A stretch of 64,000 nucleotides of DNA, taken from Gimesia aquarii (GTDB lineage: Bacteria; Planctomycetota; Planctomycetia; Planctomycetales; Planctomycetaceae). Numbering within the stretch: position 1 is the first letter of the stretch; every line of letters starts with the position of its first letter. Positions 1-64,000 of the stretch are shown one piece after another. Both the position numbers and the translations under genes were made by a program. The stretch spans positions 4,852,334 to 4,916,333 of the forward strand of contig NZ_CP037422.1 in assembly GCF_007748175.1 (NCBI RefSeq), read 5' to 3'. The notes below the pieces were generated by a model. The model did no database searches, was not told the origin of the DNA, and was given only the letters and a program-made list of their open reading frames with translations.

Positions 1-93
1 GCCTTTATTCTAACTCGCTCAGAGGGGAGATGCAAGAAGTCGTCCTGTCTGGTGAAAAGACGATGGCTATCATCAGCAGTAAATGCTGTGTTT

Positions 94-384
94 CTATTCA
101 ATTCCGAGATTGCGTTCTATATTTCTAGCCTTGGAGCTCATGACATACTTCTGCCACCAGGGGTCAGGATCAGACTCTTTGGGGCGATCTCCACGGGCTT
201 CTTCTCCCACAAAACCCCACTGATCGATTTCTTCCTCACCACCACTACTCCAGTCCGAATCAAATGCCTTTGGTTTTAAGGCACGCCATGTCTGCTGATT
301 GGCATCGGCGATGGAATCCATCATTGATGTACAGCCAGAACTTAGGAATAATACGATAGAGAGGGTCAAAATGGACGATTTCAT
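94..384 (-). CDS. small lipoprotein of unknown function
   Basis: About 96 residues. The ATG at 384 is chosen because a strong ribosome binding site (GGAGGAACACCTC) directly precedes it; a longer reading frame reaches 423 but would put that site inside the gene. The N-terminus MKSSILTLSIVLFLSSGC is a lipoprotein signal peptide with the lipidated cysteine at residue 18. The mature part is short, acidic and rich in Trp and Gly, with no domain I recognise. It would be anchored to a membrane facing the periplasm. It is divergent from the deacetylase gene at 598, with 213 bases between them. Function unknown. Confidence 0.7.
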   Translation of the reverse strand: MKSSILTLSIVLFLSSGCTSMMDSIADANQQTWRALKPKAFDSDWSSGGEEEIDQWGFVGEEARGDRPKESDPDPWWQKYVMSSKARNIERNLGIE

Positions 385-597
385 GAGGTGTTCCTCCATA
401 CAACCAACGACGGATGAGGACAAACAGACCTTCAGCCGTTAAGATTGATGGTTAACGATTTAGAAATGAATTGTGAGAGATTGAGTGTTATTTTTGAGAG
501 AAGAGATTCTGGATTCTAATGATTTCGTGAATTGCGTCTACCCCATTTTTTGAGAGTCGTTTAGCAAGCAAAAATATTCCTGATTTAAGGAGCATAC

Positions 598-1305
598 GTG
601 GATTCAGCTCTAGATATACTCGTTGTGGCACCACACCCTGATGACGCGGAAATCAGTGTGGGTGGGACGATCCTGGCCTGCAAACAGCAGGGCCTTAAAG
701 TAGGAGTGATTGAATTAACCAATGGTGAACCAACGCCTTACGGTAGTCCAGAAATCCGTGCGAAAGAAACAGCCGCCGCGACACAAGTTCTGGAGATTGA
801 TTGGCGTGAAAATCTGGGACTTCCAAATCGAAGTTTGGAGTCAAACTTAGAAGCACGGCGTAAGTTGGCAGTGGTATTTCGCACACGACGTCCCAAAGTC
901 ATTTTGGCGCCTTATTGGGATGATGTGCATCCCGATCATGTTGCCGCCAGTCATTTGACTGATGCAGCTCGATTTTGGTCCAAATTGAGTAAAACTGACA
1001 TGGCGGGGGAACCCTATTGGCCGCCTCAGATTTATTATTTCTGGAGCATTCATCTGCGGATTCATCCTAAACCAAGCTTTGTATTCGATATTTCTGACCA
1101 CATTGAACAGAAAATGCAGGCCATTCGATGTTATGAAAGCCAGATGCTGAGGGGCCGTTCTACAGAACATCCCACTATTCTCGATGACATCCAAGATCGT
1201 GCCCGATATTGGGGCTGGTCGATCCACCGCGCCTATGGTGAACCTTATGCCAGTCGTGAGGAAATTGGATTACAAAGTTTTCTACCATTGATATCCCAGA
1301 AATGA
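598..1305 (+). CDS. bshB1: PIG-L/LmbE family deacetylase, BshB1-like
   Basis: Starts at a GTG preceded by AAGGAG. The 235-residue protein has the LmbE-fold zinc motif PHPDDAE at residues 12-18 (ligands His13 and Asp16, general base Asp15) and the second zinc motif HPDH at 111-114. The stretches NLGLPNR and APYWDDVHPDH are typical of the BshB1 subfamily, which removes acetate from N-acetylglucosaminyl-malate during bacillithiol synthesis. Length fits the family. Related enzymes act on other N-acetylglucosaminyl conjugates, so the exact substrate is inferred. No bshA or bshC gene is in the window. No signal peptide, so cytosolic. Confidence 0.8.
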   Translation: MDSALDILVVAPHPDDAEISVGGTILACKQQGLKVGVIELTNGEPTPYGSPEIRAKETAAATQVLEIDWRENLGLPNRSLESNLEARRKLAVVFRTRRPKVILAPYWDDVHPDHVAASHLTDAARFWSKLSKTDMAGEPYWPPQIYYFWSIHLRIHPKPSFVFDISDHIEQKMQAIRCYESQMLRGRSTEHPTILDDIQDRARYWGWSIHRAYGEPYASREEIGLQSFLPLISQK

Positions 1306-1329
1306 GCGTAAAGAGTGAGGGAAATAACA

Positions 1330-1348
1330 ATTTCCCAGGCTGGGAAAT
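1330..1348. repeat. 19-bp perfect inverted repeat in intergenic gap
   Basis: ATTTCCCAGGCTGGGAAAT is a 9+1+9 perfect palindrome lying 24 bases after the BshB1-like gene. It could fold as a tight hairpin but has no following T-run, so it is a poor intrinsic terminator; it could equally be a protein-binding site for the gene downstream. The rest of the 303-base gap from 1306 to 1608 is AT-rich and shows nothing else I can name. Confidence 0.4.
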
Positions 1349-1608
1349 CGAAAGTGATTTCGGAGGAAAATAACGCTTACTATATGATGAAATTTGGTTC
1401 AACCTTGAATATTCGTACTTTTATCGGTTAGACTTTGATTAACAGAGTTTAGTAATCACGACCATTTTTTATGGTACAAAAGAAGTTCATTTTGATGGCC
1501 AGTTTAGATCGATCTAAAAGTCATCAAGTTGCATGGGCTTTGTACAATCCTACCTGAGAACACTCAGTGCAATCCTTCCATTGACATTTATTGAGGAGAA
1601 CAAAGAAG

Positions 1609-3066
1609 ATGTCTCAACACTCTCGTCGCGAATTTCTTGAACAATCCATGTTTGCTGCAGCCAGTGCGGCAGCGTTGGGTGCTTCGATTCCTCATCTCTC
1701 TGCTGCAGAATCAGAATCCAGCAGTCCGAATGAAAAACTGCGAGTTGCCTTACTGGGTGTCAATGGCCGCGGTCAGTCTCATTTGAGTGCCTTTACCGGG
1801 CGAAAAGATACAGAAGTGGTAGCGGTTGTCGACCCTGACGAGAGTGTCGGGATGAAAAAAGGTGTCGGTAACGTTTATAAGAAGACCAACAAAAAACCAG
1901 CCTATTATAAAGATCTGCGAAAAGCGTTTGACGACCAGAAAATTGATATCGTCAGTATTGCCACTCCGAATCACTGGCATGCCCTCGGAGCAATCTGGGC
2001 GATTCAAGCTGGTAAGGACGTTTATTGTGAAAAGCCCGTCAGTCACAATGTGAGTGAAGGACGACGGATTGTCGAAGCAGCTCGAAAATATAACAAGATC
2101 GTTCAGACAGGGACGCAATGCCGCTCACAACCAGGTTTGATTGATGCAATCAAATTTGTCAAAGATGGTGGTATTGGTCAAGTGAAGCTGGCTCGAGGAA
2201 CTTGTTACAAACGACGAAAGTCGATTGGTCCTAAAGGCAACTATGATGTGCCTGCCAGTGTAGACTATGATCTCTGGCTTGGACCGGCACCTATGGCGCC
2301 GCTAACGCGAAAACGATTCCACTATGACTGGCATTGGCAAACACCCACGGGTAACGGTGATCTGGGGAACCAGGGGATTCATCAAATGGATGTTGCTCGC
2401 TGGGGATTAGGCGTCGACAGCATTGGAGACAGTGTGCAAGCCTACGGTGGTCGCCTCGGTTATGTTGATGCAGGTGATGTTGCCAATACACAGGTCAGTA
2501 TTCATCAGTTTGGTGATAAGCGACTTGTATTTGAAGTCCGTGGCTTAGAAACCGAAGCGTACCGAGGTGCTAAGGTAGGAGTTATCTTCTATGGTTCAGA
2601 AGGTTATGTGGTGATTCCGAGCTATAACAGCGCTTCTGCTTTCGATCTAGATGGAAAATTGATCAAGAAGTTTTCTGGTTCAGCAGATCACTTTGCAAAC
2701 TTTGTGGATGCTGTTCGCAGTCGTAAAATTAGTGATCTGAATGCGGATATCGAAGAAGGCCATATCTCCAGTGCCCTCTGTCACTTGGGTAATATCTCCT
2801 ATGAACTTGGTGAACAGGTTCCTGTGCAAGAGCTTAACGCCCGATTTACAGGTGATGCGGAAGCTCAGGAAACTTTAGGACGTTATCGCGAGCACCTGAG
2901 CAACAACAAGCTGGACCCAGCCAAGACCCAAGTCAGCTTAGGGCCTGAGTTGAGTCTTGATGGTAAGAAGGAAGTCTTCACCGGTTCAATGGCTTCCACA
3001 GCAAATCCCAAACTGACACGTGAATATCGTGCTCCATTTGTGGTTCCATCTACAGCGAAGCTCTAA
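1609..3066 (+). CDS. Tat-exported Gfo/Idh/MocA family oxidoreductase
   Basis: 485 residues from the ATG at 1609, which has TTGAGGAG 11 bases upstream; an in-frame TTG at 1591 overlaps that site. The N-terminus SRREFLEQSMFAAASAAALG is a twin-arginine signal, so the protein is exported folded, probably with its nucleotide bound. A Rossmann NAD(P)-binding domain follows (VALLGVNGRG near residue 50) and the family motif YCEKPVSHN lies near 145. The C-terminal half contains the substrate domain, with WHWQTPTGNGDLGNQGIHQMD as a characteristic block. Such exported paralogues are numerous in planctomycetes and are thought to act on sugars or cyclitols; the substrate cannot be told. A strong terminator follows. 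Confidence 0.85.
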   Translation: MSQHSRREFLEQSMFAAASAAALGASIPHLSAAESESSSPNEKLRVALLGVNGRGQSHLSAFTGRKDTEVVAVVDPDESVGMKKGVGNVYKKTNKKPAYYKDLRKAFDDQKIDIVSIATPNHWHALGAIWAIQAGKDVYCEKPVSHNVSEGRRIVEAARKYNKIVQTGTQCRSQPGLIDAIKFVKDGGIGQVKLARGTCYKRRKSIGPKGNYDVPASVDYDLWLGPAPMAPLTRKRFHYDWHWQTPTGNGDLGNQGIHQMDVARWGLGVDSIGDSVQAYGGRLGYVDAGDVANTQVSIHQFGDKRLVFEVRGLETEAYRGAKVGVIFYGSEGYVVIPSYNSASAFDLDGKLIKKFSGSADHFANFVDAVRSRKISDLNADIEEGHISSALCHLGNISYELGEQVPVQELNARFTGDAEAQETLGRYREHLSNNKLDPAKTQVSLGPELSLDGKKEVFTGSMASTANPKLTREYRAPFVVPSTAKL

Positions 3067-3095
3067 AATGTTTGAGATTTATTGTTAATAAATTT

Positions 3096-3129
3096 GGCCC
3101 ATTTGTCGTTTTGACAGATGGGCCTTTTT
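3096..3129 (+). terminator. intrinsic terminator after the Gfo/Idh/MocA gene
   Basis: A 12-bp stem (GGCCCATTTGTC paired with GACAGATGGGCC, one G-U pair) with a GTTTT loop, followed directly by TTTTT. It ends only a few bases before the promoter-like site of the next gene. Confidence 0.85.
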
Positions 3130-3136
3130 GTTGACA

Positions 3137-3145
3137 TGCTATAAT
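3137..3145 (+). promoter_or_regulatory. extended -10 promoter for the downstream synthase gene
   Basis: TGCTATAAT is a perfect extended -10 element (TG, one base, TATAAT). No -35 at normal spacing is evident; a TTGACA at 3111-3116 is 23 bases upstream and lies inside the terminator stem. Transcription would start near 3152, which excludes the upstream TTG at 3128 as a start and favours the ATG at 3197. Confidence 0.5.
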
Positions 3146-3196
3146 CCTCTGCAATTCAAAAACTGTGAGATCAACTTTTTGTATGGATACAATTTG

Positions 3197-4417
3197 ATGT
3201 TTCAGCTTTTCTCGCGTGCGAAAAAAAACGTTAAAATCAAAGTAAAGCGTGCGGTCATCCGACATCATCGCCGGTCAGGTACTGTTTTATTCAGTGATAC
3301 CACGTTACGGGATGGCGAACAGATGCCCGGCGCCACGTTGGATCCGATCGAGAAACTACAAATCGCCAAAGCACTGGAGGCGGCAGGCGTGCATTCTTTA
3401 GACGCCGGGTTCCCTGCATCTTCACAGGCAGATATCGAAGCCATTCAAAGTATGGTAGGTGTGATTAAAAAACCTGTACTCACAGCCTTGTGCCGCACAT
3501 TACCGGGTGATATTGACGCTGCCGAACTGGCATTGGCTGGAAATCCACCACATAAAAGAGGAGTGAGTCTATTTTGTGGAACCAGCCCTTTGCATCGCCA
3601 GTTTAAACTCGAGAAAAGCAAAGCGGAAGTTCTCAAACTGATCGTTGATAGTATTCAATATGCGGTAGAAAAATTTGATATTGTGGCTTTCAGTCCCGAA
3701 GACGCGAGTCGAACCGAACCCGATTTTCTGTGTGAGGTCTACCGAGAGGCGATTGCTGCCGGTGCCACGACGATTGGATTTCCAGACACGGTGGGGATTC
3801 TGACGCCTTATAAAGCTCAGAATTTTATCTGCCAGATCCAAGACCAGGTTCCGGGTATTGAAAACGTGTTGTTGGCAGTTCACTTTCACAATGATCTTGG
3901 TTTGGCGGTAGCGAATACATTAGCTTGTATTGAAGCAGGTGCAAATGTGGTGCAGTGCACTGTGAATGGTATCGGAGAGCGTGCCGGAAATGCGGCTCTC
4001 GAAGAAGTCGCGATGGCATTGTATTTACATCAGGATGAGTTTGAGCGTCCCCATCATTTGAATATCTCTCAATTAGAGCCATTGTGTCAATTGGTCTCTA
4101 ATTTGACAGGGATTTCACTCTCACCCATGAAGCCGGTGGGGGGCTGTAATATCTTTGCGACCGAAGCAGGAATTCATCAGGATGGTTTGCTCAAAAATCC
4201 TGATACTTATCTGCCTTATCGTCCAGAAACGGTAGGAGCAGATGGCATTAAGCTTGTGTTAGGACGGCACAGTGGAAAGAAAGCAATTCTACATCGGCTG
4301 CACGAATTGGGAAAAGAGCCAAACGAAAAAGTGTTGCAGCGCGTTTTAGTCGCGATCAAAGAACTTCCCAAGGGGGAACTGGTCGATGATGATCTGTTAC
4401 TGAGGCTGTCTGATTGA
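3197..4417 (+). CDS. 2-isopropylmalate/homocitrate/citramalate synthase family protein
   Basis: 406 residues from the ATG at 3197, chosen because a promoter-like element lies at 3137-3145; the frame is open further upstream and no strong ribosome binding site is visible. The catalytic TIM barrel begins with [14 protein letters not shown], the acyl-CoA/keto-acid binding signature, and contains HFHNDLGLA (metal-binding His pair) and [15 protein letters not shown]. The later block [16 protein letters not shown] is typical of this family. The enzyme condenses acetyl-CoA with a 2-keto acid. The LeuA C-terminal regulatory domain (about 130 residues) is absent, so the length fits homocitrate synthase (NifV/HCS) or short isopropylmalate synthases. 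No nif or leu neighbours help choose. It converges on purQ with a 2-base gap. Confidence 0.75.
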
Positions 4418-4419
4418 TG

Positions 4420-5235
4420 CTATTCAAAATAATTGACGGCATTACGAAAGAGCTGGATACCTGCGCCTTCACCTTCCAGGCCGAGACGCGTCCATTGGGG
4501 ATGTTGCGTTGCGAATAAAAAACGTTCAGGATGTGGCATCAAGCCTAGGATACGCCCTGTAGGATCACCCAATGCGGCGATATTGTAAGCCGAACCGTTG
4601 GGATTGATTGGATAATCCAAGATCTCTTCTTGAAGAGTTGTTTCTGCTTCTCCTGATTCACGATAACACATGGCGATTTGCTGATTGGCTTTCCACCTTT
4701 CAATAACCGCCACATCGCTCACCGCAATGCGTCCTTCGGCATGGGCAATAGGAAGTTCAATCTGATCGATTCCCTTCAGAAATACATTTTCTGGTGCAAG
4801 CACTCCGAGTTGAACCCAGAGCGATGTATATTTTCCATTAGTATTCCAGGTCAGTGTTGCATCGCGGCTTTGATTTGGTGGAGAAGGCCAGCTTTTCGCA
4901 CCTCCGGGAAGAATTCCGGCTTTGAGAAGAACTTGAAAGCCGTTGCAAATCCCCAAAACCAATTTATCTGCTGCAAGAAAATTTCCAATTGTTTCGGAGA
5001 GTTGCCCCTGCAAGTGACTGGCAAAGATCACACCGGCGCCTACATCATCCCCATAGCTGAAACCGCCGGGAAGGCAGAGAATCTGATAATCGTCTAACTG
5101 ATTGGGATTCTCCAGCAATTGAAGTAAATGAATTCTTGTTGGATGGGCTCCACAGAGATCGAATGCGTGTGCGGTTTCGATGTCGCAGTTTGTTCCGGGT
5201 GCACGTAACACACAGACTTTTGGGGAAGTTGACAT
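4420..5235 (-). CDS. purQ: phosphoribosylformylglycinamidine synthase subunit PurQ
   Basis: 271-residue class I glutamine amidotransferase that supplies ammonia for the fourth step of purine synthesis. It opens with VCVLRAPGTNCD, the PurQ signature, and contains LPGGFSYGDD. The nucleophile is Cys97 in LGICNGFQ, and the His235-Glu237 pair is in MPHPERF. Length and the absence of a fused PurL domain mean a separate PurL (and probably PurS) must be encoded elsewhere, as none is here. It starts at an ATG with no obvious ribosome binding site. Cytosolic. Confidence 0.92.
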   Translation of the reverse strand: MSTSPKVCVLRAPGTNCDIETAHAFDLCGAHPTRIHLLQLLENPNQLDDYQILCLPGGFSYGDDVGAGVIFASHLQGQLSETIGNFLAADKLVLGICNGFQVLLKAGILPGGAKSWPSPPNQSRDATLTWNTNGKYTSLWVQLGVLAPENVFLKGIDQIELPIAHAEGRIAVSDVAVIERWKANQQIAMCYRESGEAETTLQEEILDYPINPNGSAYNIAALGDPTGRILGLMPHPERFLFATQHPQWTRLGLEGEGAGIQLFRNAVNYFE

Positions 5236-5584
5236 AAGAGCAGAACTAATCCTTACAATTTTACTACAAATTCCAGGGGGATGAGAGGCGTTCTCGTTAA
5301 GAAGGATGCTATTGCGAAAACCATTTTTCTTCCAGAGTTACGGCGTTGATACCCTATAAAAACTCTGTTTTCCTGTGTTCCGAATAAATGATTATCGTTT
5401 TGGGTTTATAAGTCTTTTATTATTAGTGGTTTATGTGGAATGTTTTTTCTGGGGACCAGTGGAAATCGATCTATTCGTTATAGAGTGAATCTGGTATAGT
5501 CCGCAACTCCTCACAGATTCTGTTCTGTCTTGATTTTCATCAAAATGAGATCAAAGATTTGCTTCTAAATAAGTACGCCGTTTC
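5236..5584. other. 349-base divergent intergenic region
   Basis: Lies between purQ (minus) and a lipoprotein gene (plus) and must hold promoters for both. On the plus strand TGGTATAGT at 5492-5500 is an extended -10 element, about 85 bases before the start codon at 5585; no good -35 accompanies it. No coding sequence or clear RNA structure seen. Confidence 0.35.
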
Positions 5585-5944
5585 ATGAGCTTCTTTTTTC
5601 GCGTGTTCCTGCTTGCTTTATTGCTACCTGCTTGTTCGGGGTGCTTTAATTCCTATAACACCCGGATTCCACGTATTTTTCCGGGGCGTCAGGCTATGAC
5701 TCGCGGTCAGCGCATCCAGGAAAAAAAACTAATGGAGCTCGAAGATCCATTGCCATCCAGTGCTTTAGGTCCGGATGTAGTACGTCCTCGTGAATTTGGG
5801 ACTCAGCGAACCGAGTCAAGGTTGGCGATTGAACAGTCAATGCGTAGCCGTCCTTTTGTGCAGCCACGTCCGGGAGAAACTTTGCACCCTGTACCGGAAT
5901 TATCGGGTCGCAATTCGAAATATCCTGAAGTCATTCGTCCTTAA
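5585..5944 (+). CDS. small proline- and arginine-rich lipoprotein
   Basis: 119 residues. The hydrophobic N-terminus ending in LLPACSGC is a lipoprotein-type signal, with Cys17 or Cys20 as possible lipidated residues. The rest is short, rich in Arg, Pro and Glu, and probably unstructured. No recognised domain. It is the first of three consecutive exported-protein genes on this strand, 114 bases ahead of the alpha-barrel repeat protein, and may share its transcript. Function unknown. Confidence 0.6.
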   Translation: MSFFFRVFLLALLLPACSGCFNSYNTRIPRIFPGRQAMTRGQRIQEKKLMELEDPLPSSALGPDVVRPREFGTQRTESRLAIEQSMRSRPFVQPRPGETLHPVPELSGRNSKYPEVIRP

Positions 5945-6058
5945 TCGCACTGACCGGATATGCTTTTTCTATGCTTCTACTTTTCATTGCCTGTGCATTA
6001 CGTACAATACAGTATCTGAAGAGACGCTTTGAACTTTATTTCAGGGTAAGTAGCTATT

Positions 6059-7156
6059 TTGAAATTTCAATTCTACCGTTTTATTCCACTTTCCAAATTG
6101 GCTGATCGTTTTTGGCTCATATTGCTTGTGTTGAGCGCGATTTTTGCTGTTGGGAGAACTGCAGTCTACGCTCAGGTGGAAGTGAACCGTTCGATTGATG
6201 TACAAGGCAAAAAGTATTATACGCCACAGACGCGCGTTACCGTAAAGCGAGGTCTTAAATTTCTTGCGGAAAGACAACACCCCGATGGTTCGTTTGGTTC
6301 TGGTTCCACGTTTAAAACGAATGTTGCTGTTACTGCGCTGTGTGGAATGGCGTTTCTAGCAGATGGGAATACACCAGGGCGAGGGAAATATGGACTTCAG
6401 GTCCAAAAGGCGGTTGATTTTATTCTGGCTTCGTGCAAACCATCTGGGTATATCATTTCTCCCGATAGCATTTCACACGGTCCCATGTACGGTCATGGCT
6501 TTGCCACATTGTTTCTTGCGGAAGTGTATGGGATGACTCGCAGTAAAGATGTGCGTGTAAAATTAGAAAAGGCTGTGGAACTGATTGTGAAGTCTCAAAA
6601 TTCAAAAGGGGGCTGGCGATATACTCCCGAGAGTAAAGACGCTGATCTGTCAGTGACGGTTTGCCAGATTATGGCATTAAGGGCTGCTCGGAATTGTGGA
6701 ATCTTTGTTTCCAAAGACGTCATTGATCGTTGTATTGATTATGTTAAGAAAAGCCAGAATCCAGATGGAGGATTTCGCTATCAACTTGTAAGACAAGCTG
6801 TGAGTGAATTTCCCAGGTCCGCTGCAGGAGTTGTGGCCCTTTATAGCGCCGGGATCTATGAAGGGGCGGAAATTCAGAATGGACTGTCTTATTTAATGCG
6901 GCATCTACCCAATCAGCGTTATTTCAGGGGGAGCCACTTTTTTTATGGCCAATATTATGCCGTACAGGCAATGTGGCAAGCTGGAGGTCAATATTGGGGA
7001 CGTTGGTATCCTGCAATCAGAGAAGAATTGATTTCCGGCCAAATGACAAGTGGTGGTTGGCGTCCCGACAGTTCAAATTGCATCGAATATAGTACCGCCA
7101 TGTCTTGTATTGTGTTACAGATTCCACGCAATAATATCCCTATCTTTCAGCGTTAA
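6059..7156 (+). CDS. secreted prenyltransferase/squalene-oxidase repeat protein
   Basis: 365 residues from a TTG start with AGGGTAAG upstream. A signal peptide runs to about residue 39 (cleavage near VYA-Q). The rest is made of repeated helix-hairpin units carrying the motif P-D-G-S/G-F or G-G-W (QHPDGSFGSG, SKGGWRYTPE, NPDGGFRYQL, SGGWRPDSS), the pattern of the alpha-alpha toroid in squalene-hopene cyclases and protein prenyltransferases. The cyclase DXDD acid motif is not present; DADLS is the nearest string. It is about half the length of a cyclase. A binding or structural role outside the cytoplasm is more likely than terpene chemistry. Confidence 0.75.
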   Translation: MKFQFYRFIPLSKLADRFWLILLVLSAIFAVGRTAVYAQVEVNRSIDVQGKKYYTPQTRVTVKRGLKFLAERQHPDGSFGSGSTFKTNVAVTALCGMAFLADGNTPGRGKYGLQVQKAVDFILASCKPSGYIISPDSISHGPMYGHGFATLFLAEVYGMTRSKDVRVKLEKAVELIVKSQNSKGGWRYTPESKDADLSVTVCQIMALRAARNCGIFVSKDVIDRCIDYVKKSQNPDGGFRYQLVRQAVSEFPRSAAGVVALYSAGIYEGAEIQNGLSYLMRHLPNQRYFRGSHFFYGQYYAVQAMWQAGGQYWGRWYPAIREELISGQMTSGGWRPDSSNCIEYSTAMSCIVLQIPRNNIPIFQR

Positions 7157-7197
7157 ACTAATTTTATCGGTTTCATAGTTTTTTTGTTCGGTCTGTT

Positions 7198-8394
7198 ATG
7201 CGATTTTCAGTGATCATCTATTTTGTTTGCTGCTTTATTTTAGAAGTGGCTGTGATGGCTGCTGAGCTCTATCCGATCGAGGGGAATTTCGTTCAGGGTA
7301 AATTACTACAAGTTAACCAGAATCAGATTACGTTACAGACAACATCAGGCAAACAAATTTTTCCTGCCGATGAAACGATCAGAGTTAACTTGGGAAATCA
7401 TAGTCTTCCTCGACCAAATGAAGGACTGATTGTTCTTGCGAATGATGATCGTATACATGCAAAATTACTTCGCTCCGAAGATGAAACGATCCTCATACGT
7501 TTAGTCTCCTATCCCGAAGTGGGAGAATTGAAAGTACCACTGGAAACGATACAGGCTGTTTATTTTCAATGGCCTTCTATGCAGCAAGGTCGTTCACAAT
7601 TTATAAAAAAAATTGCACGTATAGAAAAAAAGTCAGATCTCTTTTATTTGAAAAACGGAGATTTTCTGGAAGGGGAATTTCTGGGATTTAATGCATCGAC
7701 ATTCCGATTCGAATCGAGGGCCGGCGAAACAGCGATTCCCCGGCGGGGAATTCGTTTTTTTTGTTTTAATCCGGAGTTGATCAATTTTCCGCAACCGGAT
7801 CAGTTACACTATCAAATAGAACTGTCAGACGGTACACGTCTGACAGCATCTTCACTTACAATCGTCAAGAAAATGGCAACGATCAAAACATTATTTGGGG
7901 CAGAGATCCAGATTGAGTTAAATCAATTGAATTCTATTGTCCCATTAGACGGAAAGGTCATTTACCTGTCACAACTCAAACCGACTGCTTATGAATTTAC
8001 TCCTTTTTTTTCTCAACAGTGGGGCTGGAGTCGAAATCGGAATGTTTTATCAGGACCGCTGATTGTAGGAGGTAAGGAATTTGCCTTTGGTATCGGAATG
8101 CACAGCGCTGCTGAATTGAGTTATGATCTTGATGGCAAATATGCCAGGTTCCAGACAGAAGTGGGAATCGATGATGCAACTAATGGAGCAGGTGATGTTA
8201 AAGTAGCGATTCTCGTCGATCGACGCATTGTCTTTCAGAAAGTGATTCGTGGAAGCAAACAGCAAGCAGTCGTTGTTCCACATATCGATCTTACTGGTGC
8301 CAAAGAGTTAGTGCTGAAAGTGGACTTTGGGAAGAATGCAGATATTCAAGATCATGTCAACTGGTGTCGTCCAGTTTTGATTCTAAAGAAATAA
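7198..8394 (+). CDS. secreted NPCBM-domain protein with SH3-like repeats
   Basis: 398 residues with a signal peptide ending near MAA-E (residue 22). Residues about 25-260 appear to be four beta-rich units of roughly 60 residues with the pattern N/D-G-D-x-L-x-G-x-h followed by a short strand and a closing I/V-x-x-L/I, for example KNGDFLEGEFLGFNAS and SDGTRLTASSLTI. Residues about 262-398 form an NPCBM carbohydrate-binding domain (FAFGIGMHSAAELSYDLDG, FQTEVGIDD, NWCRPVLI). NPCBM modules bind galactosides or other glycans. No catalytic domain is present. It sits 41 bases behind the alpha-barrel repeat gene and is probably co-transcribed with it. Confidence 0.75.
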   Translation: MRFSVIIYFVCCFILEVAVMAAELYPIEGNFVQGKLLQVNQNQITLQTTSGKQIFPADETIRVNLGNHSLPRPNEGLIVLANDDRIHAKLLRSEDETILIRLVSYPEVGELKVPLETIQAVYFQWPSMQQGRSQFIKKIARIEKKSDLFYLKNGDFLEGEFLGFNASTFRFESRAGETAIPRRGIRFFCFNPELINFPQPDQLHYQIELSDGTRLTASSLTIVKKMATIKTLFGAEIQIELNQLNSIVPLDGKVIYLSQLKPTAYEFTPFFSQQWGWSRNRNVLSGPLIVGGKEFAFGIGMHSAAELSYDLDGKYARFQTEVGIDDATNGAGDVKVAILVDRRIVFQKVIRGSKQQAVVVPHIDLTGAKELVLKVDFGKNADIQDHVNWCRPVLILKK

Positions 8395-8584
8395 CTCTGT
8401 TATCTTTCGACGAATGCAATTTTGTCTGGTGAGTAGCGTTGCCACGTCGTTTTTTCTATTCTGGAGTGCGTCCAAGATAAAGATTGTAGCTTAAATGCTA
8501 TTATAAATCTAGATCCAGGCTAATGACTGATGTTAGTCATAATTTTCATCCGTTAACCTCGATTAATTACAAAGAAAACAGCTT

Positions 8585-9790
8585 ATGAAAACAATATCCA
8601 TGCTTCTATTCATTGTAGTGCTTGTGATTTCTCAGCAAGCATTCGCGGCAGAGAAAGTCGATACTTCGCCCGCTCCAGTCAAGATTGTGAAAGTCTTTCC
8701 CTATCTCAAAATTGATCGTCCGATTGTAGTTACTCATGCGGGTGATGGATCGGATCGCCTGTTTATTGCTTCGCAGAAGGGGAAAGTTTATGTCGTACCA
8801 AATACACCCGAAGATGAAGATCTTGAAGAAGGAAAGCTTTTTCTCGATATCTCGGATCGTGTGACTTACAACGACAAACAGAATGAAGAAGGTTTGTTAG
8901 GACTTGCTTTTCATCCGAAATTTAAAGAGAACGGCGAGTTCTTTATCTACTATAGTACCCCCGACAAACCCGTGAATACGTCAGTGATTTCGCGTTTTCG
9001 TGTGTCCGGGAATGATCCCGATAAAGCACTTGCAGATTCCGAAAAAGTATTGATGCGTGTGAAACAGCCTGCCTGGAATCATGGAGGTGGGACAGTAGTC
9101 TTTGGACCGGATGGAAAACTTTACATTGCCTTTGGAGATGGCGGTGCTGGGAATGATGTTTTCCATAACGGTCAGAATTTGTCATCCGTTTTGGGAACGA
9201 TCTGTCGAATCGATGTTGATCATAAGGACCCGGGATTAAACTACGCGATTCCCAAAGATAATCCTTTTTTACACGGAAAAAGTGCTGAGATCAAAACAGC
9301 CCGCAAGGAAATCTGGGCATATGGATTACGTAATCCCTGGCGAATCGCCTTCGATACGAAAACGGATGTCCTCTGGGCCGGTGATGTGGGACAAAATATC
9401 TGGGAAGAGATAGATATTATCGTCAAAGGAGGGAACTATGGCTGGTCCGTCCGTGAAGGAAAACATCCATTCGGCCCCAACGGAGTGGAACCGCGTCCTC
9501 ATTTAATTGAACCGATTTGGGAATATGATCATAGTGTAGGAAAATCGATTACTGGTGGTTCGGTTTATCGCGGTAAAAAGATTCCTGCGATACAAGGTGC
9601 GTACGTTTACGGTGATTATGTCTCTGGTAAATTCTGGGCATTAAAATATGATGCCCAGAACAAGAAAGTCACTGCAAACCATGTGATTGAATCGCCGAGC
9701 ATACCGGTGATGACATTCGGAACAGATCAGAATGGCGAGATGTTTCTTACTTCCTCTTTTAGTGAAATTTTTATGCTCAAATCAAAATAA
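8585..9790 (+). CDS. exported PQQ-dependent sugar dehydrogenase (GSDH family)
   Basis: 401 residues with a signal peptide cut near AFA-A (residue 21). The six-bladed propeller motifs of soluble glucose/sorbosone dehydrogenases are clear: GDGSDRLFIASQKGKVYVV, EEGLLGLAFHPKF, NHGGGTVVFGPDGKLY, FGDGGAGND, AYGLRNPWRIAFD, GDVGQNIWEEID and NYGW. The His in NHGG corresponds to the catalytic base position of the family. It would oxidise an aldose or related compound in the periplasm using PQQ. No PQQ synthesis genes are nearby. The upstream 190 bases show no clear promoter. A strong hairpin follows. Confidence 0.87.
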   Translation: MKTISMLLFIVVLVISQQAFAAEKVDTSPAPVKIVKVFPYLKIDRPIVVTHAGDGSDRLFIASQKGKVYVVPNTPEDEDLEEGKLFLDISDRVTYNDKQNEEGLLGLAFHPKFKENGEFFIYYSTPDKPVNTSVISRFRVSGNDPDKALADSEKVLMRVKQPAWNHGGGTVVFGPDGKLYIAFGDGGAGNDVFHNGQNLSSVLGTICRIDVDHKDPGLNYAIPKDNPFLHGKSAEIKTARKEIWAYGLRNPWRIAFDTKTDVLWAGDVGQNIWEEIDIIVKGGNYGWSVREGKHPFGPNGVEPRPHLIEPIWEYDHSVGKSITGGSVYRGKKIPAIQGAYVYGDYVSGKFWALKYDAQNKKVTANHVIESPSIPVMTFGTDQNGEMFLTSSFSEIFMLKSK

Positions 9791-9839
9791 TCAGATCTTG
9801 CATTTGAGTCTAATTTGCAACTAATACAACTAATAAAAG

Positions 9840-9884
9840 AAAAACCACGGAAGACCTAGTCAAGGTTCCGTGGTTTTTCTTTTT
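9840..9884. terminator. bidirectional terminator between convergent genes
   Basis: A perfect 13-bp stem (AAAAACCACGGAA / TTCCGTGGTTTTT) with a 13-base loop. The plus-strand copy runs into TTTTTCTTTTT. The leading A-run gives a U-run on the other strand, so it probably stops the dehydrogenase gene and the minus-strand DUF2237 gene. Confidence 0.85.
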
Positions 9885-9907
9885 AATATGAATTGCTTGG
9901 TGCCATA

Positions 9908-10282
9908 CTATGCTTCGATTGCGTATTGCTCCAAGTCTTCCAGATCGACAAATTCAAGTGTCGAAATGTGACAGGCTTCAAGAACCACGCGAGGTGCCAT
10001 ACCTGCTTCAAGAGCTTCTTTCCAGCGTTCTACGCACAAACACCATCGATCACCGGGTTTCAAGCCCGGAAAGTCAAATTGAGGGTGAGGTGTGCTGAGA
10101 TCATTGCCCCGTTGTTTAGAGAATGCGAGGAATTCTGCCGTGACTTCTGTGCAAACTGTATGTAGTCCCATGTCAGAGCTACCAGTATTACAACAACCAT
10201 CCCGATAAAATCCAGTGACCGGGTCCATCGAGCAAGTTTCCAGTTCTGTACCAAGTACATTTTTGGCTTTTTTTTGATTCAT
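9908..10282 (-). CDS. DUF2237 family protein
   Basis: 124 residues from the ATG at 10282. It matches the DUF2237 pattern nearly throughout: NVLGTELETCSMDPVTGF, YRDGCC, HTVCTEVTAEFL, FSKQRGNDLSTP, FPGLKPGDRWCLC and VVLEACH. Conserved cysteines and histidines (two adjacent Cys, HTVC, WCLC) suggest metal or redox chemistry, but no function is established to my knowledge. The upstream gene's TAA is one base before this ATG, so the two are translationally coupled and this start is well supported. Cytosolic. Confidence 0.88.
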   Translation of the reverse strand: MNQKKAKNVLGTELETCSMDPVTGFYRDGCCNTGSSDMGLHTVCTEVTAEFLAFSKQRGNDLSTPHPQFDFPGLKPGDRWCLCVERWKEALEAGMAPRVVLEACHISTLEFVDLEDLEQYAIEA

Positions 10283-10283
10283 T

Positions 10284-11207
10284 TTAAAACCGGTCAACCT
10301 CTCTATAGGCTTCAATGACAGCCATGTCACCTTTTTTACCAGGCTTGGAATTTCCGTGTTCCATTCCGATAATACCATCGAATCCTTTGGAATGGATATG
10401 TTTAAATACATTCAGATAATTGATTTCACCCGTACCTGGTTCTTTCCGTCCCGGATTATCTCCAGATTGGAAGTAACCAATTTCATCCCAGCAATTGTCG
10501 ATGTTAACAATCAGATTCCCTTCCGTAATTTGCTGATGGTAAATATCAAATAAAATTTTGCAGGCCGGACTATTCACGGCTTTACAGATTGCATAAGCCT
10601 GAGGTGAGCCTTGCAGAAAAACACCACCATGGTTGGCATACCAGTTTAGAGGTTCCAGTACCATTACCATTCCATGAGGTTCAAAAATATCAGCACAGCG
10701 TCTGAGCAATTCAATTACATTCGCAGTCTGGTATCCTTCTGCCAATCGACCACGAGGGCCTTCATCGACATTGCCTGGAACAACAGTCATCCACTTGGCA
10801 TTCACCCGTTTTGCGACTTCGACTGAGTCTTTAATGTCTTTTAGAACTGAATTCCAAACATCTTTATCTTTACGAGTAAATGTAAGCTTACCAATGGAAC
10901 CGTGTGCTACAAAAACACCCATCTCCATATTCAGCTTGTCCATCGTGTCTGCTATTTGCTGCTGGAGCGCTTGGGGTTTCTTTTTCATTCCGTTATCTTC
11001 CCAGGCTGTGAAACCCTGGTCAGCGGCGAATTTCAATTGATCCAGGGGATCATTTCCGGCTGCGTTTCTGAACATGCCGAAGTGAGGAGCGTATTTCAGG
11101 TGAAACGGTTTCTTATCGTCTGATTCACCAGCTTGAGTTGTACTTCCCACAAATGCAGCAGTGCTGCCTGCAATAACGCTGTTTTTAAGGAACTCTCGGC
11201 GTTGCAT
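10284..11207 (-). CDS. Tat-exported hydroxypyruvate isomerase-like TIM barrel
   Basis: 307 residues. ATG at 11207 has CAGGAGCC upstream. The N-terminus MQRREFLKNSVIAGSTAAF is a twin-arginine signal. The body is a xylose-isomerase-like TIM barrel resembling hydroxypyruvate isomerase (Hyi): YAPHFGMF near the start, LEPLNWYANHGG (metal-ligand Glu), ILFDIYHQQI (Asp and His ligands) and GIIGMEHGNS (final Glu ligand). It would isomerise or epimerise a small sugar or keto acid in the periplasm; substrate unknown. It is coupled to the DUF2237 gene by a one-base gap. Confidence 0.8.
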   Translation of the reverse strand: MQRREFLKNSVIAGSTAAFVGSTTQAGESDDKKPFHLKYAPHFGMFRNAAGNDPLDQLKFAADQGFTAWEDNGMKKKPQALQQQIADTMDKLNMEMGVFVAHGSIGKLTFTRKDKDVWNSVLKDIKDSVEVAKRVNAKWMTVVPGNVDEGPRGRLAEGYQTANVIELLRRCADIFEPHGMVMVLEPLNWYANHGGVFLQGSPQAYAICKAVNSPACKILFDIYHQQITEGNLIVNIDNCWDEIGYFQSGDNPGRKEPGTGEINYLNVFKHIHSKGFDGIIGMEHGNSKPGKKGDMAVIEAYREVDRF

Positions 11208-11385
11208 ATGTTTGGCTCCTGATTGTGAATTTTAGTTCGGTTGATTATTGGGAGATAATTATTCTAGTCAAAGTGCGCAGGGGATGCACCTGATTTGTCT
11301 TGGAATCGTTTCAAGTGAGCAAAAGTCAGTCATTCTACAGTGAGATTGCTATTATGAAATGCTGAAAACTCAGTTGAAAACGTGC

Positions 11386-11892
11386 TCAGGAGAGGCTCGG
11401 GAGTCGGATGACGACCAGAATTCCAATGCAGGCCAGGACGACGAGAGTCGTTTTGAGGGGCATTGAAAGCGGAGAAAGAATCAACGTCGCTGTAATGATG
11501 ATGACAACGATCGAAATCGCCTGGATTTTTACATTCATTCGAATGCCACCATCCTGCTGCCAGTCTTTTAAAACTTGTCCCAAAATCGGGGAACGTAATA
11601 AAGCGCGATTCAATCGAGGTGATGTCCGGATTAGAAAAAAGCTGGTCAAAAGGAGGAACGGAGTCGTAGGAAGTACCGGTAGCGCAACACCGAGAACACC
11701 TAACACAAAAAACACGAGTGCAAAAAACAGATAAGCTGCTTTTTTGATACCTGTTACTGTGGGAACGGAGACTTCATCAAGTGTGTCTAAAAAAGCAGGA
11801 TGGATTTCATCAAACGCAATTCGGTCCAAGGTCATTCTGGGACTGCTTGAATCCTTAGAGAGTTTTTTTTGCGGTTGAGAATCTCTGATCAT
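11386..11892 (-). CDS. DUF454 (YbaN-like) inner membrane protein
   Basis: 168 residues. About 45 polar residues lead into a membrane block. Three or four hydrophobic segments follow, including AAYLFFALVFFVLGVLGVAL, then the family signature LPVLPTTPFLLLTSFFLIRTSPRLNRALL and a final pair of helices. The family (E. coli YbaN) has no firm function. The polar N-terminal extension is longer than in YbaN (about 125 residues). Starts at an ATG without a visible ribosome binding site. Monocistronic by spacing. Confidence 0.8.
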   Translation of the reverse strand: MIRDSQPQKKLSKDSSSPRMTLDRIAFDEIHPAFLDTLDEVSVPTVTGIKKAAYLFFALVFFVLGVLGVALPVLPTTPFLLLTSFFLIRTSPRLNRALLRSPILGQVLKDWQQDGGIRMNVKIQAISIVVIIITATLILSPLSMPLKTTLVVLACIGILVVIRLPSLS

Positions 11893-12033
11893 GTAAATAA
11901 AGGTCTGTATTATTTGAGTGCAGAAATGAATAAAATATTTTAGCTGAATTCAGTCTTAGAACAAGATCGAACTTTTTATACTATTCTCTGAGGTAAATCC
12001 CGCAGTCTGGTTGACGTTGAAAACAATCAAGGA

Positions 12034-13071
12034 TTATTTCGAAGGTTGCATACCCCCTCGAATGGATCCGGCTTTTGTGTTTCCATAATTATCTGCAAAT
12101 AGTGGATCGAGCGGACGGCTATTAGGGACTGACAACCAGACACGTAGCAAATGTCTCTTTAAACTATCTTCGTCAGCGTCTTCAAACTCGTCGCGGCGAT
12201 GAAAGATTACCCAGTTATTCAAAAAGAGAAGGTCACCTGCTTCCTGCTGAAATGTAACGTTCAATTCTGGTGATTCCGCCAGTGTTTCCAGTTGACTCAG
12301 AGCATCTTGTTGTGCCTGTGACATTTCAGGCAGATCAGGAGAAGCATATGCACGATCAATGAGTACACGTAAGAAACTGGCTGCAAAATGTCCTTCGTGA
12401 ACTGAAAAAATTGGTTGTTGGCAGAATGGTTTTTGGTTACCTGTATCAACATTATGACGCAGATAATAAAAAGGCTGCATCAGAACATTAGCCAATTCAG
12501 GGCATTTGGTACGCATCTCATTATAGAGTGAAACCGAGCTGACAAGTTGATTGTTACCGCCGGAAACAGCGGGTTGGATACAGAGAAATCCGATAACATC
12601 GCAACGGTCAGTATGAAAACTGAGTCGTTTGCGTGTGTTTGGCCCCCGCGCCTGTGCTTGTCCCACCTGATAGCCTTCGTCCCTGACATGAAACACTTTT
12701 TCTCCAGTGGCACTTTGAGAAACTGGTGTTCCCAAATGAATCGAGAGTAACCAGAAAAGGCTCTCCAGCTCTGATGAAGAATAATTCTCGACAGGGAATC
12801 GTTTTAATTGACAGGCTCCTGAGCCATATTCCAATTGATGTTGAATTTGTTTTAAAACGGGACTTAAGTTTGGCAGCGGGAATTGTGCTTTAGAAATCTG
12901 ATCGAAAGTCAGTTTTTCTTTTGAAATCGTATCCAGCGCTTGTTCCAGATCTTGAAGCTGTAGTTCATTAAGATGGATCAACCAGTCTTGTCTCTGAATC
13001 AGCTCATCACCTTTCCAGGCTGCAGGGATTGAAAAAGGTCCTGGTAGTTGGTCATCACTCAATATACCCAC
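12034..13071 (-). CDS. TauD/TfdA-type Fe(II)/2-oxoglutarate dioxygenase
   Basis: 345 residues from a GTG at 13071 with AGGAG 10 bases upstream. The iron-binding triad is visible: His153 and Asp155 in SFHTDRCD and the distal His291 in VIFHRRDEFED. Arg310 in LLRVWLS is placed to bind the 2-oxoglutarate carboxylate. The N-terminal 100 residues (an all-helical, Gln-rich lead-in) resemble other TauD-like plant/bacterial proteins. It would hydroxylate or oxidatively cleave an unknown small molecule in the cytosol. No sulfonate or other pathway genes accompany it. Confidence 0.85.
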   Translation of the reverse strand: MGILSDDQLPGPFSIPAAWKGDELIQRQDWLIHLNELQLQDLEQALDTISKEKLTFDQISKAQFPLPNLSPVLKQIQHQLEYGSGACQLKRFPVENYSSSELESLFWLLSIHLGTPVSQSATGEKVFHVRDEGYQVGQAQARGPNTRKRLSFHTDRCDVIGFLCIQPAVSGGNNQLVSSVSLYNEMRTKCPELANVLMQPFYYLRHNVDTGNQKPFCQQPIFSVHEGHFAASFLRVLIDRAYASPDLPEMSQAQQDALSQLETLAESPELNVTFQQEAGDLLFLNNWVIFHRRDEFEDADEDSLKRHLLRVWLSVPNSRPLDPLFADNYGNTKAGSIRGGMQPSK

Positions 13072-13226
13072 TCTTAACTCGCTCCTGATGAATGCCGTTG
13101 CTGAATTATTGAAGTCAGTTTAAAATTGATTTTAACAGAAGAAAACTGATGCGAATAGTTTTAGTACGTATACAGTTTCGACCACATTAGCGACATAGAT
13201 CAAACTAAAGTAAGAGTTGAGGCTGT

Positions 13227-13808
13227 ATGATAGAGTTTCAGAAGTATTTTGCGTATGGTTCAAATATGCACCCAGCGAGGTTGGAAAAGCGTATTGGACC
13301 ATGTGATATCATTTCGGTAGCTCGTTTACCGCGGGCGGAACTGCGATTTCATAAAACAGGGTTGGATCGCTCTGGAAAATGTGACATTGTATTCCAGCAA
13401 AATCATTCAAAGGAAGTTTGGGGAGTCGTCTATCAAATATCAGAAGGACAAAAAAGTCGACTTGATCAATATGAATCACTGGGACAGGGCTATCAAATCT
13501 TGAAGATCAATGTTTTAACCCAGCAGAATCAAATAATGAATGTGTTTACTTATCAGGCGATGCCTCAATATATCGAGCATTCACTCAAGCCCTTTGATTG
13601 GTACCATGAGTTAGTCATGCTGGGGGCTCAGTTTCACAAATTCCCAGTAAGTTATCTGGATGAATTGCAACAAGTTTCTTTTCTGCCCGATTCTGACCAA
13701 AAGAGTGTTAGGATGCATCAGAATCTGCTGAATACCATTCGCAAAAAACAGCAGTCTAACTTTGATGAGAATGACCAGATACTTAATTATGAAGATCAAA
13801 CCCAGTGA
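13227..13808 (+). CDS. gamma-glutamylcyclotransferase-like protein
   Basis: 193 residues. It begins with the diagnostic FAYGSNMHPARLEKRIG substrate-loop motif of the GGCT/AIG2 fold, followed by LRFHKTG, WGVVYQIS and LDQYESLGQGY, where the Glu is the usual general-base position. These enzymes release 5-oxoproline from gamma-glutamyl peptides or amines. The C-terminal 50 residues form a helical extension. Its last 13 bases overlap the end of the convergent M41-like gene. Confidence 0.82.
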   Translation: MIEFQKYFAYGSNMHPARLEKRIGPCDIISVARLPRAELRFHKTGLDRSGKCDIVFQQNHSKEVWGVVYQISEGQKSRLDQYESLGQGYQILKINVLTQQNQIMNVFTYQAMPQYIEHSLKPFDWYHELVMLGAQFHKFPVSYLDELQQVSFLPDSDQKSVRMHQNLLNTIRKKQQSNFDENDQILNYEDQTQ

Positions 13809-14275
13809 GAGATAATTTCATAGATCATTTCCTCCTCCAGGGTTTCATGTGCTAAGAGTTGATCTACTAGTTCTCCGATAGCCGACCAGTAAGCATCAGT
13901 TCGAAACATTTGATAGAGTCCCCGAGTTTTTTGTTCTAAATATTGCATTCTCGCTGGTTGCTGAGGAAACAGAGTCGCAGCAGCTTTCCATGCTTCTCGC
14001 CAATCGCCCGACCATTCAGCAACCATGGCAGGGTGAAACGGGTCTCCTGTATGAATCATTTCTGCAACAGGTCCTGCCAACGCAACCAGAACGGCTTTTT
14101 CAAGATAGGTTTTTTGGTCAAATAGCCCCTCAGGCCAAGAGAGTTGTGCATCGCCAAAACGTTCAGGACCATCATCCCAGTCGGGATCGATCGTAACGGA
14201 ATGAACGCGGGCACCGACATGAACTGCCATCAATACATGGCCTGCTTCGTGATAAGCCGTTAATTCTTCAGTCAA
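13796..14275 (-). CDS. minimal M41 (FtsH-type) metalloprotease-like protein
   Basis: 159 residues from a TTG at 14275. Residues 1-20 carry AYHEAGHVLMAV, matching the FtsH zinc motif HEXXH (HEAGH), and LVALAGPVAEM resembles the FtsH helix after it. There is no AAA ATPase domain and no membrane segment, so it is only the protease-like domain. The third ligand is not obvious. No better start is available: the frame runs upstream to a stop near 14340 with only ATT/GTA-like codons. Such stand-alone peptidase-M41-like proteins are annotated as ATP-dependent Zn protease-like; substrate unknown. Confidence 0.7.
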   Translation of the reverse strand: MTEELTAYHEAGHVLMAVHVGARVHSVTIDPDWDDGPERFGDAQLSWPEGLFDQKTYLEKAVLVALAGPVAEMIHTGDPFHPAMVAEWSGDWREAWKAAATLFPQQPARMQYLEQKTRGLYQMFRTDAYWSAIGELVDQLLAHETLEEEMIYEIISHWV

Positions 14276-14506
14276 TTTGAGTCCATTATGTTTTATAAAG
14301 AGTACATGATGAGAAATTGTGGAATTGTTAATATCGACAGCTTAAACGAACACGATTTGATTTGATCCATGAACATTCTTTAATAATTGGGATTCATCAA
14401 TTCTGACTTTGTATTGAGTTTTCTCTTCTGTAGAATGAAAGGTCGATTTTGATAAAGTGAAGTCATTGAGAAAGAGTTCGAAAATCATCTTGGAGAAATA
14501 CAACAC

Positions 14507-16618
14507 ATGAATTTGATTCGTCAATTTATCACATTGTGTCTGTTCGCGACAGTCTCAACTCAAGCTGTGCAGGCAGAGGTATACGATGTGGTGATCTATG
14601 GAGGAACTTCAGCCGCGGTGACAGCTGCCGTTCAAGCAAAACGCATGGGCAAGTCAGTTGTCGTTGTTTGCCCTGATCAACATCTTGGTGGATTGTCCAG
14701 TGGGGGTTTAGGTTGGACTGATACCGGAAATAAAGCAGTCATAGGTGGGCTGGCACGCGAGTTTTATCATCGGATCTGGAAGTATTATCAGGCTCCAGAA
14801 ACCTGGAAGTGGCAAAAACGAGAATTGTATGGTGACAAAGGGCAGGGTACTCCTGCCATTGACGGGAAACAAAGGACAATGTGGATCTTTGAGCCACACG
14901 TTGCTGAGCAGGTTTTCGAAGACTTTGTTCGAGAATACAAGATTCCCGTACATCGCAATGAATGGTTGGATCGTCAGCAGGGAGTGAAAATGTCAGGTAA
15001 GAACATTTCCTCTATTACGATGCTCAACGGTAATATCTATTCTGGTCTCATATTTATTGATGCGACTTATGAAGGTGACCTCATGGCGGCAGCCGATGTC
15101 AGCTATCACGTTGGAAGAGAGTCCAATAGTGTATACGGTGAGAAATGGAATGGAGTACAAACTGGTGTATTACATCACAAGCACCATTTTGGTCTCCGAG
15201 CCGTCAAACAAAAGATCAGTCCCTATTGTATTCCCGGAGATCCTTCCAGTGGTTTGCTACCTCGTATCAGCGGTGCGAATCCAGGGAAGTATGGTGCCGG
15301 TGATGACAAGATTCAGGCATACTGTTTCAGAATGTGCTTAACCAAACATGCCGAAAATCGTGTCCCTTTTCCCAAGCCCGAAGGCTACGATCCGAGCCAG
15401 TACGAATTGTTATTGAGAATTTATCAGGCGGGTTGGAGAGAAACCTTCGCAAAATTTGATCCTATTCCCAATTATAAAACGGATACGAACAATCACGGTC
15501 CAATGAGTACTGATAACATTGGCTATAATTACGATTATCCCGAGGCCTCTTATAAACGCAGAAAAGAAATTATCAAAGAACATGAGACCTATCAAAAAGG
15601 CTGGCTCTATTTTATTGCCAATGATCCGCGCGTTCCAAGTGAAGTACAGAAAAAAATGCGGGAATGGGGACTCGCCAAGGATGAGTTTACTGATAATGGA
15701 AACTGGCCACATCAACTCTATATTCGTGAAGCACGTCGGATGATTGGACAGTTTGTGATGACAGAGAATGAACTGTTGAAAAAACGCCCCACACCCAATT
15801 CAGTTGGTATGGGATCTTACACAATGGACTCGCATAACGTGCAGCGATATGTCACACCTGAAGGGTACGTTCAAAATGAGGGAGACATCGGTGTTTCAAC
15901 CCATGGTCCCTATCAGATTGCCTATGGTAGTCTGGTTCCTAAAAAAGGAGAGTGTGGAAATCTGCTTGTACCCGTGTGTGTTTCCAGTTCACATATTGCC
16001 TTCGGTTCGATTCGAATGGAACCAGTTTTTATGATTTTAGGACATTCGGCGGCCACAGCAGCCGGCATCGCCATTGATCAAAAATTGGATGTGCAAGATG
16101 TACCCTATGCTGTTCTCAAAGAAAAACTAGTCAAAGAAGGGCAAATTCTGGAAGCGCCTCCCGAAGCAAAATTTGGTCGAAATGGTGTGGATCCAGCGAA
16201 GTTGAAGGGCATTGTACTCGACGATTCACGGGCCGATCTAATAGGATCATGGGAATTCAGCAGATCGTCGAAAAAATATGTCGGTTCAGGTTATAGTCAC
16301 GAATCAAACTCACAGGATGGAAAGGCAATCGCTCGATTCGAAACGAAAGTACCGAAATCCGGGCGCTATGAAGTACGCTATGCGTATACTCCTCATGGTA
16401 ATCGTAGCTCGAAAGTCAAAGTCGCAGTCAAACATGCGAACGGTGAAGCACTTCGCACCATTAATCAGAAGAAGCTGCCGTCACTGGATGGTATTTTTGT
16501 TTCGTTGGGAGAATACGACTTTGTAACAGACGAGGCAGCGGTAGTCGAAGTGACAAACGAGGATTCAGACGGTTATGTGATTATTGATGCCGTTCAGTGG
16601 CTACCAGTCGCAAAGTGA
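14507..16618 (+). CDS. exported FAD-dependent oxidoreductase with golvesin-like C-terminus
   Basis: 703 residues with a signal peptide cut near VQA-E (residue 24). A FAD-binding Rossmann motif follows (YDVVIYGGTSAAVTAAVQA, then KSVVVV and HLGGLSSGGLGWTD), typical of the FAD_oxidored family found beside glycan-degradation genes. DATYEGDLMAAADVSY and HIAFGSIRMEP are further family blocks. Residues about 570-703 resemble a golvesin/xanthan-lyase C-terminal beta-sandwich (YVGSGYSHES, GRYEVRYAYTPHGNRS, VIIDAVQWLP). The start has GGAG 11 bases upstream. It lies 37 bases ahead of a pectate-lyase-like gene, suggesting a joint role in polysaccharide use. Substrate unknown. Confidence 0.8.
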   Translation: MNLIRQFITLCLFATVSTQAVQAEVYDVVIYGGTSAAVTAAVQAKRMGKSVVVVCPDQHLGGLSSGGLGWTDTGNKAVIGGLAREFYHRIWKYYQAPETWKWQKRELYGDKGQGTPAIDGKQRTMWIFEPHVAEQVFEDFVREYKIPVHRNEWLDRQQGVKMSGKNISSITMLNGNIYSGLIFIDATYEGDLMAAADVSYHVGRESNSVYGEKWNGVQTGVLHHKHHFGLRAVKQKISPYCIPGDPSSGLLPRISGANPGKYGAGDDKIQAYCFRMCLTKHAENRVPFPKPEGYDPSQYELLLRIYQAGWRETFAKFDPIPNYKTDTNNHGPMSTDNIGYNYDYPEASYKRRKEIIKEHETYQKGWLYFIANDPRVPSEVQKKMREWGLAKDEFTDNGNWPHQLYIREARRMIGQFVMTENELLKKRPTPNSVGMGSYTMDSHNVQRYVTPEGYVQNEGDIGVSTHGPYQIAYGSLVPKKGECGNLLVPVCVSSSHIAFGSIRMEPVFMILGHSAATAAGIAIDQKLDVQDVPYAVLKEKLVKEGQILEAPPEAKFGRNGVDPAKLKGIVLDDSRADLIGSWEFSRSSKKYVGSGYSHESNSQDGKAIARFETKVPKSGRYEVRYAYTPHGNRSSKVKVAVKHANGEALRTINQKKLPSLDGIFVSLGEYDFVTDEAAVVEVTNEDSDGYVIIDAVQWLPVAK

Positions 16619-16655
16619 ATAAGATTCAATTCAAGTCTAGAAAGAGGAATCAGCG

Positions 16656-18110
16656 ATGCAAAAGAAGAATGCTTTTTTGACTTTGTTGTTATGTTACGTT
16701 CTGATTTCGATTGAGGGACTTGCAGAATCTTCATTACTCGCGGCTGAGAAAGTCACGAAACAAAATATTGTTCACACGATGCGTAAGGCGAGTGAGTATT
16801 ACCGTGACAAACTTGCCGTACATGGAGGTTATGTTTATTACTATAGTCTCGATCTGCAACAACGCTGGGGAGAGGGTAAAGCAGGGCCGAACCAGATTTG
16901 GGTACAACCGCCGGGAACTCCTACGGTTGGGTTAGCGTATCTGAGAGCCTGGCAGGCAACGGGAGATCAATTTTATCTTGACGCAGCGACCGATGCCGCA
17001 CTCTCCCTCGTATACGGGCAGTTGAAATCCGGTGGCTGGACAAATTCGATCGATTTTAATCCTAAGAGTAAATTAACCGCTGATTACCGTAATGGAAAAG
17101 GGAGAGGTAAAAATAATTCTACACTTGATGATGGAATTACGCAGTCAGCAATTCAGTTATTAATCCACGTTGATAAAGCGCACCAGTTCCAGCATCAAAA
17201 GATTCATCAAGCAGCAATGATCGCTTTGAACGCGTTACTCGAAGCACAATTTCCGGTGGGCGCGTTTCCGCAGGTATGGACGGGACCCGTTAAAAAGATT
17301 CCCGCAAAAGCAGCTAACTTTCCCAAGTATGATTGGCGCACGGAAGGACGCATCAAGAATTACTGGGATTACTATACACTAAATGATGGATTGGCAGGCT
17401 ATGTGTCTACAGTCCTGATAGATGCGTATGAAATCTACCAAGATGAGCGTTATCAGCAGGCAGTATTAAAGCTGGGAGATTTTTTGATTGAAGCTCAGCT
17501 ACCTGATCCGCAGCCTGCCTGGGCTCAACAATACAATTATGAAATGCAGCCTATATGGGCCCGTAAATTTGAACCACCAGCTATAACCGGCGGAGAATCG
17601 CAGGATGCCATCGAAACTTTGATGAAAATATATCGCTTCAGTGGAGACAAAAAATATTTGAAACCGATTCCGAAAGCACTTTCTTATCTGAGGAAATCCC
17701 AATTACCGAATGGACAATTAGCACGATACTATGCGTTGCAAACGAATCGACCACTCTACATGACAAGGAATGGAAAAAAATACAGCCTGACCTATGATGA
17801 CTCGAATTTACCACGGCATTATGGCTGGAAAATCGATTCACAATTGGCGGAACTCCAACGCGAATTCAATTTAGTGAAATCTGGTAAACAGAAACAGGCT
17901 TCTCACTTAAACAGGCGTAAATTAATGCCACAGGTCAAAACAATTCTGAATACATTGGATGATCAGGCACGCTGGATTAGCATCAGTACCGGACAACGCC
18001 TTGTGGGACAGCCAAAGTTTCCAGTCAATAGTCGTTTTATTTCCAGTGAAGTCTTCAGTCAGAATTTGGAAACTTTGAGCGCTTATTTACTGACATTAAA
18101 ATCAGATTAG
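16656..18110 (+). CDS. secreted PL10-like pectate lyase family protein
   Basis: 484 residues; ATG preceded by AAAGAGGAA. Signal peptide to about residue 30 (LLA-A). The helical-toroid body carries family-10 polysaccharide lyase blocks: STLDDGITQSAIQLL (the catalytic-Asp region is usually TFDNGAT), PVGAFPQVW, and QPAWAQQYNYEMQPIWARKF followed by EPPAI, which is the most diagnostic stretch. PL10 enzymes cleave polygalacturonate by beta-elimination. An atypical second half means the true substrate may be another uronate polymer. Convergent 4-base overlap with the phosphatase gene. Confidence 0.75.
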   Translation: MQKKNAFLTLLLCYVLISIEGLAESSLLAAEKVTKQNIVHTMRKASEYYRDKLAVHGGYVYYYSLDLQQRWGEGKAGPNQIWVQPPGTPTVGLAYLRAWQATGDQFYLDAATDAALSLVYGQLKSGGWTNSIDFNPKSKLTADYRNGKGRGKNNSTLDDGITQSAIQLLIHVDKAHQFQHQKIHQAAMIALNALLEAQFPVGAFPQVWTGPVKKIPAKAANFPKYDWRTEGRIKNYWDYYTLNDGLAGYVSTVLIDAYEIYQDERYQQAVLKLGDFLIEAQLPDPQPAWAQQYNYEMQPIWARKFEPPAITGGESQDAIETLMKIYRFSGDKKYLKPIPKALSYLRKSQLPNGQLARYYALQTNRPLYMTRNGKKYSLTYDDSNLPRHYGWKIDSQLAELQREFNLVKSGKQKQASHLNRRKLMPQVKTILNTLDDQARWISISTGQRLVGQPKFPVNSRFISSEVFSQNLETLSAYLLTLKSD

Positions 18111-18775
18111 TGTGGGATACCATTCAGGTGAAAAATGGCGTTCATCGTGACCACTTTGGTTTCATTTGGTTTATGTCTGATAATATTAATACCAGTATTG
18201 TTTTGTGTGATCTCTTTTGCTCTTTTGATTTCGAGCCCCATCAACTTTGCCAGATAGACTCGATTCACAACATTATGAGCAATAACGGCAATGGTTTCAC
18301 CCAAATGTTGCTCTAGCAGATTCTGCATTGCTGGTTCTGAGCGGTTTAGAACATCGCCGTAAGACTCGCCTCCCTCGTACTGATTTTCCGCAGGGTTATC
18401 CATGAAAGCCCGATACGCTTTGGGAGATTCCTGCATAATAATATCCCAGGATTTTCCTTCCCATTGCCCCACATCGCATTCATGGATTTCAGCAATCTCC
18501 CGAGGCTCCAAGCCAAAAGGTTGGCAGACAGCCATCGCTGTTTCTTTGGCACGTGTCATGGGGCTGCAATACACATGGTTAACCGAACTGTTTTCGGACA
18601 AGAACTCAGACAAAGCACCAACTTGTTTTTGACCCGATTCGCTCAGGCTGGGATTGATTCCACAACCTTGCAGTATATAAGGACGTTGTTCATTTGGTGG
18701 TGTGGCGCCATGCCTGATGAGAATCAGGTTGGTGACATTGGGTTCAGGCCGGGGAATGAATTCTCTTTTTGCCAT
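18107..18775 (-). CDS. histidine phosphatase family protein
   Basis: 222 residues from the ATG at 18775; an upstream in-frame TTG is less likely. The catalytic RHG triad occurs early in LILIRHGATPPN, with the phospho-acceptor His at about residue 22. The second-half catalytic His lies in IAVIAHNVVNRVY, and the acidic residue in CDVGQWEGK is typical of phosphoglycerate-mutase-like phosphatases such as CobC or GpmB. Substrate not determinable; roles from alpha-ribazole phosphate to sugar phosphates are known in the family. Cytosolic. It follows pdxA on the same strand after 35 bases. Confidence 0.83.
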   Translation of the reverse strand: MAKREFIPRPEPNVTNLILIRHGATPPNEQRPYILQGCGINPSLSESGQKQVGALSEFLSENSSVNHVYCSPMTRAKETAMAVCQPFGLEPREIAEIHECDVGQWEGKSWDIIMQESPKAYRAFMDNPAENQYEGGESYGDVLNRSEPAMQNLLEQHLGETIAVIAHNVVNRVYLAKLMGLEIKRAKEITQNNTGINIIRHKPNETKVVTMNAIFHLNGIPH

Positions 18776-18810
18776 TATCAAATTCCAGTGCGGTAATTCT
18801 AAATAGATGA

Positions 18811-19845
18811 CTAAGACTGTTTATTATGTCGAGCCAGTTTCGCAGCCGCTTTAATGGCTTCCATGATTCCATTAGTATCAGGAACTATCTCTGTCCAGGC
18901 AATATCAAAGGCTGTTCCATGGCTGGGACTGGTTCTTACGATAGGTAACCCCAGCGTAATGTTAACTGCCTGATCAAATCCGAGAAGTTTAAATGGGATA
19001 TGCCCCTGATCATGGTACATCGCAACAACAGCATCAAACTCGCCACTTACTGCTCTCCGGATGAGTGTATCCGCAGGGAAAGGCCCCGTGATATCTAGTC
19101 CCAATTGTGCAGCTTGTTCGACTGCCGGAGCGATGATACGCGCTTCTTCGTCGCCAAAGAGACCATGTTCTCCCGCATGAGGATTAAGTGCGCAGACAGC
19201 AACACGCGGGACAGCTGCGCCCATAATTTCCATTAAATTGCAAATCAGACGAATCTTCTCATAGATCTCTTGAGTCTTAAGTAAACCTGGTACACTGGCA
19301 ATGGATGTATGTAACGTAGTATGCACAATGCCCAGCCCCGACGGTGGTTTAATGACATTATTATGGGGTAGATAAAGCATCATTCCAAACTCGTCGACCT
19401 GACAGCGGTCTGCCAGAATCTCGGTATGACCGGGATAATGGATGTTGGCGAGATGTAACGCTTCTTTATTCAGCGGCGCAGTAGTGATGGCGTCTACTTG
19501 TCCTGACAGACAATCATCTATTGCACTCACCAGATAATCGTAAGCACCCTGACCAGATCGAGCATCAATCTCACAGGGAGCCGCGTCAATAACATCGGCT
19601 TTTCCACGATCAATGCAGAAAGCCGTTTTTACTTTGAATTCAAGTTTGTCCGAAACACCGTCAATCGAAACGATTTGCAGTTCACTACCAGATTGCTGGG
19701 CAGCACGACTCAAGATGTGGGCATTACCATAAATGATCGGGTGACAGATTTCAAAGAGTTCAGATCGGCAGCAGAGCGCATCGAGAAGCTGAGGTCCAAT
19801 GCCTGAAACGTCACCCATGGTTAATGCAATATATGGCAGTTTCAT
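18811..19845 (-). CDS. pdxA: 4-hydroxythreonine-4-phosphate dehydrogenase PdxA
   Basis: 344 residues from the ATG at 19845. It catalyses NAD-dependent oxidation in the DXP-dependent pyridoxal phosphate pathway. The start PYIALTMGDVSGIGPQL, the zinc-ligand His in YPGHTEILAD, CALNPHAGEHGLFGDEE, and VAMYHDQGHIPFKLLGF are all PdxA signatures. The ATG overlaps the stop of the upstream rfbC gene as ATGA, so the two are translationally coupled although their pathways are unrelated. Some PdxA homologues (PdxA2, DUF1537-linked) act on other substrates, but no such partner is present. Confidence 0.9.
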   Translation of the reverse strand: MKLPYIALTMGDVSGIGPQLLDALCCRSELFEICHPIIYGNAHILSRAAQQSGSELQIVSIDGVSDKLEFKVKTAFCIDRGKADVIDAAPCEIDARSGQGAYDYLVSAIDDCLSGQVDAITTAPLNKEALHLANIHYPGHTEILADRCQVDEFGMMLYLPHNNVIKPPSGLGIVHTTLHTSIASVPGLLKTQEIYEKIRLICNLMEIMGAAVPRVAVCALNPHAGEHGLFGDEEARIIAPAVEQAAQLGLDITGPFPADTLIRRAVSGEFDAVVAMYHDQGHIPFKLLGFDQAVNITLGLPIVRTSPSHGTAFDIAWTEIVPDTNGIMEAIKAAAKLARHNKQS

Positions 19846-20390
19846 AGCGTTTCGAAATATTCGCATTCGTTTAGCGGAAGGCCGTTTCGATCTTTTTCAG
19901 AGAGAATGGGCTCCGTAGTGATTGGCCAATCAATTTCTAAGGCCGGATCATTCCAGAGTAGTGTTTTTTCATGTTCCGGAAAATAATAATCACTGCACTT
20001 GTACATAAAATCTGCATGTGGGCTGAGAACATAAAATCCATGCGCAAACCCGGCTGGGACAAATAGCTGCTGGTGATTTTCTGCTGTTAATGTAATTGAG
20101 AATGATTTACCGAAAGTGGGCGAATTTTTTCTCAGATCAACACAAACATCAAAAATTTCACCTTGGACAACAAAAACAAGTTTTGCCTGAGGTCGTTTGA
20201 CTTGAAAATGTAACCCTCGCAAAATGCCAGCCGAAGATCGAGAGGAATTGTCTTGGACAAATGTTTCGTTGACTCCTACTTTTTGATAGCGTTCTTGCTG
20301 ATATGTTTCTTTGAAAAACCCACGTTCGTCTGCAAACACTCGAGGTGTAATGACTAATAAACCGGGAAAATCCGTTTGTTGTATGTCCAT
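19842..20390 (-). CDS. rfbC: dTDP-4-dehydrorhamnose 3,5-epimerase
   Basis: 182-residue cupin of the RmlC/RfbC family, which makes dTDP-4-keto-L-rhamnose for cell-surface polysaccharides. Diagnostic blocks are DERGFFKETYQ, FVQDNSSRS, ILRGLHFQ with catalytic His61, QGEIFDVCVDLRKNSPTFG, LFVPAGFAHGFYVLS and KCSDYYFPEHE. Full length. No rfbA, rfbB or rfbD gene is nearby, so the pathway is scattered. It heads a unit with pdxA (4-base overlap) and perhaps the phosphatase gene. Confidence 0.92.
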   Translation of the reverse strand: MDIQQTDFPGLLVITPRVFADERGFFKETYQQERYQKVGVNETFVQDNSSRSSAGILRGLHFQVKRPQAKLVFVVQGEIFDVCVDLRKNSPTFGKSFSITLTAENHQQLFVPAGFAHGFYVLSPHADFMYKCSDYYFPEHEKTLLWNDPALEIDWPITTEPILSEKDRNGLPLNECEYFETL

Positions 20391-20577
20391 TATTAGATAG
20401 CTGTTTCGATTTCAGGTTAGATTGAAGCTGTCATAAATCCGTTTTCTTCAATAAATCATAGCGGATTTTCTGTTGTATGAAAGCAACGTAAGAGTCTGAT
20501 CTAGTAGAGTTGAGTATCTTTTTAAACGTTTTGATATGCCACAAGTCTAATTTTCAAAAGAATTTAGAATAACGAGT

Positions 20578-20633
20578 AACCACGTGGTTTTTTGTCTTTT
20601 TTCTTGAAAACGGTACCCTATATCGCGTATCCT
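20578..20633 (+). promoter_or_regulatory. promoter with upstream palindrome for the HtrA-like gene
   Basis: TTGAAA at 20604-20609 and TATCCT at 20628-20633 are separated by 18 bases. Fifteen bases before the -35 lies AACCACGTGGTT (20578-20589), a perfect 12-bp palindrome that could bind a dimeric regulator. The predicted start of transcription is near 20640, about 50 bases ahead of the ATG. Confidence 0.4.
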
Positions 20634-20689
20634 ATAGTCAACATTTCTTACCTAAGAAGTAGATCCTCTTTTTTCGTTGTAGATGATTT

Positions 20690-21769
20690 ATGAAATTGTG
20701 CCATTCATTGAACAAGAATGATGCAGCTACTGCATTACTTAGACACATTTTAAGTAATGTGTTGGGATGCGCGCTCGTTCTCATGGTTTCACAAGTCACA
20801 GCTGAGGAAGTGAAAGTCAGGAAACCGGTTTCTCCGGTTGTCAAGACAAAGCTTTCTGAAGTCTTTTTTAAGACAGTGCCTGACTCACTGGAGGATTTGC
20901 AAGAGATTGAGAAACAAGTGACTTCTCTCACGAAAGCCTCAATTCACAGTACTGTTTCAGTTCGTGTGGGAGACGCTCAGGGAAGTGGTGTTATTATCGA
21001 CAATAAATCTGGATATATCCTCACAGCAGCTCATGTAATTGGGTTAGCACAAAAAAATGCGACCATCATTTTACATGATGGCCGAACTCTTAAAGGGAAA
21101 ACAATGGGTTTAAATCGGGGAATGGATGCCGGATTGATCAAGCTCGTTGATGAAGACAAGACAAAAATTAGTAAACTCCCTGTAGTAAAGATGGGAGATA
21201 ATTCCAAAGTGGAGCCAGGAGACTGGGTGATTGCCACTGGACACCCCAATGGATATCAGGCAGGGCGTCCTCCTGTTGTACGTTTAGGTAGAATTGTTTC
21301 CCAAAAGAAGCATCTTATTCAAACGGATTGCACTCTAATCGGTGGAGATTCCGGCGGACCTCTCTTTAATATGAGTGGGGATGTGATAGGCATTCACAGT
21401 CGGATCGGACCTTCAACAAGTTGGAACTTTCACATTCCGGCATCAGCGTTTCAGAACGATTGGGAAAAGCTTGTCTCCGGTGATATGTGGGGAGCAAAAC
21501 CTTTAGGGCAAAATGCTGTTTTAGGGGTGAATGGAGTTAACACTGATCAAGGCTGCAAAGTCGTGGGTGTGACACGAGGCTTCCCAGCACAGATTGCGGG
21601 AATAAAAGAAAATGATGTCATTATTCAATTAAATAACCAGAGAATTACAGGAATTGAGCAACTGGCTGAGGTCGTTCAGCGTTATAAGCCTGGACAAACC
21701 ATTCAGATCAAGTTGATTCGAGACAAGAAAACAATGACGTTCGAAGTGCAATTGGCAGCCAGAGACTAA
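20690..21769 (+). CDS. HtrA-like trypsin-family serine protease with PDZ domain
   Basis: 359 residues. An N-terminal hydrophobic segment (about residues 20-38, cleavage near VTA-E) exports it to the periplasm. The trypsin-like domain has an intact triad: His115 in TAAHVIG, Asp146 in RGMDAGLI and Ser221 in GGDSGGPLFN. A single C-terminal PDZ domain covers about residues 270-359 (VLGVNGVN, GIKENDVIIQLNNQ, GQTIQIKLIRD). This is the S1C/DegP layout, acting in envelope protein quality control or processing. It is followed at 21860 by a degenerate relative, probably in the same transcript. Confidence 0.88.
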   Translation: MKLCHSLNKNDAATALLRHILSNVLGCALVLMVSQVTAEEVKVRKPVSPVVKTKLSEVFFKTVPDSLEDLQEIEKQVTSLTKASIHSTVSVRVGDAQGSGVIIDNKSGYILTAAHVIGLAQKNATIILHDGRTLKGKTMGLNRGMDAGLIKLVDEDKTKISKLPVVKMGDNSKVEPGDWVIATGHPNGYQAGRPPVVRLGRIVSQKKHLIQTDCTLIGGDSGGPLFNMSGDVIGIHSRIGPSTSWNFHIPASAFQNDWEKLVSGDMWGAKPLGQNAVLGVNGVNTDQGCKVVGVTRGFPAQIAGIKENDVIIQLNNQRITGIEQLAEVVQRYKPGQTIQIKLIRDKKTMTFEVQLAARD

Positions 21770-21859
21770 TAAAATGCCAGGACAGGCTGAGATGTTTGAT
21801 TCTATTTTGGATTTAAGATCACAGTCGCAATTATGTATTTATGTATTAAGGAGAAACTC

Positions 21860-22951
21860 TTGAACCAGGATCAAAAAATTAAAGGTACAGAATCGAGTCG
21901 TCGATTTTTGGCGATGCTTTTGATCGTTCCGCTGTTCATGGGAAGTCTTACTTCATATGGCTATGCCTGGGATCAATTACAACCAAGTCAATTGACAGAG
22001 GGCTCTCAGATCCGAAAAGCTTTTCGTGCAGTGGTCTCCACACCTCGATCATGGACGGTGCGAGTACGCTCGAACGGAAAAGAAGCGTCTCTGGGCGCCA
22101 TTGTTGGCTCAGATGGCTGGATTTTAACTAAGGCCAGCCAACTTCAAGGTAAGATCACCTGTGAGTTATCAACGGCCGAACGCTTTGAAGCAGAAATCAT
22201 CGGAGTAGACGGAAAGCTGGATTTGGCTTTGATTAAGATTGATGCACATAATCTTCCTACAGTCAGGTGGCGTTCTGCCTCAGATCCCAAGGTTGGACAA
22301 TGGCTCGCAACACCTGGTTTAAGTATGTCACCTGTGAGTGTAGGCGTACTCAGTGTTTCAAGACGTTCCGTCAAGCCTGCTCCTGGAGTTCTGGGAGTAC
22401 AAATTGGTGATGCCGAAGGTGGAGCATTGGTGAAATCAGTGCTTCGAGAAAGCGGCGCTGAACAGGCAGGTCTGAAAGCCGGTGATGTGATATTAAACGT
22501 TGCTGGTGTCGAGATCGAAGATGCGAATGCGCTCTCTAGTTTTGTTCGCAAATTTTTGCCTGGTGACCGGGTCCTTTTGAAGGTTTTAAGAGAAAAGGAG
22601 GAACTCACAGCCGAAGTCATCCTCACGGACCCCCAAATGCTGATTTATGATCGTTTACGCGAAATGCAGAAAAAGATGGGTGGCGCCTTAAGCCGCCGTA
22701 AAACTGGCTTCACTGAAGTTTTTCAACATGATGCTGTATTAAGACCAGAAGATTGTGGTGGAGTCATTGTGGACCTTAAAGGACAGGCCGTAGGTTTGAA
22801 TATTGCGCGTGCTGGTAGAACAAAGTCATTTGCAATCCCGGCTAACCATGTGATTCCAATGATTGAAAAGTTGAAACTGAAAAAGTATGCTCCCTACAAT
22901 CCACTGAAGGATACTAAGGAACAGACGGTATCGACTGGGATGTCATCCTGA
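21860..22951 (+). CDS. degenerate S1C protease with PDZ inserted in the protease fold
   Basis: 363 residues from a TTG at 21860, chosen because AAGGAG lies 7 bases before it; an ATG at 21833 precedes that site. A signal segment ends near residue 37. The first trypsin barrel is recognisable (LGAIVGSDGWILTKAS, KLDLALIKI, VGQWLATPG, VGVLSVSRR) but the catalytic His is Ser93 (TKAS in place of TAAH) while Asp121 remains. A PDZ domain then occupies about residues 174-257. After it the second-barrel signature resumes: FQHDAVLRPEDCGGVIVDL, with Cys299 where Ser should be, and FAIPANHV. Likely proteolytically inactive, perhaps a partner or regulator of the upstream protease. Confidence 0.75.
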   Translation: MNQDQKIKGTESSRRFLAMLLIVPLFMGSLTSYGYAWDQLQPSQLTEGSQIRKAFRAVVSTPRSWTVRVRSNGKEASLGAIVGSDGWILTKASQLQGKITCELSTAERFEAEIIGVDGKLDLALIKIDAHNLPTVRWRSASDPKVGQWLATPGLSMSPVSVGVLSVSRRSVKPAPGVLGVQIGDAEGGALVKSVLRESGAEQAGLKAGDVILNVAGVEIEDANALSSFVRKFLPGDRVLLKVLREKEELTAEVILTDPQMLIYDRLREMQKKMGGALSRRKTGFTEVFQHDAVLRPEDCGGVIVDLKGQAVGLNIARAGRTKSFAIPANHVIPMIEKLKLKKYAPYNPLKDTKEQTVSTGMSS

Positions 22952-23692
22952 TTCCATGAACGTATATTGGCGGTCAAGTTCTTTTCGAAATGTCTTCACT
23001 GCCAGTTTTTGGACTTGGTTCGTTCTTTGGCTTCCAACACAAGCGGCACCTCGAATTCCGATGATGTCGGGCGAAATATCCGACAGCGACTCAAGGTGAT
23101 CAGACGTAATCGAGCCTGCTAAGGCGATCTTTAAATTATATTTTTGTGCTCGATCAACGAGTCGCTGAATCTCTTCAAGACACATACAGTTTAATAGGCT
23201 TTGACCTTGTTTGTGGTAGGTGTCAATTAATAGACCCGCACACCGACTTTTGATGGCTGCGGCAAGAACATACTCTGGTGGAATGGAACGAGCCTGTTTC
23301 CAGTCTGCGTAAGCTACTGCGATCCACTGAAATGTCGCTTGATTAGTTACTTCAATTCGCTGTCTGCAGTTTAACCAATCTGAGTACCAGTGGTCTGATT
23401 GTTTCGTTTCTGATAGTCCCATTTTCAAGTAGGTAACTTCTGAAGGAATGGTCGGAGTAATGTGTTTTTCTTTCTGCTCTACCAGTTCTCCCAGTGCCAG
23501 ACTTAAGGGGACATTTACCGGTTGCTCGAAAAAGTAGTCGCTTATTGAATGGAGTATTTCTTCATCGACCATTCCCAGAGCGCCGTTTAAAGGTTCTTTA
23601 AGGTCGAGAATGTCACAACCGCCATTTAGCGCAGGTAGTACTTCGTCTCGGTTCCTGATACTGACGAGAAGCTGTACACGATGTGGATTCAA
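22943..23692 (-). CDS. mfnB: (5-formylfuran-3-yl)methyl phosphate synthase MfnB
   Basis: 249 residues from a TTG at 23692 with AGGAAGG 7 bases upstream. It matches the MfnB (UPF0264) family: LLVSIRNRDE, GGCDILDLKEPLNGALG with the catalytic Lys, LKMGLS, AAAIKSRCAGLLIDTYHKQG, IALAGSI and IIGIRGAAC. MfnB condenses two glyceraldehyde 3-phosphates into the furan precursor of methanofuran, used in tetrahydromethanopterin-linked C1 oxidation. Planctomycetes are one of the bacterial groups carrying that pathway. No other C1 genes are in the window. It ends in a 9-base convergent overlap and follows the D-aminoacylase-like gene after 21 bases. Confidence 0.87.
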   Translation of the reverse strand: MNPHRVQLLVSIRNRDEVLPALNGGCDILDLKEPLNGALGMVDEEILHSISDYFFEQPVNVPLSLALGELVEQKEKHITPTIPSEVTYLKMGLSETKQSDHWYSDWLNCRQRIEVTNQATFQWIAVAYADWKQARSIPPEYVLAAAIKSRCAGLLIDTYHKQGQSLLNCMCLEEIQRLVDRAQKYNLKIALAGSITSDHLESLSDISPDIIGIRGAACVGSQRTNQVQKLAVKTFRKELDRQYTFMESG

Positions 23693-23713
23693 TGCAGAAC
23701 CTTCCTGGAGCCT

Positions 23714-25324
23714 TTAACGGCTGTTCTTTTCTGATGACTTTTCAGTCGGCTTGTGACGTAAGGCTTTGCCTGCCAAACTGCCGGTTGGAGATCCTGCAGT
23801 GATTACTGGTTTTCCATTCACGAAGAGGTATCGGATGCCTTTCGAGTACTGATGCGGATCGTCAAATGTCGCCAGATCGATTAACGTCTTTGGATCAAAC
23901 ACAACGATATCTGCGTACGCTCCTTTACGAAGGTAACCTCTCTCTTTTAAACCAAGAATATCAGCAGGCAGCCCGGTTGCGCTTCGAACTGCATGTTCTA
24001 ATGGGATTACTTGTTCCCGGATGGCATAATATCCCAACTTTCTGGGAAATGTACCGTATTGCCTCGGATGCGGACGATCTGAGCCTGGCAGGTAGGCACG
24101 TCCGTCTGAAGCAGTCGCAACCCAGTTGATTTTCATAATTTGTTGAACATCTTCTTCGTTCATACTGAAGTTCACAACTGAGGCACCTCCATACCGAGTG
24201 ATCTCCAACACAATCTCTAGCACACTTTTTTTTTCGTTATCTGCAATTTGTTCTAGATTTTTCCCCACCCATTCCGGTTTTTTTGAATAGCGGGCAATCC
24301 GTATTGCTTGACCTCCATCTCGCTTTTCAATGTTACTTTCAATCTTTTTGATGATTTTCGGAGCAGTTTCTGGAGACTCCAAACGTTTGATCAACTCTTT
24401 ATTCCCTCCGGCTCTGGCCCAGGCAGGAATTAAAGTGGCTCCCAGTGATGTACTCGATGCAATATAAGGATATTGATCTGCGGTTACAATTTGTCCCTGT
24501 TTACGTGCATTATCTATCATTTGAGCTGCTCTGATAACTAATCCCCAGGCATCCCGACCACTGGATTTGAAGTGTGAAATATGAACTGGTAATTTAGCCT
24601 GTTGGCCAATTTTGAGGGCTTCATTTACAGCTGAGAGTAGTTCTGTACTTTCATTGCGGATATGGCTGGCATAGATCCCCTTAAATTGTGATACGATTTT
24701 TGCCAGTTCAATGAGTTCATCTGTCTGGGCATAAGAACTGGGAACATAGATCAACCCGGTCGACATTCCCCAGGCACCATCCTGCATAGCTTTCCGCGCC
24801 AGATGTTTCATCGTTTTGAGTTCTGTAGGTGTTGGCTTTCGTTGTCCTGATCCCATGACTTGATTACGGAGAGAACCTTGCGGGATGAGATGCATTACAT
24901 TCGTCCCGCTTCCCGAATCATCAATTTTTTGATAATAGGCCTTGGTATTAACAGGGCCGCTGCCACAATTCCCCGTTACGATTGTAGTACATCCCTGGGT
25001 GACATAGTTCATATTCGCGCGAGTTAACGGGGAGACAATCTGTCGATCACTATGGTTGTGTAAATCGATGAATCCGGGAGCGATTATCAGGCCGCGACAT
25101 TCAATAGTTTGATCGGCTGGGGTGTTGATTTCCGGGGCGATTAATACTATACGCTCGTCCCTAATAGCGACGTCTCCTTGGAATCCTGGTTTTCCAGTGC
25201 CATCAATCAGCATGCCACCCTTCAGAAGCAGATCAAATGGTTCCGATTCTTGAGCGATTACTGAGAAAGCTGATGTAAAGGTTGTCAGCAGAAACAGACA
25301 AAGTAATAAGAGAAGCTGTTTCAT
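23714..25324 (-). CDS. exported N-acyl-D-amino-acid deacylase family amidohydrolase
   Basis: 536 residues; ATG with AAGGAG 9 bases upstream. Signal peptide cut near VIA-Q (residue 24). The amidohydrolase fold begins with FDLLLKGGMLIDGTGKPG and carries the metal motif GFIDLHNHSD, then GCTTIVTGNCGSGP with the Cys ligand typical of D-aminoacylases, HISHFKSSG, and YLRKGAYADIVVFDP at the C-terminal composite domain. It would hydrolyse N-acyl-D-amino acids or related dipeptides in the periplasm, possibly salvaging peptidoglycan or racemised material. Probably co-transcribed with mfnB, without an evident metabolic link. Confidence 0.85.
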   Translation of the reverse strand: MKQLLLLLCLFLLTTFTSAFSVIAQESEPFDLLLKGGMLIDGTGKPGFQGDVAIRDERIVLIAPEINTPADQTIECRGLIIAPGFIDLHNHSDRQIVSPLTRANMNYVTQGCTTIVTGNCGSGPVNTKAYYQKIDDSGSGTNVMHLIPQGSLRNQVMGSGQRKPTPTELKTMKHLARKAMQDGAWGMSTGLIYVPSSYAQTDELIELAKIVSQFKGIYASHIRNESTELLSAVNEALKIGQQAKLPVHISHFKSSGRDAWGLVIRAAQMIDNARKQGQIVTADQYPYIASSTSLGATLIPAWARAGGNKELIKRLESPETAPKIIKKIESNIEKRDGGQAIRIARYSKKPEWVGKNLEQIADNEKKSVLEIVLEITRYGGASVVNFSMNEEDVQQIMKINWVATASDGRAYLPGSDRPHPRQYGTFPRKLGYYAIREQVIPLEHAVRSATGLPADILGLKERGYLRKGAYADIVVFDPKTLIDLATFDDPHQYSKGIRYLFVNGKPVITAGSPTGSLAGKALRHKPTEKSSEKNSR

Positions 25325-25454
25325 GCGATGTAACTCCTTTGTAGGCTAGAGATTTAAGTTGCTATCTCGTAATTTATGAAGTTTTGACGTAGGAATAGTC
25401 AAAGTATCGCTAAAACCGGACAGAACTGCCAGTAAGAATATCTATTTCTGGGCT

Positions 25455-25483
25455 TTGCTTTGTTAATCTATTGTTGATATATT
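25455..25483 (+). promoter_or_regulatory. sigma-70-type promoter for typA
   Basis: TTGCTT at 25455-25460 and TATATT at 25478-25483 with a 17-base spacer. The untranslated leader would be about 120 bases. It contains GTTCC-6-GGAAC (25540-25555) and a second CTGTTCC at about 25573, possible regulatory sites. The rest of the divergent gap from 25325 shows nothing else clear. Confidence 0.45.
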
Positions 25484-25610
25484 TCGCCCCTTATATAGTT
25501 GCCTGATGCGCTTTTAGGCGGTTTTAGATAAGACCCTCTGTTCCCTGTACGGAACGTTTAAATATCAAGATGGTCTGTTCCGGGATTCATAGTGGGAAGA
25601 GTTGAGAGTC

Positions 25611-27434
25611 ATGAAACGAGAAGATGTGCGGAACATTGCAATCATTGCGCACGTAGATCATGGGAAGACGACACTGGTCGATGCATTACTACATCAAAGT
25701 GGCCAATTTCGTGATTCTCAATTGAAAGGTGACTGTATTCTGGATTCGAACGATCTGGAACGGGAACGTGGTATCACTATTTTGGCCAAAAACATCGCAT
25801 TGATGTATAAAGGGGTCAAAGTCAACATCATCGATACGCCGGGACACGCGGATTTTGGTGGTGAGGTGGAACGTGTATTACGAATGGCTGATGGCGTTTT
25901 AATCTTGGTCGATGCATTTGAAGGCCCCAGGCCACAAACACGTTTCGTCTTGAAAAAGGCACTGGAATGCCACTTAAAGCCTGTGGTGGTTATCAACAAA
26001 ATTGACCGTCCTGATTGTCGACCTGATCATGTACTGAGTGAGATGTTCGATTTATTTGTTGAGTTAGATGCAGATGATGAAACACTCGATTTCCCATATA
26101 TCTATGCCAGTGCTCGTGAAGGTTTTGCGACGCACGATCTTGAAAACTTCGGCAATAGTATTCACCCGTTACTCGACATGGTATTGGAAAACGTACCCGC
26201 TCCCGATGTGAATCAGGATGCACCACTAACAATGATGGTAACAACCTTGGAGTGGTCCGAATATGTCGGTCGTGTAGCGACAGGTCGAATTAGTAGTGGA
26301 AGAGTCCGCCCGGGAGAAAAGGTAACGCTCATCAAAAGAAGTGGAGAGCATGTAAAGACCACTGTTGACTCGGTTGAGCTATTCAATAACCTGGGAAGAG
26401 CACCCGTTGATGAAGCATCTGCCGGCGATATTGTGGCATTAGTCGGACTGGATAGTCCGGAAATTGGTGATACGGTTGCCTGTGCCGAGAAGCCCGAAGC
26501 TCTCACACGAATTGATGTTGATGAACCCACATTGTCGATGCTATTCACGATCAATAGTTCTCCGTTAGCAGGTCAGGATGGAAAGTATGTGACCAGTCGT
26601 AATCTGCGCGAACGACTAATGCGTGAATTGGAATCAAATGTGGCATTACGTGTTACCGAACGGGAGGATAAGGATTCATTTTCCGTTTCTGGGCGAGGCA
26701 TTTTACATTTGTCCGTTTTAATCGAGCAGATGCGCCGAGAAGGTTATGAGCTCTCTGTAGGAAAACCTGAAGTTATTCGTAAGAAAATTGATGGCAAATG
26801 GCACGAGCCTTTTGAGTCGATGGAAGTCGACGTTCCATCGGAAGTCGTTGGATCTGTAATGGAACTGGTCTGTGCCCGTCGTGGTCAAATGATCGATATG
26901 ACGTCAGGTGAGACGGGAATGTCACATCTGAAATTTTCGATACCCGCTCGAGGATTGATTGGTCTGAGGACGCGATTGTTGAATGCAACAAAAGGCGAAG
27001 CCATTATTAATCATCGTTTTGAAGCATACAAGCTGAGTGAAGGGGAAGTACCCCGACGTGCGAATGGTGTGCTAATTTCACAGGATAACGGTCAGGCTGT
27101 TGGGTATGCTTTGTGGAAACTGCGGGACCGTGCGGAATTCTTCATTGGACCAGGAGAAGATGTTTATGAAGGCATGATTGTCGGAGAAAATGCTCGTAAC
27201 AATGACTTGGTCGTTAACCCGATTCGCGGCAAAAAATTGACCAATGTGCGTGCTTCCGGGTCAGATGAAAACATGGTTCTCAAACCACCTCGTGAAATGA
27301 GTCTCGAAGCGGCATTAGAGTACATCGAGTATGATGAATATGTAGAGATCACGCCTAAGATTATTCGTTTGCGAAAAATCTATCTGACTGAGAATGAACG
27401 AAAACGGCAACACCGTACTTCGACTGGTGAGTAG
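25611..27434 (+). CDS. typA: translational GTPase TypA/BipA
   Basis: 607 residues from the ATG at 25611; a TTG three codons earlier is less likely. The G1 motif AHVDHGKT, the switch I region LERERGITI, G3 DTPGHADFGGEV and G4 NKIDRPD are present in the first 140 residues. EF-Tu-like domain 2, EF-G-like domain 3 (SSPLAGQDGKYVTSRNLRERL is the TypA hallmark) and the TypA C-terminal region (ARGLIGLRTRLLNATKGEA, VGYALWKLRDRAEFF) follow. It is a ribosome-associated GTPase involved in ribosome assembly and stress adaptation. Converges on the giant membrane-protein gene with a 17-base gap. Confidence 0.95.
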   Translation: MKREDVRNIAIIAHVDHGKTTLVDALLHQSGQFRDSQLKGDCILDSNDLERERGITILAKNIALMYKGVKVNIIDTPGHADFGGEVERVLRMADGVLILVDAFEGPRPQTRFVLKKALECHLKPVVVINKIDRPDCRPDHVLSEMFDLFVELDADDETLDFPYIYASAREGFATHDLENFGNSIHPLLDMVLENVPAPDVNQDAPLTMMVTTLEWSEYVGRVATGRISSGRVRPGEKVTLIKRSGEHVKTTVDSVELFNNLGRAPVDEASAGDIVALVGLDSPEIGDTVACAEKPEALTRIDVDEPTLSMLFTINSSPLAGQDGKYVTSRNLRERLMRELESNVALRVTEREDKDSFSVSGRGILHLSVLIEQMRREGYELSVGKPEVIRKKIDGKWHEPFESMEVDVPSEVVGSVMELVCARRGQMIDMTSGETGMSHLKFSIPARGLIGLRTRLLNATKGEAIINHRFEAYKLSEGEVPRRANGVLISQDNGQAVGYALWKLRDRAEFFIGPGEDVYEGMIVGENARNNDLVVNPIRGKKLTNVRASGSDENMVLKPPREMSLEAALEYIEYDEYVEITPKIIRLRKIYLTENERKRQHRTSTGE

Positions 27435-27451
27435 CTCGTTTCGAACTCCGA

Positions 27452-30400
27452 CTAACGATCCCATGCTTTGAGTTTATCAACAAGCTCTAACATTTCGTTT
27501 CGTCGTTTCTCAAATGTACCAAACAGAATCAAGATACAGATTCCAAGGCCGATTCCAAACGCCCACCATGGCCAAATGTGACCAAGTGACTGTGATGCAT
27601 GCCAGATCATACTGACGATCGAGAGTGCGAGAAACGAGGCTCCTACATAAAGAAAGGCGCGAACTCGAAGCAGCATGCCTGCGAACATGCCTGCAACTGA
27701 GAGGCAGCATAGAATGACTGGGAGCCATAAGTTGTCGGCAACACCAGCGATAAACATATCGCCCGTAGAGCTAACGTAGATCGTGATTGTCGAGAAGTAA
27801 CGAATGGATGCGATCTGTTTGGCACTTAATTTCTCTCGATTTAAGTGAGTGGCAATGAGTACTGAGAGGGCCGGAGGAATCAACCAGAGTTGAGGATGTT
27901 GAGTAAAGACCTGTCCTTGTTCTACCCAGAACGCCCAAAGTGCTCCATTACCGGCTAACGCAGCCAGAGTGGTATAGACAAAGGATTTTCTCCACAAGCT
28001 CATCACAACATATACGATACCAATCAACAAGAGGATCATCGAATAATCGCCCACTACAGGAGATTGTTGTGAAGAAGCATGAATCCAAAAACTAAGTGCA
28101 GGCAATAAAGGTAAAAAAGCTCCTGTTCTTTGTAAGGGTTCTGACAGCACGTTCAACCCAATACGCTGGAAGAACTCTCCTACACCGGCACCAGTAAACG
28201 CGATGGCAATCACAATGTACGGCCAGTAGGGAAGTAGGTAGCCACGGAAGAGTTCTGGCATTGTCAGGTAGATGTGCAGGAACAACAGAGCCAAAACAAT
28301 TTCAGATGCATAGACATAAAACATGCGTTGTTTAAGGGAGAACTGGAATGGATCATATTGGGGAAGTGCTGCCATCAAAATTAACGCAGCCGAAAGTGCA
28401 ACCAGCGTCACGGAAACTACTGCAATCTGTGCTTTTGAAACCACTAAGGGAATATCAGCAATCAAAAATCCAGTTTCGGAGATCAGAATAGATAACAGCG
28501 AAATCCCAGCTGCGATCAAATAAGTACGTGAATTTTTTCGGAGTGCTTCGGACCAATCCTCGTTCAGGGACGGCCATTTCACGAGAATGATAGTCGTCAC
28601 CAGACTTAATACGGAGAGTACTTCTAACAATCGAATTAAATGGTCGAGCCAATAGAAGTTACCCTGAACGGGAAGCAATACCCAGCCAAAATAGATGAAA
28701 CCCATTCCCGCTGCAAATAGCGCACGTTTCTTAAACTGCTGAGAGAGCTCACTATAATTACTAAAAGCGTATAAAGCAGGGCTTGTGATGGCTACTCCCA
28801 CAACGGACCACCATCGCATTGTCTGATCTTCGAAGCGCAAAACGCTATGCAACAATGCGAGCACGACATAAACGGAAAGCCAGCTTACTGCCTGAGGCAG
28901 CCAGTTCAAGGTTTGCTTTTGAAGTAACTCAAGATTGGGTAGCTTTACTTTAGTTGCATTTGACAATATTGCACTACGCAGACTCCAGAACCCTCCGAGC
29001 AGGCAAGTGTAGCAGGCCATGGCCAAACCAGAATGTTGAACAAGTAGACGTAGTTTGGTTTCATTACTTAGGTATGTAACAACTCCACAGATTCCTAATG
29101 TAAACAGAGCTGGAAGACAATAGCGGCTTTTCTGATCCCATAGCATCCCTAAAAGCAAAAGTGACACAGCGCTTAAAGTGATCCAACCGGCAAGGTCTTT
29201 AATGACTGGTACGTTTACCGAGATCAAAGACGAACGCGAGACAGTAATCAGCAGTGTGTAAAATAAGACAAGACAAGTGAGGACTCTGGCGAGTATCTGT
29301 TGAATCGCTGGTTTTTCGTTTGCGGTAATCCTGTTGCCGCGTACTTGTCGGTAAAGATCGACAATCAACCAGCAACCCGATAAAGTAGCCGCTGTAGTGA
29401 CTAACCACTTCAGGAGATCCATCCAATCTTGAGCTTCTACATAAATACCTGGGGTAGTCCATTGAGCGGTGACCAAAAAAGTGGTTCCCAGTAGAGCAGT
29501 GGCTAACGATGTATAAGCAAGGCGTTCTTTGCGAAGGCAAATTCCCAGAGTCAGATACATGGCTGTTAACGAAGTGGTTATCAATAGTGCTGGTAGAGGC
29601 CTGAGTGGATCAGACCAGCCTCCTCGGAAAGCGAATGCTGACAAAATCAGCGCAATCGATTGGCTCCAATAGTAATGTCGGTTACTGTTAGCTTGATGTA
29701 GGGGCTCATGATGTAATTGCTTCCATTCCAGTACAAATCGAAGTGTGTGGAATACACCGATCAAGATCAGACCAATTTCCATAAACAGATTGATTTTCCA
29801 GGCATCCCATTCTGTGAATTGCCAGCTTGCGACTGTGACTAAGCCAATTAAAGCTAAACTTAAAAAAGAGAACCCATTCGTTTTGAAGCTGCTGGTGTAT
29901 CTACGCGAAAAAAATGTGATACAGCCAGCTGCCATAGCAAAAGTGACAAGCGTGGCTGGTAGCATCTTGGGGAAGTGTGATAACCATTCGCGTTCAGGGT
30001 TGCTCAGATTCATTGTGAACGGGAGCAAGTAGGGGGCTGCCACCAGACAAAGCATCATCGTGAGGTGCACACGAATCAATGGCCAGGAAACGGGAGCGAG
30101 AGTTTGATGTTCTACATAGTTTGGATTGACTTTCTTTTCGATGGCCAGCCAAAAAAGGCCATAGAATGCAAACGAAAGACCAGTGTAGATTGAAATTCGA
30201 ATCAGGTCATCCAGTTGGAATAAGTTTAAAGGTTCTGAAATCGTGATGATCGTACCTGCGATCACTGTCGATGCGAGAAAATGAGAGCCGATGAACATCC
30301 AACTGTTTGAACGGAAGTGAATCGAGTAAAAAACAGAGGCAACCATCAGTATCAAAATGGGAATACAGAAAGTGAGCAGAGAGGCGATCAGATCGGAAAG

Positions 30401-33400
30401 CATTAAATGCTCTAGAGGTTGATCAATATTCAGCCAGTTACCATAGATTTGATAGATTGTCAAAACAAGTAATGGTAAACCGGCGCCTAGAATACTAAGG
30501 TTGCGCCACGTCGGTTTGTCTTCCAATAGTCGAGGCAAATAGCGTAATCGTATTTGTTTTGAACGCAGATATTGTATAAGAGATTTTGATTTCAAAACGA
30601 GAATCATTAGAGCCAACGCATAAATCCCCAACCCCCACCGCAGGGCATCTGCAACACGGTGTTGTTCGATAAAATAACCCGCACACAGGAAAGGAATGAG
30701 GTAGACAATGAAGTGCATCCCCTGTGATGTGATTTGTTGAAATCGACTGTTGAGATAAGGCAAGCAGGCAACTGACAATAATATCATGCATCCCCAACTC
30801 CAGACACTGAAGGCTTCCTTTGAATCGGGGGGCATGAATCCAATCGTACTTAGGGAAAGATTAAAATATGGTATGCTGACCATGCCTCCCGAGATTACTA
30901 CGGCGAGTAGTACAGCTAAGTGCGTCGAAACATCATCCTTTTTTGATTTAATCGTATTGAAACCAACCAGACAGGATAGATAGGCAAAGAGCATGATTAG
31001 TGGAACTGTCGTGAAATGCTGGACCTGATCCATTTTAAACGTCGTATCAAAATCAGCGGCGATGGCAGGTATGATTGACAAAAAAAGAACAAATCCTGTT
31101 GAGACGATGGACACAGCTAAGAGTGCAGGCTGTATATTCCATCGGGAAGTTCGAGATAACGCACCGAGTTGATTTTGGGAATATTTTTTAGAATGAAGAG
31201 CGGACCCGAATAAGATCCAGATTGCCACAGCCAAGATATGGATTAACCAGAACTTGGGATTCGTCCAACCAGGGTTGTCCCAAAGTGCATACGATTCACC
31301 AATGGCTGTCGCGGCATAGAGACTGCCTGCCGTACCAGCAAGTTGTGAAAGCATAAACCAGATATCAGATTTTTTGATTAGAGCGCTGCTGATCCAGATT
31401 AACATAATCCAGAATAAATATGCTGTATGTAATTCCGGAGTGATTTTACCAAAGAGTGCATAGGGAATAAGCACAGAAGACGTCAGTAATGAACCATTCA
31501 CGATGGGGGGCGTAAAAGGGTTCGATTTTAAGGGAATAATGGACCAGTATGCGCCTATACGATAATGTGATTGAGACCAGTACTTTAGTGTAATCAAAAA
31601 ACATATTCCACCGGTGGCATGGATCAGGCTGGCCCAAACAAAAGAAACGTCGGGTAGAAGCTCTAATTGAGAAAGCCACGACCGAATTGTGGGATTGATT
31701 CCAATAGCGTGTTGTAGAGTCAAAAACCACAGGCCAGAGGCGATGGCTGATATCAATTGCTTTCGAATGTGCCAGTTTGCAATCAGACAAATGATGGCGT
31801 TTATGAGTAAAGACAGAGTGGCCCACATGCCATCTGTTTTTGTGATAAAGCCTGCATATATGGCAATCAAACTTGAAAGAACTGAGAAGCATCCCGCGGT
31901 ATAAAAATAATAGCGTTCATCTTCACTTTTTTGGGCACGTTTTAAAAGAACGCCGACGATTGAAGCAAAGATGGCAAAGGTAATCAAAACCGCCGCACTA
32001 CGTCCCAGTAAAAGGGATTCAATCAAGGTATTCTGTGAAGTTCCCAGTAATTCAATGGTATTTGTAAAGACGTGAAAGCCCAGTAAACCGGCAATCGCCC
32101 CTGAAACCAGGGCTGGGATATGACAGAGGGCAAAACGTGCTTTGGTAGCCAGCAATGTCAAACTAATACAATTGACGATTCCCAACACAATCATGATTTC
32201 AACACGCGGCCAGGCTATGACGAAATTCACAAGCATCATTAATGCAGAAAAGATCGCGATTGATGAGCCGGCCAAAGACCAGTGCGGAGAGTGATCGTTT
32301 TCTTTTCTGTAATGCAGAACCAGTCCCATTCCCATCAGAATGATTTCCATGATAGAGAGTAGCGGAGTGAGATAGGCGAATGTTTCCAGGCGACTGGTCG
32401 AGCTCCAGATCAACAGCCAACAGGGAGCGAGAACAGCAAAGACTGAAAGTCCACCGATGGTCACTAACTCGCGAGATTGCGAATCTGAGAACTCAATCCA
32501 ACGAAATGTAGATTGGAGAATACTTGACATTGCCACTATAAAGCAGCCGATCGGAAGCAACGCCAGAAGAATGGTTTGTAGAAAGGACGGATCGTCCACA
32601 CTCATTCGAGAGATCATAATTTGACCAGCCGATGAACCTAGTACGGTGGTTAATAATTGCCAGCGTCCGAAACTAACAAGGATTCGGCTGGCGGAATACA
32701 CCATCCATCCAAACGCTGCAAAGCCAATACTAAGAGCGAGGATGAAAAGAGGGTCGGTGATCGGCCGATGGTCGGAAAGTCGAATCGCAGCCAAAAAGTT
32801 GAGTGGAACTAATAAAACGGTAATCAATAACAGTCCACGGCTCGTTGATTCTAATTTCCAGCGTTTAAATGTATAGATACCTGAACCGTGAATGGCTGCT
32901 GTTGCCAGTAAAAACAGCAGGGCGGGGAAATAGGGGATCTGATTTTTCAGTGTAGACCAGAGACTGACAACCAGACCGATTGCGCTACCAACAATGAGCA
33001 GGCCGCTAATCAATTCACCCCAACGAATATTTTTGTCTTCCATGAAGGCATTCAGAATAGCCCCGAAGGGGGTTTTCTCTTTGGGCGCCTCATCGAACTC
33101 AGAGAGCATTGTTGCCTTTGATGAATTAGAAGCGACGGAGGAGACAGGGCTTTTCTGAATCGTTGGTTCTTCAAGAAAATCGTCGTCATCGAGAAAGTCA
33201 GCGATTTCTGAAGCAGATGTCGTTTCTTTGTATTTGGGTTTTTGAAAAGGTTGGACTTGTTGGATCAGCTTTTCAGGTTTTATCGCTTCCTTTATAGAAA
33301 GTGACCCGGGGGCTTCTTCAGTGAATTTGATGAGTTTCAGGAATTCCTGCTCAGGAATCTTACCCTCATAATATAACCGCCTGATGAACCGTTGTGTGAT

Positions 33401-33571
33401 TAATCGGTCTTCTTCTTTTTTTTTGTGGTTCTCCTGAGGAGAGGCTAATTCAGGAGATTCATCTCGGAATAGTAAAGAGAACAAAAATGAAACCAGTAAC
33501 CAGAGGCCGTGACCCATTACTGTGATTATCGCTAATCCGACCAGAATTCCGAAGATCACTTCAATGTCCAT
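27452..33571 (-). CDS. giant polytopic membrane protein, 2039 residues
   Basis: One uninterrupted frame with an ATG preceded by AGGAA. Residues about 5-37 form one or two membrane helices, followed by about 140 polar residues with a short helical motif (QRFIRRLYYEGKIPEQEFLK) and an acidic cluster (DFLDDDDFLEEP). From about residue 180 to 2025 the sequence is an almost continuous series of hydrophobic helices, by eye around 50, with short loops; it ends in a basic tail (FEKRRNEMLELVDKLKAWDR). It resembles the poorly described DUF2339-type large membrane proteins in style, but I cannot assign a family. No signature of transport, glycosyltransfer or sensing was seen. Single-gene unit. Confidence 0.7.
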   Translation of the reverse strand: MDIEVIFGILVGLAIITVMGHGLWLLVSFLFSLLFRDESPELASPQENHKKKEEDRLITQRFIRRLYYEGKIPEQEFLKLIKFTEEAPGSLSIKEAIKPEKLIQQVQPFQKPKYKETTSASEIADFLDDDDFLEEPTIQKSPVSSVASNSSKATMLSEFDEAPKEKTPFGAILNAFMEDKNIRWGELISGLLIVGSAIGLVVSLWSTLKNQIPYFPALLFLLATAAIHGSGIYTFKRWKLESTSRGLLLITVLLVPLNFLAAIRLSDHRPITDPLFILALSIGFAAFGWMVYSASRILVSFGRWQLLTTVLGSSAGQIMISRMSVDDPSFLQTILLALLPIGCFIVAMSSILQSTFRWIEFSDSQSRELVTIGGLSVFAVLAPCWLLIWSSTSRLETFAYLTPLLSIMEIILMGMGLVLHYRKENDHSPHWSLAGSSIAIFSALMMLVNFVIAWPRVEIMIVLGIVNCISLTLLATKARFALCHIPALVSGAIAGLLGFHVFTNTIELLGTSQNTLIESLLLGRSAAVLITFAIFASIVGVLLKRAQKSEDERYYFYTAGCFSVLSSLIAIYAGFITKTDGMWATLSLLINAIICLIANWHIRKQLISAIASGLWFLTLQHAIGINPTIRSWLSQLELLPDVSFVWASLIHATGGICFLITLKYWSQSHYRIGAYWSIIPLKSNPFTPPIVNGSLLTSSVLIPYALFGKITPELHTAYLFWIMLIWISSALIKKSDIWFMLSQLAGTAGSLYAATAIGESYALWDNPGWTNPKFWLIHILAVAIWILFGSALHSKKYSQNQLGALSRTSRWNIQPALLAVSIVSTGFVLFLSIIPAIAADFDTTFKMDQVQHFTTVPLIMLFAYLSCLVGFNTIKSKKDDVSTHLAVLLAVVISGGMVSIPYFNLSLSTIGFMPPDSKEAFSVWSWGCMILLSVACLPYLNSRFQQITSQGMHFIVYLIPFLCAGYFIEQHRVADALRWGLGIYALALMILVLKSKSLIQYLRSKQIRLRYLPRLLEDKPTWRNLSILGAGLPLLVLTIYQIYGNWLNIDQPLEHLMLSDLIASLLTFCIPILILMVASVFYSIHFRSNSWMFIGSHFLASTVIAGTIITISEPLNLFQLDDLIRISIYTGLSFAFYGLFWLAIEKKVNPNYVEHQTLAPVSWPLIRVHLTMMLCLVAAPYLLPFTMNLSNPEREWLSHFPKMLPATLVTFAMAAGCITFFSRRYTSSFKTNGFSFLSLALIGLVTVASWQFTEWDAWKINLFMEIGLILIGVFHTLRFVLEWKQLHHEPLHQANSNRHYYWSQSIALILSAFAFRGGWSDPLRPLPALLITTSLTAMYLTLGICLRKERLAYTSLATALLGTTFLVTAQWTTPGIYVEAQDWMDLLKWLVTTAATLSGCWLIVDLYRQVRGNRITANEKPAIQQILARVLTCLVLFYTLLITVSRSSLISVNVPVIKDLAGWITLSAVSLLLLGMLWDQKSRYCLPALFTLGICGVVTYLSNETKLRLLVQHSGLAMACYTCLLGGFWSLRSAILSNATKVKLPNLELLQKQTLNWLPQAVSWLSVYVVLALLHSVLRFEDQTMRWWSVVGVAITSPALYAFSNYSELSQQFKKRALFAAGMGFIYFGWVLLPVQGNFYWLDHLIRLLEVLSVLSLVTTIILVKWPSLNEDWSEALRKNSRTYLIAAGISLLSILISETGFLIADIPLVVSKAQIAVVSVTLVALSAALILMAALPQYDPFQFSLKQRMFYVYASEIVLALLFLHIYLTMPELFRGYLLPYWPYIVIAIAFTGAGVGEFFQRIGLNVLSEPLQRTGAFLPLLPALSFWIHASSQQSPVVGDYSMILLLIGIVYVVMSLWRKSFVYTTLAALAGNGALWAFWVEQGQVFTQHPQLWLIPPALSVLIATHLNREKLSAKQIASIRYFSTITIYVSSTGDMFIAGVADNLWLPVILCCLSVAGMFAGMLLRVRAFLYVGASFLALSIVSMIWHASQSLGHIWPWWAFGIGLGICILILFGTFEKRRNEMLELVDKLKAWDR

Positions 33572-33910
33572 CTCATATGTTCCTGATGTAGAGTTTCACT
33601 GATGCAAAAGTGTCAGATGACCTTCTGAATTAAAGGCGTCTTTTTTTCAATTTGATCACTCCGAATTTCAAAAATTGTCTAAATTAGCGACGATAAATGT
33701 CTTGTATGTCTCTATTTATGCTGAGATTATGACATTTTAGCTCAGATTTGGATGTAATGAAACTTTCATAGCGGATACCAAAAAAATAGATCGAACTGTT
33801 GGATCGCACAAAGTGGAATATGTACAACGTCCAATGTCTGAGTTCCCAGAAGTACCTAAAATTTTACTGTATGCTTGATCTATCTGAAGTGAGGTACTAA
33901 ATGAGCAAAC
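33572..33910. other. 339-base intergenic region upstream of the giant membrane-protein gene
   Basis: AT-rich. It should hold the minus-strand promoter for the giant gene, but no convincing -35/-10 pair stands out. A 30-codon plus-strand frame at 33901 with a GAGG-type site runs into the SGNH-like gene's antisense and is not credible. No RNA structure recognised. Confidence 0.3.
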
Positions 33911-34723
33911 TTAAAATACAGAAATGCGAGTTCCATCATCTAAAATTTGCGTTGGTTGCGGCGAATGGTAGGTTTTGCCCCATTGTCGTTTGAGTGCTGG
34001 TTGCAAATGGTAGAACGAATAGAGGAAATCAAACCAGCGATTTTGAATTGAGTGGTTCGAAGAAAATGAAAAATCCCAATCCGAGAGGATCCTTTTCCAC
34101 AGCGTGGCTCTTCGCGAGTATCGATAATGGATAGGGTCGAATCCATACCAGTCAGACGGTATTTTCACAATTGCAATTTGATCTTGTTGAGCGAGTTCAG
34201 AGAGTCGACGATTCAGTAACTGTACTCTTTGTTTGAGATCTGTCAGAGAAGTTTTGTTTTTGGGAAAGAATAGTCGTCGAGTTAATTCAAAACGAATCGT
34301 TGAGAGCTGCGAAATGCTTTCTTCGGGGAGAAGCGTAATTGTAATGCGCGCATCAATTTTCTGTAATTGACTTATACAAGACTCGATCCATCCAAAGATA
34401 ACATCAACAGATTGTCCATAAATTAGATCATTACCAATGTCTGTTAACAGGGCGATTGGTTTTCGAGTCTCGGTATTGTTTGCAGAAATCACATCCCAAA
34501 TCTCACACTTTGAGATTCCTGGAAGTGCACGATAGAGCAAATGGCTCCAATTTCCATAAGAACGCCCATGTCCCATCGCAGTATAAATTTCAAGTGGTGA
34601 TTCAATTGAAGCTTGAAGCAGTCTTATGATAAGTGGGAAATCTCGAGTCAGATTGCTCGCACCTAACAGAATCACTGGTTGATAGAGTAGCTGTTGGCAG
34701 TCAAGTGGTTCGGTGGAGCTCAT
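33911..34723 (-). CDS. SGNH/GDSL-hydrolase-like protein
   Basis: 270 residues, cytosolic by the lack of a signal peptide. The order of motifs suggests an SGNH fold: an early ILLGASNLTRD (block I is normally GDS), LLTDIGNDLIYG (block III GxND) at about residues 92-103, and FDPIHYRYS (block V DxxH) near 215. The nucleophile would be Ser in GAS if active. The C-terminal 45 residues are aromatic and basic. I do not recognise a specific family. It follows the trigger factor gene on the same strand but a strong terminator separates them. Confidence 0.55.
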   Translation of the reverse strand: MSSTEPLDCQQLLYQPVILLGASNLTRDFPLIIRLLQASIESPLEIYTAMGHGRSYGNWSHLLYRALPGISKCEIWDVISANNTETRKPIALLTDIGNDLIYGQSVDVIFGWIESCISQLQKIDARITITLLPEESISQLSTIRFELTRRLFFPKNKTSLTDLKQRVQLLNRRLSELAQQDQIAIVKIPSDWYGFDPIHYRYSRRATLWKRILSDWDFSFSSNHSIQNRWFDFLYSFYHLQPALKRQWGKTYHSPQPTQILDDGTRISVF

Positions 34724-34814
34724 AAATAAAGGATACCCACTGAAATATTTTGCTAAGTGTTCTTACTATATCTCTTGGGGAGAAGAACAAATCAATTGTG
34801 TTCTGAAAATAACT

Positions 34815-34847
34815 AAAAAAGCGATACTGTGATGACAGTATCGCTTT
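34815..34847 (-). terminator. intrinsic terminator of the trigger factor gene
   Basis: A perfect 10-bp stem GCGATACTGT/ACAGTATCGC with a four-base loop, extended by A-T pairs. Read on the minus strand it ends in TTTTTT, and lies about 40 bases after the tig stop codon. Confidence 0.88.
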
Positions 34848-34885
34848 GTGATAGATTGCAAATAGCTGAAGAGACCATGCAATGG

Positions 34886-36349
34886 TTACGCTTCACCTGC
34901 TTCTTCTTCACCGGTTGTCGCTGAGAAAGTAGAACAGACAGATCTTGCGACGGCAGAAATTTGATTTTCCTGTGGTGGATCCATATCTACTTCTTTGTAT
35001 TCTGCTTTATCTAGAATGACATCAACGGCTTTGCGTTCACGGAGTTGAGCTTCGAGGTTTTCAATCATACCCGATTTCACCAGACGAGCTCGAACCCTGC
35101 GAGGACTCTCCCCTTGCTGCATCGCCATATAGTAAATCTCCATGTCAACTTCATTAGGCTGCACTTCTAGCTCTTCGGTAGATGCAATTTTATCGAGCAC
35201 AAAATGCTCTTTAAGTGCCTGACGAGTCGAGGAAATTGCTTGTTGACGAATTTCGTTTTCTCGTGCCTGGATATCCTGCCTCGAAAATCCAGCTTGCTGC
35301 ATTTCCAGGATTTCACGTCTTAAAGCGTTTTCTACTTGTTTTGAGACCAATGATTCTGGAAGGTCCCAATCTGCAGATTCTGTGATTTTGCCCAGAACTT
35401 GTGAACGTGTTGATTGTCGTTGTTCATAGGTAACTTGACGTTCGAGAATATTTTTTACTTCTTCTCGTAGTTCTTCTTCCGATTTCGCTCCTACTTTTTC
35501 CAGGAGTTCTTCGTTGATTTCTGGAATTTGAATAAATTTAACATTTTTGATGGTGAAGATGGCATGTGCCTTTTCTCCTCGCATCTCAATTTGCTCAGCT
35601 TCTTCGGAGATTTCAATTTCAGCCTCTCGAGTCTCGCCAGCCTTGACACCATCCATTAATTTATCGAAATCTTTAAGTTCTGCATCTTGGAGACGAAATA
35701 CAGGACGCAGGGGAACGACAATTTCATTGATCTCGCTGAGGGTTTTACCATCATGTTCAAATTTTATAGAGAGCTCCAGTAAGTCTTCTTTTTCAGCTGC
35801 TCCCTCTCGTTCTTCCATTTCACCATATTGACCGAGGAAGCGATTTAAGTATTGGTCCACATCTTGATCTTCGATTGTCCGAACCGGACGCTCCAGCTTT
35901 AAGCCTTTATATTCAGGGAGTTTGAAGTCGGGGCGAACCTCTACTTCAAATTCGAATTTGAATTCTCCCTCTTCAGGAATCTGCAGAGTCTCAACATCAA
36001 TGGTTGGCTCGTTGATTGGATCAAGGTCATTATCCTCAGCGACTAGCTCAAGACTTTCCATCAAAATCCGTTGTTTGACCTGATCGGAAAGTTCTTGCCG
36101 AAACCGTTTTTCAACAAGCTTGCGCGGGACATGACCAACACGAAATCCAGGTACCGTCGCCTGACCACCTAATTCTGAAACTGATTCGGAATAGAAATGA
36201 TCAATATCTGCCCGGGGCACAGTCACAGTAACATGTTTTTTACAGGGACCAACTTCATCAATCTGGGCGGTTACAGACATCTTGTACTCGCCATCCGCAG
36301 ATACGGCTTCTCCCTCTGTTGTATCAGTTGTTGCGAGTTCGTCGGACAC
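34886..36349 (-). CDS. tig: trigger factor chaperone
   Basis: 487 residues from a GTG with AAGGA 7 bases upstream. A 25-residue acidic leader precedes the ribosome-binding domain, whose signature is VPGFRVGHVPRKLVEKRF. The FKBP-like PPIase domain (about residues 165-255) and the helical C-terminal chaperone arms (rich in Glu, Gln and Arg) follow. Trigger factor binds nascent chains at the ribosome exit. The usual partners clpP and clpX are not downstream. The final 30 residues, including a Cys, are an extension. Upstream on the same strand lies tRNA-Gly. Confidence 0.92.
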   Translation of the reverse strand: MSDELATTDTTEGEAVSADGEYKMSVTAQIDEVGPCKKHVTVTVPRADIDHFYSESVSELGGQATVPGFRVGHVPRKLVEKRFRQELSDQVKQRILMESLELVAEDNDLDPINEPTIDVETLQIPEEGEFKFEFEVEVRPDFKLPEYKGLKLERPVRTIEDQDVDQYLNRFLGQYGEMEEREGAAEKEDLLELSIKFEHDGKTLSEINEIVVPLRPVFRLQDAELKDFDKLMDGVKAGETREAEIEISEEAEQIEMRGEKAHAIFTIKNVKFIQIPEINEELLEKVGAKSEEELREEVKNILERQVTYEQRQSTRSQVLGKITESADWDLPESLVSKQVENALRREILEMQQAGFSRQDIQARENEIRQQAISSTRQALKEHFVLDKIASTEELEVQPNEVDMEIYYMAMQQGESPRRVRARLVKSGMIENLEAQLRERKAVDVILDKAEYKEVDMDPPQENQISAVARSVCSTFSATTGEEEAGEA

Positions 36350-36546
36350 GGTCCAATCCTTTTCTTTAATGATGTGTGAGAAATAGCTTAGGGGGCATTG
36401 ATCAAATCTTGCACTGTATCTAAGGGTGGCAGTTGCAATCTATGATGTTGCTTTTCTTGTGATACTATTTACAGTATTAATCTGCCCCTTTATCTAATTT
36501 GAAGGGGTCTGCGTCTCTATCCCTTAAGATCATGCCAGCAAAAAAG

Positions 36547-36618
36547 AGCGGGTGAAGGGATTTGAACCCTCGACAGCCACGTTGGCAACGTGGTGCTCTA
36601 CCACTGAGCTACACCCGC
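36547..36618 (-). tRNA. tRNA-Gly, anticodon GCC
   Basis: 72 bases folding as a full cloverleaf on the minus strand: acceptor GCGGGTG/CACCCGC, D stem GCTC/GAGC, anticodon stem CCACG/CGTGG around TTGCCAA, T arm GAGGG-TTCAAAT-CCCTT, discriminator U. CCA is not encoded; a CTTTTTT run follows directly. It reads glycine GGC/GGU codons. Confidence 0.96.
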
Positions 36619-36686
36619 AAGTTAGCTCGTACCTAGTCACTTGTAAACCGACTATCGTTGGTAAAGGCACGAGATACCTTTGCTTG

Positions 36687-36716
36687 AGATTATGTCTTGT
36701 AAATCTCTGAGGTCAA
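36687..36716 (-). promoter_or_regulatory. promoter for tRNA-Gly
   Basis: On the minus strand, TTGACC (36716-36711) and TAATCT (36692-36687) are separated by 18 bases. Transcription would begin near 36680, giving a leader of about 60 bases before the tRNA. Read-through could also supply tig, 198 bases beyond the tRNA. Confidence 0.55.
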
Positions 36717-36719
36717 GAG

Positions 36720-37208
36720 TATGAGACGAAGTAAATCATGGATATCAGTGACTTTTTTCATTTTTTGATTGAAATCAAGCTATGATTTGCTGGTTTCAAT
36801 TGAACTCTCTCAGCTTAACGGTTGCACTGGGGCATGACTAAGCTGATTGTTCTTCTTGGAGAATTCATGTTGATTTTTCGCATCATGCTGTTTTAAGGCT
36901 ACATGGCAATAACTGCTTCTCTATAAATGGTTTACGTGTTTAAACCCTTTTTCAACGTTTAAAGCGTTGTGAATTCGCCTCATTCTGTTTTGGTCTCGGT
37001 TTGCCGTGTGCTGAGAAAAATGTCCAGAGCACATTTTTTCTATCTGACGATCTCTTAATGACTTACGCTTCTGATTTTGAACAGAATGTAAAAAGTTTTT
37101 AGCGCAGAGCCCCTTTTGGTATTCAGCTTGCTTTACATCCCTGTATCAACTTGAAAACACAAAACTCGATGCAAAGCATTCATATTTAACACCAGGGAGA
37201 CCAACACC
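36720..37208. other. long leader/intergenic region before the pilin-like genes
   Basis: About 490 bases without a supported gene. It is AT-rich with many short T-runs and ends with CAGGGAGACC, the ribosome binding site of the first pilin-like gene. Such a long non-coding stretch is unusual for this compact window and may hold a long untranslated leader or small RNA. I see no specific motif. Confidence 0.35.
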
Positions 37209-37487
37209 ATGAAAAACATCTTCACTCAACTGATGAACGACGAAGCCGGATTCATTGTTTCTGCCGAGCTTGTTTTGATTTCCAGTATCGCCGTTCTGGC
37301 AATGATCGTCGGACTGTCTGAAGTCGCTTTAAACGTCAACAATGAACTCGAAGATGTGGGCAGTGCCTTCTCCTGCATCGATCAGTCTTTCAAACTCAAA
37401 CATGCACACGGTCACAAAGCCTGCACCGAATCGAGCAGCTTTTACGATTCGACTGACTTCTGTGCTGGTCAGTGGGACGTTGAATAA
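37209..37487 (+). CDS. pilin-like small membrane protein, copy 1
   Basis: 92 residues with ribosome binding site GGGAGACC. A short polar lead (MKNIFTQLMNDEAG) is followed at Gly14 by a 25-residue hydrophobic segment, FIVSAELVLISSIAVLAMIV, with a Glu six residues into it, resembling the Flp/class III prepilin pattern of a charged leader, Gly cleavage site and Glu in the helix. The C-terminal 35 residues are polar, with three cysteines after the helix and several His. No prepilin peptidase or Tad assembly genes are in the window. An adjacent paralogue lies at 37627. Pilin identity is inferred from pattern alone. Confidence 0.65.
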   Translation: MKNIFTQLMNDEAGFIVSAELVLISSIAVLAMIVGLSEVALNVNNELEDVGSAFSCIDQSFKLKHAHGHKACTESSSFYDSTDFCAGQWDVE

Positions 37488-37545
37488 TCGTTCCCTGAAA
37501 AACCGAATGACAACCTCCGAAACGTCCTTTCTTTCCTGAAGACTG

Positions 37546-37576
37546 TCTGCAGGGCTTCACCAACCCTGCAGATTTT
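37546..37576 (+). terminator. hairpin between the two pilin-like genes
   Basis: TCTGCAGGG and CCCTGCAGA form a perfect 9-bp stem around a nine-base loop, followed by TTTTAAAA. It may be a weak terminator or an RNA-stabilising hairpin that sets the relative amounts of the two products. Confidence 0.6.
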
Positions 37577-37626
37577 AAAACCCGAAACAAACCCAATACC
37601 CACTTTATGAACTGGAGACTATCACC

Positions 37627-37947
37627 ATGAAAACCGTGTTGATTCAACTGATGAACGACGAGGCCGGATTTATTATCTCTTCCGAGTTAGTGCTCGTTTC
37701 AACAATTGCCGTATTGGCGATGATTGTAGGGCTGAGCGAAGTCGCTCACAACATTAACCAGGAACTGGAAGATGTTGGTAGTGCATTTGGTCGGGTCAAC
37801 CAGAGCTTCTATGTTTCCGGTGCCTCAGGCCACAAGGGCTATACGTTTGGAAGTGATTTCAATGATCGGGTTGATTTCTGTGACAGTCAAAACGACATCG
37901 TTTGTGACCGTGGCCCTGTTCGTGAAGGACGAGGTTACAACAACTAG
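37627..37947 (+). CDS. pilin-like small membrane protein, copy 2
   Basis: 106 residues. Tandem paralogue of the gene at 37209: about three quarters of the first 60 residues are identical by eye, including LMNDEAGF, SIAVL-type helix core AVLAMIVGLSEVA, and QELEDVGSAF. The ribosome binding site is also shared (GGAGACTATCACC). The C-terminal part diverges (more Gly, Asp and Arg; two Cys rather than three). The strict conservation of the leader and helix with a diverging tail suggests two subunits of one assembly, major and minor pilin. A terminator follows at 38029. Confidence 0.65.
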   Translation: MKTVLIQLMNDEAGFIISSELVLVSTIAVLAMIVGLSEVAHNINQELEDVGSAFGRVNQSFYVSGASGHKGYTFGSDFNDRVDFCDSQNDIVCDRGPVREGRGYNN

Positions 37948-38028
37948 GCGTCTCATTATGACCGCGAAATAGATAAAGTTTTCCGCATAGGAAGCAGGCT
38001 TGCATCGAGGCGGAGGTCTCCACCTCAG

Positions 38029-38066
38029 ACACCCTGATCATTTAACATGATGAGGGTGTTTTTTTA
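38029..38066 (+). terminator. intrinsic terminator after the pilin-like pair
   Basis: A 13-bp stem ACACCCTGATCAT/ATGATGAGGGTGT (one mismatch) with a five-base loop, followed by a T-run of seven bases. Confidence 0.85.
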
Positions 38067-38072
38067 TGGAGA

Positions 38073-39098
38073 TTATTGAGGGAAGAAATCAGCCAGATTT
38101 ACGACTTGTTCTGTACGAGCAGAGTAATCAATCGCATTAAGAACCCTTTGTGTATTAATTCCCAGATCTGACCATTGCTGTTCCAATCGACCAGAGCGAA
38201 TAATATCACAAAAATGATTGATCATACACGTTTCTTGGAGTGGATCTTCCGTTTCATACTTTATGGAATTCCCTTGATCGTCATTAATATGAAACTTAGG
38301 TCTACCATTGTCCCAAGGACGTGTGAAGTCATCACAAACCAAAGATGCTTTGGTACCGGCAATTTCAAACCACTTACGCATACAGACATCAAAACCGCAA
38401 TCAAAAGAAGCAATTCGATCTTTACTGAACCACATGGTACCTGAAAAATTGTAGTCGACATCGTTATCTTCATATGAGCGCGATGTACCAAAAACTTTTT
38501 GCGGTAGTTCGTTAAAAGCCCATAGTGTAGCGCCTATACAATACCAACCAAGATCTCCCAGAGAACCACCACCCAAGTCTCGCTGGAGGCGTAAATCATT
38601 TTCAGGAATGTTGTCCCAGCAGATAGTAAATGCAGAAGTAAAACGGCGGTGTTCGCCGAGTGCATCACTACGAATTTTTTGGAGGATTTCACGTGCTCGT
38701 GGATGGTGGTACCACATGACACCATCCATCAGTTGAACTTGATTCTCTAAACAGACTCGGCGCATTTCTCGTGCCTGATTGACATTTAATGCCAATGGTT
38801 TCTCACAAAGGACATGTTTACCGGCCCTTGCTGCTCGGACAGTCCATTCACCATGTAAAGAGGGAGGCAGAGGAATATAAACGGCATCAATTTCTGAATC
38901 AGCCAAAAGCGCTTCATAACTGCCTACGCTACGTTTGACATGATGTTTTTGTGCCCAATCAACGGCTCTTTGAGAGTCACGACTCGCAATGCATGTGAGC
39001 TCAGCATTCTCAGCTTGATGAATCGCGATACTAATTTTTTCTGCAATACGAGCAGTGCCTAAGATACCCCAGCGCACAGTTCGACTTGAGTCTTTCAT
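38073..39098 (-). CDS. cytosolic Gfo/Idh/MocA family oxidoreductase
   Basis: 341 residues without a signal peptide, unlike the exported relative at 1609. The Rossmann motif WGILGTARIAEKI starts at about residue 10 and the family motif VLCEKPLALN lies near 97. MDGVMWYHHPRAREI and GGGSLGDLGWYCIG are typical of the D-xylose/dihydrodiol-dehydrogenase branch of the family. Substrate is probably a sugar or sugar-like polyol and the cofactor NADP, but neither is certain. The ATG has GGAA 8 bases upstream. No partner gene is adjacent. Confidence 0.83.
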   Translation of the reverse strand: MKDSSRTVRWGILGTARIAEKISIAIHQAENAELTCIASRDSQRAVDWAQKHHVKRSVGSYEALLADSEIDAVYIPLPPSLHGEWTVRAARAGKHVLCEKPLALNVNQAREMRRVCLENQVQLMDGVMWYHHPRAREILQKIRSDALGEHRRFTSAFTICWDNIPENDLRLQRDLGGGSLGDLGWYCIGATLWAFNELPQKVFGTSRSYEDNDVDYNFSGTMWFSKDRIASFDCGFDVCMRKWFEIAGTKASLVCDDFTRPWDNGRPKFHINDDQGNSIKYETEDPLQETCMINHFCDIIRSGRLEQQWSDLGINTQRVLNAIDYSARTEQVVNLADFFPQ

Positions 39099-39427
39099 TA
39101 GATGAGTTCCAATTATTTATGAAAAGAATTTGAATTCTTCAAAGCAAGTTGTTATTGTAAGGATAGAGCAGCATGTCTTTATTCAATTCTTTAAAATATC
39201 TAATAATCCTGCTCAATATCACAGACTTTTCGAGTCCTGTAAAGTGATCGTCGTTCAGTTTCCCTTTTTAGATTTGAAGTCGCGCTCCAACGGCATTTCT
39301 TTTTTGACATCAATATGAACGCACACGTTTCTTGTGTGCATCTCTTGAACATATGCTTTGTAAATACTTACGCATTGAACAGTGATCTCAAATCACTATC
39401 TGTAGATTTGCTAAACAGGAGTTGAAA
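39099..39427. other. 329-base divergent intergenic region
   Basis: Lies between two divergent genes. It contains a 6-bp stem (GCACAC/GTGTGC at 39321-39339) close after a TTGACA at 39304, and AT-rich promoter-like sequence up to 39400, but no clean -10 pair can be named. No gene supported. Confidence 0.3.
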
Positions 39428-40288
39428 ATGGTCAAACGAATACAGCTACTCATGATATTGGGGATATTCTTTTCCGTAGTCTGGGTTGGGAGTAATCCTG
39501 CTGAGGGCACACCTCGTAATCGTATGATTACAACATTGACATTGAAACCGGATGTGCCACATGTCAAATTATTTGAGGGGATTGAAAGTCAGAAATTGAG
39601 TGTCAGAGTGGCACCTGTCAGTGCTTATAAGTCATCCGTTTTTATTAAAAATCTGACACAACAGCCGATCACAGTAAAAATTCCCGATGCTGTCTCATCT
39701 GTCCATGTTCTCAAGCAGATGGACCCCAATAATGGTTTTTTACAGGCGCTTCAGAATAACCCTCAACAACAAACAGGGAATAGTCAATCAGTGGGAGGAA
39801 ATCTCACTCCTGTAGGAAATAACCAGAACTTTGATTTTCAAGGCCTGTTCACAATCCCGCCAGAAAAGACAGTACGATTACGTTTGCAGTCAGTGTGTTT
39901 GGAGCATGGGAAGCCAAGTCCCTCCAGCCTCAAGACGTACGAGCTGCGACCTATTGAAACCCAGGTTCAAGACAAGGCGCTGATCTTATTACTCAAAAAG
40001 TTTAACCCTCGCTACGACGACTGGGAAATGATGCAGGCTATCGCATGGCATTTATCGAGCCATATGGATTGGCAGGAACTTGCTAAACAAAGAAAACACC
40101 GTACTATTGCCGGTGGTGTTCCCCTTTTCTCAACAGCTCAATTATTGACTGCAAAAAAAATCGTCGAAATGGCAAAAGTGGAAGTGACCAGGAAAAAAAC
40201 ACCAAAGGAAAATCCTATCTATACGAACTTAAAAACCGATTATGATCCGGCTTCAACATTTAGTAGAACCAGCAATAGAAGAAAGTAA
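39428..40288 (+). CDS. exported protein of unknown function
   Basis: 286 residues from the ATG at 39428, with AACAGGAG 7 bases upstream; a TTG two codons earlier overlaps the site. A signal peptide (about residues 1-28) is followed by a beta-rich region, then a Gln/Asn-rich linker (NNPQQQTGNSQS) near residue 120. The C-terminal half includes KFNPRYDDWEMMQAIAWHLSSHMDWQELA, a Trp-rich helical block. No known domain recognised. It stands alone, convergent with ettA. Confidence 0.65.
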   Translation: MVKRIQLLMILGIFFSVVWVGSNPAEGTPRNRMITTLTLKPDVPHVKLFEGIESQKLSVRVAPVSAYKSSVFIKNLTQQPITVKIPDAVSSVHVLKQMDPNNGFLQALQNNPQQQTGNSQSVGGNLTPVGNNQNFDFQGLFTIPPEKTVRLRLQSVCLEHGKPSPSSLKTYELRPIETQVQDKALILLLKKFNPRYDDWEMMQAIAWHLSSHMDWQELAKQRKHRTIAGGVPLFSTAQLLTAKKIVEMAKVEVTRKKTPKENPIYTNLKTDYDPASTFSRTSNRRK

Positions 40289-40325
40289 TTAAGTGGTTCT
40301 ATATTATTATGGAAAGAATTGACTC

Positions 40326-41999
40326 CTAACGTGAAAGTGGTTTGAACTGAAGTCGGTGAGGAGAGTCCGCATCTTTACCAAGTTCCTCATGACGTTTGGC
40401 TTCGTACATTTTGTAGTTTCCTTCAAACCATCGAACTGTGCTATCGCCTTCAAAGGCGATAATGTGAGTCGCTAAACGATCCAGGAACCAACGGTCGTGA
40501 CTCACGACCAGTGCGCATCCACTATAGTGCTCCAGACCTTCTTCTAATGAACGAAGTGTGTCTACATCGAGGTCGTTAGTCGGTTCGTCAAGAAGAAGGA
40601 GATTACCGCCTGAACGAAGCAATTTTGCCATGTGGACGCGATTACGTTCCCCCCCCGAAAGTTCTCCTACCAACTTTTGTTGATCAGGACCTTTGAAATT
40701 GAAGCGGCCTACATAAGTTCTGGCATGGATGCTGGACTTACCGACCACCAGATGCTCATGACCTTGTGATATTTCTTCATATACGGTTTTCTTTGGATTC
40801 AATGCATCTCGACTCTGATCTACATACGATAATTGAACAGTCTCTCCCAGTTCCAAAGTCCCACTATCAGGTTGCTCCAGACCCATAATCATTTTAAACA
40901 GAGTTGTTTTTCCTGCACCATTGGGTCCAATGACGCCAACAATCCCACCGCGGGGTAATTCAAAAGTAAAGTTATCGAATAAGAGTTTGTCACCAAAGGA
41001 TTTTGAGAGGTTTTCCGCAATGAGTACTCTGCTTCCGAGTGGTTTGGAAATGGGGATTTGGATATCGGAAGCATCATCTTGTTTTTCGTAATCTTCTGCA
41101 GCAAGTTCTTCATAACGTTGGATACGTGCTTTATTTTTGGAAGCCTGTGCTTTAGGAGACATGCGAACCCATTCCAGTTCCCTCTTGAGAAACTTCTGTC
41201 GTTTGGATTCTTGTTTTTCCTCTACTTTTAACCGAGCCTGCTTCTGCTCCAGCCATGATGAATAATTGCCTTCAAACGGAATGCCTCTGCCTCGTTCCAA
41301 TTCCAGAATCCAGCCAGCGACATTATCGAGGAAGTAGCGATCGTGAGTGATGGCCACAACTGTGCCTTGAAAGCTATGCAAGAAGCGTTCCAACCATGCA
41401 ACCGATTCCGCATCAAGATGGTTGGTCGGTTCGTCTAAAAGTAACAGATCAGGATTTTGTAATAATATTTTGCAGAGCGCGACACGACGTTGTTCACCAC
41501 CAGACAGATTTCCAATTACTGAGTCACCAGGGGCAACCCGCATGGCATCCATCGCAATCTCCAGTGTCCGATCAAGTTCCCAAAGATTCGCTGCATCAAT
41601 CTGATCTTGAAGTGTTGCCTGTTCTTCGATCAGTTTTTCCATTTCTTCGGGAGAGGGGTCTTCTCCGAATTTTAGGTTGACCTCATTATATCGATCTAAA
41701 ATTGCCTGTGATTCAGCGACTGCTTCTGCAATACACTCATCAACCGTCTGTGTTTGATCTAAATCTGGTTCCTGTTTAAAGTAACCAATTTTAATTCCCT
41801 TCGCGGGTCGGGCATCGCCAGAGAAATTGGTATCTTCTCCTGACATGATTTTCAGAAGGGTACTTTTACCAGCCCCGTTTGTACCCAAAACACCAATTTT
41901 TGCACCAGGGAAAAATGAAAGCCAAATGTCTTTCAGAACCTCTTTCTGCTCATAGACTTTGGTGACGCCTTCCAGTTGCATAATATATTGTTGTGCCAT
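40326..41999 (-). CDS. ettA: energy-dependent translational throttle protein EttA
   Basis: 557 residues with two ABC ATPase domains in one chain and no membrane segment, the ABC-F layout. Walker A motifs are GTNGAGKST (about residue 39) and GPNGAGKTT (about 360); signatures [13 protein letters not shown] and [13 protein letters not shown] follow, with [12 protein letters not shown] and [12 protein letters not shown] as Walker B. The start [14 protein letters not shown], the inter-domain linker and [10 protein letters not shown] are EttA-like. EttA binds the ribosomal E site and gates entry into elongation in response to the ADP:ATP ratio. Single gene. Confidence 0.93.
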
Positions 42000-42267
42000 G
42001 TTTCAATCTCATGTCCAAATGGACGACTACAATTTGTGTTACAAAAACCTTGAGTCAAATCGTGTCTGATATAGGGTTGGTTGATAATGCCTGGCTGAAA
42101 GAGCCTGAAACGATATTCGATCTTGCGGGATAACATAGCTGGAGATTCACCACAAGTCACTCGAAACGGGGGGGCTACTCTACGAATTATTCAAAAAATT
42201 ATTGAAAATGAAGCTCGTTTTTCAAAATTTGAGAGCAACTGTCTCTTTGCATTTTAGCATCAGGTTC

Positions 42268-44367
42268 TCAATTGGATTCTGATTTACGTTTGAGAATTAT
42301 AAAATGCCCATTTGTCTGATCTGGAATCAGCTCCCATTGATCAGGCGCATTTTTGTATTCCGGGATCTGATCGGGGGTCTTAATTTGGCTATAGGGGTGT
42401 TGTGTATCGATAATGATAAAATCGGTATCAGCGGGCACGCCCGATCGGTAATCGTTCACCTTACGACGATAGTCGCTGTAGTCGTAAGATCGAGCATGAT
42501 GCGTAAAACGGGGATGCACAAAGTCAGTGGAGGCAACACGACTTTCCGGTGGGATAAGTGCAATCACTTTAGTGAATTGTTTAGCGCGTTCTCCGGGAAC
42601 ATAAAGTTTTTTCCAGTACCAGTTAGATCCAGAGTCCCAGAAAACCAACCCCATCGGACCCAGGCTGAAAAAAAGTCCCGTTGCAATGGCAGAGCACCAA
42701 GTGAAGTGAGTCGCGAATGTCTGTGCCGCGGTAATCTTAGTTTTCAATGAGTAGCGTTTAATGAAAACAGGAATATTACCTAATCCTATTGCCGCCGCCC
42801 AACACAAAATGGGAACTATGGGAGCATGGAAGTGGTGTCGAGGGTCATGTGCTAATTCATTCAGACAAAGTAATCCAAAGAGTGGTGCCGCTACTAGTAA
42901 GCGACTCGGAGAAAACAGCGGGAGAAAACCTAACGGTACGATTAAAGCCAATCCGTAGATAAAAGTGTCGGGCCGAACTAATTCACCGAACAATAAGGAT
43001 GGATTGAATAATATATTCTGTACTACTTCACCGAGAGAACTTCCAAATTTACTGAAGTACCCCACATAGTGGACTTGTTCGCCACTACGAAACCAGGGAA
43101 TGAGGACTTTCACGACGAATGACAGATAAATAACAGCAAAAAGTGAGAGACTGATTCCGGGAGTGAGGACTTTGAAGAGGTCTGGTTTTGTTGTGGTGCT
43201 GTCCTGTTTACTTTCTCGCCATTGTTGATATGCAATCCAGAGTCCTAACGGTCCGAGAATGATGGCATAATCTTCTTTGGCAGTTAATGTAAGTGCCAGC
43301 AAAAGAATAGCAGATTTCCAGCGTTTTTGTTCAATCGCATCCAGCGCAAAGAGCAGGGCGGGAACACCAAATGAAATAGGGCGAAATGTTTTTAAGTCGA
43401 TCGCAATATCAAGAAACTGTAAAGGAAAGTAGCATAAGTATGCAGCCACCATTGCTTTGCCAATCATGGTTGAATGACTGTGACGTACAGCCATCCGGTA
43501 GAGTGGAATTGCGCCGATCGCTAATGCCAGTGTCTCACACAATTCCAATAGTAGATGAGAGGGCCAAAGCAGATAGAGAGGAAGTAAAAGTAGATGGATG
43601 AACTGAATGTGTTCTCCCCAGAATAATCCTTGATCCAGATAACTGCGAAATCCTTTTCCATGAGTGATGTTCCAGAGGTGTTCTTCATACATGGCAGAGT
43701 CACCATGCGGGATCAGCAAACCTTCATACAGTCTCCAGTTCATAAATGTGAACAGAGAGATAAACACCCCCATCATGAGCCAGGCTCCGAGAGGGATCTT
43801 GATTGTTTGTGTCCGTTTTGCTTCCAGCGATTCTGGAGTGAGTTCCAAATAAGAAACGGGAAAGATTAGAGAGGCAAACGTAGCCATCCAACCTGCGATG
43901 GTGAGAGAAAACCAGAATTGTGATGTCGCCAATAAGAGGCTTTCCAAGCTGGTCCAGCCCAAAATGAAAGCTGTGATGCGGAGCAGTTCCCAGGCTGCTG
44001 GCAGCAACCACCAGCGGAAACCTTTCCAGCCCCAGTTTGTAAACGCCATGCTTAGAGAGGAGCCACACACTTTGGAAATGAGAAATGATCCAATACCCCA
44101 TGTTGTAATGGATATGATTAATAGATAACCCATCAAAGGGAAAAACGGGATCAGAGCTGATTGAGTGGTTGGTTCGATTGTACCAGACCAATTTTGAACG
44201 AGGTCCTGCCAGAGCGTCGCACTAACGTATAACGTAGCAATGTTTAAATTGCTGAGTATAGACTGAATTGATAATGTGACAGCACCACTTCCCAGCAGGA
44301 CACAAAGCAGCGCATAAGTGAATCGTCGTCTATCAAATTGCGAAGATGGGGTGGTTGTTTGGTTCAT
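42268..44367 (-). CDS. DUF2079 polytopic membrane protein
   Basis: 699 residues from the ATG at 44367. Around 13 hydrophobic helices are visible. The family block ALDAIEQKRWKSAILLLAL followed by LTAKEDYAIILGPLG is the core of DUF2079, and HGDSAMYEEHLWNITHGKGF near residue 220 is the extracytoplasmic loop often seen in GT-C type glycosyltransferase-like membrane proteins. An acidic pair (HGDSAMYE) sits where GT-C enzymes place the catalytic Asp. The family's function is unproven; transfer of lipid-linked sugars is plausible. Monocistronic. Confidence 0.8.
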   Translation of the reverse strand: MNQTTTPSSQFDRRRFTYALLCVLLGSGAVTLSIQSILSNLNIATLYVSATLWQDLVQNWSGTIEPTTQSALIPFFPLMGYLLIISITTWGIGSFLISKVCGSSLSMAFTNWGWKGFRWWLLPAAWELLRITAFILGWTSLESLLLATSQFWFSLTIAGWMATFASLIFPVSYLELTPESLEAKRTQTIKIPLGAWLMMGVFISLFTFMNWRLYEGLLIPHGDSAMYEEHLWNITHGKGFRSYLDQGLFWGEHIQFIHLLLLPLYLLWPSHLLLELCETLALAIGAIPLYRMAVRHSHSTMIGKAMVAAYLCYFPLQFLDIAIDLKTFRPISFGVPALLFALDAIEQKRWKSAILLLALTLTAKEDYAIILGPLGLWIAYQQWRESKQDSTTTKPDLFKVLTPGISLSLFAVIYLSFVVKVLIPWFRSGEQVHYVGYFSKFGSSLGEVVQNILFNPSLLFGELVRPDTFIYGLALIVPLGFLPLFSPSRLLVAAPLFGLLCLNELAHDPRHHFHAPIVPILCWAAAIGLGNIPVFIKRYSLKTKITAAQTFATHFTWCSAIATGLFFSLGPMGLVFWDSGSNWYWKKLYVPGERAKQFTKVIALIPPESRVASTDFVHPRFTHHARSYDYSDYRRKVNDYRSGVPADTDFIIIDTQHPYSQIKTPDQIPEYKNAPDQWELIPDQTNGHFIILKRKSESN

Positions 44368-44495
44368 CAATTTCTATCTGAAATCAGGTTCGCGCGTGCT
44401 TCTTGTGACAAGATAGGCGATTCACTTCACAAATTTTAGAGAAGAAATCTGAAAAGAATGCGGTTTAGGTGAAAAAATACCGAGTGTTGCTACAA

Positions 44496-44522
44496 TTGGA
44501 AAAGGATCCCGTCTGTTAATAT
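44496..44522 (+). promoter_or_regulatory. possible promoter of the deoxyribosyltransferase-like gene
   Basis: TTGGAA at 44496-44501 and TAATAT at 44517-44522, spacer 15, shorter than the usual 17. Transcription would start near 44529, which argues against the ATG at 44528 and supports the start at 44567. Confidence 0.3.
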
Positions 44523-44566
44523 TCTAAATGGTTTTCTTTCAGCAAGGAAGCAACATAGGTTTGACC

Positions 44567-45229
44567 ATGAAACATTCTAATGAGCAGATTCGTGTTTACT
44601 GTGCTGGCCCTTTATTTAATCGATCTGAACGTCAAGAGATGATGTCTATTGCCAATCTATTGTCTGACTCTGGTTACTCAGTATATCTGCCTCATCGTGA
44701 TGGAATGGAGTTTCGCCTAGTCTTAGATGTTTTAGTCGAACGAAACTGGGATGCTCCTATGGCAGCTCAATTCTTACATGAAGCCATTTTTGCCTTGGAT
44801 GTTTATCAATTAGTCAGTGAGTGCGAGGCAATGGTTTGGAATTTAAATGGACGTACACCCGATGAAGGTGCCGTTTCAGAAGCGGCTATGGCCTGGATGT
44901 TGGGAAAACCATTGATTGCCTATCAAGATGATGTTCGGTCTTTGATTCAGGGACGTGTCAATCCACTCTTGGTGGGTATGATAGATTTTGAATCGATTGA
45001 TCAGATAGAACAGATTCCCAATGCATTGTCTGTTGCAATTATGCAGCATAATCTTCCATCCGTGTTACAAGTCTCTTCATTACCCTCAAAAGTTCAGGCG
45101 GCAGTCAAATCTGGACGGATCTTATGGGAGGCGCTGTGCGCAGAAGGCGCACAGGAAAATAATGAAATGATTGCTTCAGTTGTCGAAGACCTGTTTGCTC
45201 CCAATGATCGATCGACACTACTGGCCTGA
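44567..45229 (+). CDS. nucleoside 2-deoxyribosyltransferase-like protein
   Basis: 220 residues from the ATG at 44567; a TTG at 44561 with AAGGAAG 10 bases upstream is an alternative. It opens with RVYCAGPLFNRSERQEM, the YxAGPLF motif of the nucleoside deoxyribosyltransferase fold, followed by YLPHRDGMEF and a helix rich in acidic residues. LDGRTPDEGAV-type sequence (NLNGRTPDEGAVSEAAMAW) supplies the Asp-Glu nucleophile region. These enzymes swap or remove the base of deoxynucleosides, and relatives hydrolyse nucleotides. The C-terminal 90 residues are extra. It is 35 bases before an HD phosphohydrolase and is probably co-transcribed with it. Confidence 0.72.
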   Translation: MKHSNEQIRVYCAGPLFNRSERQEMMSIANLLSDSGYSVYLPHRDGMEFRLVLDVLVERNWDAPMAAQFLHEAIFALDVYQLVSECEAMVWNLNGRTPDEGAVSEAAMAWMLGKPLIAYQDDVRSLIQGRVNPLLVGMIDFESIDQIEQIPNALSVAIMQHNLPSVLQVSSLPSKVQAAVKSGRILWEALCAEGAQENNEMIASVVEDLFAPNDRSTLLA

Positions 45230-45264
45230 ATCAGAAATGAAAAAGAAGAATTGATCATCCACAT

Positions 45265-46602
45265 ATGAATCATCCTTATGTTGCGATTCCGGAAATTTCG
45301 AACTTACAGTCTGGTAGTGGCTTAGTTCGCATTCCTTATCAGCAGGATGTTCCATTTACGGACCGTGTTCGTGCACTCGTTGATACAACTGAGTTTCGTA
45401 GATTATCGCATATAACCCAGTTGGGGTTTACTGCTCTGGTTTATCCTGGAGCGACGCACACACGTTTTGAGCATGCATTAGGGGTCTATCAAAATTCGTT
45501 ACAGTACCTCTGGCAGTTAGGGAAAGACGCTCGCTTCTCTACTACAATAGATGTACATACCGCGGAGGTTTTGATTGTCGCAGCCTTACTACACGATTTA
45601 GGACATTGGCCTTTTTGTCATTTAATTGAAGATATGTCATTGGAAGGAATTCCCCGGCATGAAATGTTTGCTAGAGAGTTTCTATCTGATCAATATGAAT
45701 TAGCAGGGATTTTGAGAACAGAGTGGGGGATAGAACCCGAGGAGGTTTTAGATATTTTGGTCCCTCAATCAGATACCATAGAAATGCGACTGGTTCGATC
45801 TATTTTATCGGGTCCCATTGATATTGATAAGATGGATTATCTGGACCGTGATAGTTTGCATGCCGGGGTGCCCTATGGTCGTAACTTTGATAAGAATCGC
45901 TTGGTTCATTCATTGATGGTTAATGAAGCTGGCGATGGTTTGGCCATTGGTTCCAAAGGAAAAACTGCAGCAGAGTTAATGGTATTTGCCCGATATGTTA
46001 TGTTTAGCGAAGTCTATTGGCACCATGCGGTCCGCTCCGCTAGCACAATGTTTGCCCGCGCTTTTTATCATCTCTATCAGAAGCTTGATTTGTCTGAGTA
46101 TTTTAAGTTAACAGAAGCGGATTCTATTTCTGTATTACGAGAACAGGCGAAAGGCACATTATGTGAAAGACTAGTTGAAGGTATTTTCAGTACGAAACGC
46201 ATATTGTATAAACGAATTGCTGAATATAGCTATTATGAATCATCTGATGTTTTTGAGTTGATCGCGCATCAACCAGTTTCTTCGTTGGTAATATGGAGCG
46301 AAAACTTATCGAAGCGGCTTTCTCAGCGCTTAAATCAGCCCGTTTCTTCAACCGATATTTTAATTGACGCACCACCCACACATCGTGAAGTCGAATTTAA
46401 TGTTGAGATTTATTCGTCACGTGAAGCGAAATATCAACCTCTGCATATAGTGTCTCCCGTCGTTGATACATTGGCTCAGAAGCAATTTGATGATTTTGTT
46501 AAACGCGTTCGTGTATTTGTTCATCCTCAAATTGCAGAGTATTGTGCGGACATGAGCGATTTCGAAGACCTATTACTCAAATCTGTTCAAGAAACAAATT
46601 GA
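45265..46602 (+). CDS. HD-domain phosphohydrolase, dNTPase/SAMHD1-like
   Basis: 445 residues. The metal-binding HD set is clear: ATHTRFEHALGVY (first His, about residue 75), AALLHDLGHWPFCH (His-Asp, about 115) and the later Asp in SGPIDIDKMDYLDRDS. The start VDTTEFRRLSHITQLGF is typical of the dGTPase/SAMHD1-like branch that hydrolyses dNTPs or other nucleotides. No regulatory domains are evident. It is preceded at 35 bases by a deoxyribosyltransferase-like gene, so a role in deoxynucleotide salvage or pool control is inferred. Confidence 0.82.
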   Translation: MNHPYVAIPEISNLQSGSGLVRIPYQQDVPFTDRVRALVDTTEFRRLSHITQLGFTALVYPGATHTRFEHALGVYQNSLQYLWQLGKDARFSTTIDVHTAEVLIVAALLHDLGHWPFCHLIEDMSLEGIPRHEMFAREFLSDQYELAGILRTEWGIEPEEVLDILVPQSDTIEMRLVRSILSGPIDIDKMDYLDRDSLHAGVPYGRNFDKNRLVHSLMVNEAGDGLAIGSKGKTAAELMVFARYVMFSEVYWHHAVRSASTMFARAFYHLYQKLDLSEYFKLTEADSISVLREQAKGTLCERLVEGIFSTKRILYKRIAEYSYYESSDVFELIAHQPVSSLVIWSENLSKRLSQRLNQPVSSTDILIDAPPTHREVEFNVEIYSSREAKYQPLHIVSPVVDTLAQKQFDDFVKRVRVFVHPQIAEYCADMSDFEDLLLKSVQETN

Positions 46603-46704
46603 TCACGCTTGCAGGATTTGGCTATGATTCGCTTACAGAAATGTTAAAATTATGGGTAATGATGTTCATTTTAAGTCATTTACTAGCAGTGATTGGTTCC
46701 TACT

Positions 46705-47925
46705 ATGGTGCGAATTCGAAAAATTTGTTGTGGGGCATTCCATTTATTCGTTGGGGGAATGTTGCTAACTACTGTTGGTTGTGGTGGTGGAAGCGAACAA
46801 CAAGTACAGCGATCTCCTGTGAAAGAAAAATCTTCTTCGGTTCAAGATCCTAAACTGAAATCTATAGGTTCCAAGCTCAAAAAAAGATTTCAGAAGAAAT
46901 CAGAGCAGCCAGAAATCGAAGGCAATTCGGAAGATATGTTTGAAGTTGTGGATTATGTTCATAACTTTGAAATTCAAAAACCCGAATCAACTAGTCGCTC
47001 TGATGACTTAATCTCAGTTGTGTTACCTGCACAGGGGGATGTCGATTCTTCTACTTTTTTGATTACCGCAAGTGGAAAGCAGGAAGAGCAAGGCGAACCT
47101 GATTCTTCGTTTAAGCTACCCGAAGGATTTTCTGCTATCGCAGAAGCTGGTTATTCATTACAAGGGCTGCCCCATCGAATTCGTTGTGCGCGGGATTATA
47201 GCGAAATGGTGTTGGTCCCTGCTGGAGTTTCGATTCAAGGAATAAATGATGGCGAAAAAAATGCAGAGCCTCAATTCACGATTTACCAGAATGCGTTTTA
47301 CATTGATGTATATGAAGTGACTCTGGAACAATACCGGCGCTGGCGTTCAGAGATGATTGCGCAAAAAGGAAAAATTCCGAGCCCCGCCGGCAATGATCTT
47401 CAACCAGCTCAGTTTCCTGCCCTAGGGATCTCCTATACCGATGCTCTCAACTATGCACGTACTATGGGCAAGCAGTTACCTCTTGAAACTCAGTGGGAAA
47501 AAGCGGCTCGCGGAGAATCCGGTTTCCAATATCCCTGGGGAAATGGGCGTCCGCTCTGGCAGAGAGTACGTAAGCCAGGACAAATTGATGCAGTGGGAAC
47601 ATTTCCTGGTGATCAAAGTCCCTATGGTGTTTTTGATTTGGCCGGTAATGCGCGAGAATGGTGTGAAGATTGGTATTCTAACAATCCTTATCAGGCTGCG
47701 ATTACATTAGCTGATGCGGGAGTCGTAAGAGATTGGACGGGTCCTAAAAGATCTGTGATACCCAGCATGCGGGCAGTAAGAGGAAATCAACAAGCATGGT
47801 ACGTCTGGAAACGCTCGGGAGAAAATATGAGGAAGCCTCCTGCAGATGTTGGGTTTCGTTGTGTTCTGAATCTTCCTGAAGTATCAGCCGATTCCGAAGC
47901 TCCAAAAACTTCTGGCCCATTTTGA
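46705..47925 (+). CDS. lipoprotein with formylglycine-generating-enzyme-like (SUMF1) domain
   Basis: 406 residues from the ATG at 46705; an in-frame TTG at 46693 is another option. The N-terminus is a lipoprotein signal ending LLTTVGC. A charged region (Lys, Glu, Ser-rich, residues 30-140) precedes the FGE-sulfatase domain (about 160-400), recognised by MVLVPAGVSIQGI, FYIDVYEVTLEQYRRW, LPLETQWEKAARGESGFQYPWG, SPYGVFDLAGNAREWCEDWY and VGFRCVLNLP. The paired catalytic cysteines of true formylglycine-generating enzymes, expected in the block after AVRG, are absent, so it is likely a binding protein. Follows the HD gene after 102 bases. Confidence 0.78.
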   Translation: MVRIRKICCGAFHLFVGGMLLTTVGCGGGSEQQVQRSPVKEKSSSVQDPKLKSIGSKLKKRFQKKSEQPEIEGNSEDMFEVVDYVHNFEIQKPESTSRSDDLISVVLPAQGDVDSSTFLITASGKQEEQGEPDSSFKLPEGFSAIAEAGYSLQGLPHRIRCARDYSEMVLVPAGVSIQGINDGEKNAEPQFTIYQNAFYIDVYEVTLEQYRRWRSEMIAQKGKIPSPAGNDLQPAQFPALGISYTDALNYARTMGKQLPLETQWEKAARGESGFQYPWGNGRPLWQRVRKPGQIDAVGTFPGDQSPYGVFDLAGNAREWCEDWYSNNPYQAAITLADAGVVRDWTGPKRSVIPSMRAVRGNQQAWYVWKRSGENMRKPPADVGFRCVLNLPEVSADSEAPKTSGPF

Positions 47926-47964
47926 TTCTCGTTTCCCGAGTGTCTACTCTATTTAGCTGATTGG

Positions 47965-47984
47965 GGAAGCTTTCTGCTGCTTCC
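47965..47984 (+). terminator. weak hairpin after the FGE-like lipoprotein gene
   Basis: GGAAGC and GCTTCC form a 6-bp stem with an eight-base loop, but only a short T stretch follows. It may be a weak terminator. Confidence 0.3.
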
Positions 47985-48068
47985 ATTCAAGTTTCGGTTC
48001 GCTTTGCAAGTCTTCTCAGATTGCCGTTTTCCGCCTGATGACCTCGTAAATTCACACTCCCATGGAAA

Positions 48069-48129
48069 TTGTATGTTGCGGTCGCTCTTGTCATAATATA
48101 CAACAGGGCTAATAATTAGCCTGGCTAAT
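48069..48129 (+). promoter_or_regulatory. promoter and palindromic operator of the marR-efflux operon
   Basis: A -35 TTGTAT at 48069 and a -10 TAATAT at 48094-48099 (19-base spacer) lie just before GGCTAATAATTAGCC (48107-48121), a perfect 7+1+7 palindrome. A third GGCTAAT half-site follows at 48123-48129. The operator overlaps the expected transcription start, the placement used by MarR-family autorepressors, and the marR gene begins at 48165. Confidence 0.65.
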
Positions 48130-48164
48130 GAATGAGGGTTTCTAATCTACCGGAGGAGAAACTG

Positions 48165-48620
48165 ATGCTGCAATACGACTTTGAGGAAAGTATCGGGTAT
48201 TGGATTACGATTACCTCGCATTTTTATCAAGAGGCATTAAATCAGGAATTAATACCTTATGGAATTACATTCCGTCAGTTTCAGGTGATTGGTTGGCTCG
48301 TTTATGAAGGCTCGCTTTCCCAAGTCGAATTGGCCGAGCGTATGATGATCGAGCCACCAACGCTGGTTAGAATCCTGGATCGTATGGAGCGGGATTGCTG
48401 GATCAAACGTGAAAATGATCCCGATGATCGCCGCCGTAAAGTGGTGAAAGTTCTTCCTGAGGCAAAACCCGTTTGGTCGCAGATGGTGGCCTGTTTGAAG
48501 CGGCTCAGAAAAAAGGCGACTCAAGGTATGACACCGGAACAGGTTGAAATCTTGAAGTCGCTATTAATGCAGGTGCAGGAAAATCTCGGAGTGACGACTT
48601 CCGAGTATGAGACTGCATAA
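48165..48620 (+). CDS. MarR-family transcriptional regulator
   Basis: 151 residues from the ATG at 48165, preceded by CGGAGGAG; an ATG at 48132 lies before that site. The winged-helix block LSQVELAERMMIEPPTLVRILDRMERDCWIKRENDPDDRRRKVVKV is typical, with the DDRR wing motif. It should bind the palindrome at 48107-48129 and repress its own gene and the efflux genes behind it until a toxic ligand binds. The adaptor gene follows after 60 bases. Confidence 0.88.
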   Translation: MLQYDFEESIGYWITITSHFYQEALNQELIPYGITFRQFQVIGWLVYEGSLSQVELAERMMIEPPTLVRILDRMERDCWIKRENDPDDRRRKVVKVLPEAKPVWSQMVACLKRLRKKATQGMTPEQVEILKSLLMQVQENLGVTTSEYETA

Positions 48621-48680
48621 ATAAGAAGAAATCAGATTTATAAACGATAGATAATACTTAATATAATATTGAGGGGATTT

Positions 48681-49976
48681 ATGAGATTAGCAACCAGCCT
48701 CGTTGCCTTTTTTTTGTTATGTTTTTTGTTTTCTGAACAACTGCTTGCTCAACGTGGTCCCGCCGCGGTAGCCGTTGCTGAAATTGTGGAGCAGAAAATT
48801 GCATCAGGACAAACCTTTGTCGGAACTGTGCAGCCGATTAAGAGAAGTATCATCGGAAGTGCCGTCGGTGGACGTGTCTCCGAGTTTCCTGTGAATGAGG
48901 GAGACTATGTGCGCGCCAAACAACCTTTGGCTCAACTCTTGATTAACACTGTCAGTTTAGAAGTAGATGCTGAAAAAGCGGAATTAGAACTTCGCAAACA
49001 TGAGCTGACTGAGTTAGAAAATGGTTCCCGACCAGATGAAATAAAAAGAACCAAAGCGCTCATGATGGCTGCCAAGGCTGGTAGCGAATATCAGCAAAAA
49101 CGACGTAAACGTCTGGAATCTCTTTATTCTAGAAAAGCAGTGAATGATGATGATATTCAACAGGTTGTCTCAGAGTCAATTCGTGCTGAGCAATTATTTC
49201 AGGAAGCGACGGCAGCTTATGAACTCGCAGTGAAAGGGCCTCGAAAAGAGAAAATTGCTCAGGCGCGATCTCGTGTTGCTATCCAGCAGGCCCTGGTTGA
49301 TAAACTTGAAAGTCAGGTCGTAAAGCACACCATTATCTCCCCGTTTAATGGGTACGTTGTTGCCGAACATACGGAAGTCGGTCAATGGGTTAACTCGGGT
49401 GAGCTTGTTGCCGAAGTGATTGCATTAGATGAAGTGGATGTCAGTGTTCAAGTACTTGAGAACCATGTGCCACATGTTCGATTGGGAATGGATGTTCGTG
49501 TAGAAGTTCCTGCTATTCCAGAAGAAGTATTTATAGGTAAGGTAGCCATGGTCATCCCGCAGGCAGATGTGCGATCTCGTACGTTTCCAGTTAAAGTTCG
49601 GATCAAAAATACAATTACTAAGAATGGACCGATCCTCAAATCGGGAATGTTAGCCCGCGCTGTGCTACCTACAGGTTCGGCTCAAACTGCCTTACTGGTT
49701 TCCAAGGATGCTTTGGTTTTAGGAGGTCCTCGTCCCATGATTTTTGTCGTCGAGCCCAATAAAGAAAATCAAAAACTGGGTAAAGCACGTGCTGTTCCCG
49801 TCCAAGTTGGTGTAGCTCAAGGTCGGTTAATTCAAGTGAAGGGTGACTTAAAACGTGGGGCGTTTGTTGTCATACGCGGCAATGAACGCTTAAGACCAGA
49901 GCAGGATGTTGTAATAGCTGAAGTCTTATCTCCCGATGCGGAACCAAAAGCCAAGGCCATGAAGTCGGAGGGTTAA
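48681..49976 (+). CDS. RND efflux periplasmic adaptor (HlyD/MFP family)
   Basis: 431 residues from the ATG at 48681 with GAGGGG upstream. Signal peptide cut near LLA-Q (residue 24). The lipoyl-like half-motifs VGTVQPIKRSIIGSAVGGRV and ISPFNGYVVAEHTEVGQWV flank a long helical hairpin (about residues 95-200, Glu/Lys/Ala-rich), with a beta-barrel domain after it. It would join the inner-membrane RND pump to an outer-membrane channel. No TolC-like gene is nearby. Its gene lies between marR and the pump gene, 12 bases from the latter. Confidence 0.88.
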   Translation: MRLATSLVAFFLLCFLFSEQLLAQRGPAAVAVAEIVEQKIASGQTFVGTVQPIKRSIIGSAVGGRVSEFPVNEGDYVRAKQPLAQLLINTVSLEVDAEKAELELRKHELTELENGSRPDEIKRTKALMMAAKAGSEYQQKRRKRLESLYSRKAVNDDDIQQVVSESIRAEQLFQEATAAYELAVKGPRKEKIAQARSRVAIQQALVDKLESQVVKHTIISPFNGYVVAEHTEVGQWVNSGELVAEVIALDEVDVSVQVLENHVPHVRLGMDVRVEVPAIPEEVFIGKVAMVIPQADVRSRTFPVKVRIKNTITKNGPILKSGMLARAVLPTGSAQTALLVSKDALVLGGPRPMIFVVEPNKENQKLGKARAVPVQVGVAQGRLIQVKGDLKRGAFVVIRGNERLRPEQDVVIAEVLSPDAEPKAKAMKSEG

Positions 49977-49988
49977 AGAGGGTTTTCA

Positions 49989-52900
49989 ATGAATTTGATT
50001 CACGCCATTGTACATAATCCTGTCAAGGTAACTGTCGGAGTATTGATGACGGTCTTATTCGGTCTGGTTGCATTAATTCGAATGCCGATGCAACTGACGC
50101 CAGAGGTGCAAAGACCCACTATTACCGTAGAGACACGTTGGCCTGGCGCCAGCCCTCAGGAAGTTGAACGAGAAATTGTTCTAGAGCAGGAAGAACAACT
50201 CAAAAGTGTGGAGGGAATCACAAAACTGAGTTCAGAAAGTGCGGATTCTAAAGGATCAATCACACTTGAGTTTCTGGTCGGCACGAATATGGATGAGGCA
50301 TTACTGAAGGTGAATTCTCGTTTGCAGCAGGTACCAGAATATCCAGAAGATGCAGACCAACCCATTATCAGTACTTCGAACGCTGCAGATCGTCCGATTG
50401 CCTGGTTTATTCTTAGTAGTCGTTTACCATCAGATGAAAAATTAGTTGAATTTCAAAAATCACATCCTGAGATTAAGGAAGAATTGGAAGTCATTCGCAC
50501 TACTCCTAACCCTGGTTTAGCGATGCTGCGATTGAGGCTATTAGCCGAAGAACATCCCGAAGTCAGAGGCGGATTATTACCCTCTCGAGATTTGGAAGTC
50601 ACAAAATTGCGTCGCTTTGCTGAAGATGAAATTGAAGCGCGGTTTGAACGAGTCTCGGGAGTTTCTCAGTCCAATGTATTAGGTGGTCTGGAAGATGAAC
50701 TTCAGGTAGTAGTAGATTCAGAACAATTGGCAGCGCGGCAATTAACGATTTCAGATGTTCGTGCTGTGCTACGAGGACAAAATGCGGATACCTCAGCAGG
50801 GGATTTCTGGGAGGGAAAACGGCGATGGGTTGTTCGGACGATTGGTCAGTTCCGTGATGTAGAAGAAGTTGAAAATCAGTTGCTGGCGATTCGCGATGGT
50901 GCTCCCGTTTATGTGAGAGATGTTGCAGAAGTCCGCTTGGGATATAAAAAACCGGCTGGTCTTGTGCGGCGGTTTGGTGAATCCAGTATCGCAATTAACT
51001 GCGTCCGCGAAACCGGAGCCAATGTTTTGGATATCATGGATGGTTTGCGAGCAGCTACGAAAGACCTCGATGAAAACATTCTAAAGCCACGCGGTTTACA
51101 GCTCGTTCAAGTTTATGATGAAACGGATTATATTTATTCCTCTATCGATTTGGTACAGAATAACATTTTCATCGGCGGGGCATTAACTATGATTGTGTTG
51201 ATGTCTTTTCTGCATTTGGGTGTCCGGACTCTACTGTTCGTGCCATTTATTCTTCTCACAGCGGTCGCTGCGATGTTCATCTCTCCCTGGTTCTTTGTGA
51301 TCAGTTTAGCATTGATTGTGGGAGCGGGGTTCTGGTTTGCCCGTGGGGCTTTGGTGGTTGGGTTGGCAATTCCAACAAGTATCATTGGCACATTTCTGAT
51401 TCTGGGAGCATTGGGACGTTCTTTGAACGTCATCAGTCTAGCTGGGTTGGCATTTGCTGTTGGGATGTTGGTTGATAATGCCGTGGTAGTTTTGGAAAAT
51501 ATTTTCCGCAGATATTCTTTGGGAGAATCCCCATTCCGGGCTGCCATTAAAGGGACTCAAGAAGTTTGGGGCGCAGTTCTTGCATCAACACTGACAACCA
51601 TTGCAGTTTTTCTTCCAGTTGTCTTCATACAAGAAGAAGCAGGTCAATTATTTCGAGATATTGCGCTCGCAATCAGTGCTGCCGTCGGTCTTTCATTATT
51701 AGTTTCAATGACGTTGATTTCCACTGCGTCCGCTCGTTTGCTCAAGAAGAGAGAAGGCCAGGAAATTGAAGACGAACACATTTCGCATCGGGATGAGATA
51801 ACGTCTGAAAAACCGAATCCAAAAGGTAAATTACATAAAGTCCTGATTGGACCTATTGAAGCGGGAGGAGCTGCGTTTGTAAAAATGGTTGTGGGAGTGA
51901 ATCACTGGATTCAGCGCGGTTTTATTCGTCGGTTACTTGTTGTTGGCTTACTTGTTGGCGCTGCGGTAGGCATCAGTTGGCAGTTGTGGCCTAAAGTTGA
52001 GTATCTGCCAACAGGGAATCGAAATTTAATTTTCGCCATTTTGCTGCCACCTCCCGGATATAACCTCAACCAGCTGATGGAGTTGGGAGAGACCGTTGAA
52101 AACGATTTGCGACCTTACTGGGATATCGATCCTACCAGTGAGGAAGCCAATAAACTGGATTATCCTGTGATTGGGGATTTCTTTTTTGTTGCACGAGGGC
52201 GTCAGGTCTTTATGGGGATTCGTGCTTATGATTCACAGCGCGTGGGAGAGTTGATTCCTCTAGTCCAAAAGGCAGGTATGAAATTGCCGGGGACATTCGC
52301 AGTCGCTAAACAATCCAGTCTGTTTGAAAGAGGACTTACGGGGGGACGTACTATTGAAGTTGAGATTATTGGCCCTGATTTAAAAAAACTGGTGGGTATG
52401 GGGGGGCAGATTCTGGGACAAGTAAAACAAATCATGCCGGCTGCTCAAGTACGTCCTATTCCCAGCCTTGATCTTTCGAGTCCAGAAATTCATATCCAAC
52501 CCAAACTAGTTCAAGCAGCCGAAATGGGAGTCAGTAGTGCTGATTTGGGATATACGGCGAATGCTTTGATTGATGGTGCTTTTGCTGGAGATTATTATCT
52601 CGGAGGAGATAAAATTGATCTGACGATTGTGGGTAGATCGAAACACGTCCAGAATACGCAAGACGTCAAAGCATTATCGGTGGCGACTCCCATGGGATCA
52701 CTCGTGCCATTAGAAGCCTTAGCAAGCGTGGAAATTACAAGTGGTCCGGAACAAATCAATCACCGAGAGCGTCAGCGTGCGATTACCATTGAAGTGTCAC
52801 CACCAGAAGAGATGGCACTCGAAGATGCCATGGGGCAGATTCAGTCGAAAATTGTACAGCCATTGCGAGAGAACGGACAATTGGTAGGGGGGTATCGCAT

Positions 52901-53549
52901 TATCTTGTCAGGAACCGCTGACAAATTACGGGATACATGGGCTGCACTGGAGTTCAATGTGATGCTTGCTTTATTGATTACTTACCTTTTGATGGCAGCG
53001 TTGTTTGAATCATGGCTCTATCCATTAGTGATTATTTTCAGTGTCCCACTAGGGGCCGTCGGTGGAATCGTAGGACTGAGTATTCTTAATTTGTTTACAC
53101 TCCAGACTCTGGATGTACTCACAATGTTGGGCTTTGTGATTTTAATTGGAACCGTGGTAAATAACCCGATATTAATTATTCACCAATCTTTAAATCACAT
53201 CAAAGAAGACGACATGTCACCCCGTGAAGCAATTTTGGAAAGTATTCGTACCCGAATCAGGCCTATTTTTATGACGACAACAACAACTGTACTAGGGTTA
53301 TTACCGCTGGTTTTATTTCCCGGTTCAGGCAGTGAATTATATCGTGGTTTGGGAAGTGTCGTTCTGGGGGGGCTGATTGTTTCGTCGCTCTTTACACTTG
53401 TACTCGTTCCGACTTTGTTTAGCTTGACAATGGATGCCAAGAAGTGGGGCGTGAATCTCTTGCGGCCAAGTTTAGTGAAACAAAAGAAATCAGATCATTC
53501 GCTGTCAGAAGAAGTAGAATTATCCACTCAGGAAAATGCGACGATTTAA
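49989..53549 (+). CDS. RND efflux transporter permease
   Basis: 1186 residues, longer than the usual 1020-1050. The RND layout is clear: TM1 at the N-terminus, porter domains, TM2-6, a second porter block and TM7-12. The proton-relay Asp is in GMLVDNAVVVLENIFRR (the second Asp of the AcrB pair is Asn here). Two features account for the extra length: an inserted segment near residues 150-210 in the first porter domain, and a hydrophobic insert near 410-452 between TM2 and TM3. It would export drugs, metals or lipids by proton antiport; HAE-type sequence makes hydrophobic compounds more likely. Confidence 0.88.
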   Translation: MNLIHAIVHNPVKVTVGVLMTVLFGLVALIRMPMQLTPEVQRPTITVETRWPGASPQEVEREIVLEQEEQLKSVEGITKLSSESADSKGSITLEFLVGTNMDEALLKVNSRLQQVPEYPEDADQPIISTSNAADRPIAWFILSSRLPSDEKLVEFQKSHPEIKEELEVIRTTPNPGLAMLRLRLLAEEHPEVRGGLLPSRDLEVTKLRRFAEDEIEARFERVSGVSQSNVLGGLEDELQVVVDSEQLAARQLTISDVRAVLRGQNADTSAGDFWEGKRRWVVRTIGQFRDVEEVENQLLAIRDGAPVYVRDVAEVRLGYKKPAGLVRRFGESSIAINCVRETGANVLDIMDGLRAATKDLDENILKPRGLQLVQVYDETDYIYSSIDLVQNNIFIGGALTMIVLMSFLHLGVRTLLFVPFILLTAVAAMFISPWFFVISLALIVGAGFWFARGALVVGLAIPTSIIGTFLILGALGRSLNVISLAGLAFAVGMLVDNAVVVLENIFRRYSLGESPFRAAIKGTQEVWGAVLASTLTTIAVFLPVVFIQEEAGQLFRDIALAISAAVGLSLLVSMTLISTASARLLKKREGQEIEDEHISHRDEITSEKPNPKGKLHKVLIGPIEAGGAAFVKMVVGVNHWIQRGFIRRLLVVGLLVGAAVGISWQLWPKVEYLPTGNRNLIFAILLPPPGYNLNQLMELGETVENDLRPYWDIDPTSEEANKLDYPVIGDFFFVARGRQVFMGIRAYDSQRVGELIPLVQKAGMKLPGTFAVAKQSSLFERGLTGGRTIEVEIIGPDLKKLVGMGGQILGQVKQIMPAAQVRPIPSLDLSSPEIHIQPKLVQAAEMGVSSADLGYTANALIDGAFAGDYYLGGDKIDLTIVGRSKHVQNTQDVKALSVATPMGSLVPLEALASVEITSGPEQINHRERQRAITIEVSPPEEMALEDAMGQIQSKIVQPLRENGQLVGGYRIILSGTADKLRDTWAALEFNVMLALLITYLLMAALFESWLYPLVIIFSVPLGAVGGIVGLSILNLFTLQTLDVLTMLGFVILIGTVVNNPILIIHQSLNHIKEDDMSPREAILESIRTRIRPIFMTTTTTVLGLLPLVLFPGSGSELYRGLGSVVLGGLIVSSLFTLVLVPTLFSLTMDAKKWGVNLLRPSLVKQKKSDHSLSEEVELSTQENATI

Positions 53550-53627
53550 TAGATATTGTTGATCAATATATTTATTGATTGAAGGCAGGCCCACTTCAAG
53601 CTCGGAAATCTCTAATTGATTTTTCGA

Positions 53628-54320
53628 TTAAGAATATTCGATATCAATTCCAAGACGGTATTTTAGTTGATCCAACTCTTCAATCGATTCATCACTGGAT
53701 GAATGCACGTGTTCTGCTTCCGTAATAAATTTTAAATCCGAGATGTGGGGGATATCATACTCATCTAAGATATTTTCGAATTGATCGATTCCCTGCCCGT
53801 ACATGATAAGTAGTTTGTGCTCATCAAATTGAACTTCGAGCGGAATGAGTGGGTTTAGAACTGCAATCCCTGCGCAGCCATCGTTCAGCAGCAAATCTTC
53901 ATAGTCATAGAGCGTACTTTTGAGAACAGGTAAATCCATGTGTTCGCGATACAGGTCCTGGTGTTGATTGTTAGAACCTTCGTGGCTCGTTTCAAGTACA
54001 ACATCAACTTCGGTACCAAGTGGATCAAGCAGGTCGATAAACAGATCAAATAACACTTCTCTTGAAGCAGATGCCATCAGAACCGGAATCTTAATACCAG
54101 TCTCTTTGTCCGTGTAAACATCATGTCGGTAACCAGCTTGAGGTACGACTTCCAGATCGTAAGAAGGACGAATGGCTTCAGTTAGCATGAAGTTGCCATA
54201 CTTGGCGATATTCAAGTGTGTTTCCAATTGATCTTCTGAAAGACTTTCAAAACTACTGCGTACTTTCCCCGCAGAGTTATCCCGGTAGGTCGTCTTCAAG
54301 AATTTTTTTAAGAATCCCAT
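53628..54320 (-). CDS. conserved-looking protein of unknown function
   Basis: 230 residues from the ATG at 54320 with GGGGGAAGA upstream; an earlier start in the same frame (54350) lies before that site. The N-terminus is basic (MGFLKKFLKTTYRDN), then the protein is acidic, with an Asp/Glu-rich C-terminal tail (SSSDESIEELDQLK). No signal peptide, membrane segment or recognisable catalytic motif. Aromatic and Asp/Glu-rich blocks (LYDYEDLLLNDG) give no family clue. Likely cytosolic. Confidence 0.65.
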   Translation of the reverse strand: MGFLKKFLKTTYRDNSAGKVRSSFESLSEDQLETHLNIAKYGNFMLTEAIRPSYDLEVVPQAGYRHDVYTDKETGIKIPVLMASASREVLFDLFIDLLDPLGTEVDVVLETSHEGSNNQHQDLYREHMDLPVLKSTLYDYEDLLLNDGCAGIAVLNPLIPLEVQFDEHKLLIMYGQGIDQFENILDEYDIPHISDLKFITEAEHVHSSSDESIEELDQLKYRLGIDIEYS

Positions 54321-54901
54321 AATAAATCTTCCCCCCCTCACGACAGACAAAAATCATGTTGCCACTTGGGCTTGTAACACCGTATTTACTTAACTTTTTG
54401 GATTGGTATTTAGAATTGGCAGTTTGTTCTTAGTTGTTGTGACTGGAACGAACTGGAATCAAAAAACTCTAGCACGCAAAATGAGGAGAGGTCTCAAGTA
54501 GTCTCGATGTTGCGTTCTTTTTTGGCGAGTTTGAGCCAAAAGAGCCGGAAGGATGAGATGAGGTAAGAGTTCCAGACAGATAAAACGTCCGGTTGTACCG
54601 ATTAGGTAATCTTGAAACCGTAATCGATAGGGCAACGACAGGGAGAATTGTTGTATTCCCTGTCATCGTCAAGACTGGGAGGGCAAACTTAGATTTCTGA
54701 AATACAATAGGAGTTGATTTATATAAACATTGATGTTTTAACAAGTTAGAATGCAGTATCAGAAAATAGGGGCTCCCAGGATTTTTTTGAATTTCTGCTG
54801 CTAACTGACAAATAGACACATTGTGGTAAACTACTATCATTATTAGAATTACCGCCGAATTCTTATATCCAGCCGTACTTCTTCATCTCAATATTTTACG
54901 A
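54321..54901. other. 581-base region without a supported gene
   Basis: The longest gap of its kind. It has a tandem ACTGGAA direct repeat (near 54443-54459), and a stable 8-bp stem GACAGGGA/TCCCTGTC (54637-54664) with a 12-base loop. A 123-codon minus-strand frame crosses it but has no ribosome binding site or family signature and looks fortuitous. The hairpin could belong to a small RNA or a leader; this is only a possibility. Confidence 0.35.
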
Positions 54902-56053
54902 ATGATTTATCCAGCCACGGATGGTTTCATGGGGTGTTCTCACACTCTTAATCGAACCAAATGTCTAATAAGATTTTTTCTGATTCATCTTGTATTATAT
55001 ATCCTGAGCAGTTCTGGAGTTGCTTTCAGTGATCATGCTACAGGGATAGAAACACTCTATCTTAAAGATGGGCAACAATTTTCAGGTGAAAGTATCGGTT
55101 TTGAAGACGGAAACATTCTGTTCAGATTGCCCAATGGCGAGATTTATCCGGTCTTATTGGGATTAGTAGATCGCCTTGAATTCGGCTCTGGAAACTTGGA
55201 CTCTAAATCGCCTGTTCAAGAGGAGAAACTCCTGGTCAATAACGAAAGTGGCGAGTTGCCTCTGTTGCCGCCTCCTCTGATCACTGCAGAACCGGAACCA
55301 TTAGGTATTCCTCCCGCACCAGATTCGGAACAAATACAAGAAACACCCTTAGATACGATAGAAGAATATGTTGATACAGGTTGGGAATATGTAGAGGTTT
55401 GGACCAAGCGTTTGGAACTGGGAGGCACGTTTCTTGCGGGAAATACAGACCGTGATTATGTCACAACAGGTCTTTATCTAGAAAAATCTGACAATGACAA
55501 CTTATTTGAATTTGAAATCGGCGGACGTTGGGGGCAGTCAAATGGAGTCCGGGACGCTAATCGTTGGTATGGTAACGCCACAATGGATGTCGCCCGTACC
55601 ACCAACTGGATTGTGTTTGTTTCAAACAGAAATACTTATGATGAATTTGAAAATCTTGACTGGCGAGGAACGCTCTCGACAGGTTTGGGGTATCGATTCA
55701 TTAACGAAGGGGACAAACGGTTAATTCTACGTATTGGTCCTGGTGGGACGCACGAAATTTACACTGATCCCAACTTAAGCAGAACCACATTCGACATGTT
55801 TGTGGAAGTCGAATTCCACTGGCCACTTTCAGATCATGCTAAACTGGAACATAAACAAACCTGGACTCCCAGTTTGGATACCGCTCAAATTCTACGTGTG
55901 ACGACAGAATCAGGGTTGCTTTTCAAGTTGGATAATAAAGATCGCTGGAACCTGAAACTCGGACTTTTACAGACATATAACTCTTTACCTAGTGCAGGTC
56001 GTAAGAAAAGCGATTACACAGGTAGCGTTTCACTAGTCTACACTCGAAAATAG
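54902..56053 (+). CDS. DUF481 outer-membrane protein with N-terminal SH3-like module
   Basis: 383 residues; signal-like hydrophobic segment at about 20-45. The segment TLYLKDGQQFSGESIGFEDGNILFRLPNGEIYPV resembles the beta-repeat of the NPCBM protein at 7198. After a Pro/Glu-rich linker (about 100-150) comes a DUF481 beta-barrel: LELGGTFLAGNTDRDYVTTGLYLE, WYGNATMDVARTTNW, ILRIGPGGTHEIY and LGLLQTYNSLPSAGRKKSDYT. DUF481 proteins are predicted outer-membrane barrels sometimes called salt-induced. The start codon has no clear ribosome binding site; an ATG at 54929 is the alternative. Confidence 0.78.
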   Translation: MIYPATDGFMGCSHTLNRTKCLIRFFLIHLVLYILSSSGVAFSDHATGIETLYLKDGQQFSGESIGFEDGNILFRLPNGEIYPVLLGLVDRLEFGSGNLDSKSPVQEEKLLVNNESGELPLLPPPLITAEPEPLGIPPAPDSEQIQETPLDTIEEYVDTGWEYVEVWTKRLELGGTFLAGNTDRDYVTTGLYLEKSDNDNLFEFEIGGRWGQSNGVRDANRWYGNATMDVARTTNWIVFVSNRNTYDEFENLDWRGTLSTGLGYRFINEGDKRLILRIGPGGTHEIYTDPNLSRTTFDMFVEVEFHWPLSDHAKLEHKQTWTPSLDTAQILRVTTESGLLFKLDNKDRWNLKLGLLQTYNSLPSAGRKKSDYTGSVSLVYTRK

Positions 56054-56082
56054 TAAGTGAATCGGAATCTGTCTGTAATTTG

Positions 56083-58155
56083 TTATTTAGGCTTAGCCAG
56101 TTTGACTGTCAACTTGACCCGTTTCCCGTCACGCATCACAGTGACCTCGACCTGATCGCCGGGGGAAAACATTCTCAAGGCTAGATCGAAATCATCGAGA
56201 CCTCCAATTTTTGTCTTTCCCATCTTGATGATGGCATCACCAGCTTTGAGTCCTGCTTTGTCGGCAGGACTGCCGGGAGAAGCGCCAGAAATGTGATAAC
56301 CAGGACCCTCTCCCCCGAAGTCGGGGATACTACCAAAGTAAGGCCGATTTCCAGAACGCATGTTGGTAGCAGGCCGTTCAATTTTGACATATTTGGGGCG
56401 ATCAGGGTTCTCAGCAGTCGCAACAGCGATTTCCTCCAAAAATCCGACGATGCGTTGCATGCCGGGAATATTAATTTTGTTCCAATCATCAGAAGGACGG
56501 TGATAATCGCTGTGCGTCCCTGTAAAGAGGTGTAATACTGGGATTTGTTTCCCATAAAAGGAACTATGATCACTGGGGCCAAATCCCTCTGGTTTCAGAG
56601 ATAGTTTTAAATCATATTCTTTCGCGGTTTCTTCGACTAATTTTTTCCAGCGGGGGGCTGTTCCTGTTCCAAAAACGGTGAGCTTGTCATTCGTCAGTCG
56701 TCCTACCATATCCATATTGAGCATGGCGACTGTATTTTTGATATCAAATGTCGCATTCTTAACATAGTGGGCAGATCCAATTAGCCCCCGTTCCTCTCCG
56801 GTAAATGCAATAAATACGACGCGGCGCGGCAAAGGTGTTTTTCGAGCGGCCAGTCTTCGAGCCAGCTCAATGAGTGCGACCGTTCCGGATGCGTTGTCAT
56901 CGGCGCCGTTATGAACGTCAGTCGAACCGGGAGCCAATGAACCTTCACCTCCGTAACCTACATGATCATAGTGTGCTCCAATCACGACGGTTTCATCTGC
57001 AAAAGGTCCTTTTCCTTCCAGGACACCAATTACGTTTTTGACCTCCGTACGAATTTGCTCAACTTGAATTTCTCCTTTTGCTTTCCATTGAGGCAAGGCA
57101 AAGCTTTCGGGCTTAAGATCGGTATCGATTTGGGCTTCCAATTTTTGAAGTGTCGGTTTACCAGCGTCCTTAAAAAGTTGATTACATGTTTCGATTGTGA
57201 TATGTGCAATCGGAATTGAACGACCATCTCCACTGCCAGCGTATCCAAATTTCATTAGCACATCGAATGTTCCGTTTTTCAATCGCTTCCGTGCTTGCAG
57301 AACTTCATGCAGTGCTTTTTTTAGTTCACGGTCGGCTTCCGTTTTTTTGTCTTTGCTTGATTTTTCCCAGTTTTCTGTGGTGGTAATAAGTTCCTCGATG
57401 GCATCTTCTTCAAGTTCCTGTGCTTCTTTTTTGTTTTCTTTAGTCGAATAGGAATCATTCACAAATAAAATCGCTTTGGCGCCTTTCCCAAAGGCCGTAC
57501 TCACTTTATATCGAAGGGCCGCATAGCGGGAGATCCCATGTGCGCCGGCAAAGGGACTTTTTTTGTCTCCTTGTTGTGGTGTCCGTCTCAGGATAATGGC
57601 GACTTTATCTTTGACATCAATGCCTGCGTAGTCGCTATATTTGACATCTTTCGCATCGATGCCATATCCACAAAAGACAAGCTCTGCATCAAATTTTCCA
57701 GAGCCTCCGAATGAGCAGGAGCGAAAATCTTTGTCATATTTCAGTGGGATCGTTTTTCCATCAGGTCCTACCAGCTCAAGCTGATTTACAGATCCCAATT
57801 TGCTGCCAGTGTTGATTGTGAATTTCTGAAATGCACTATTATTAACTGATTGTACATTCAGACCGGCTGCTTTGAATTCTTTCTCAATGTAATCTGCAGC
57901 TAAATTGATTCCCCGAGTCTTAACACCACGACCTTCCAATTCATCAGAAGCCAGGTATTTGATTGCATCCAGCATTCGCTGATTGCTCTCTGAATTCAGG
58001 TTTGATTTCACATTTGACTTGGTAGTTTTTGCTGGTGTTTTTCCCAGTACCAGTGTAGGAGTTTGCAACAAAACCATGCAAAAGATCACTGATGCCAGTA
58101 AATAGATTTCTATAATTGGTTTTTTTGATAGGCGTTTTGTGTTCAGAACAGACAT
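56083..58155 (-). CDS. exported M28 metallopeptidase with PA and PDZ domains
   Basis: 690 residues; signal segment near residues 15-40. A PA domain (about 90-330) contains LVFCGYGIDAKD, SDYAGIDVKDKVAIILRR and KAILFVND, with a Lys/Glu-rich probable coiled-coil insert (EAQELEEDAIEEL onwards). The M28 domain has the two-zinc set: VIGAHYDHVGYG (His and Asp, about residue 390), GADDNASGTVALIEL (bridging Asp), FTGEERGLIGSAHY (catalytic Glu), NMDMVGR and HSDYHRPSD (final His). A C-terminal PDZ domain (SPADKAGLKAGDAIIKMG) follows. Likely an aminopeptidase acting on periplasmic or outer-surface peptides. Confidence 0.88.
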   Translation of the reverse strand: MSVLNTKRLSKKPIIEIYLLASVIFCMVLLQTPTLVLGKTPAKTTKSNVKSNLNSESNQRMLDAIKYLASDELEGRGVKTRGINLAADYIEKEFKAAGLNVQSVNNSAFQKFTINTGSKLGSVNQLELVGPDGKTIPLKYDKDFRSCSFGGSGKFDAELVFCGYGIDAKDVKYSDYAGIDVKDKVAIILRRTPQQGDKKSPFAGAHGISRYAALRYKVSTAFGKGAKAILFVNDSYSTKENKKEAQELEEDAIEELITTTENWEKSSKDKKTEADRELKKALHEVLQARKRLKNGTFDVLMKFGYAGSGDGRSIPIAHITIETCNQLFKDAGKPTLQKLEAQIDTDLKPESFALPQWKAKGEIQVEQIRTEVKNVIGVLEGKGPFADETVVIGAHYDHVGYGGEGSLAPGSTDVHNGADDNASGTVALIELARRLAARKTPLPRRVVFIAFTGEERGLIGSAHYVKNATFDIKNTVAMLNMDMVGRLTNDKLTVFGTGTAPRWKKLVEETAKEYDLKLSLKPEGFGPSDHSSFYGKQIPVLHLFTGTHSDYHRPSDDWNKINIPGMQRIVGFLEEIAVATAENPDRPKYVKIERPATNMRSGNRPYFGSIPDFGGEGPGYHISGASPGSPADKAGLKAGDAIIKMGKTKIGGLDDFDLALRMFSPGDQVEVTVMRDGKRVKLTVKLAKPK

Positions 58156-58465
58156 AAAGGCTCTTTCTCTATTATTTGTCTGCTAAAGGTTGGTTTATTA
58201 TCACTACGAAAAGCAACAAAAACGTGTTGGAATTCTCATTCACTCCAAATTTACACTTCATATGACTATTGTCTTTATTTTCGCATTTGAGATGCTGAAT
58301 GGAAGTCACGTTTTCAAGATTAATTGAAAATCGACACAGTTCACAACTCTATTTTAAGTTTGGCTTTACGTGGAACAGGCTTGAACTGGCGAATTGATAT
58401 CGAAGAAGGTAGAGTTTTAGATTTAGCCAAATATCGAGTTCCCCAAATTGACAATGGGACAAACA

Positions 58466-60514
58466 ATGGATCTCCCCGTCGATATATTAGATGTATTTAT
58501 TGAGCTTGGACTGACTTCTGCCGAAGCACAGGGTCTGGTAAATACACTCAAAAACATTTCTATTAAAGAAGATTCTGAGATTTGGCAACAACTAATATCA
58601 CAAGTTCTTACACCAGAGATCCCTTTTTCAATTCATCGATTCTTACATCAGCAAGTCTTTCAGAGGCGAATTGAACAAGGAGTTCCCGCTCCGGCTTGGT
58701 TTTCCGGGGATCCAGAGTTATCTCATTCACATCTGGCCCAATGGTTACGTGATTTTGATTTGTGTAGCATGGATGAGTTACATGAATGGTCAATTCAGAA
58801 TCGAGAGGCATTCACCCGGAAACTAATTGAATCGCTTCGCATTCAATTCATTCAACAGCCAGAACATATCATGAATCTAAGTGCTGGTGTCGAAAATGTC
58901 GATTGGCTGACTGAAGCAAAGTTGAATATTGTTGAAAGTTGTTTTAGAGACAAGTCAGAGCAGGCAGCGATTATTTTTCAGAAGCAGAATCAGGAAATAC
59001 AACAACTCAGCTACCAGGAATTGAAAAAACTTACAGCTCAGGTAGCCAATGGACTCAAGGAGGCCGGAGTCCATCCTGGAGAACGAGTGGCGGTGATGAT
59101 GCCGATGACGCCTGAATCGGTTGCGATATTTTTGGGAATCATCGCGGCCGGTTGTGTTGTCGTGACGATTGCCGACAGCTTTTCAGCCGAGGAAATGGAA
59201 GTGCGGCTCAAGATGACTGAGCCCTGTCTCATCTTTATACAAGATGTGATATCTCGTAACGGTAAACAGCTCCCTCTCTATTCTAAGTTAGGACTCAATA
59301 GAGAATTACCGGCAGTGGTACTGTCGGAGGGGGAGTCTCTACAGATTTCACTGAGATCCATTGATCGACAATGGATTAATTTTTTGTCCAATAACACAGA
59401 GTTATCGTACGTTGCTCGAAATCCAAATGATGATACAACGATTCTATTTTCCTCAGGAACAACGGGTAGTCCTAAAGGGATTCCCTGGGATCAGACTACG
59501 CCGATCAAGTCAGCAGGAGACGGATTTCTGCATCATGATATTCATCCAGGTGATGTCGTTTGCTGGCCGACGAATTTGGGTTGGATGATGGGGCCCTGGC
59601 TAGTCTATGCTTCGTTAATTAATGATGCCACAATTGCTCTGACTGATGCAGTTCCAACGAGTCGCGAGTTTTGTGAATTTGTACAGAATGCGAACGTGAC
59701 CATGTTAGGATTGGTTCCCAGCATTGTTTCTGTATGGCGTAATCAGGATTGTGTATCAGGCCTTGATTGGTCTCAGATAAAGGTTTTCAGTTCGACGGGA
59801 GAATGCTCCAACCCCGATGATATGTTGTGGCTGATGTCCCGTGCCGGTTATCGTCCGGTCATTGAATATTGTGGTGGTACAGAAACAGGAGGGGGCTATA
59901 TAACCGGCACGGTTTTAAAACCTGGAGTTCCTGGATTCTTCTCTTGTCCTGCTGTTGGTTTTTCCTGGTTGTTGTTAGACGAATCTGGAAATAAAACGAA
60001 AAACGGAGAAGTTTTCTTTGAACCTCCTGTCATTGGATTATCTACACGTCTGATCAATCGCAATCATCATGAAGTCTACTTTGCCGATATCGCACCTGGA
60101 CCAGAGCAGCAAGTTCTTCGAAGGCACGGCGATCAGATCGAAGCGCTACCAGGTGGTTATTATCGGGCACAGGGCCGCATTGACGATGCGATGAATTTAG
60201 GAGGCATCAAAGTCAGTTCGGTGCAAATTGAAGAACTTCTAAGTCAAATAAAAGACGTTGTCGAGGTTGCGGCTATCGCTGTTCCACCAGAGGGTGGTGG
60301 TCCAAGCCAGTTAGTCATATTTGTAGTGATCAATGCAGGAACGGAATTGGTTGTAGATCAATTACAGAAAGAAATGCAGCAGTTAATTCGCATGCAACTT
60401 AACCCGCTATTTAAAATTCATGCGGTACGTGAGATTGCGCAATTGCCGCGAACCGCATCCAATAAAGTGATGCGTCGGAAGTTAAGAGATTTATATCAAG
60501 GTGCAGATACATGA
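58466..60514 (+). CDS. acetoacetyl-CoA synthetase-like AMP-binding enzyme
   Basis: 682 residues from the ATG at 58466 (GGGA 5-8 bases before it); an ATG at 58454 is an alternative. An N-terminal helical region of about 130 residues precedes the linker (LTEAKLNIVESCFRD) that leads into the acyl-adenylate domain. ATP-loop motif ILFSSGTTGSPKGI, then EYCGGTETGGGYITG (adenine/acyl site) and the C-terminal catalytic Lys in PRTASNKVMRRKLRD are clear. In a unit with a thiolase, a 3-hydroxyacyl-CoA dehydrogenase and a 3-hydroxybutyrate dehydrogenase, activation of acetoacetate is the best guess; another short acyl acid is possible. The stop overlaps the next ATG as ATGA. Confidence 0.82.
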   Translation: MDLPVDILDVFIELGLTSAEAQGLVNTLKNISIKEDSEIWQQLISQVLTPEIPFSIHRFLHQQVFQRRIEQGVPAPAWFSGDPELSHSHLAQWLRDFDLCSMDELHEWSIQNREAFTRKLIESLRIQFIQQPEHIMNLSAGVENVDWLTEAKLNIVESCFRDKSEQAAIIFQKQNQEIQQLSYQELKKLTAQVANGLKEAGVHPGERVAVMMPMTPESVAIFLGIIAAGCVVVTIADSFSAEEMEVRLKMTEPCLIFIQDVISRNGKQLPLYSKLGLNRELPAVVLSEGESLQISLRSIDRQWINFLSNNTELSYVARNPNDDTTILFSSGTTGSPKGIPWDQTTPIKSAGDGFLHHDIHPGDVVCWPTNLGWMMGPWLVYASLINDATIALTDAVPTSREFCEFVQNANVTMLGLVPSIVSVWRNQDCVSGLDWSQIKVFSSTGECSNPDDMLWLMSRAGYRPVIEYCGGTETGGGYITGTVLKPGVPGFFSCPAVGFSWLLLDESGNKTKNGEVFFEPPVIGLSTRLINRNHHEVYFADIAPGPEQQVLRRHGDQIEALPGGYYRAQGRIDDAMNLGGIKVSSVQIEELLSQIKDVVEVAAIAVPPEGGGPSQLVIFVVINAGTELVVDQLQKEMQQLIRMQLNPLFKIHAVREIAQLPRTASNKVMRRKLRDLYQGADT

Positions 60515-61713
60515 GTCAGCCAGGACAAAACAGAGTTGCCGTTTTAAGTGCAGTTAGAACGCCCATTGGTACATTTAACGGTGCGTTCAAAGATCTATCT
60601 GCAGTACAACTAGGTACGGTAGCTGCCAAAGAAGTGCTCAATCGGACTGGTCTGTCTGGAGATCAAATTGATGAAGTTTTTCTAGGGCAAGTCTTTACTG
60701 CTGGATGTGGAATGAATCCGGCGCGTCAGGTGGCCGTTCATGCCGGATTACCATATAACGTCCCGGCAACGACTGTAAATATGGTGTGTGGTTCGGGTTT
60801 AAAATCAGTGGCGCTGGGAATGCAGTCGATCTTATATGGTAAGTCGCAGGTAGTGTTAGCAGGGGGGATGGAAAGTATGAGTAATACTCCCTATCTTCTT
60901 CGTGGTGCACGTACCGGGTTCAAAATGGGAAATCAGCAATTAGTTGATTCTATGATCCAGGATGCTTTGTGGGATGCATTTTATGATTGTCATATGGGAA
61001 TTACGGCTGAGAATTTGGCGGAGGAATATGAAATAGCGCGTGAGAAACAAGATCGATATGCCGTTCAAAGTCAGCAACGATACCAGACCGCGTTAATTAA
61101 TGAAAAATTTGACGATGAGATTGTGGGCGTCTCTGTTCCCAAAAGGAAAGCAGGGCCGGAAATGATTACAGTTGATGAACATCCACGTAAAGAAACAAAT
61201 TATGAAACGATTTCGGGTTTACGTCCTTCATTTAAATCAGAGGGAACGGTGACCGCCGCGAATGCTTCTGGTGTGAATGATGGTGCGGCTGCATTGCTGA
61301 TTGCAGATGAAAGTTTCGTGAAAGAACGAGGCTTGAAACCGCTGGCTTGGATTCGTGCGTATTCTAATGTAGGTCTTGATCCACAATTTATGGGTATGGG
61401 ACCTGCGTATGCGATAGAGCAGTTATTGAAAGAGGAAAAACTCAAGTTATCTGATATCGATTTGCTGGAGATCAATGAAGCGTTTGCGGCACAAACTCTC
61501 GCCGTAGGAAAATCGCTCGATTGGGATGATGAACGCGTGAATGTGAATGGTGGAGCAATTGCGTTAGGGCATCCGCTGGGGGCCAGTGGGGCTCGGATCG
61601 CGGTGACATTGCTTCATGAAATGCAAAAACGGAAATCGCAGCGCGGTATCGCTTCACTTTGTATTGGAGGTGGGATGGGGATTGCGATGTTATTTGAGTC
61701 GGCAGGAACTTAG
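60511..61713 (+). CDS. atoB: acetyl-CoA C-acetyltransferase (thiolase)
   Basis: 400 residues, start overlapping the upstream stop. The acyl-accepting Cys93 is in NMVCGSGLKSV, the active-site His354 in GGAIALGHPLGASGARI and Cys384 in SLCIGGGMGIAM. VAVLSAVRTPIGTFNGAF and LLEINEAFAAQTLAV are other type II thiolase hallmarks. In the context it splits acetoacetyl-CoA into two acetyl-CoA, or makes it in the reverse direction. Length is typical of biosynthetic thiolases. Coupled by overlap to the synthetase gene. Confidence 0.93.
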   Translation: MSQPGQNRVAVLSAVRTPIGTFNGAFKDLSAVQLGTVAAKEVLNRTGLSGDQIDEVFLGQVFTAGCGMNPARQVAVHAGLPYNVPATTVNMVCGSGLKSVALGMQSILYGKSQVVLAGGMESMSNTPYLLRGARTGFKMGNQQLVDSMIQDALWDAFYDCHMGITAENLAEEYEIAREKQDRYAVQSQQRYQTALINEKFDDEIVGVSVPKRKAGPEMITVDEHPRKETNYETISGLRPSFKSEGTVTAANASGVNDGAAALLIADESFVKERGLKPLAWIRAYSNVGLDPQFMGMGPAYAIEQLLKEEKLKLSDIDLLEINEAFAAQTLAVGKSLDWDDERVNVNGGAIALGHPLGASGARIAVTLLHEMQKRKSQRGIASLCIGGGMGIAMLFESAGT

Positions 61714-61742
61714 TCAGCGAAATTTAATAGAGAGCAAATCTC

Positions 61743-62675
61743 ATGCACAACATTGGAATTCTGGGTGCAGGATTAATTGGCGCGAGTTGGGCCTCTTTTT
61801 TTGCCGCGAAAGGTCTCAAGGTCCGTATCTACGACGTAAATTCGGAAGTGAAAGAGAATGCACTTCAAACTGCTAATGATAATCTGCAACGTCTTGTCAA
61901 TCTGAAGATGTTGACGTCGAAAGCGGCAAAAACAGGTCAACAAAATCTGCAAACAGTAGATTCAATGAAAGCATTATTGACTGATATGGACTACGTTCAG
62001 GAGTCCGTGGTTGAAGATTATGCGATTAAGGCTGATGTCTACCGTGAATTCGAACAATATGCTTCACTATCCACAATCCTGGCCAGTAGTTCTTCTGGTT
62101 TGTTGATGACACGTATGCAGTCGGTGATGAAGCACCCTGCTCGTGCGTTAATTGCACACCCCTTTAACCCTCCGCATCTGATTCCACTTGTCGAGTTGGT
62201 CCCCGGTGAACAGACCGCGAGTTCTATTATTGATACAGTCAAAACATTTTTTGTTCAATTGGGTAAACATCCGGTTGTCTTGAATAAGGAAGTTCAGGGA
62301 CACATTGCCAATCGTTTGGCGGCGGCTATCTGGCGCGAATCTCTTGCATTACTGGATGAAGAGGTTGCCAGTGTCGAAGACATCGATGCGGCATTGTGTC
62401 AGGGACCAGGTCTGAGATGGGCAATGATGGGGCAGCATCTAATCTATGAACTCGGTGGTGGTGAAGGGGGCTATCAGAAATTTTTCGATACAATTGGTGC
62501 TTCATTCGAAGAGTACTGGAAAGATATGCAAGACTGGACAACGATTCCCGAAGCAGTGAAACAAAAAGCAGTCGCAGGAACGCAAGCATATCTCGAACAG
62601 AAAAACCGTAGCGAATGGACGGCCTGGAGAGACCAGAAGCTGGCCCAAATTCAACAAGTATTAAGTGAGGAGTAA
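61743..62675 (+). CDS. 3-hydroxyacyl-CoA dehydrogenase family protein
   Basis: 310 residues. The NAD-binding motif NIGILGAGLIGASWAS starts at residue 3. HPFNPPHLIPLVELVPG carries the catalytic His, and the C-terminal domain includes GPGLRWAMMGQHLIYELGGGEGG, which resembles the L-carnitine/L-gulonate 3-dehydrogenase (lambda-crystallin) branch rather than the FadB/Hbd branch. Position after the thiolase suggests 3-hydroxyacyl-CoA oxidation or reduction, but the sequence allows a small beta-hydroxy acid as substrate. The next gene starts 4 bases after its stop. Confidence 0.8.
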   Translation: MHNIGILGAGLIGASWASFFAAKGLKVRIYDVNSEVKENALQTANDNLQRLVNLKMLTSKAAKTGQQNLQTVDSMKALLTDMDYVQESVVEDYAIKADVYREFEQYASLSTILASSSSGLLMTRMQSVMKHPARALIAHPFNPPHLIPLVELVPGEQTASSIIDTVKTFFVQLGKHPVVLNKEVQGHIANRLAAAIWRESLALLDEEVASVEDIDAALCQGPGLRWAMMGQHLIYELGGGEGGYQKFFDTIGASFEEYWKDMQDWTTIPEAVKQKAVAGTQAYLEQKNRSEWTAWRDQKLAQIQQVLSEE

Positions 62676-62679
62676 GCCG

Positions 62680-63447
62680 ATGTTACTACAAAAAACAGCC
62701 TTGATCACGGGAGCTGCCAGTGGCATCGGTGCTGAAATTGCGAAGACACTTTATAATGATGGCTGTCATATAGTGATTGCTGATTTGAATGAACCCGAAT
62801 TTCTAGCAGAACTTTCTAATTCCAGTCAAAAAATTTCATATATTCCTACCGACTTATCTGACCAGACAGATTGCCAGGCATTAGTAGATCGAGCAATACA
62901 AGAATTTGGGGCCGTGGATATACTAGTCAATAATGCTGGCTTTCAACATATCTCGTCCGTAGAAGATTTCCCAGAGAGTGTCTGGGAAAAAATGATGCAA
63001 GTCATGTTAACGGCTCCTTTCCTACTCACCAAACATGTTTTTCCCGGCATGAAACGAAAACAATGGGGGCGCATTATCAATATGGGTTCCATTCATTCGC
63101 ATGTGGCTTCGCTCAATAAAGCCGGTTACACTGCTGCAAAACATGGATTAGTCGGCTTGACGAAATCCATTGCTCTGGAAGGTGGGCCATACCAGATTAC
63201 AGCGAACGTGGTTTGTCCCGCGTATGTTCGTACGCCTCTCGTTGAGAAACAGATTGAATCACAGGCGGAAGCACTAGGGATTAGTAGCGAAGAGGTCGAA
63301 AGCCAAGTCTTTCTAAAAGCATCGGCAACAGGCAAGATTATTGAACCTGTTGAAGTTGCAGAAATAGTCAGATATCTCTGCTCGGATTTAGCAAAATCTG
63401 TTACAGGTGCCTGTTGGACAATTGATGGCGGTTGGACGGCACAATAA
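62680..63447 (+). CDS. D-3-hydroxybutyrate dehydrogenase (SDR family)
   Basis: 255 residues from the ATG at 62680, with AGGAG 8 bases upstream and the previous stop just before. Classical SDR with glycine motif TGAASGIG (10-17), NNAG at 84-87, and catalytic Ser137, Tyr150 and Lys154 (NMGSIHSH, GYTAAKHG). The stretch VVCPAYVRTPLVEKQI is characteristic of bacterial 3-hydroxybutyrate dehydrogenases. It would oxidise 3-hydroxybutyrate to acetoacetate using NAD, feeding the synthetase and thiolase encoded upstream. Last gene of the operon. Confidence 0.88.
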   Translation: MLLQKTALITGAASGIGAEIAKTLYNDGCHIVIADLNEPEFLAELSNSSQKISYIPTDLSDQTDCQALVDRAIQEFGAVDILVNNAGFQHISSVEDFPESVWEKMMQVMLTAPFLLTKHVFPGMKRKQWGRIINMGSIHSHVASLNKAGYTAAKHGLVGLTKSIALEGGPYQITANVVCPAYVRTPLVEKQIESQAEALGISSEEVESQVFLKASATGKIIEPVEVAEIVRYLCSDLAKSVTGACWTIDGGWTAQ

Positions 63448-63473
63448 AAAGACCTAAATGTCTATTTTATAAT

Positions 63474-63519
63474 CGGTTCTGGTATGGAACTTTTTAAATT
63501 TCTCAGAACCGTTTTTTTT
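63474..63519 (+). terminator. intrinsic terminator of the hydroxybutyrate operon
   Basis: CGGTTCTG and CAGAACCG form a perfect 8-bp stem with a 22-base loop, followed by an eight-T run. Confidence 0.8.
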
Positions 63520-63611
63520 AACATTGCTTATATATAGTAGACATATTAGAGTGTGTTTATGTAATGACCTACCAAAATGCATATTTGAAATCATTCCACA
63601 TGAGGTTATCG

Positions 63612-64000
63612 ATGCATTTCCCGCGACATTCAACCATTGCAGTAATTCTTTTCTTGGTCCTTTGCTTTCACCAAACTTATGCAGTTGAGGTTAACGAGCC
63701 AATCACTGCAAAGACACCCGAGCAGATCGCAGTTGAAGGGCTACGTGGTTTTTATACAAATCTACAGAAGCATAAAGACGGCACTGTACGACTTGTACGT
63801 TTGAGTAAACCACATGTAAAACTTGAAGTATTGGAGCATCTCGAGCAATTTCGAAAGCTCGATTATCTTGCGATTATCTGTCCTCACATTGGCGATGAAG
63901 GGCTGTCACACATTCAGCATCTGACCAACCTCGACACCCTGATGCTTTCCGAATCTGCAGTTGGTGATCATGGACTCTCATACCTAAAGCAACTCAACAA
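63612..64000 (+). CDS. leucine-rich-repeat protein, 3'-truncated by window end
   Basis: The frame is open from the ATG at 63612 (GAGG 6 bases upstream) to the last base, about 129 residues. A signal peptide with a hydrophobic core (IAVILFLVLCF) is cleaved near TYA-V. From about residue 85 there are leucine-rich repeats of the pattern I-G-D-E-G-L-x-H-I-x-x-L-x-x-L-x-x-L-x-L (GDEGLSHIQHLTNLDTLML, GDHGLSYLKQLN). Such proteins are common in planctomycetes and act in protein binding, partner unknown. The 3' end and later repeats lie beyond the window. Confidence 0.75.
   Translation, partial: MHFPRHSTIAVILFLVLCFHQTYAVEVNEPITAKTPEQIAVEGLRGFYTNLQKHKDGTVRLVRLSKPHVKLEVLEHLEQFRKLDYLAIICPHIGDEGLSHIQHLTNLDTLMLSESAVGDHGLSYLKQLN

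Follow-up and report, generated by a model that had tools for sequence, protein, structure and literature searches.

The gene at positions 21860–22951 (forward strand) of the window, the whole 64,000-nucleotide stretch of Gimesia aquarii DNA analyzed here, encodes a dead relative of the HtrA proteases; its HtrA-type fold harbors an entire PDZ domain, inserted at loop L3 of the second barrel. This gene and that of an active HtrA-like protease just upstream almost always accompany each other in relatives, often as a single fused gene, which makes it probable that the dead copy perceives a signal and either activates or directs the live protease. Judging from sequence, the chances are about even that it is an inactive sensor subunit, which would regulate its active partner in trans through the PDZ domain inserted in L3.

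Architecture of the pseudo-HtrA

Translation starts at a TTG codon at 21860, 6 bases downstream of the ribosome-binding site AAGGAG (21848–21853, forward strand), and both the TTG start and a GAGGAG-like site are kept in most Gimesia orthologues. A longer ATG open reading frame from 21833 was rejected as the start; no AAGGAG-like site accompanies it. The likely signal peptide, read from the sequence, is RRFLAMLLIVPLFMGSLTSYGYA (21860–21967), and the signal-like N-termini of the dead subunit and of its active partner suggest that both are exported to the periplasm. Continuing on the forward strand, an N-terminal helix and the first barrel follow (21986–22267), the barrel having high pLDDT in the model described below and a profile match to HtrA, and then come the opening strands of the second barrel up to loop L3 (22268–22369; model strands 112–115 and 124–134). 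The PDZ domain occupies 22382–22624 (Pfam PDZ_2, E 2.3e-14; model strands and helices 144–218) and carries a VLGV ligand-loop motif. Beyond a linker (22625–22711), the remainder of the second barrel and a closing helix (22712–22882), with the motifs QHD, PEDCGG, and NIARAGRT, are placed by their profile match to HtrA and by the model.

Several lines of evidence locate the PDZ domain inside the protease fold. First, in the numbering of the 372-residue open reading frame, Pfam finds only the first part of the Trypsin_2 profile at 88–163, followed by PDZ_2 at 185–264. Second, a family profile built from 16 sequences (A1) aligns with the solved DegP-like structure 22kg in three pieces: profile positions 76–176 match chain residues 95–200, positions 289–341, the second-barrel half that follows the PDZ domain in the dead family, match residues 206–263, and positions 176–259, the PDZ domain itself, match residues 268–363. 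In 22kg, five residues separate the two protease pieces, which are split by the PDZ domain and linker in the dead family; thus, protease segments that are contiguous in DegP are interrupted by the PDZ domain here. In a profile–profile comparison of the dead family with the partner, barrel 1 and the PDZ domain aligned and barrel 2 was skipped, as expected with a changed domain order. Third, in a template-free model of the dead subunit (44 alignment rows; pLDDT 74.7, pTM 0.62) both barrels and the PDZ domain are confident, whereas the linker (model residues 223–247) has pLDDT below 50 and the placement of the PDZ domain relative to the barrels is not fixed. The PDZ domain exits the barrel after model strand 124–134, which corresponds to L3. 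VIA-align superimposes about 180 residues, spanning model residues 7–309 and hence reaching across the insertion, on the protease domains of DegS, AlgW, DegP, and DegQ with Z scores of 24–26 and rmsd values of mostly 2.2–2.9. Foldseek whole-chain TM-scores are low, about 0.3, probably because the PDZ domain is placed differently from that of DegP, and the aligned core was judged by VIA-align instead.

A model from seven close Gimesia orthologues only reached a pLDDT of 40; the usable one also drew on sequences of the partner and of phage trypsin-like proteins, with PDZ and protease entered as separate rows. Because such rows push the protease core towards the HtrA fold, the model is a less independent confirmation of the topology than one from a deep orthologue alignment would be, and because the rows were picked by homology, the topology rests equally on the alignment to 22kg. 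Circular permutation is ruled out, as both protease parts are in their native order, and a sequencing or assembly artefact is ruled out, as the architecture is conserved across many genomes.

These results agree with an earlier note on this DNA, made without database searches, which had placed a PDZ domain inside the protease fold: Pfam, the three-piece alignment, and the fold predicted for the protein alone concur, and the elements it described all lie at the positions it gave, apart from a small correction of the PDZ domain from about residues 174–257 to about 22382–22624 (mature residues 139–219). The note was right that the domain lies inside the protease domain, but it put the insertion between the two barrels, and it is actually within the second barrel at L3.

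Two further sequence elements are conspicuous. The linker signature MGGxLSxRRxGF, read from conserved columns of profile A1, is strongly conserved although the model cannot place the linker with confidence, and NIARAGRT in the L2 region is nearly invariant. Either may form a partner-binding surface. Elsewhere in the window, a 699-residue open reading frame (56083–58182, reverse strand) has a C-terminal PDZ domain that resembles those of the HtrA pair.

Loss of the catalytic residues

Profile alignments show that Ser replaces the catalytic His of the window protein (TKAS versus TAAH; T-K-A-S, Ser codon 22136–22138), that Cys replaces the nucleophilic Ser (PEDCGG; 22754–22756), and that Asp (22220–22222) is kept, just as had been read from this one sequence. 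The losses extend through the family. Among the 69 members with a readable first barrel (two further rows of 71 were left out because they showed the partner's barrel, their own not being recognized), the His position holds Ser in 68 and Asn in one, and His in none. At the nucleophile position, Ser is likewise found in none of 71; Cys occurs in 57, Met in seven, Ile in three, Val in two, and Gln and Thr in one each. The Asp of the triad is kept in all members. The search for homologues with the same substitutions that the earlier note had proposed thus found none that keeps the His/Ser pair.

The frequent Cys, the almost unvarying Lys found two positions ahead of the lost His, and the His often seen in QHD could together be taken to mean that the protein is an enzyme after all, with Cys and an unusual base serving in thiol proteolysis or redox chemistry, for instance. 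In 14 members, however, Cys gives way to Met, Ile, Val, Gln, or Thr with the rest of the signature kept. Hydrophobic residues in place of Cys mean that catalysis cannot be the shared function of the family, although members of the Cys majority might still use thiol chemistry, and we consider the enzymatic reading highly improbable.

With respect to the features that define the S1C proteases, the double barrel of the HtrA kind is present, as seen in the profile matches to barrels 1 and 2 and in the superposition on DegS and DegP. The His-Asp-Ser triad is not, being Ser-Asp-Cys in the window protein and without its His/Ser pair in every member, and the PDZ domain lies between two parts of barrel 2 instead of C-terminal to the protease domain. 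By strict membership, then, this is not an HtrA protease, on account of both triad and domain order; its probable role is that of a regulatory HtrA subunit.

Pairing with an active HtrA

The partner, encoded at 20690–21769 on the forward strand, is a probably exported HtrA-like protease by its Pfam matches and triad. Trypsin_2 is matched at full length (98–235), His, Asp, and Ser are intact, PDZ_2 is C-terminal (277–355), and L3 is shortened. In 34 of 71 mapped cases, the specific partner is the next open reading frame upstream on the same strand, and in 26 others the two form a single chain with the active protease N-terminal to the dead domain. The genes are non-adjacent in the other 11, two of which lie at contig ends; among the nine unlinked cases in contig interiors, eight have the specific partner elsewhere (38–44% identity, well separated from other HtrAs). 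Co-occurrence points the same way. Outside the genus, 20 of 42 relatives have both genes, 19 have neither, three have only the dead gene (all draft genomes, two with fragments only), and none has only the partner. When counted by genus, the numbers are 17, 18, 3, and 0, respectively (Fisher p 4e-8), although shared ancestry lessens the weight of such counts. Together, the fusions, tandem genes, and co-occurrence suggest that the dead subunit and its partner associate. They strongly support the earlier proposal of an adaptor or pseudo-protease partner of the upstream HtrA as far as partnership goes, with the functional step (adaptor, activator, or scaffold) a matter of interpretation.

The partnership admits more than one role for the dead subunit. 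It could mainly build or cap the oligomer, much as plant Deg7 relies on its degenerate domain for trimerization, and the active-plus-dead fusions do resemble Deg7 (PMC3473262). A canonical fold would be enough for this purpose and would need no inserted PDZ domain, yet that domain is present in essentially all members mapped, and we regard a purely scaffolding role as improbable. Alternatively, a dead subunit within the partner's oligomer might hold the partner off until a ligand binds its PDZ domain. The same evidence for partnership would fit, and DegS-type PDZ domains can inhibit (PMC6686036), but nothing specific favors inhibition over activation, and fusion in one chain leaves no free pool of inhibitor; we give inhibition very little weight.

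Loop L3 and regulation in trans

In HtrA proteases, L3 connects the PDZ domain with the active site, and an L3 Arg (DegP R187, HtrA1 R302) makes contact with loop LD of the adjacent monomer; the R302A mutation abolishes the activity of HtrA1 (PMC5666011). At the equivalent position, immediately ahead of the inserted PDZ domain, 54 of 69 dead subunits have Arg (51 counted from GxxS, another three read by eye), among them the window protein (22364–22366, in GxxSxxxR). Partners favor no residue at this position (Arg in eight of 58), and their L3 is short: 41 of 58 have a spacing of 11 between that G and the Q of QTD, versus about 20 in canonical HtrAs, as read by eye. The most divergent dead subunits have Tyr, Phe, or Gly in place of the Arg and a further small group has His, which means that an arginine mechanism cannot be general.

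The contrast between Arg-bearing dead subunits and partners with a short, Arg-less L3 is our main reason for preferring activation in trans over a plain adaptor. Because the partner's L3 is shortened and lacks the activating Arg, the L3/PDZ sensor would be supplied by the dead subunit. This product of a dedicated gene would work with the active HtrA encoded just upstream, keeping the protease fold and holding its PDZ domain in the very loop that relays the signal to a neighbor's activation domain. Binding of a peptide or protein C-terminus to the inserted PDZ domain would move L3, and this movement would in turn order the partner's loop LD and active site in trans, so that sensing and catalysis were divided between two subunits. 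A fuller version, to which we give somewhat less than an even chance, is a two-subunit HtrA machine in which the active protease lacks a working L3 relay and the dead paralogue is its obligatory allosteric sensor in trans.

One point against a sensor is that many active partners keep a PDZ domain of their own and might regulate themselves. In five fusions (L088, L094, L096, L113, and L114), the stretch between the partner's catalytic Ser and the dead barrel is shorter than about 85 residues; no partner PDZ domain fits there, and the inserted PDZ domain is thus the only one. Pfam likewise finds a single PDZ domain in L113, the inserted one.

The inserted domain could instead capture substrates or their C-termini, with the dead fold merely docking on the partner and L3 having no allosteric role. 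A substrate adaptor of this kind would account for the ligand-loop motif [x]LG[VIMLF], present in 66 of 77 entries, and for the two or four PDZ copies in three relatives (L106, L107, and L108), as expected for extra binding capacity. It leaves unexplained why the PDZ domain is located in L3 of a complete protease fold and why most members retain the L3 Arg, and we consider it rather unlikely.

Distribution and evolution

The dead family occurs in 76 of 392 sampled Planctomycetota genomes, that of the window included; searches of viral contigs and of plasmids found no relative of the dead subunit. In the tree, the dead domains group in a single clade (SH-aLRT 99), the partners in a second one (97), and the three canonical HtrAs of the genome fall outside both. 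The fused and separate states have interchanged at least seven times.

Several relatives depart from the common plan. L106 (open reading frame 1115–4033, reverse strand), L107 (1144–4584, forward), and L108 (4033–7056, reverse) belong to one clade of fused proteins; in them, L3 of the dead domain holds two to four PDZ domains. An 837-residue Gimesia protein (L102, G013:C1:7407500-7416400; open reading frame 2421–4934, forward strand) has three tandem trypsin-like domains by Pfam, of which the first and second seem degenerate and the third is a divergent member of the dead family with Val as nucleophile residue and a weak PDZ domain; a match similar to it was found in G014. A second cluster, with three HtrA-like genes (L008, L003, and L002; G000:C1:6612260-6617400), lies outside the window. 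It has one intact gene, a 351-residue gene with Ala for the nucleophilic Ser (NPGAAGG) and a motif without His, and a 665-residue gene in which Tyr stands for Ser (SPVNYGG) and whose product has PDZ-like stretches and a hydrolase-like C-terminal region. The cluster seems to be a further, independent set of pseudo-proteases.

Relation to known systems

Regulation in trans between HtrA subunits has usually been studied in homo-oligomers, in which the roles of sensor and catalyst are inseparable. Here evolution appears to have put the two on separate genes, which would make the L3-to-LD relay testable one subunit at a time. The family also adds a widespread pseudo-protease to the planctomycetes, a group with a poorly understood cell envelope. 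None of the 12 families listed in a survey of PDZ proteins from 1,474 microbial genomes has this architecture (PMC6411480), and our literature searches found no description of a dead HtrA with a PDZ domain in L3.

Parts of the arrangement have parallels. First, the pseudo-protease MamO is required for MamE-dependent proteolysis (PMC4794232), likewise a pairing of a degenerate with an active HtrA. MamO differs in having a C-terminal transporter domain, no inserted PDZ domain, a retained His, and a Thr nucleophile; the dead subunit ends about 20 residues past its last helix and has no Pfam match to such a transporter domain. The two are likely of separate origin. Second, a single chain of plant Deg7 contains an active and a degenerate protease domain, in the order protease-PDZ-PDZ-inactive protease-PDZ-PDZ, the degenerate one serving trimerization (PMC3473262). 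The 26 fused relatives share the active-then-degenerate chain, whereas the window pair is two genes, and the domain maps differ in the inserted PDZ domain and in lacking a PDZ pair after each protease domain. Yeast Nma111 likewise combines an active with a degenerate protease domain in a single polypeptide. Third, the C-terminal processing proteases Prc and CtpB embed a regulatory PDZ domain within the protease domain (PMC6686036), but theirs is the unrelated, catalytically active S41 fold, and the only Pfam matches above the cut-off in the dead subunit are Trypsin_2 and PDZ, with no Peptidase S41 domain. None of MamO, Deg7, or Prc/CtpB joins a dead HtrA fold to a PDZ domain in L3. Finally, with DegP, DegS, and DegQ (S1C) the dead subunit shares its protease fold, PDZ type, predicted export, and L3 Arg position, and it differs from them in the loss of the catalytic His and Ser and in carrying its PDZ domain in L3 rather than after the protease domain.
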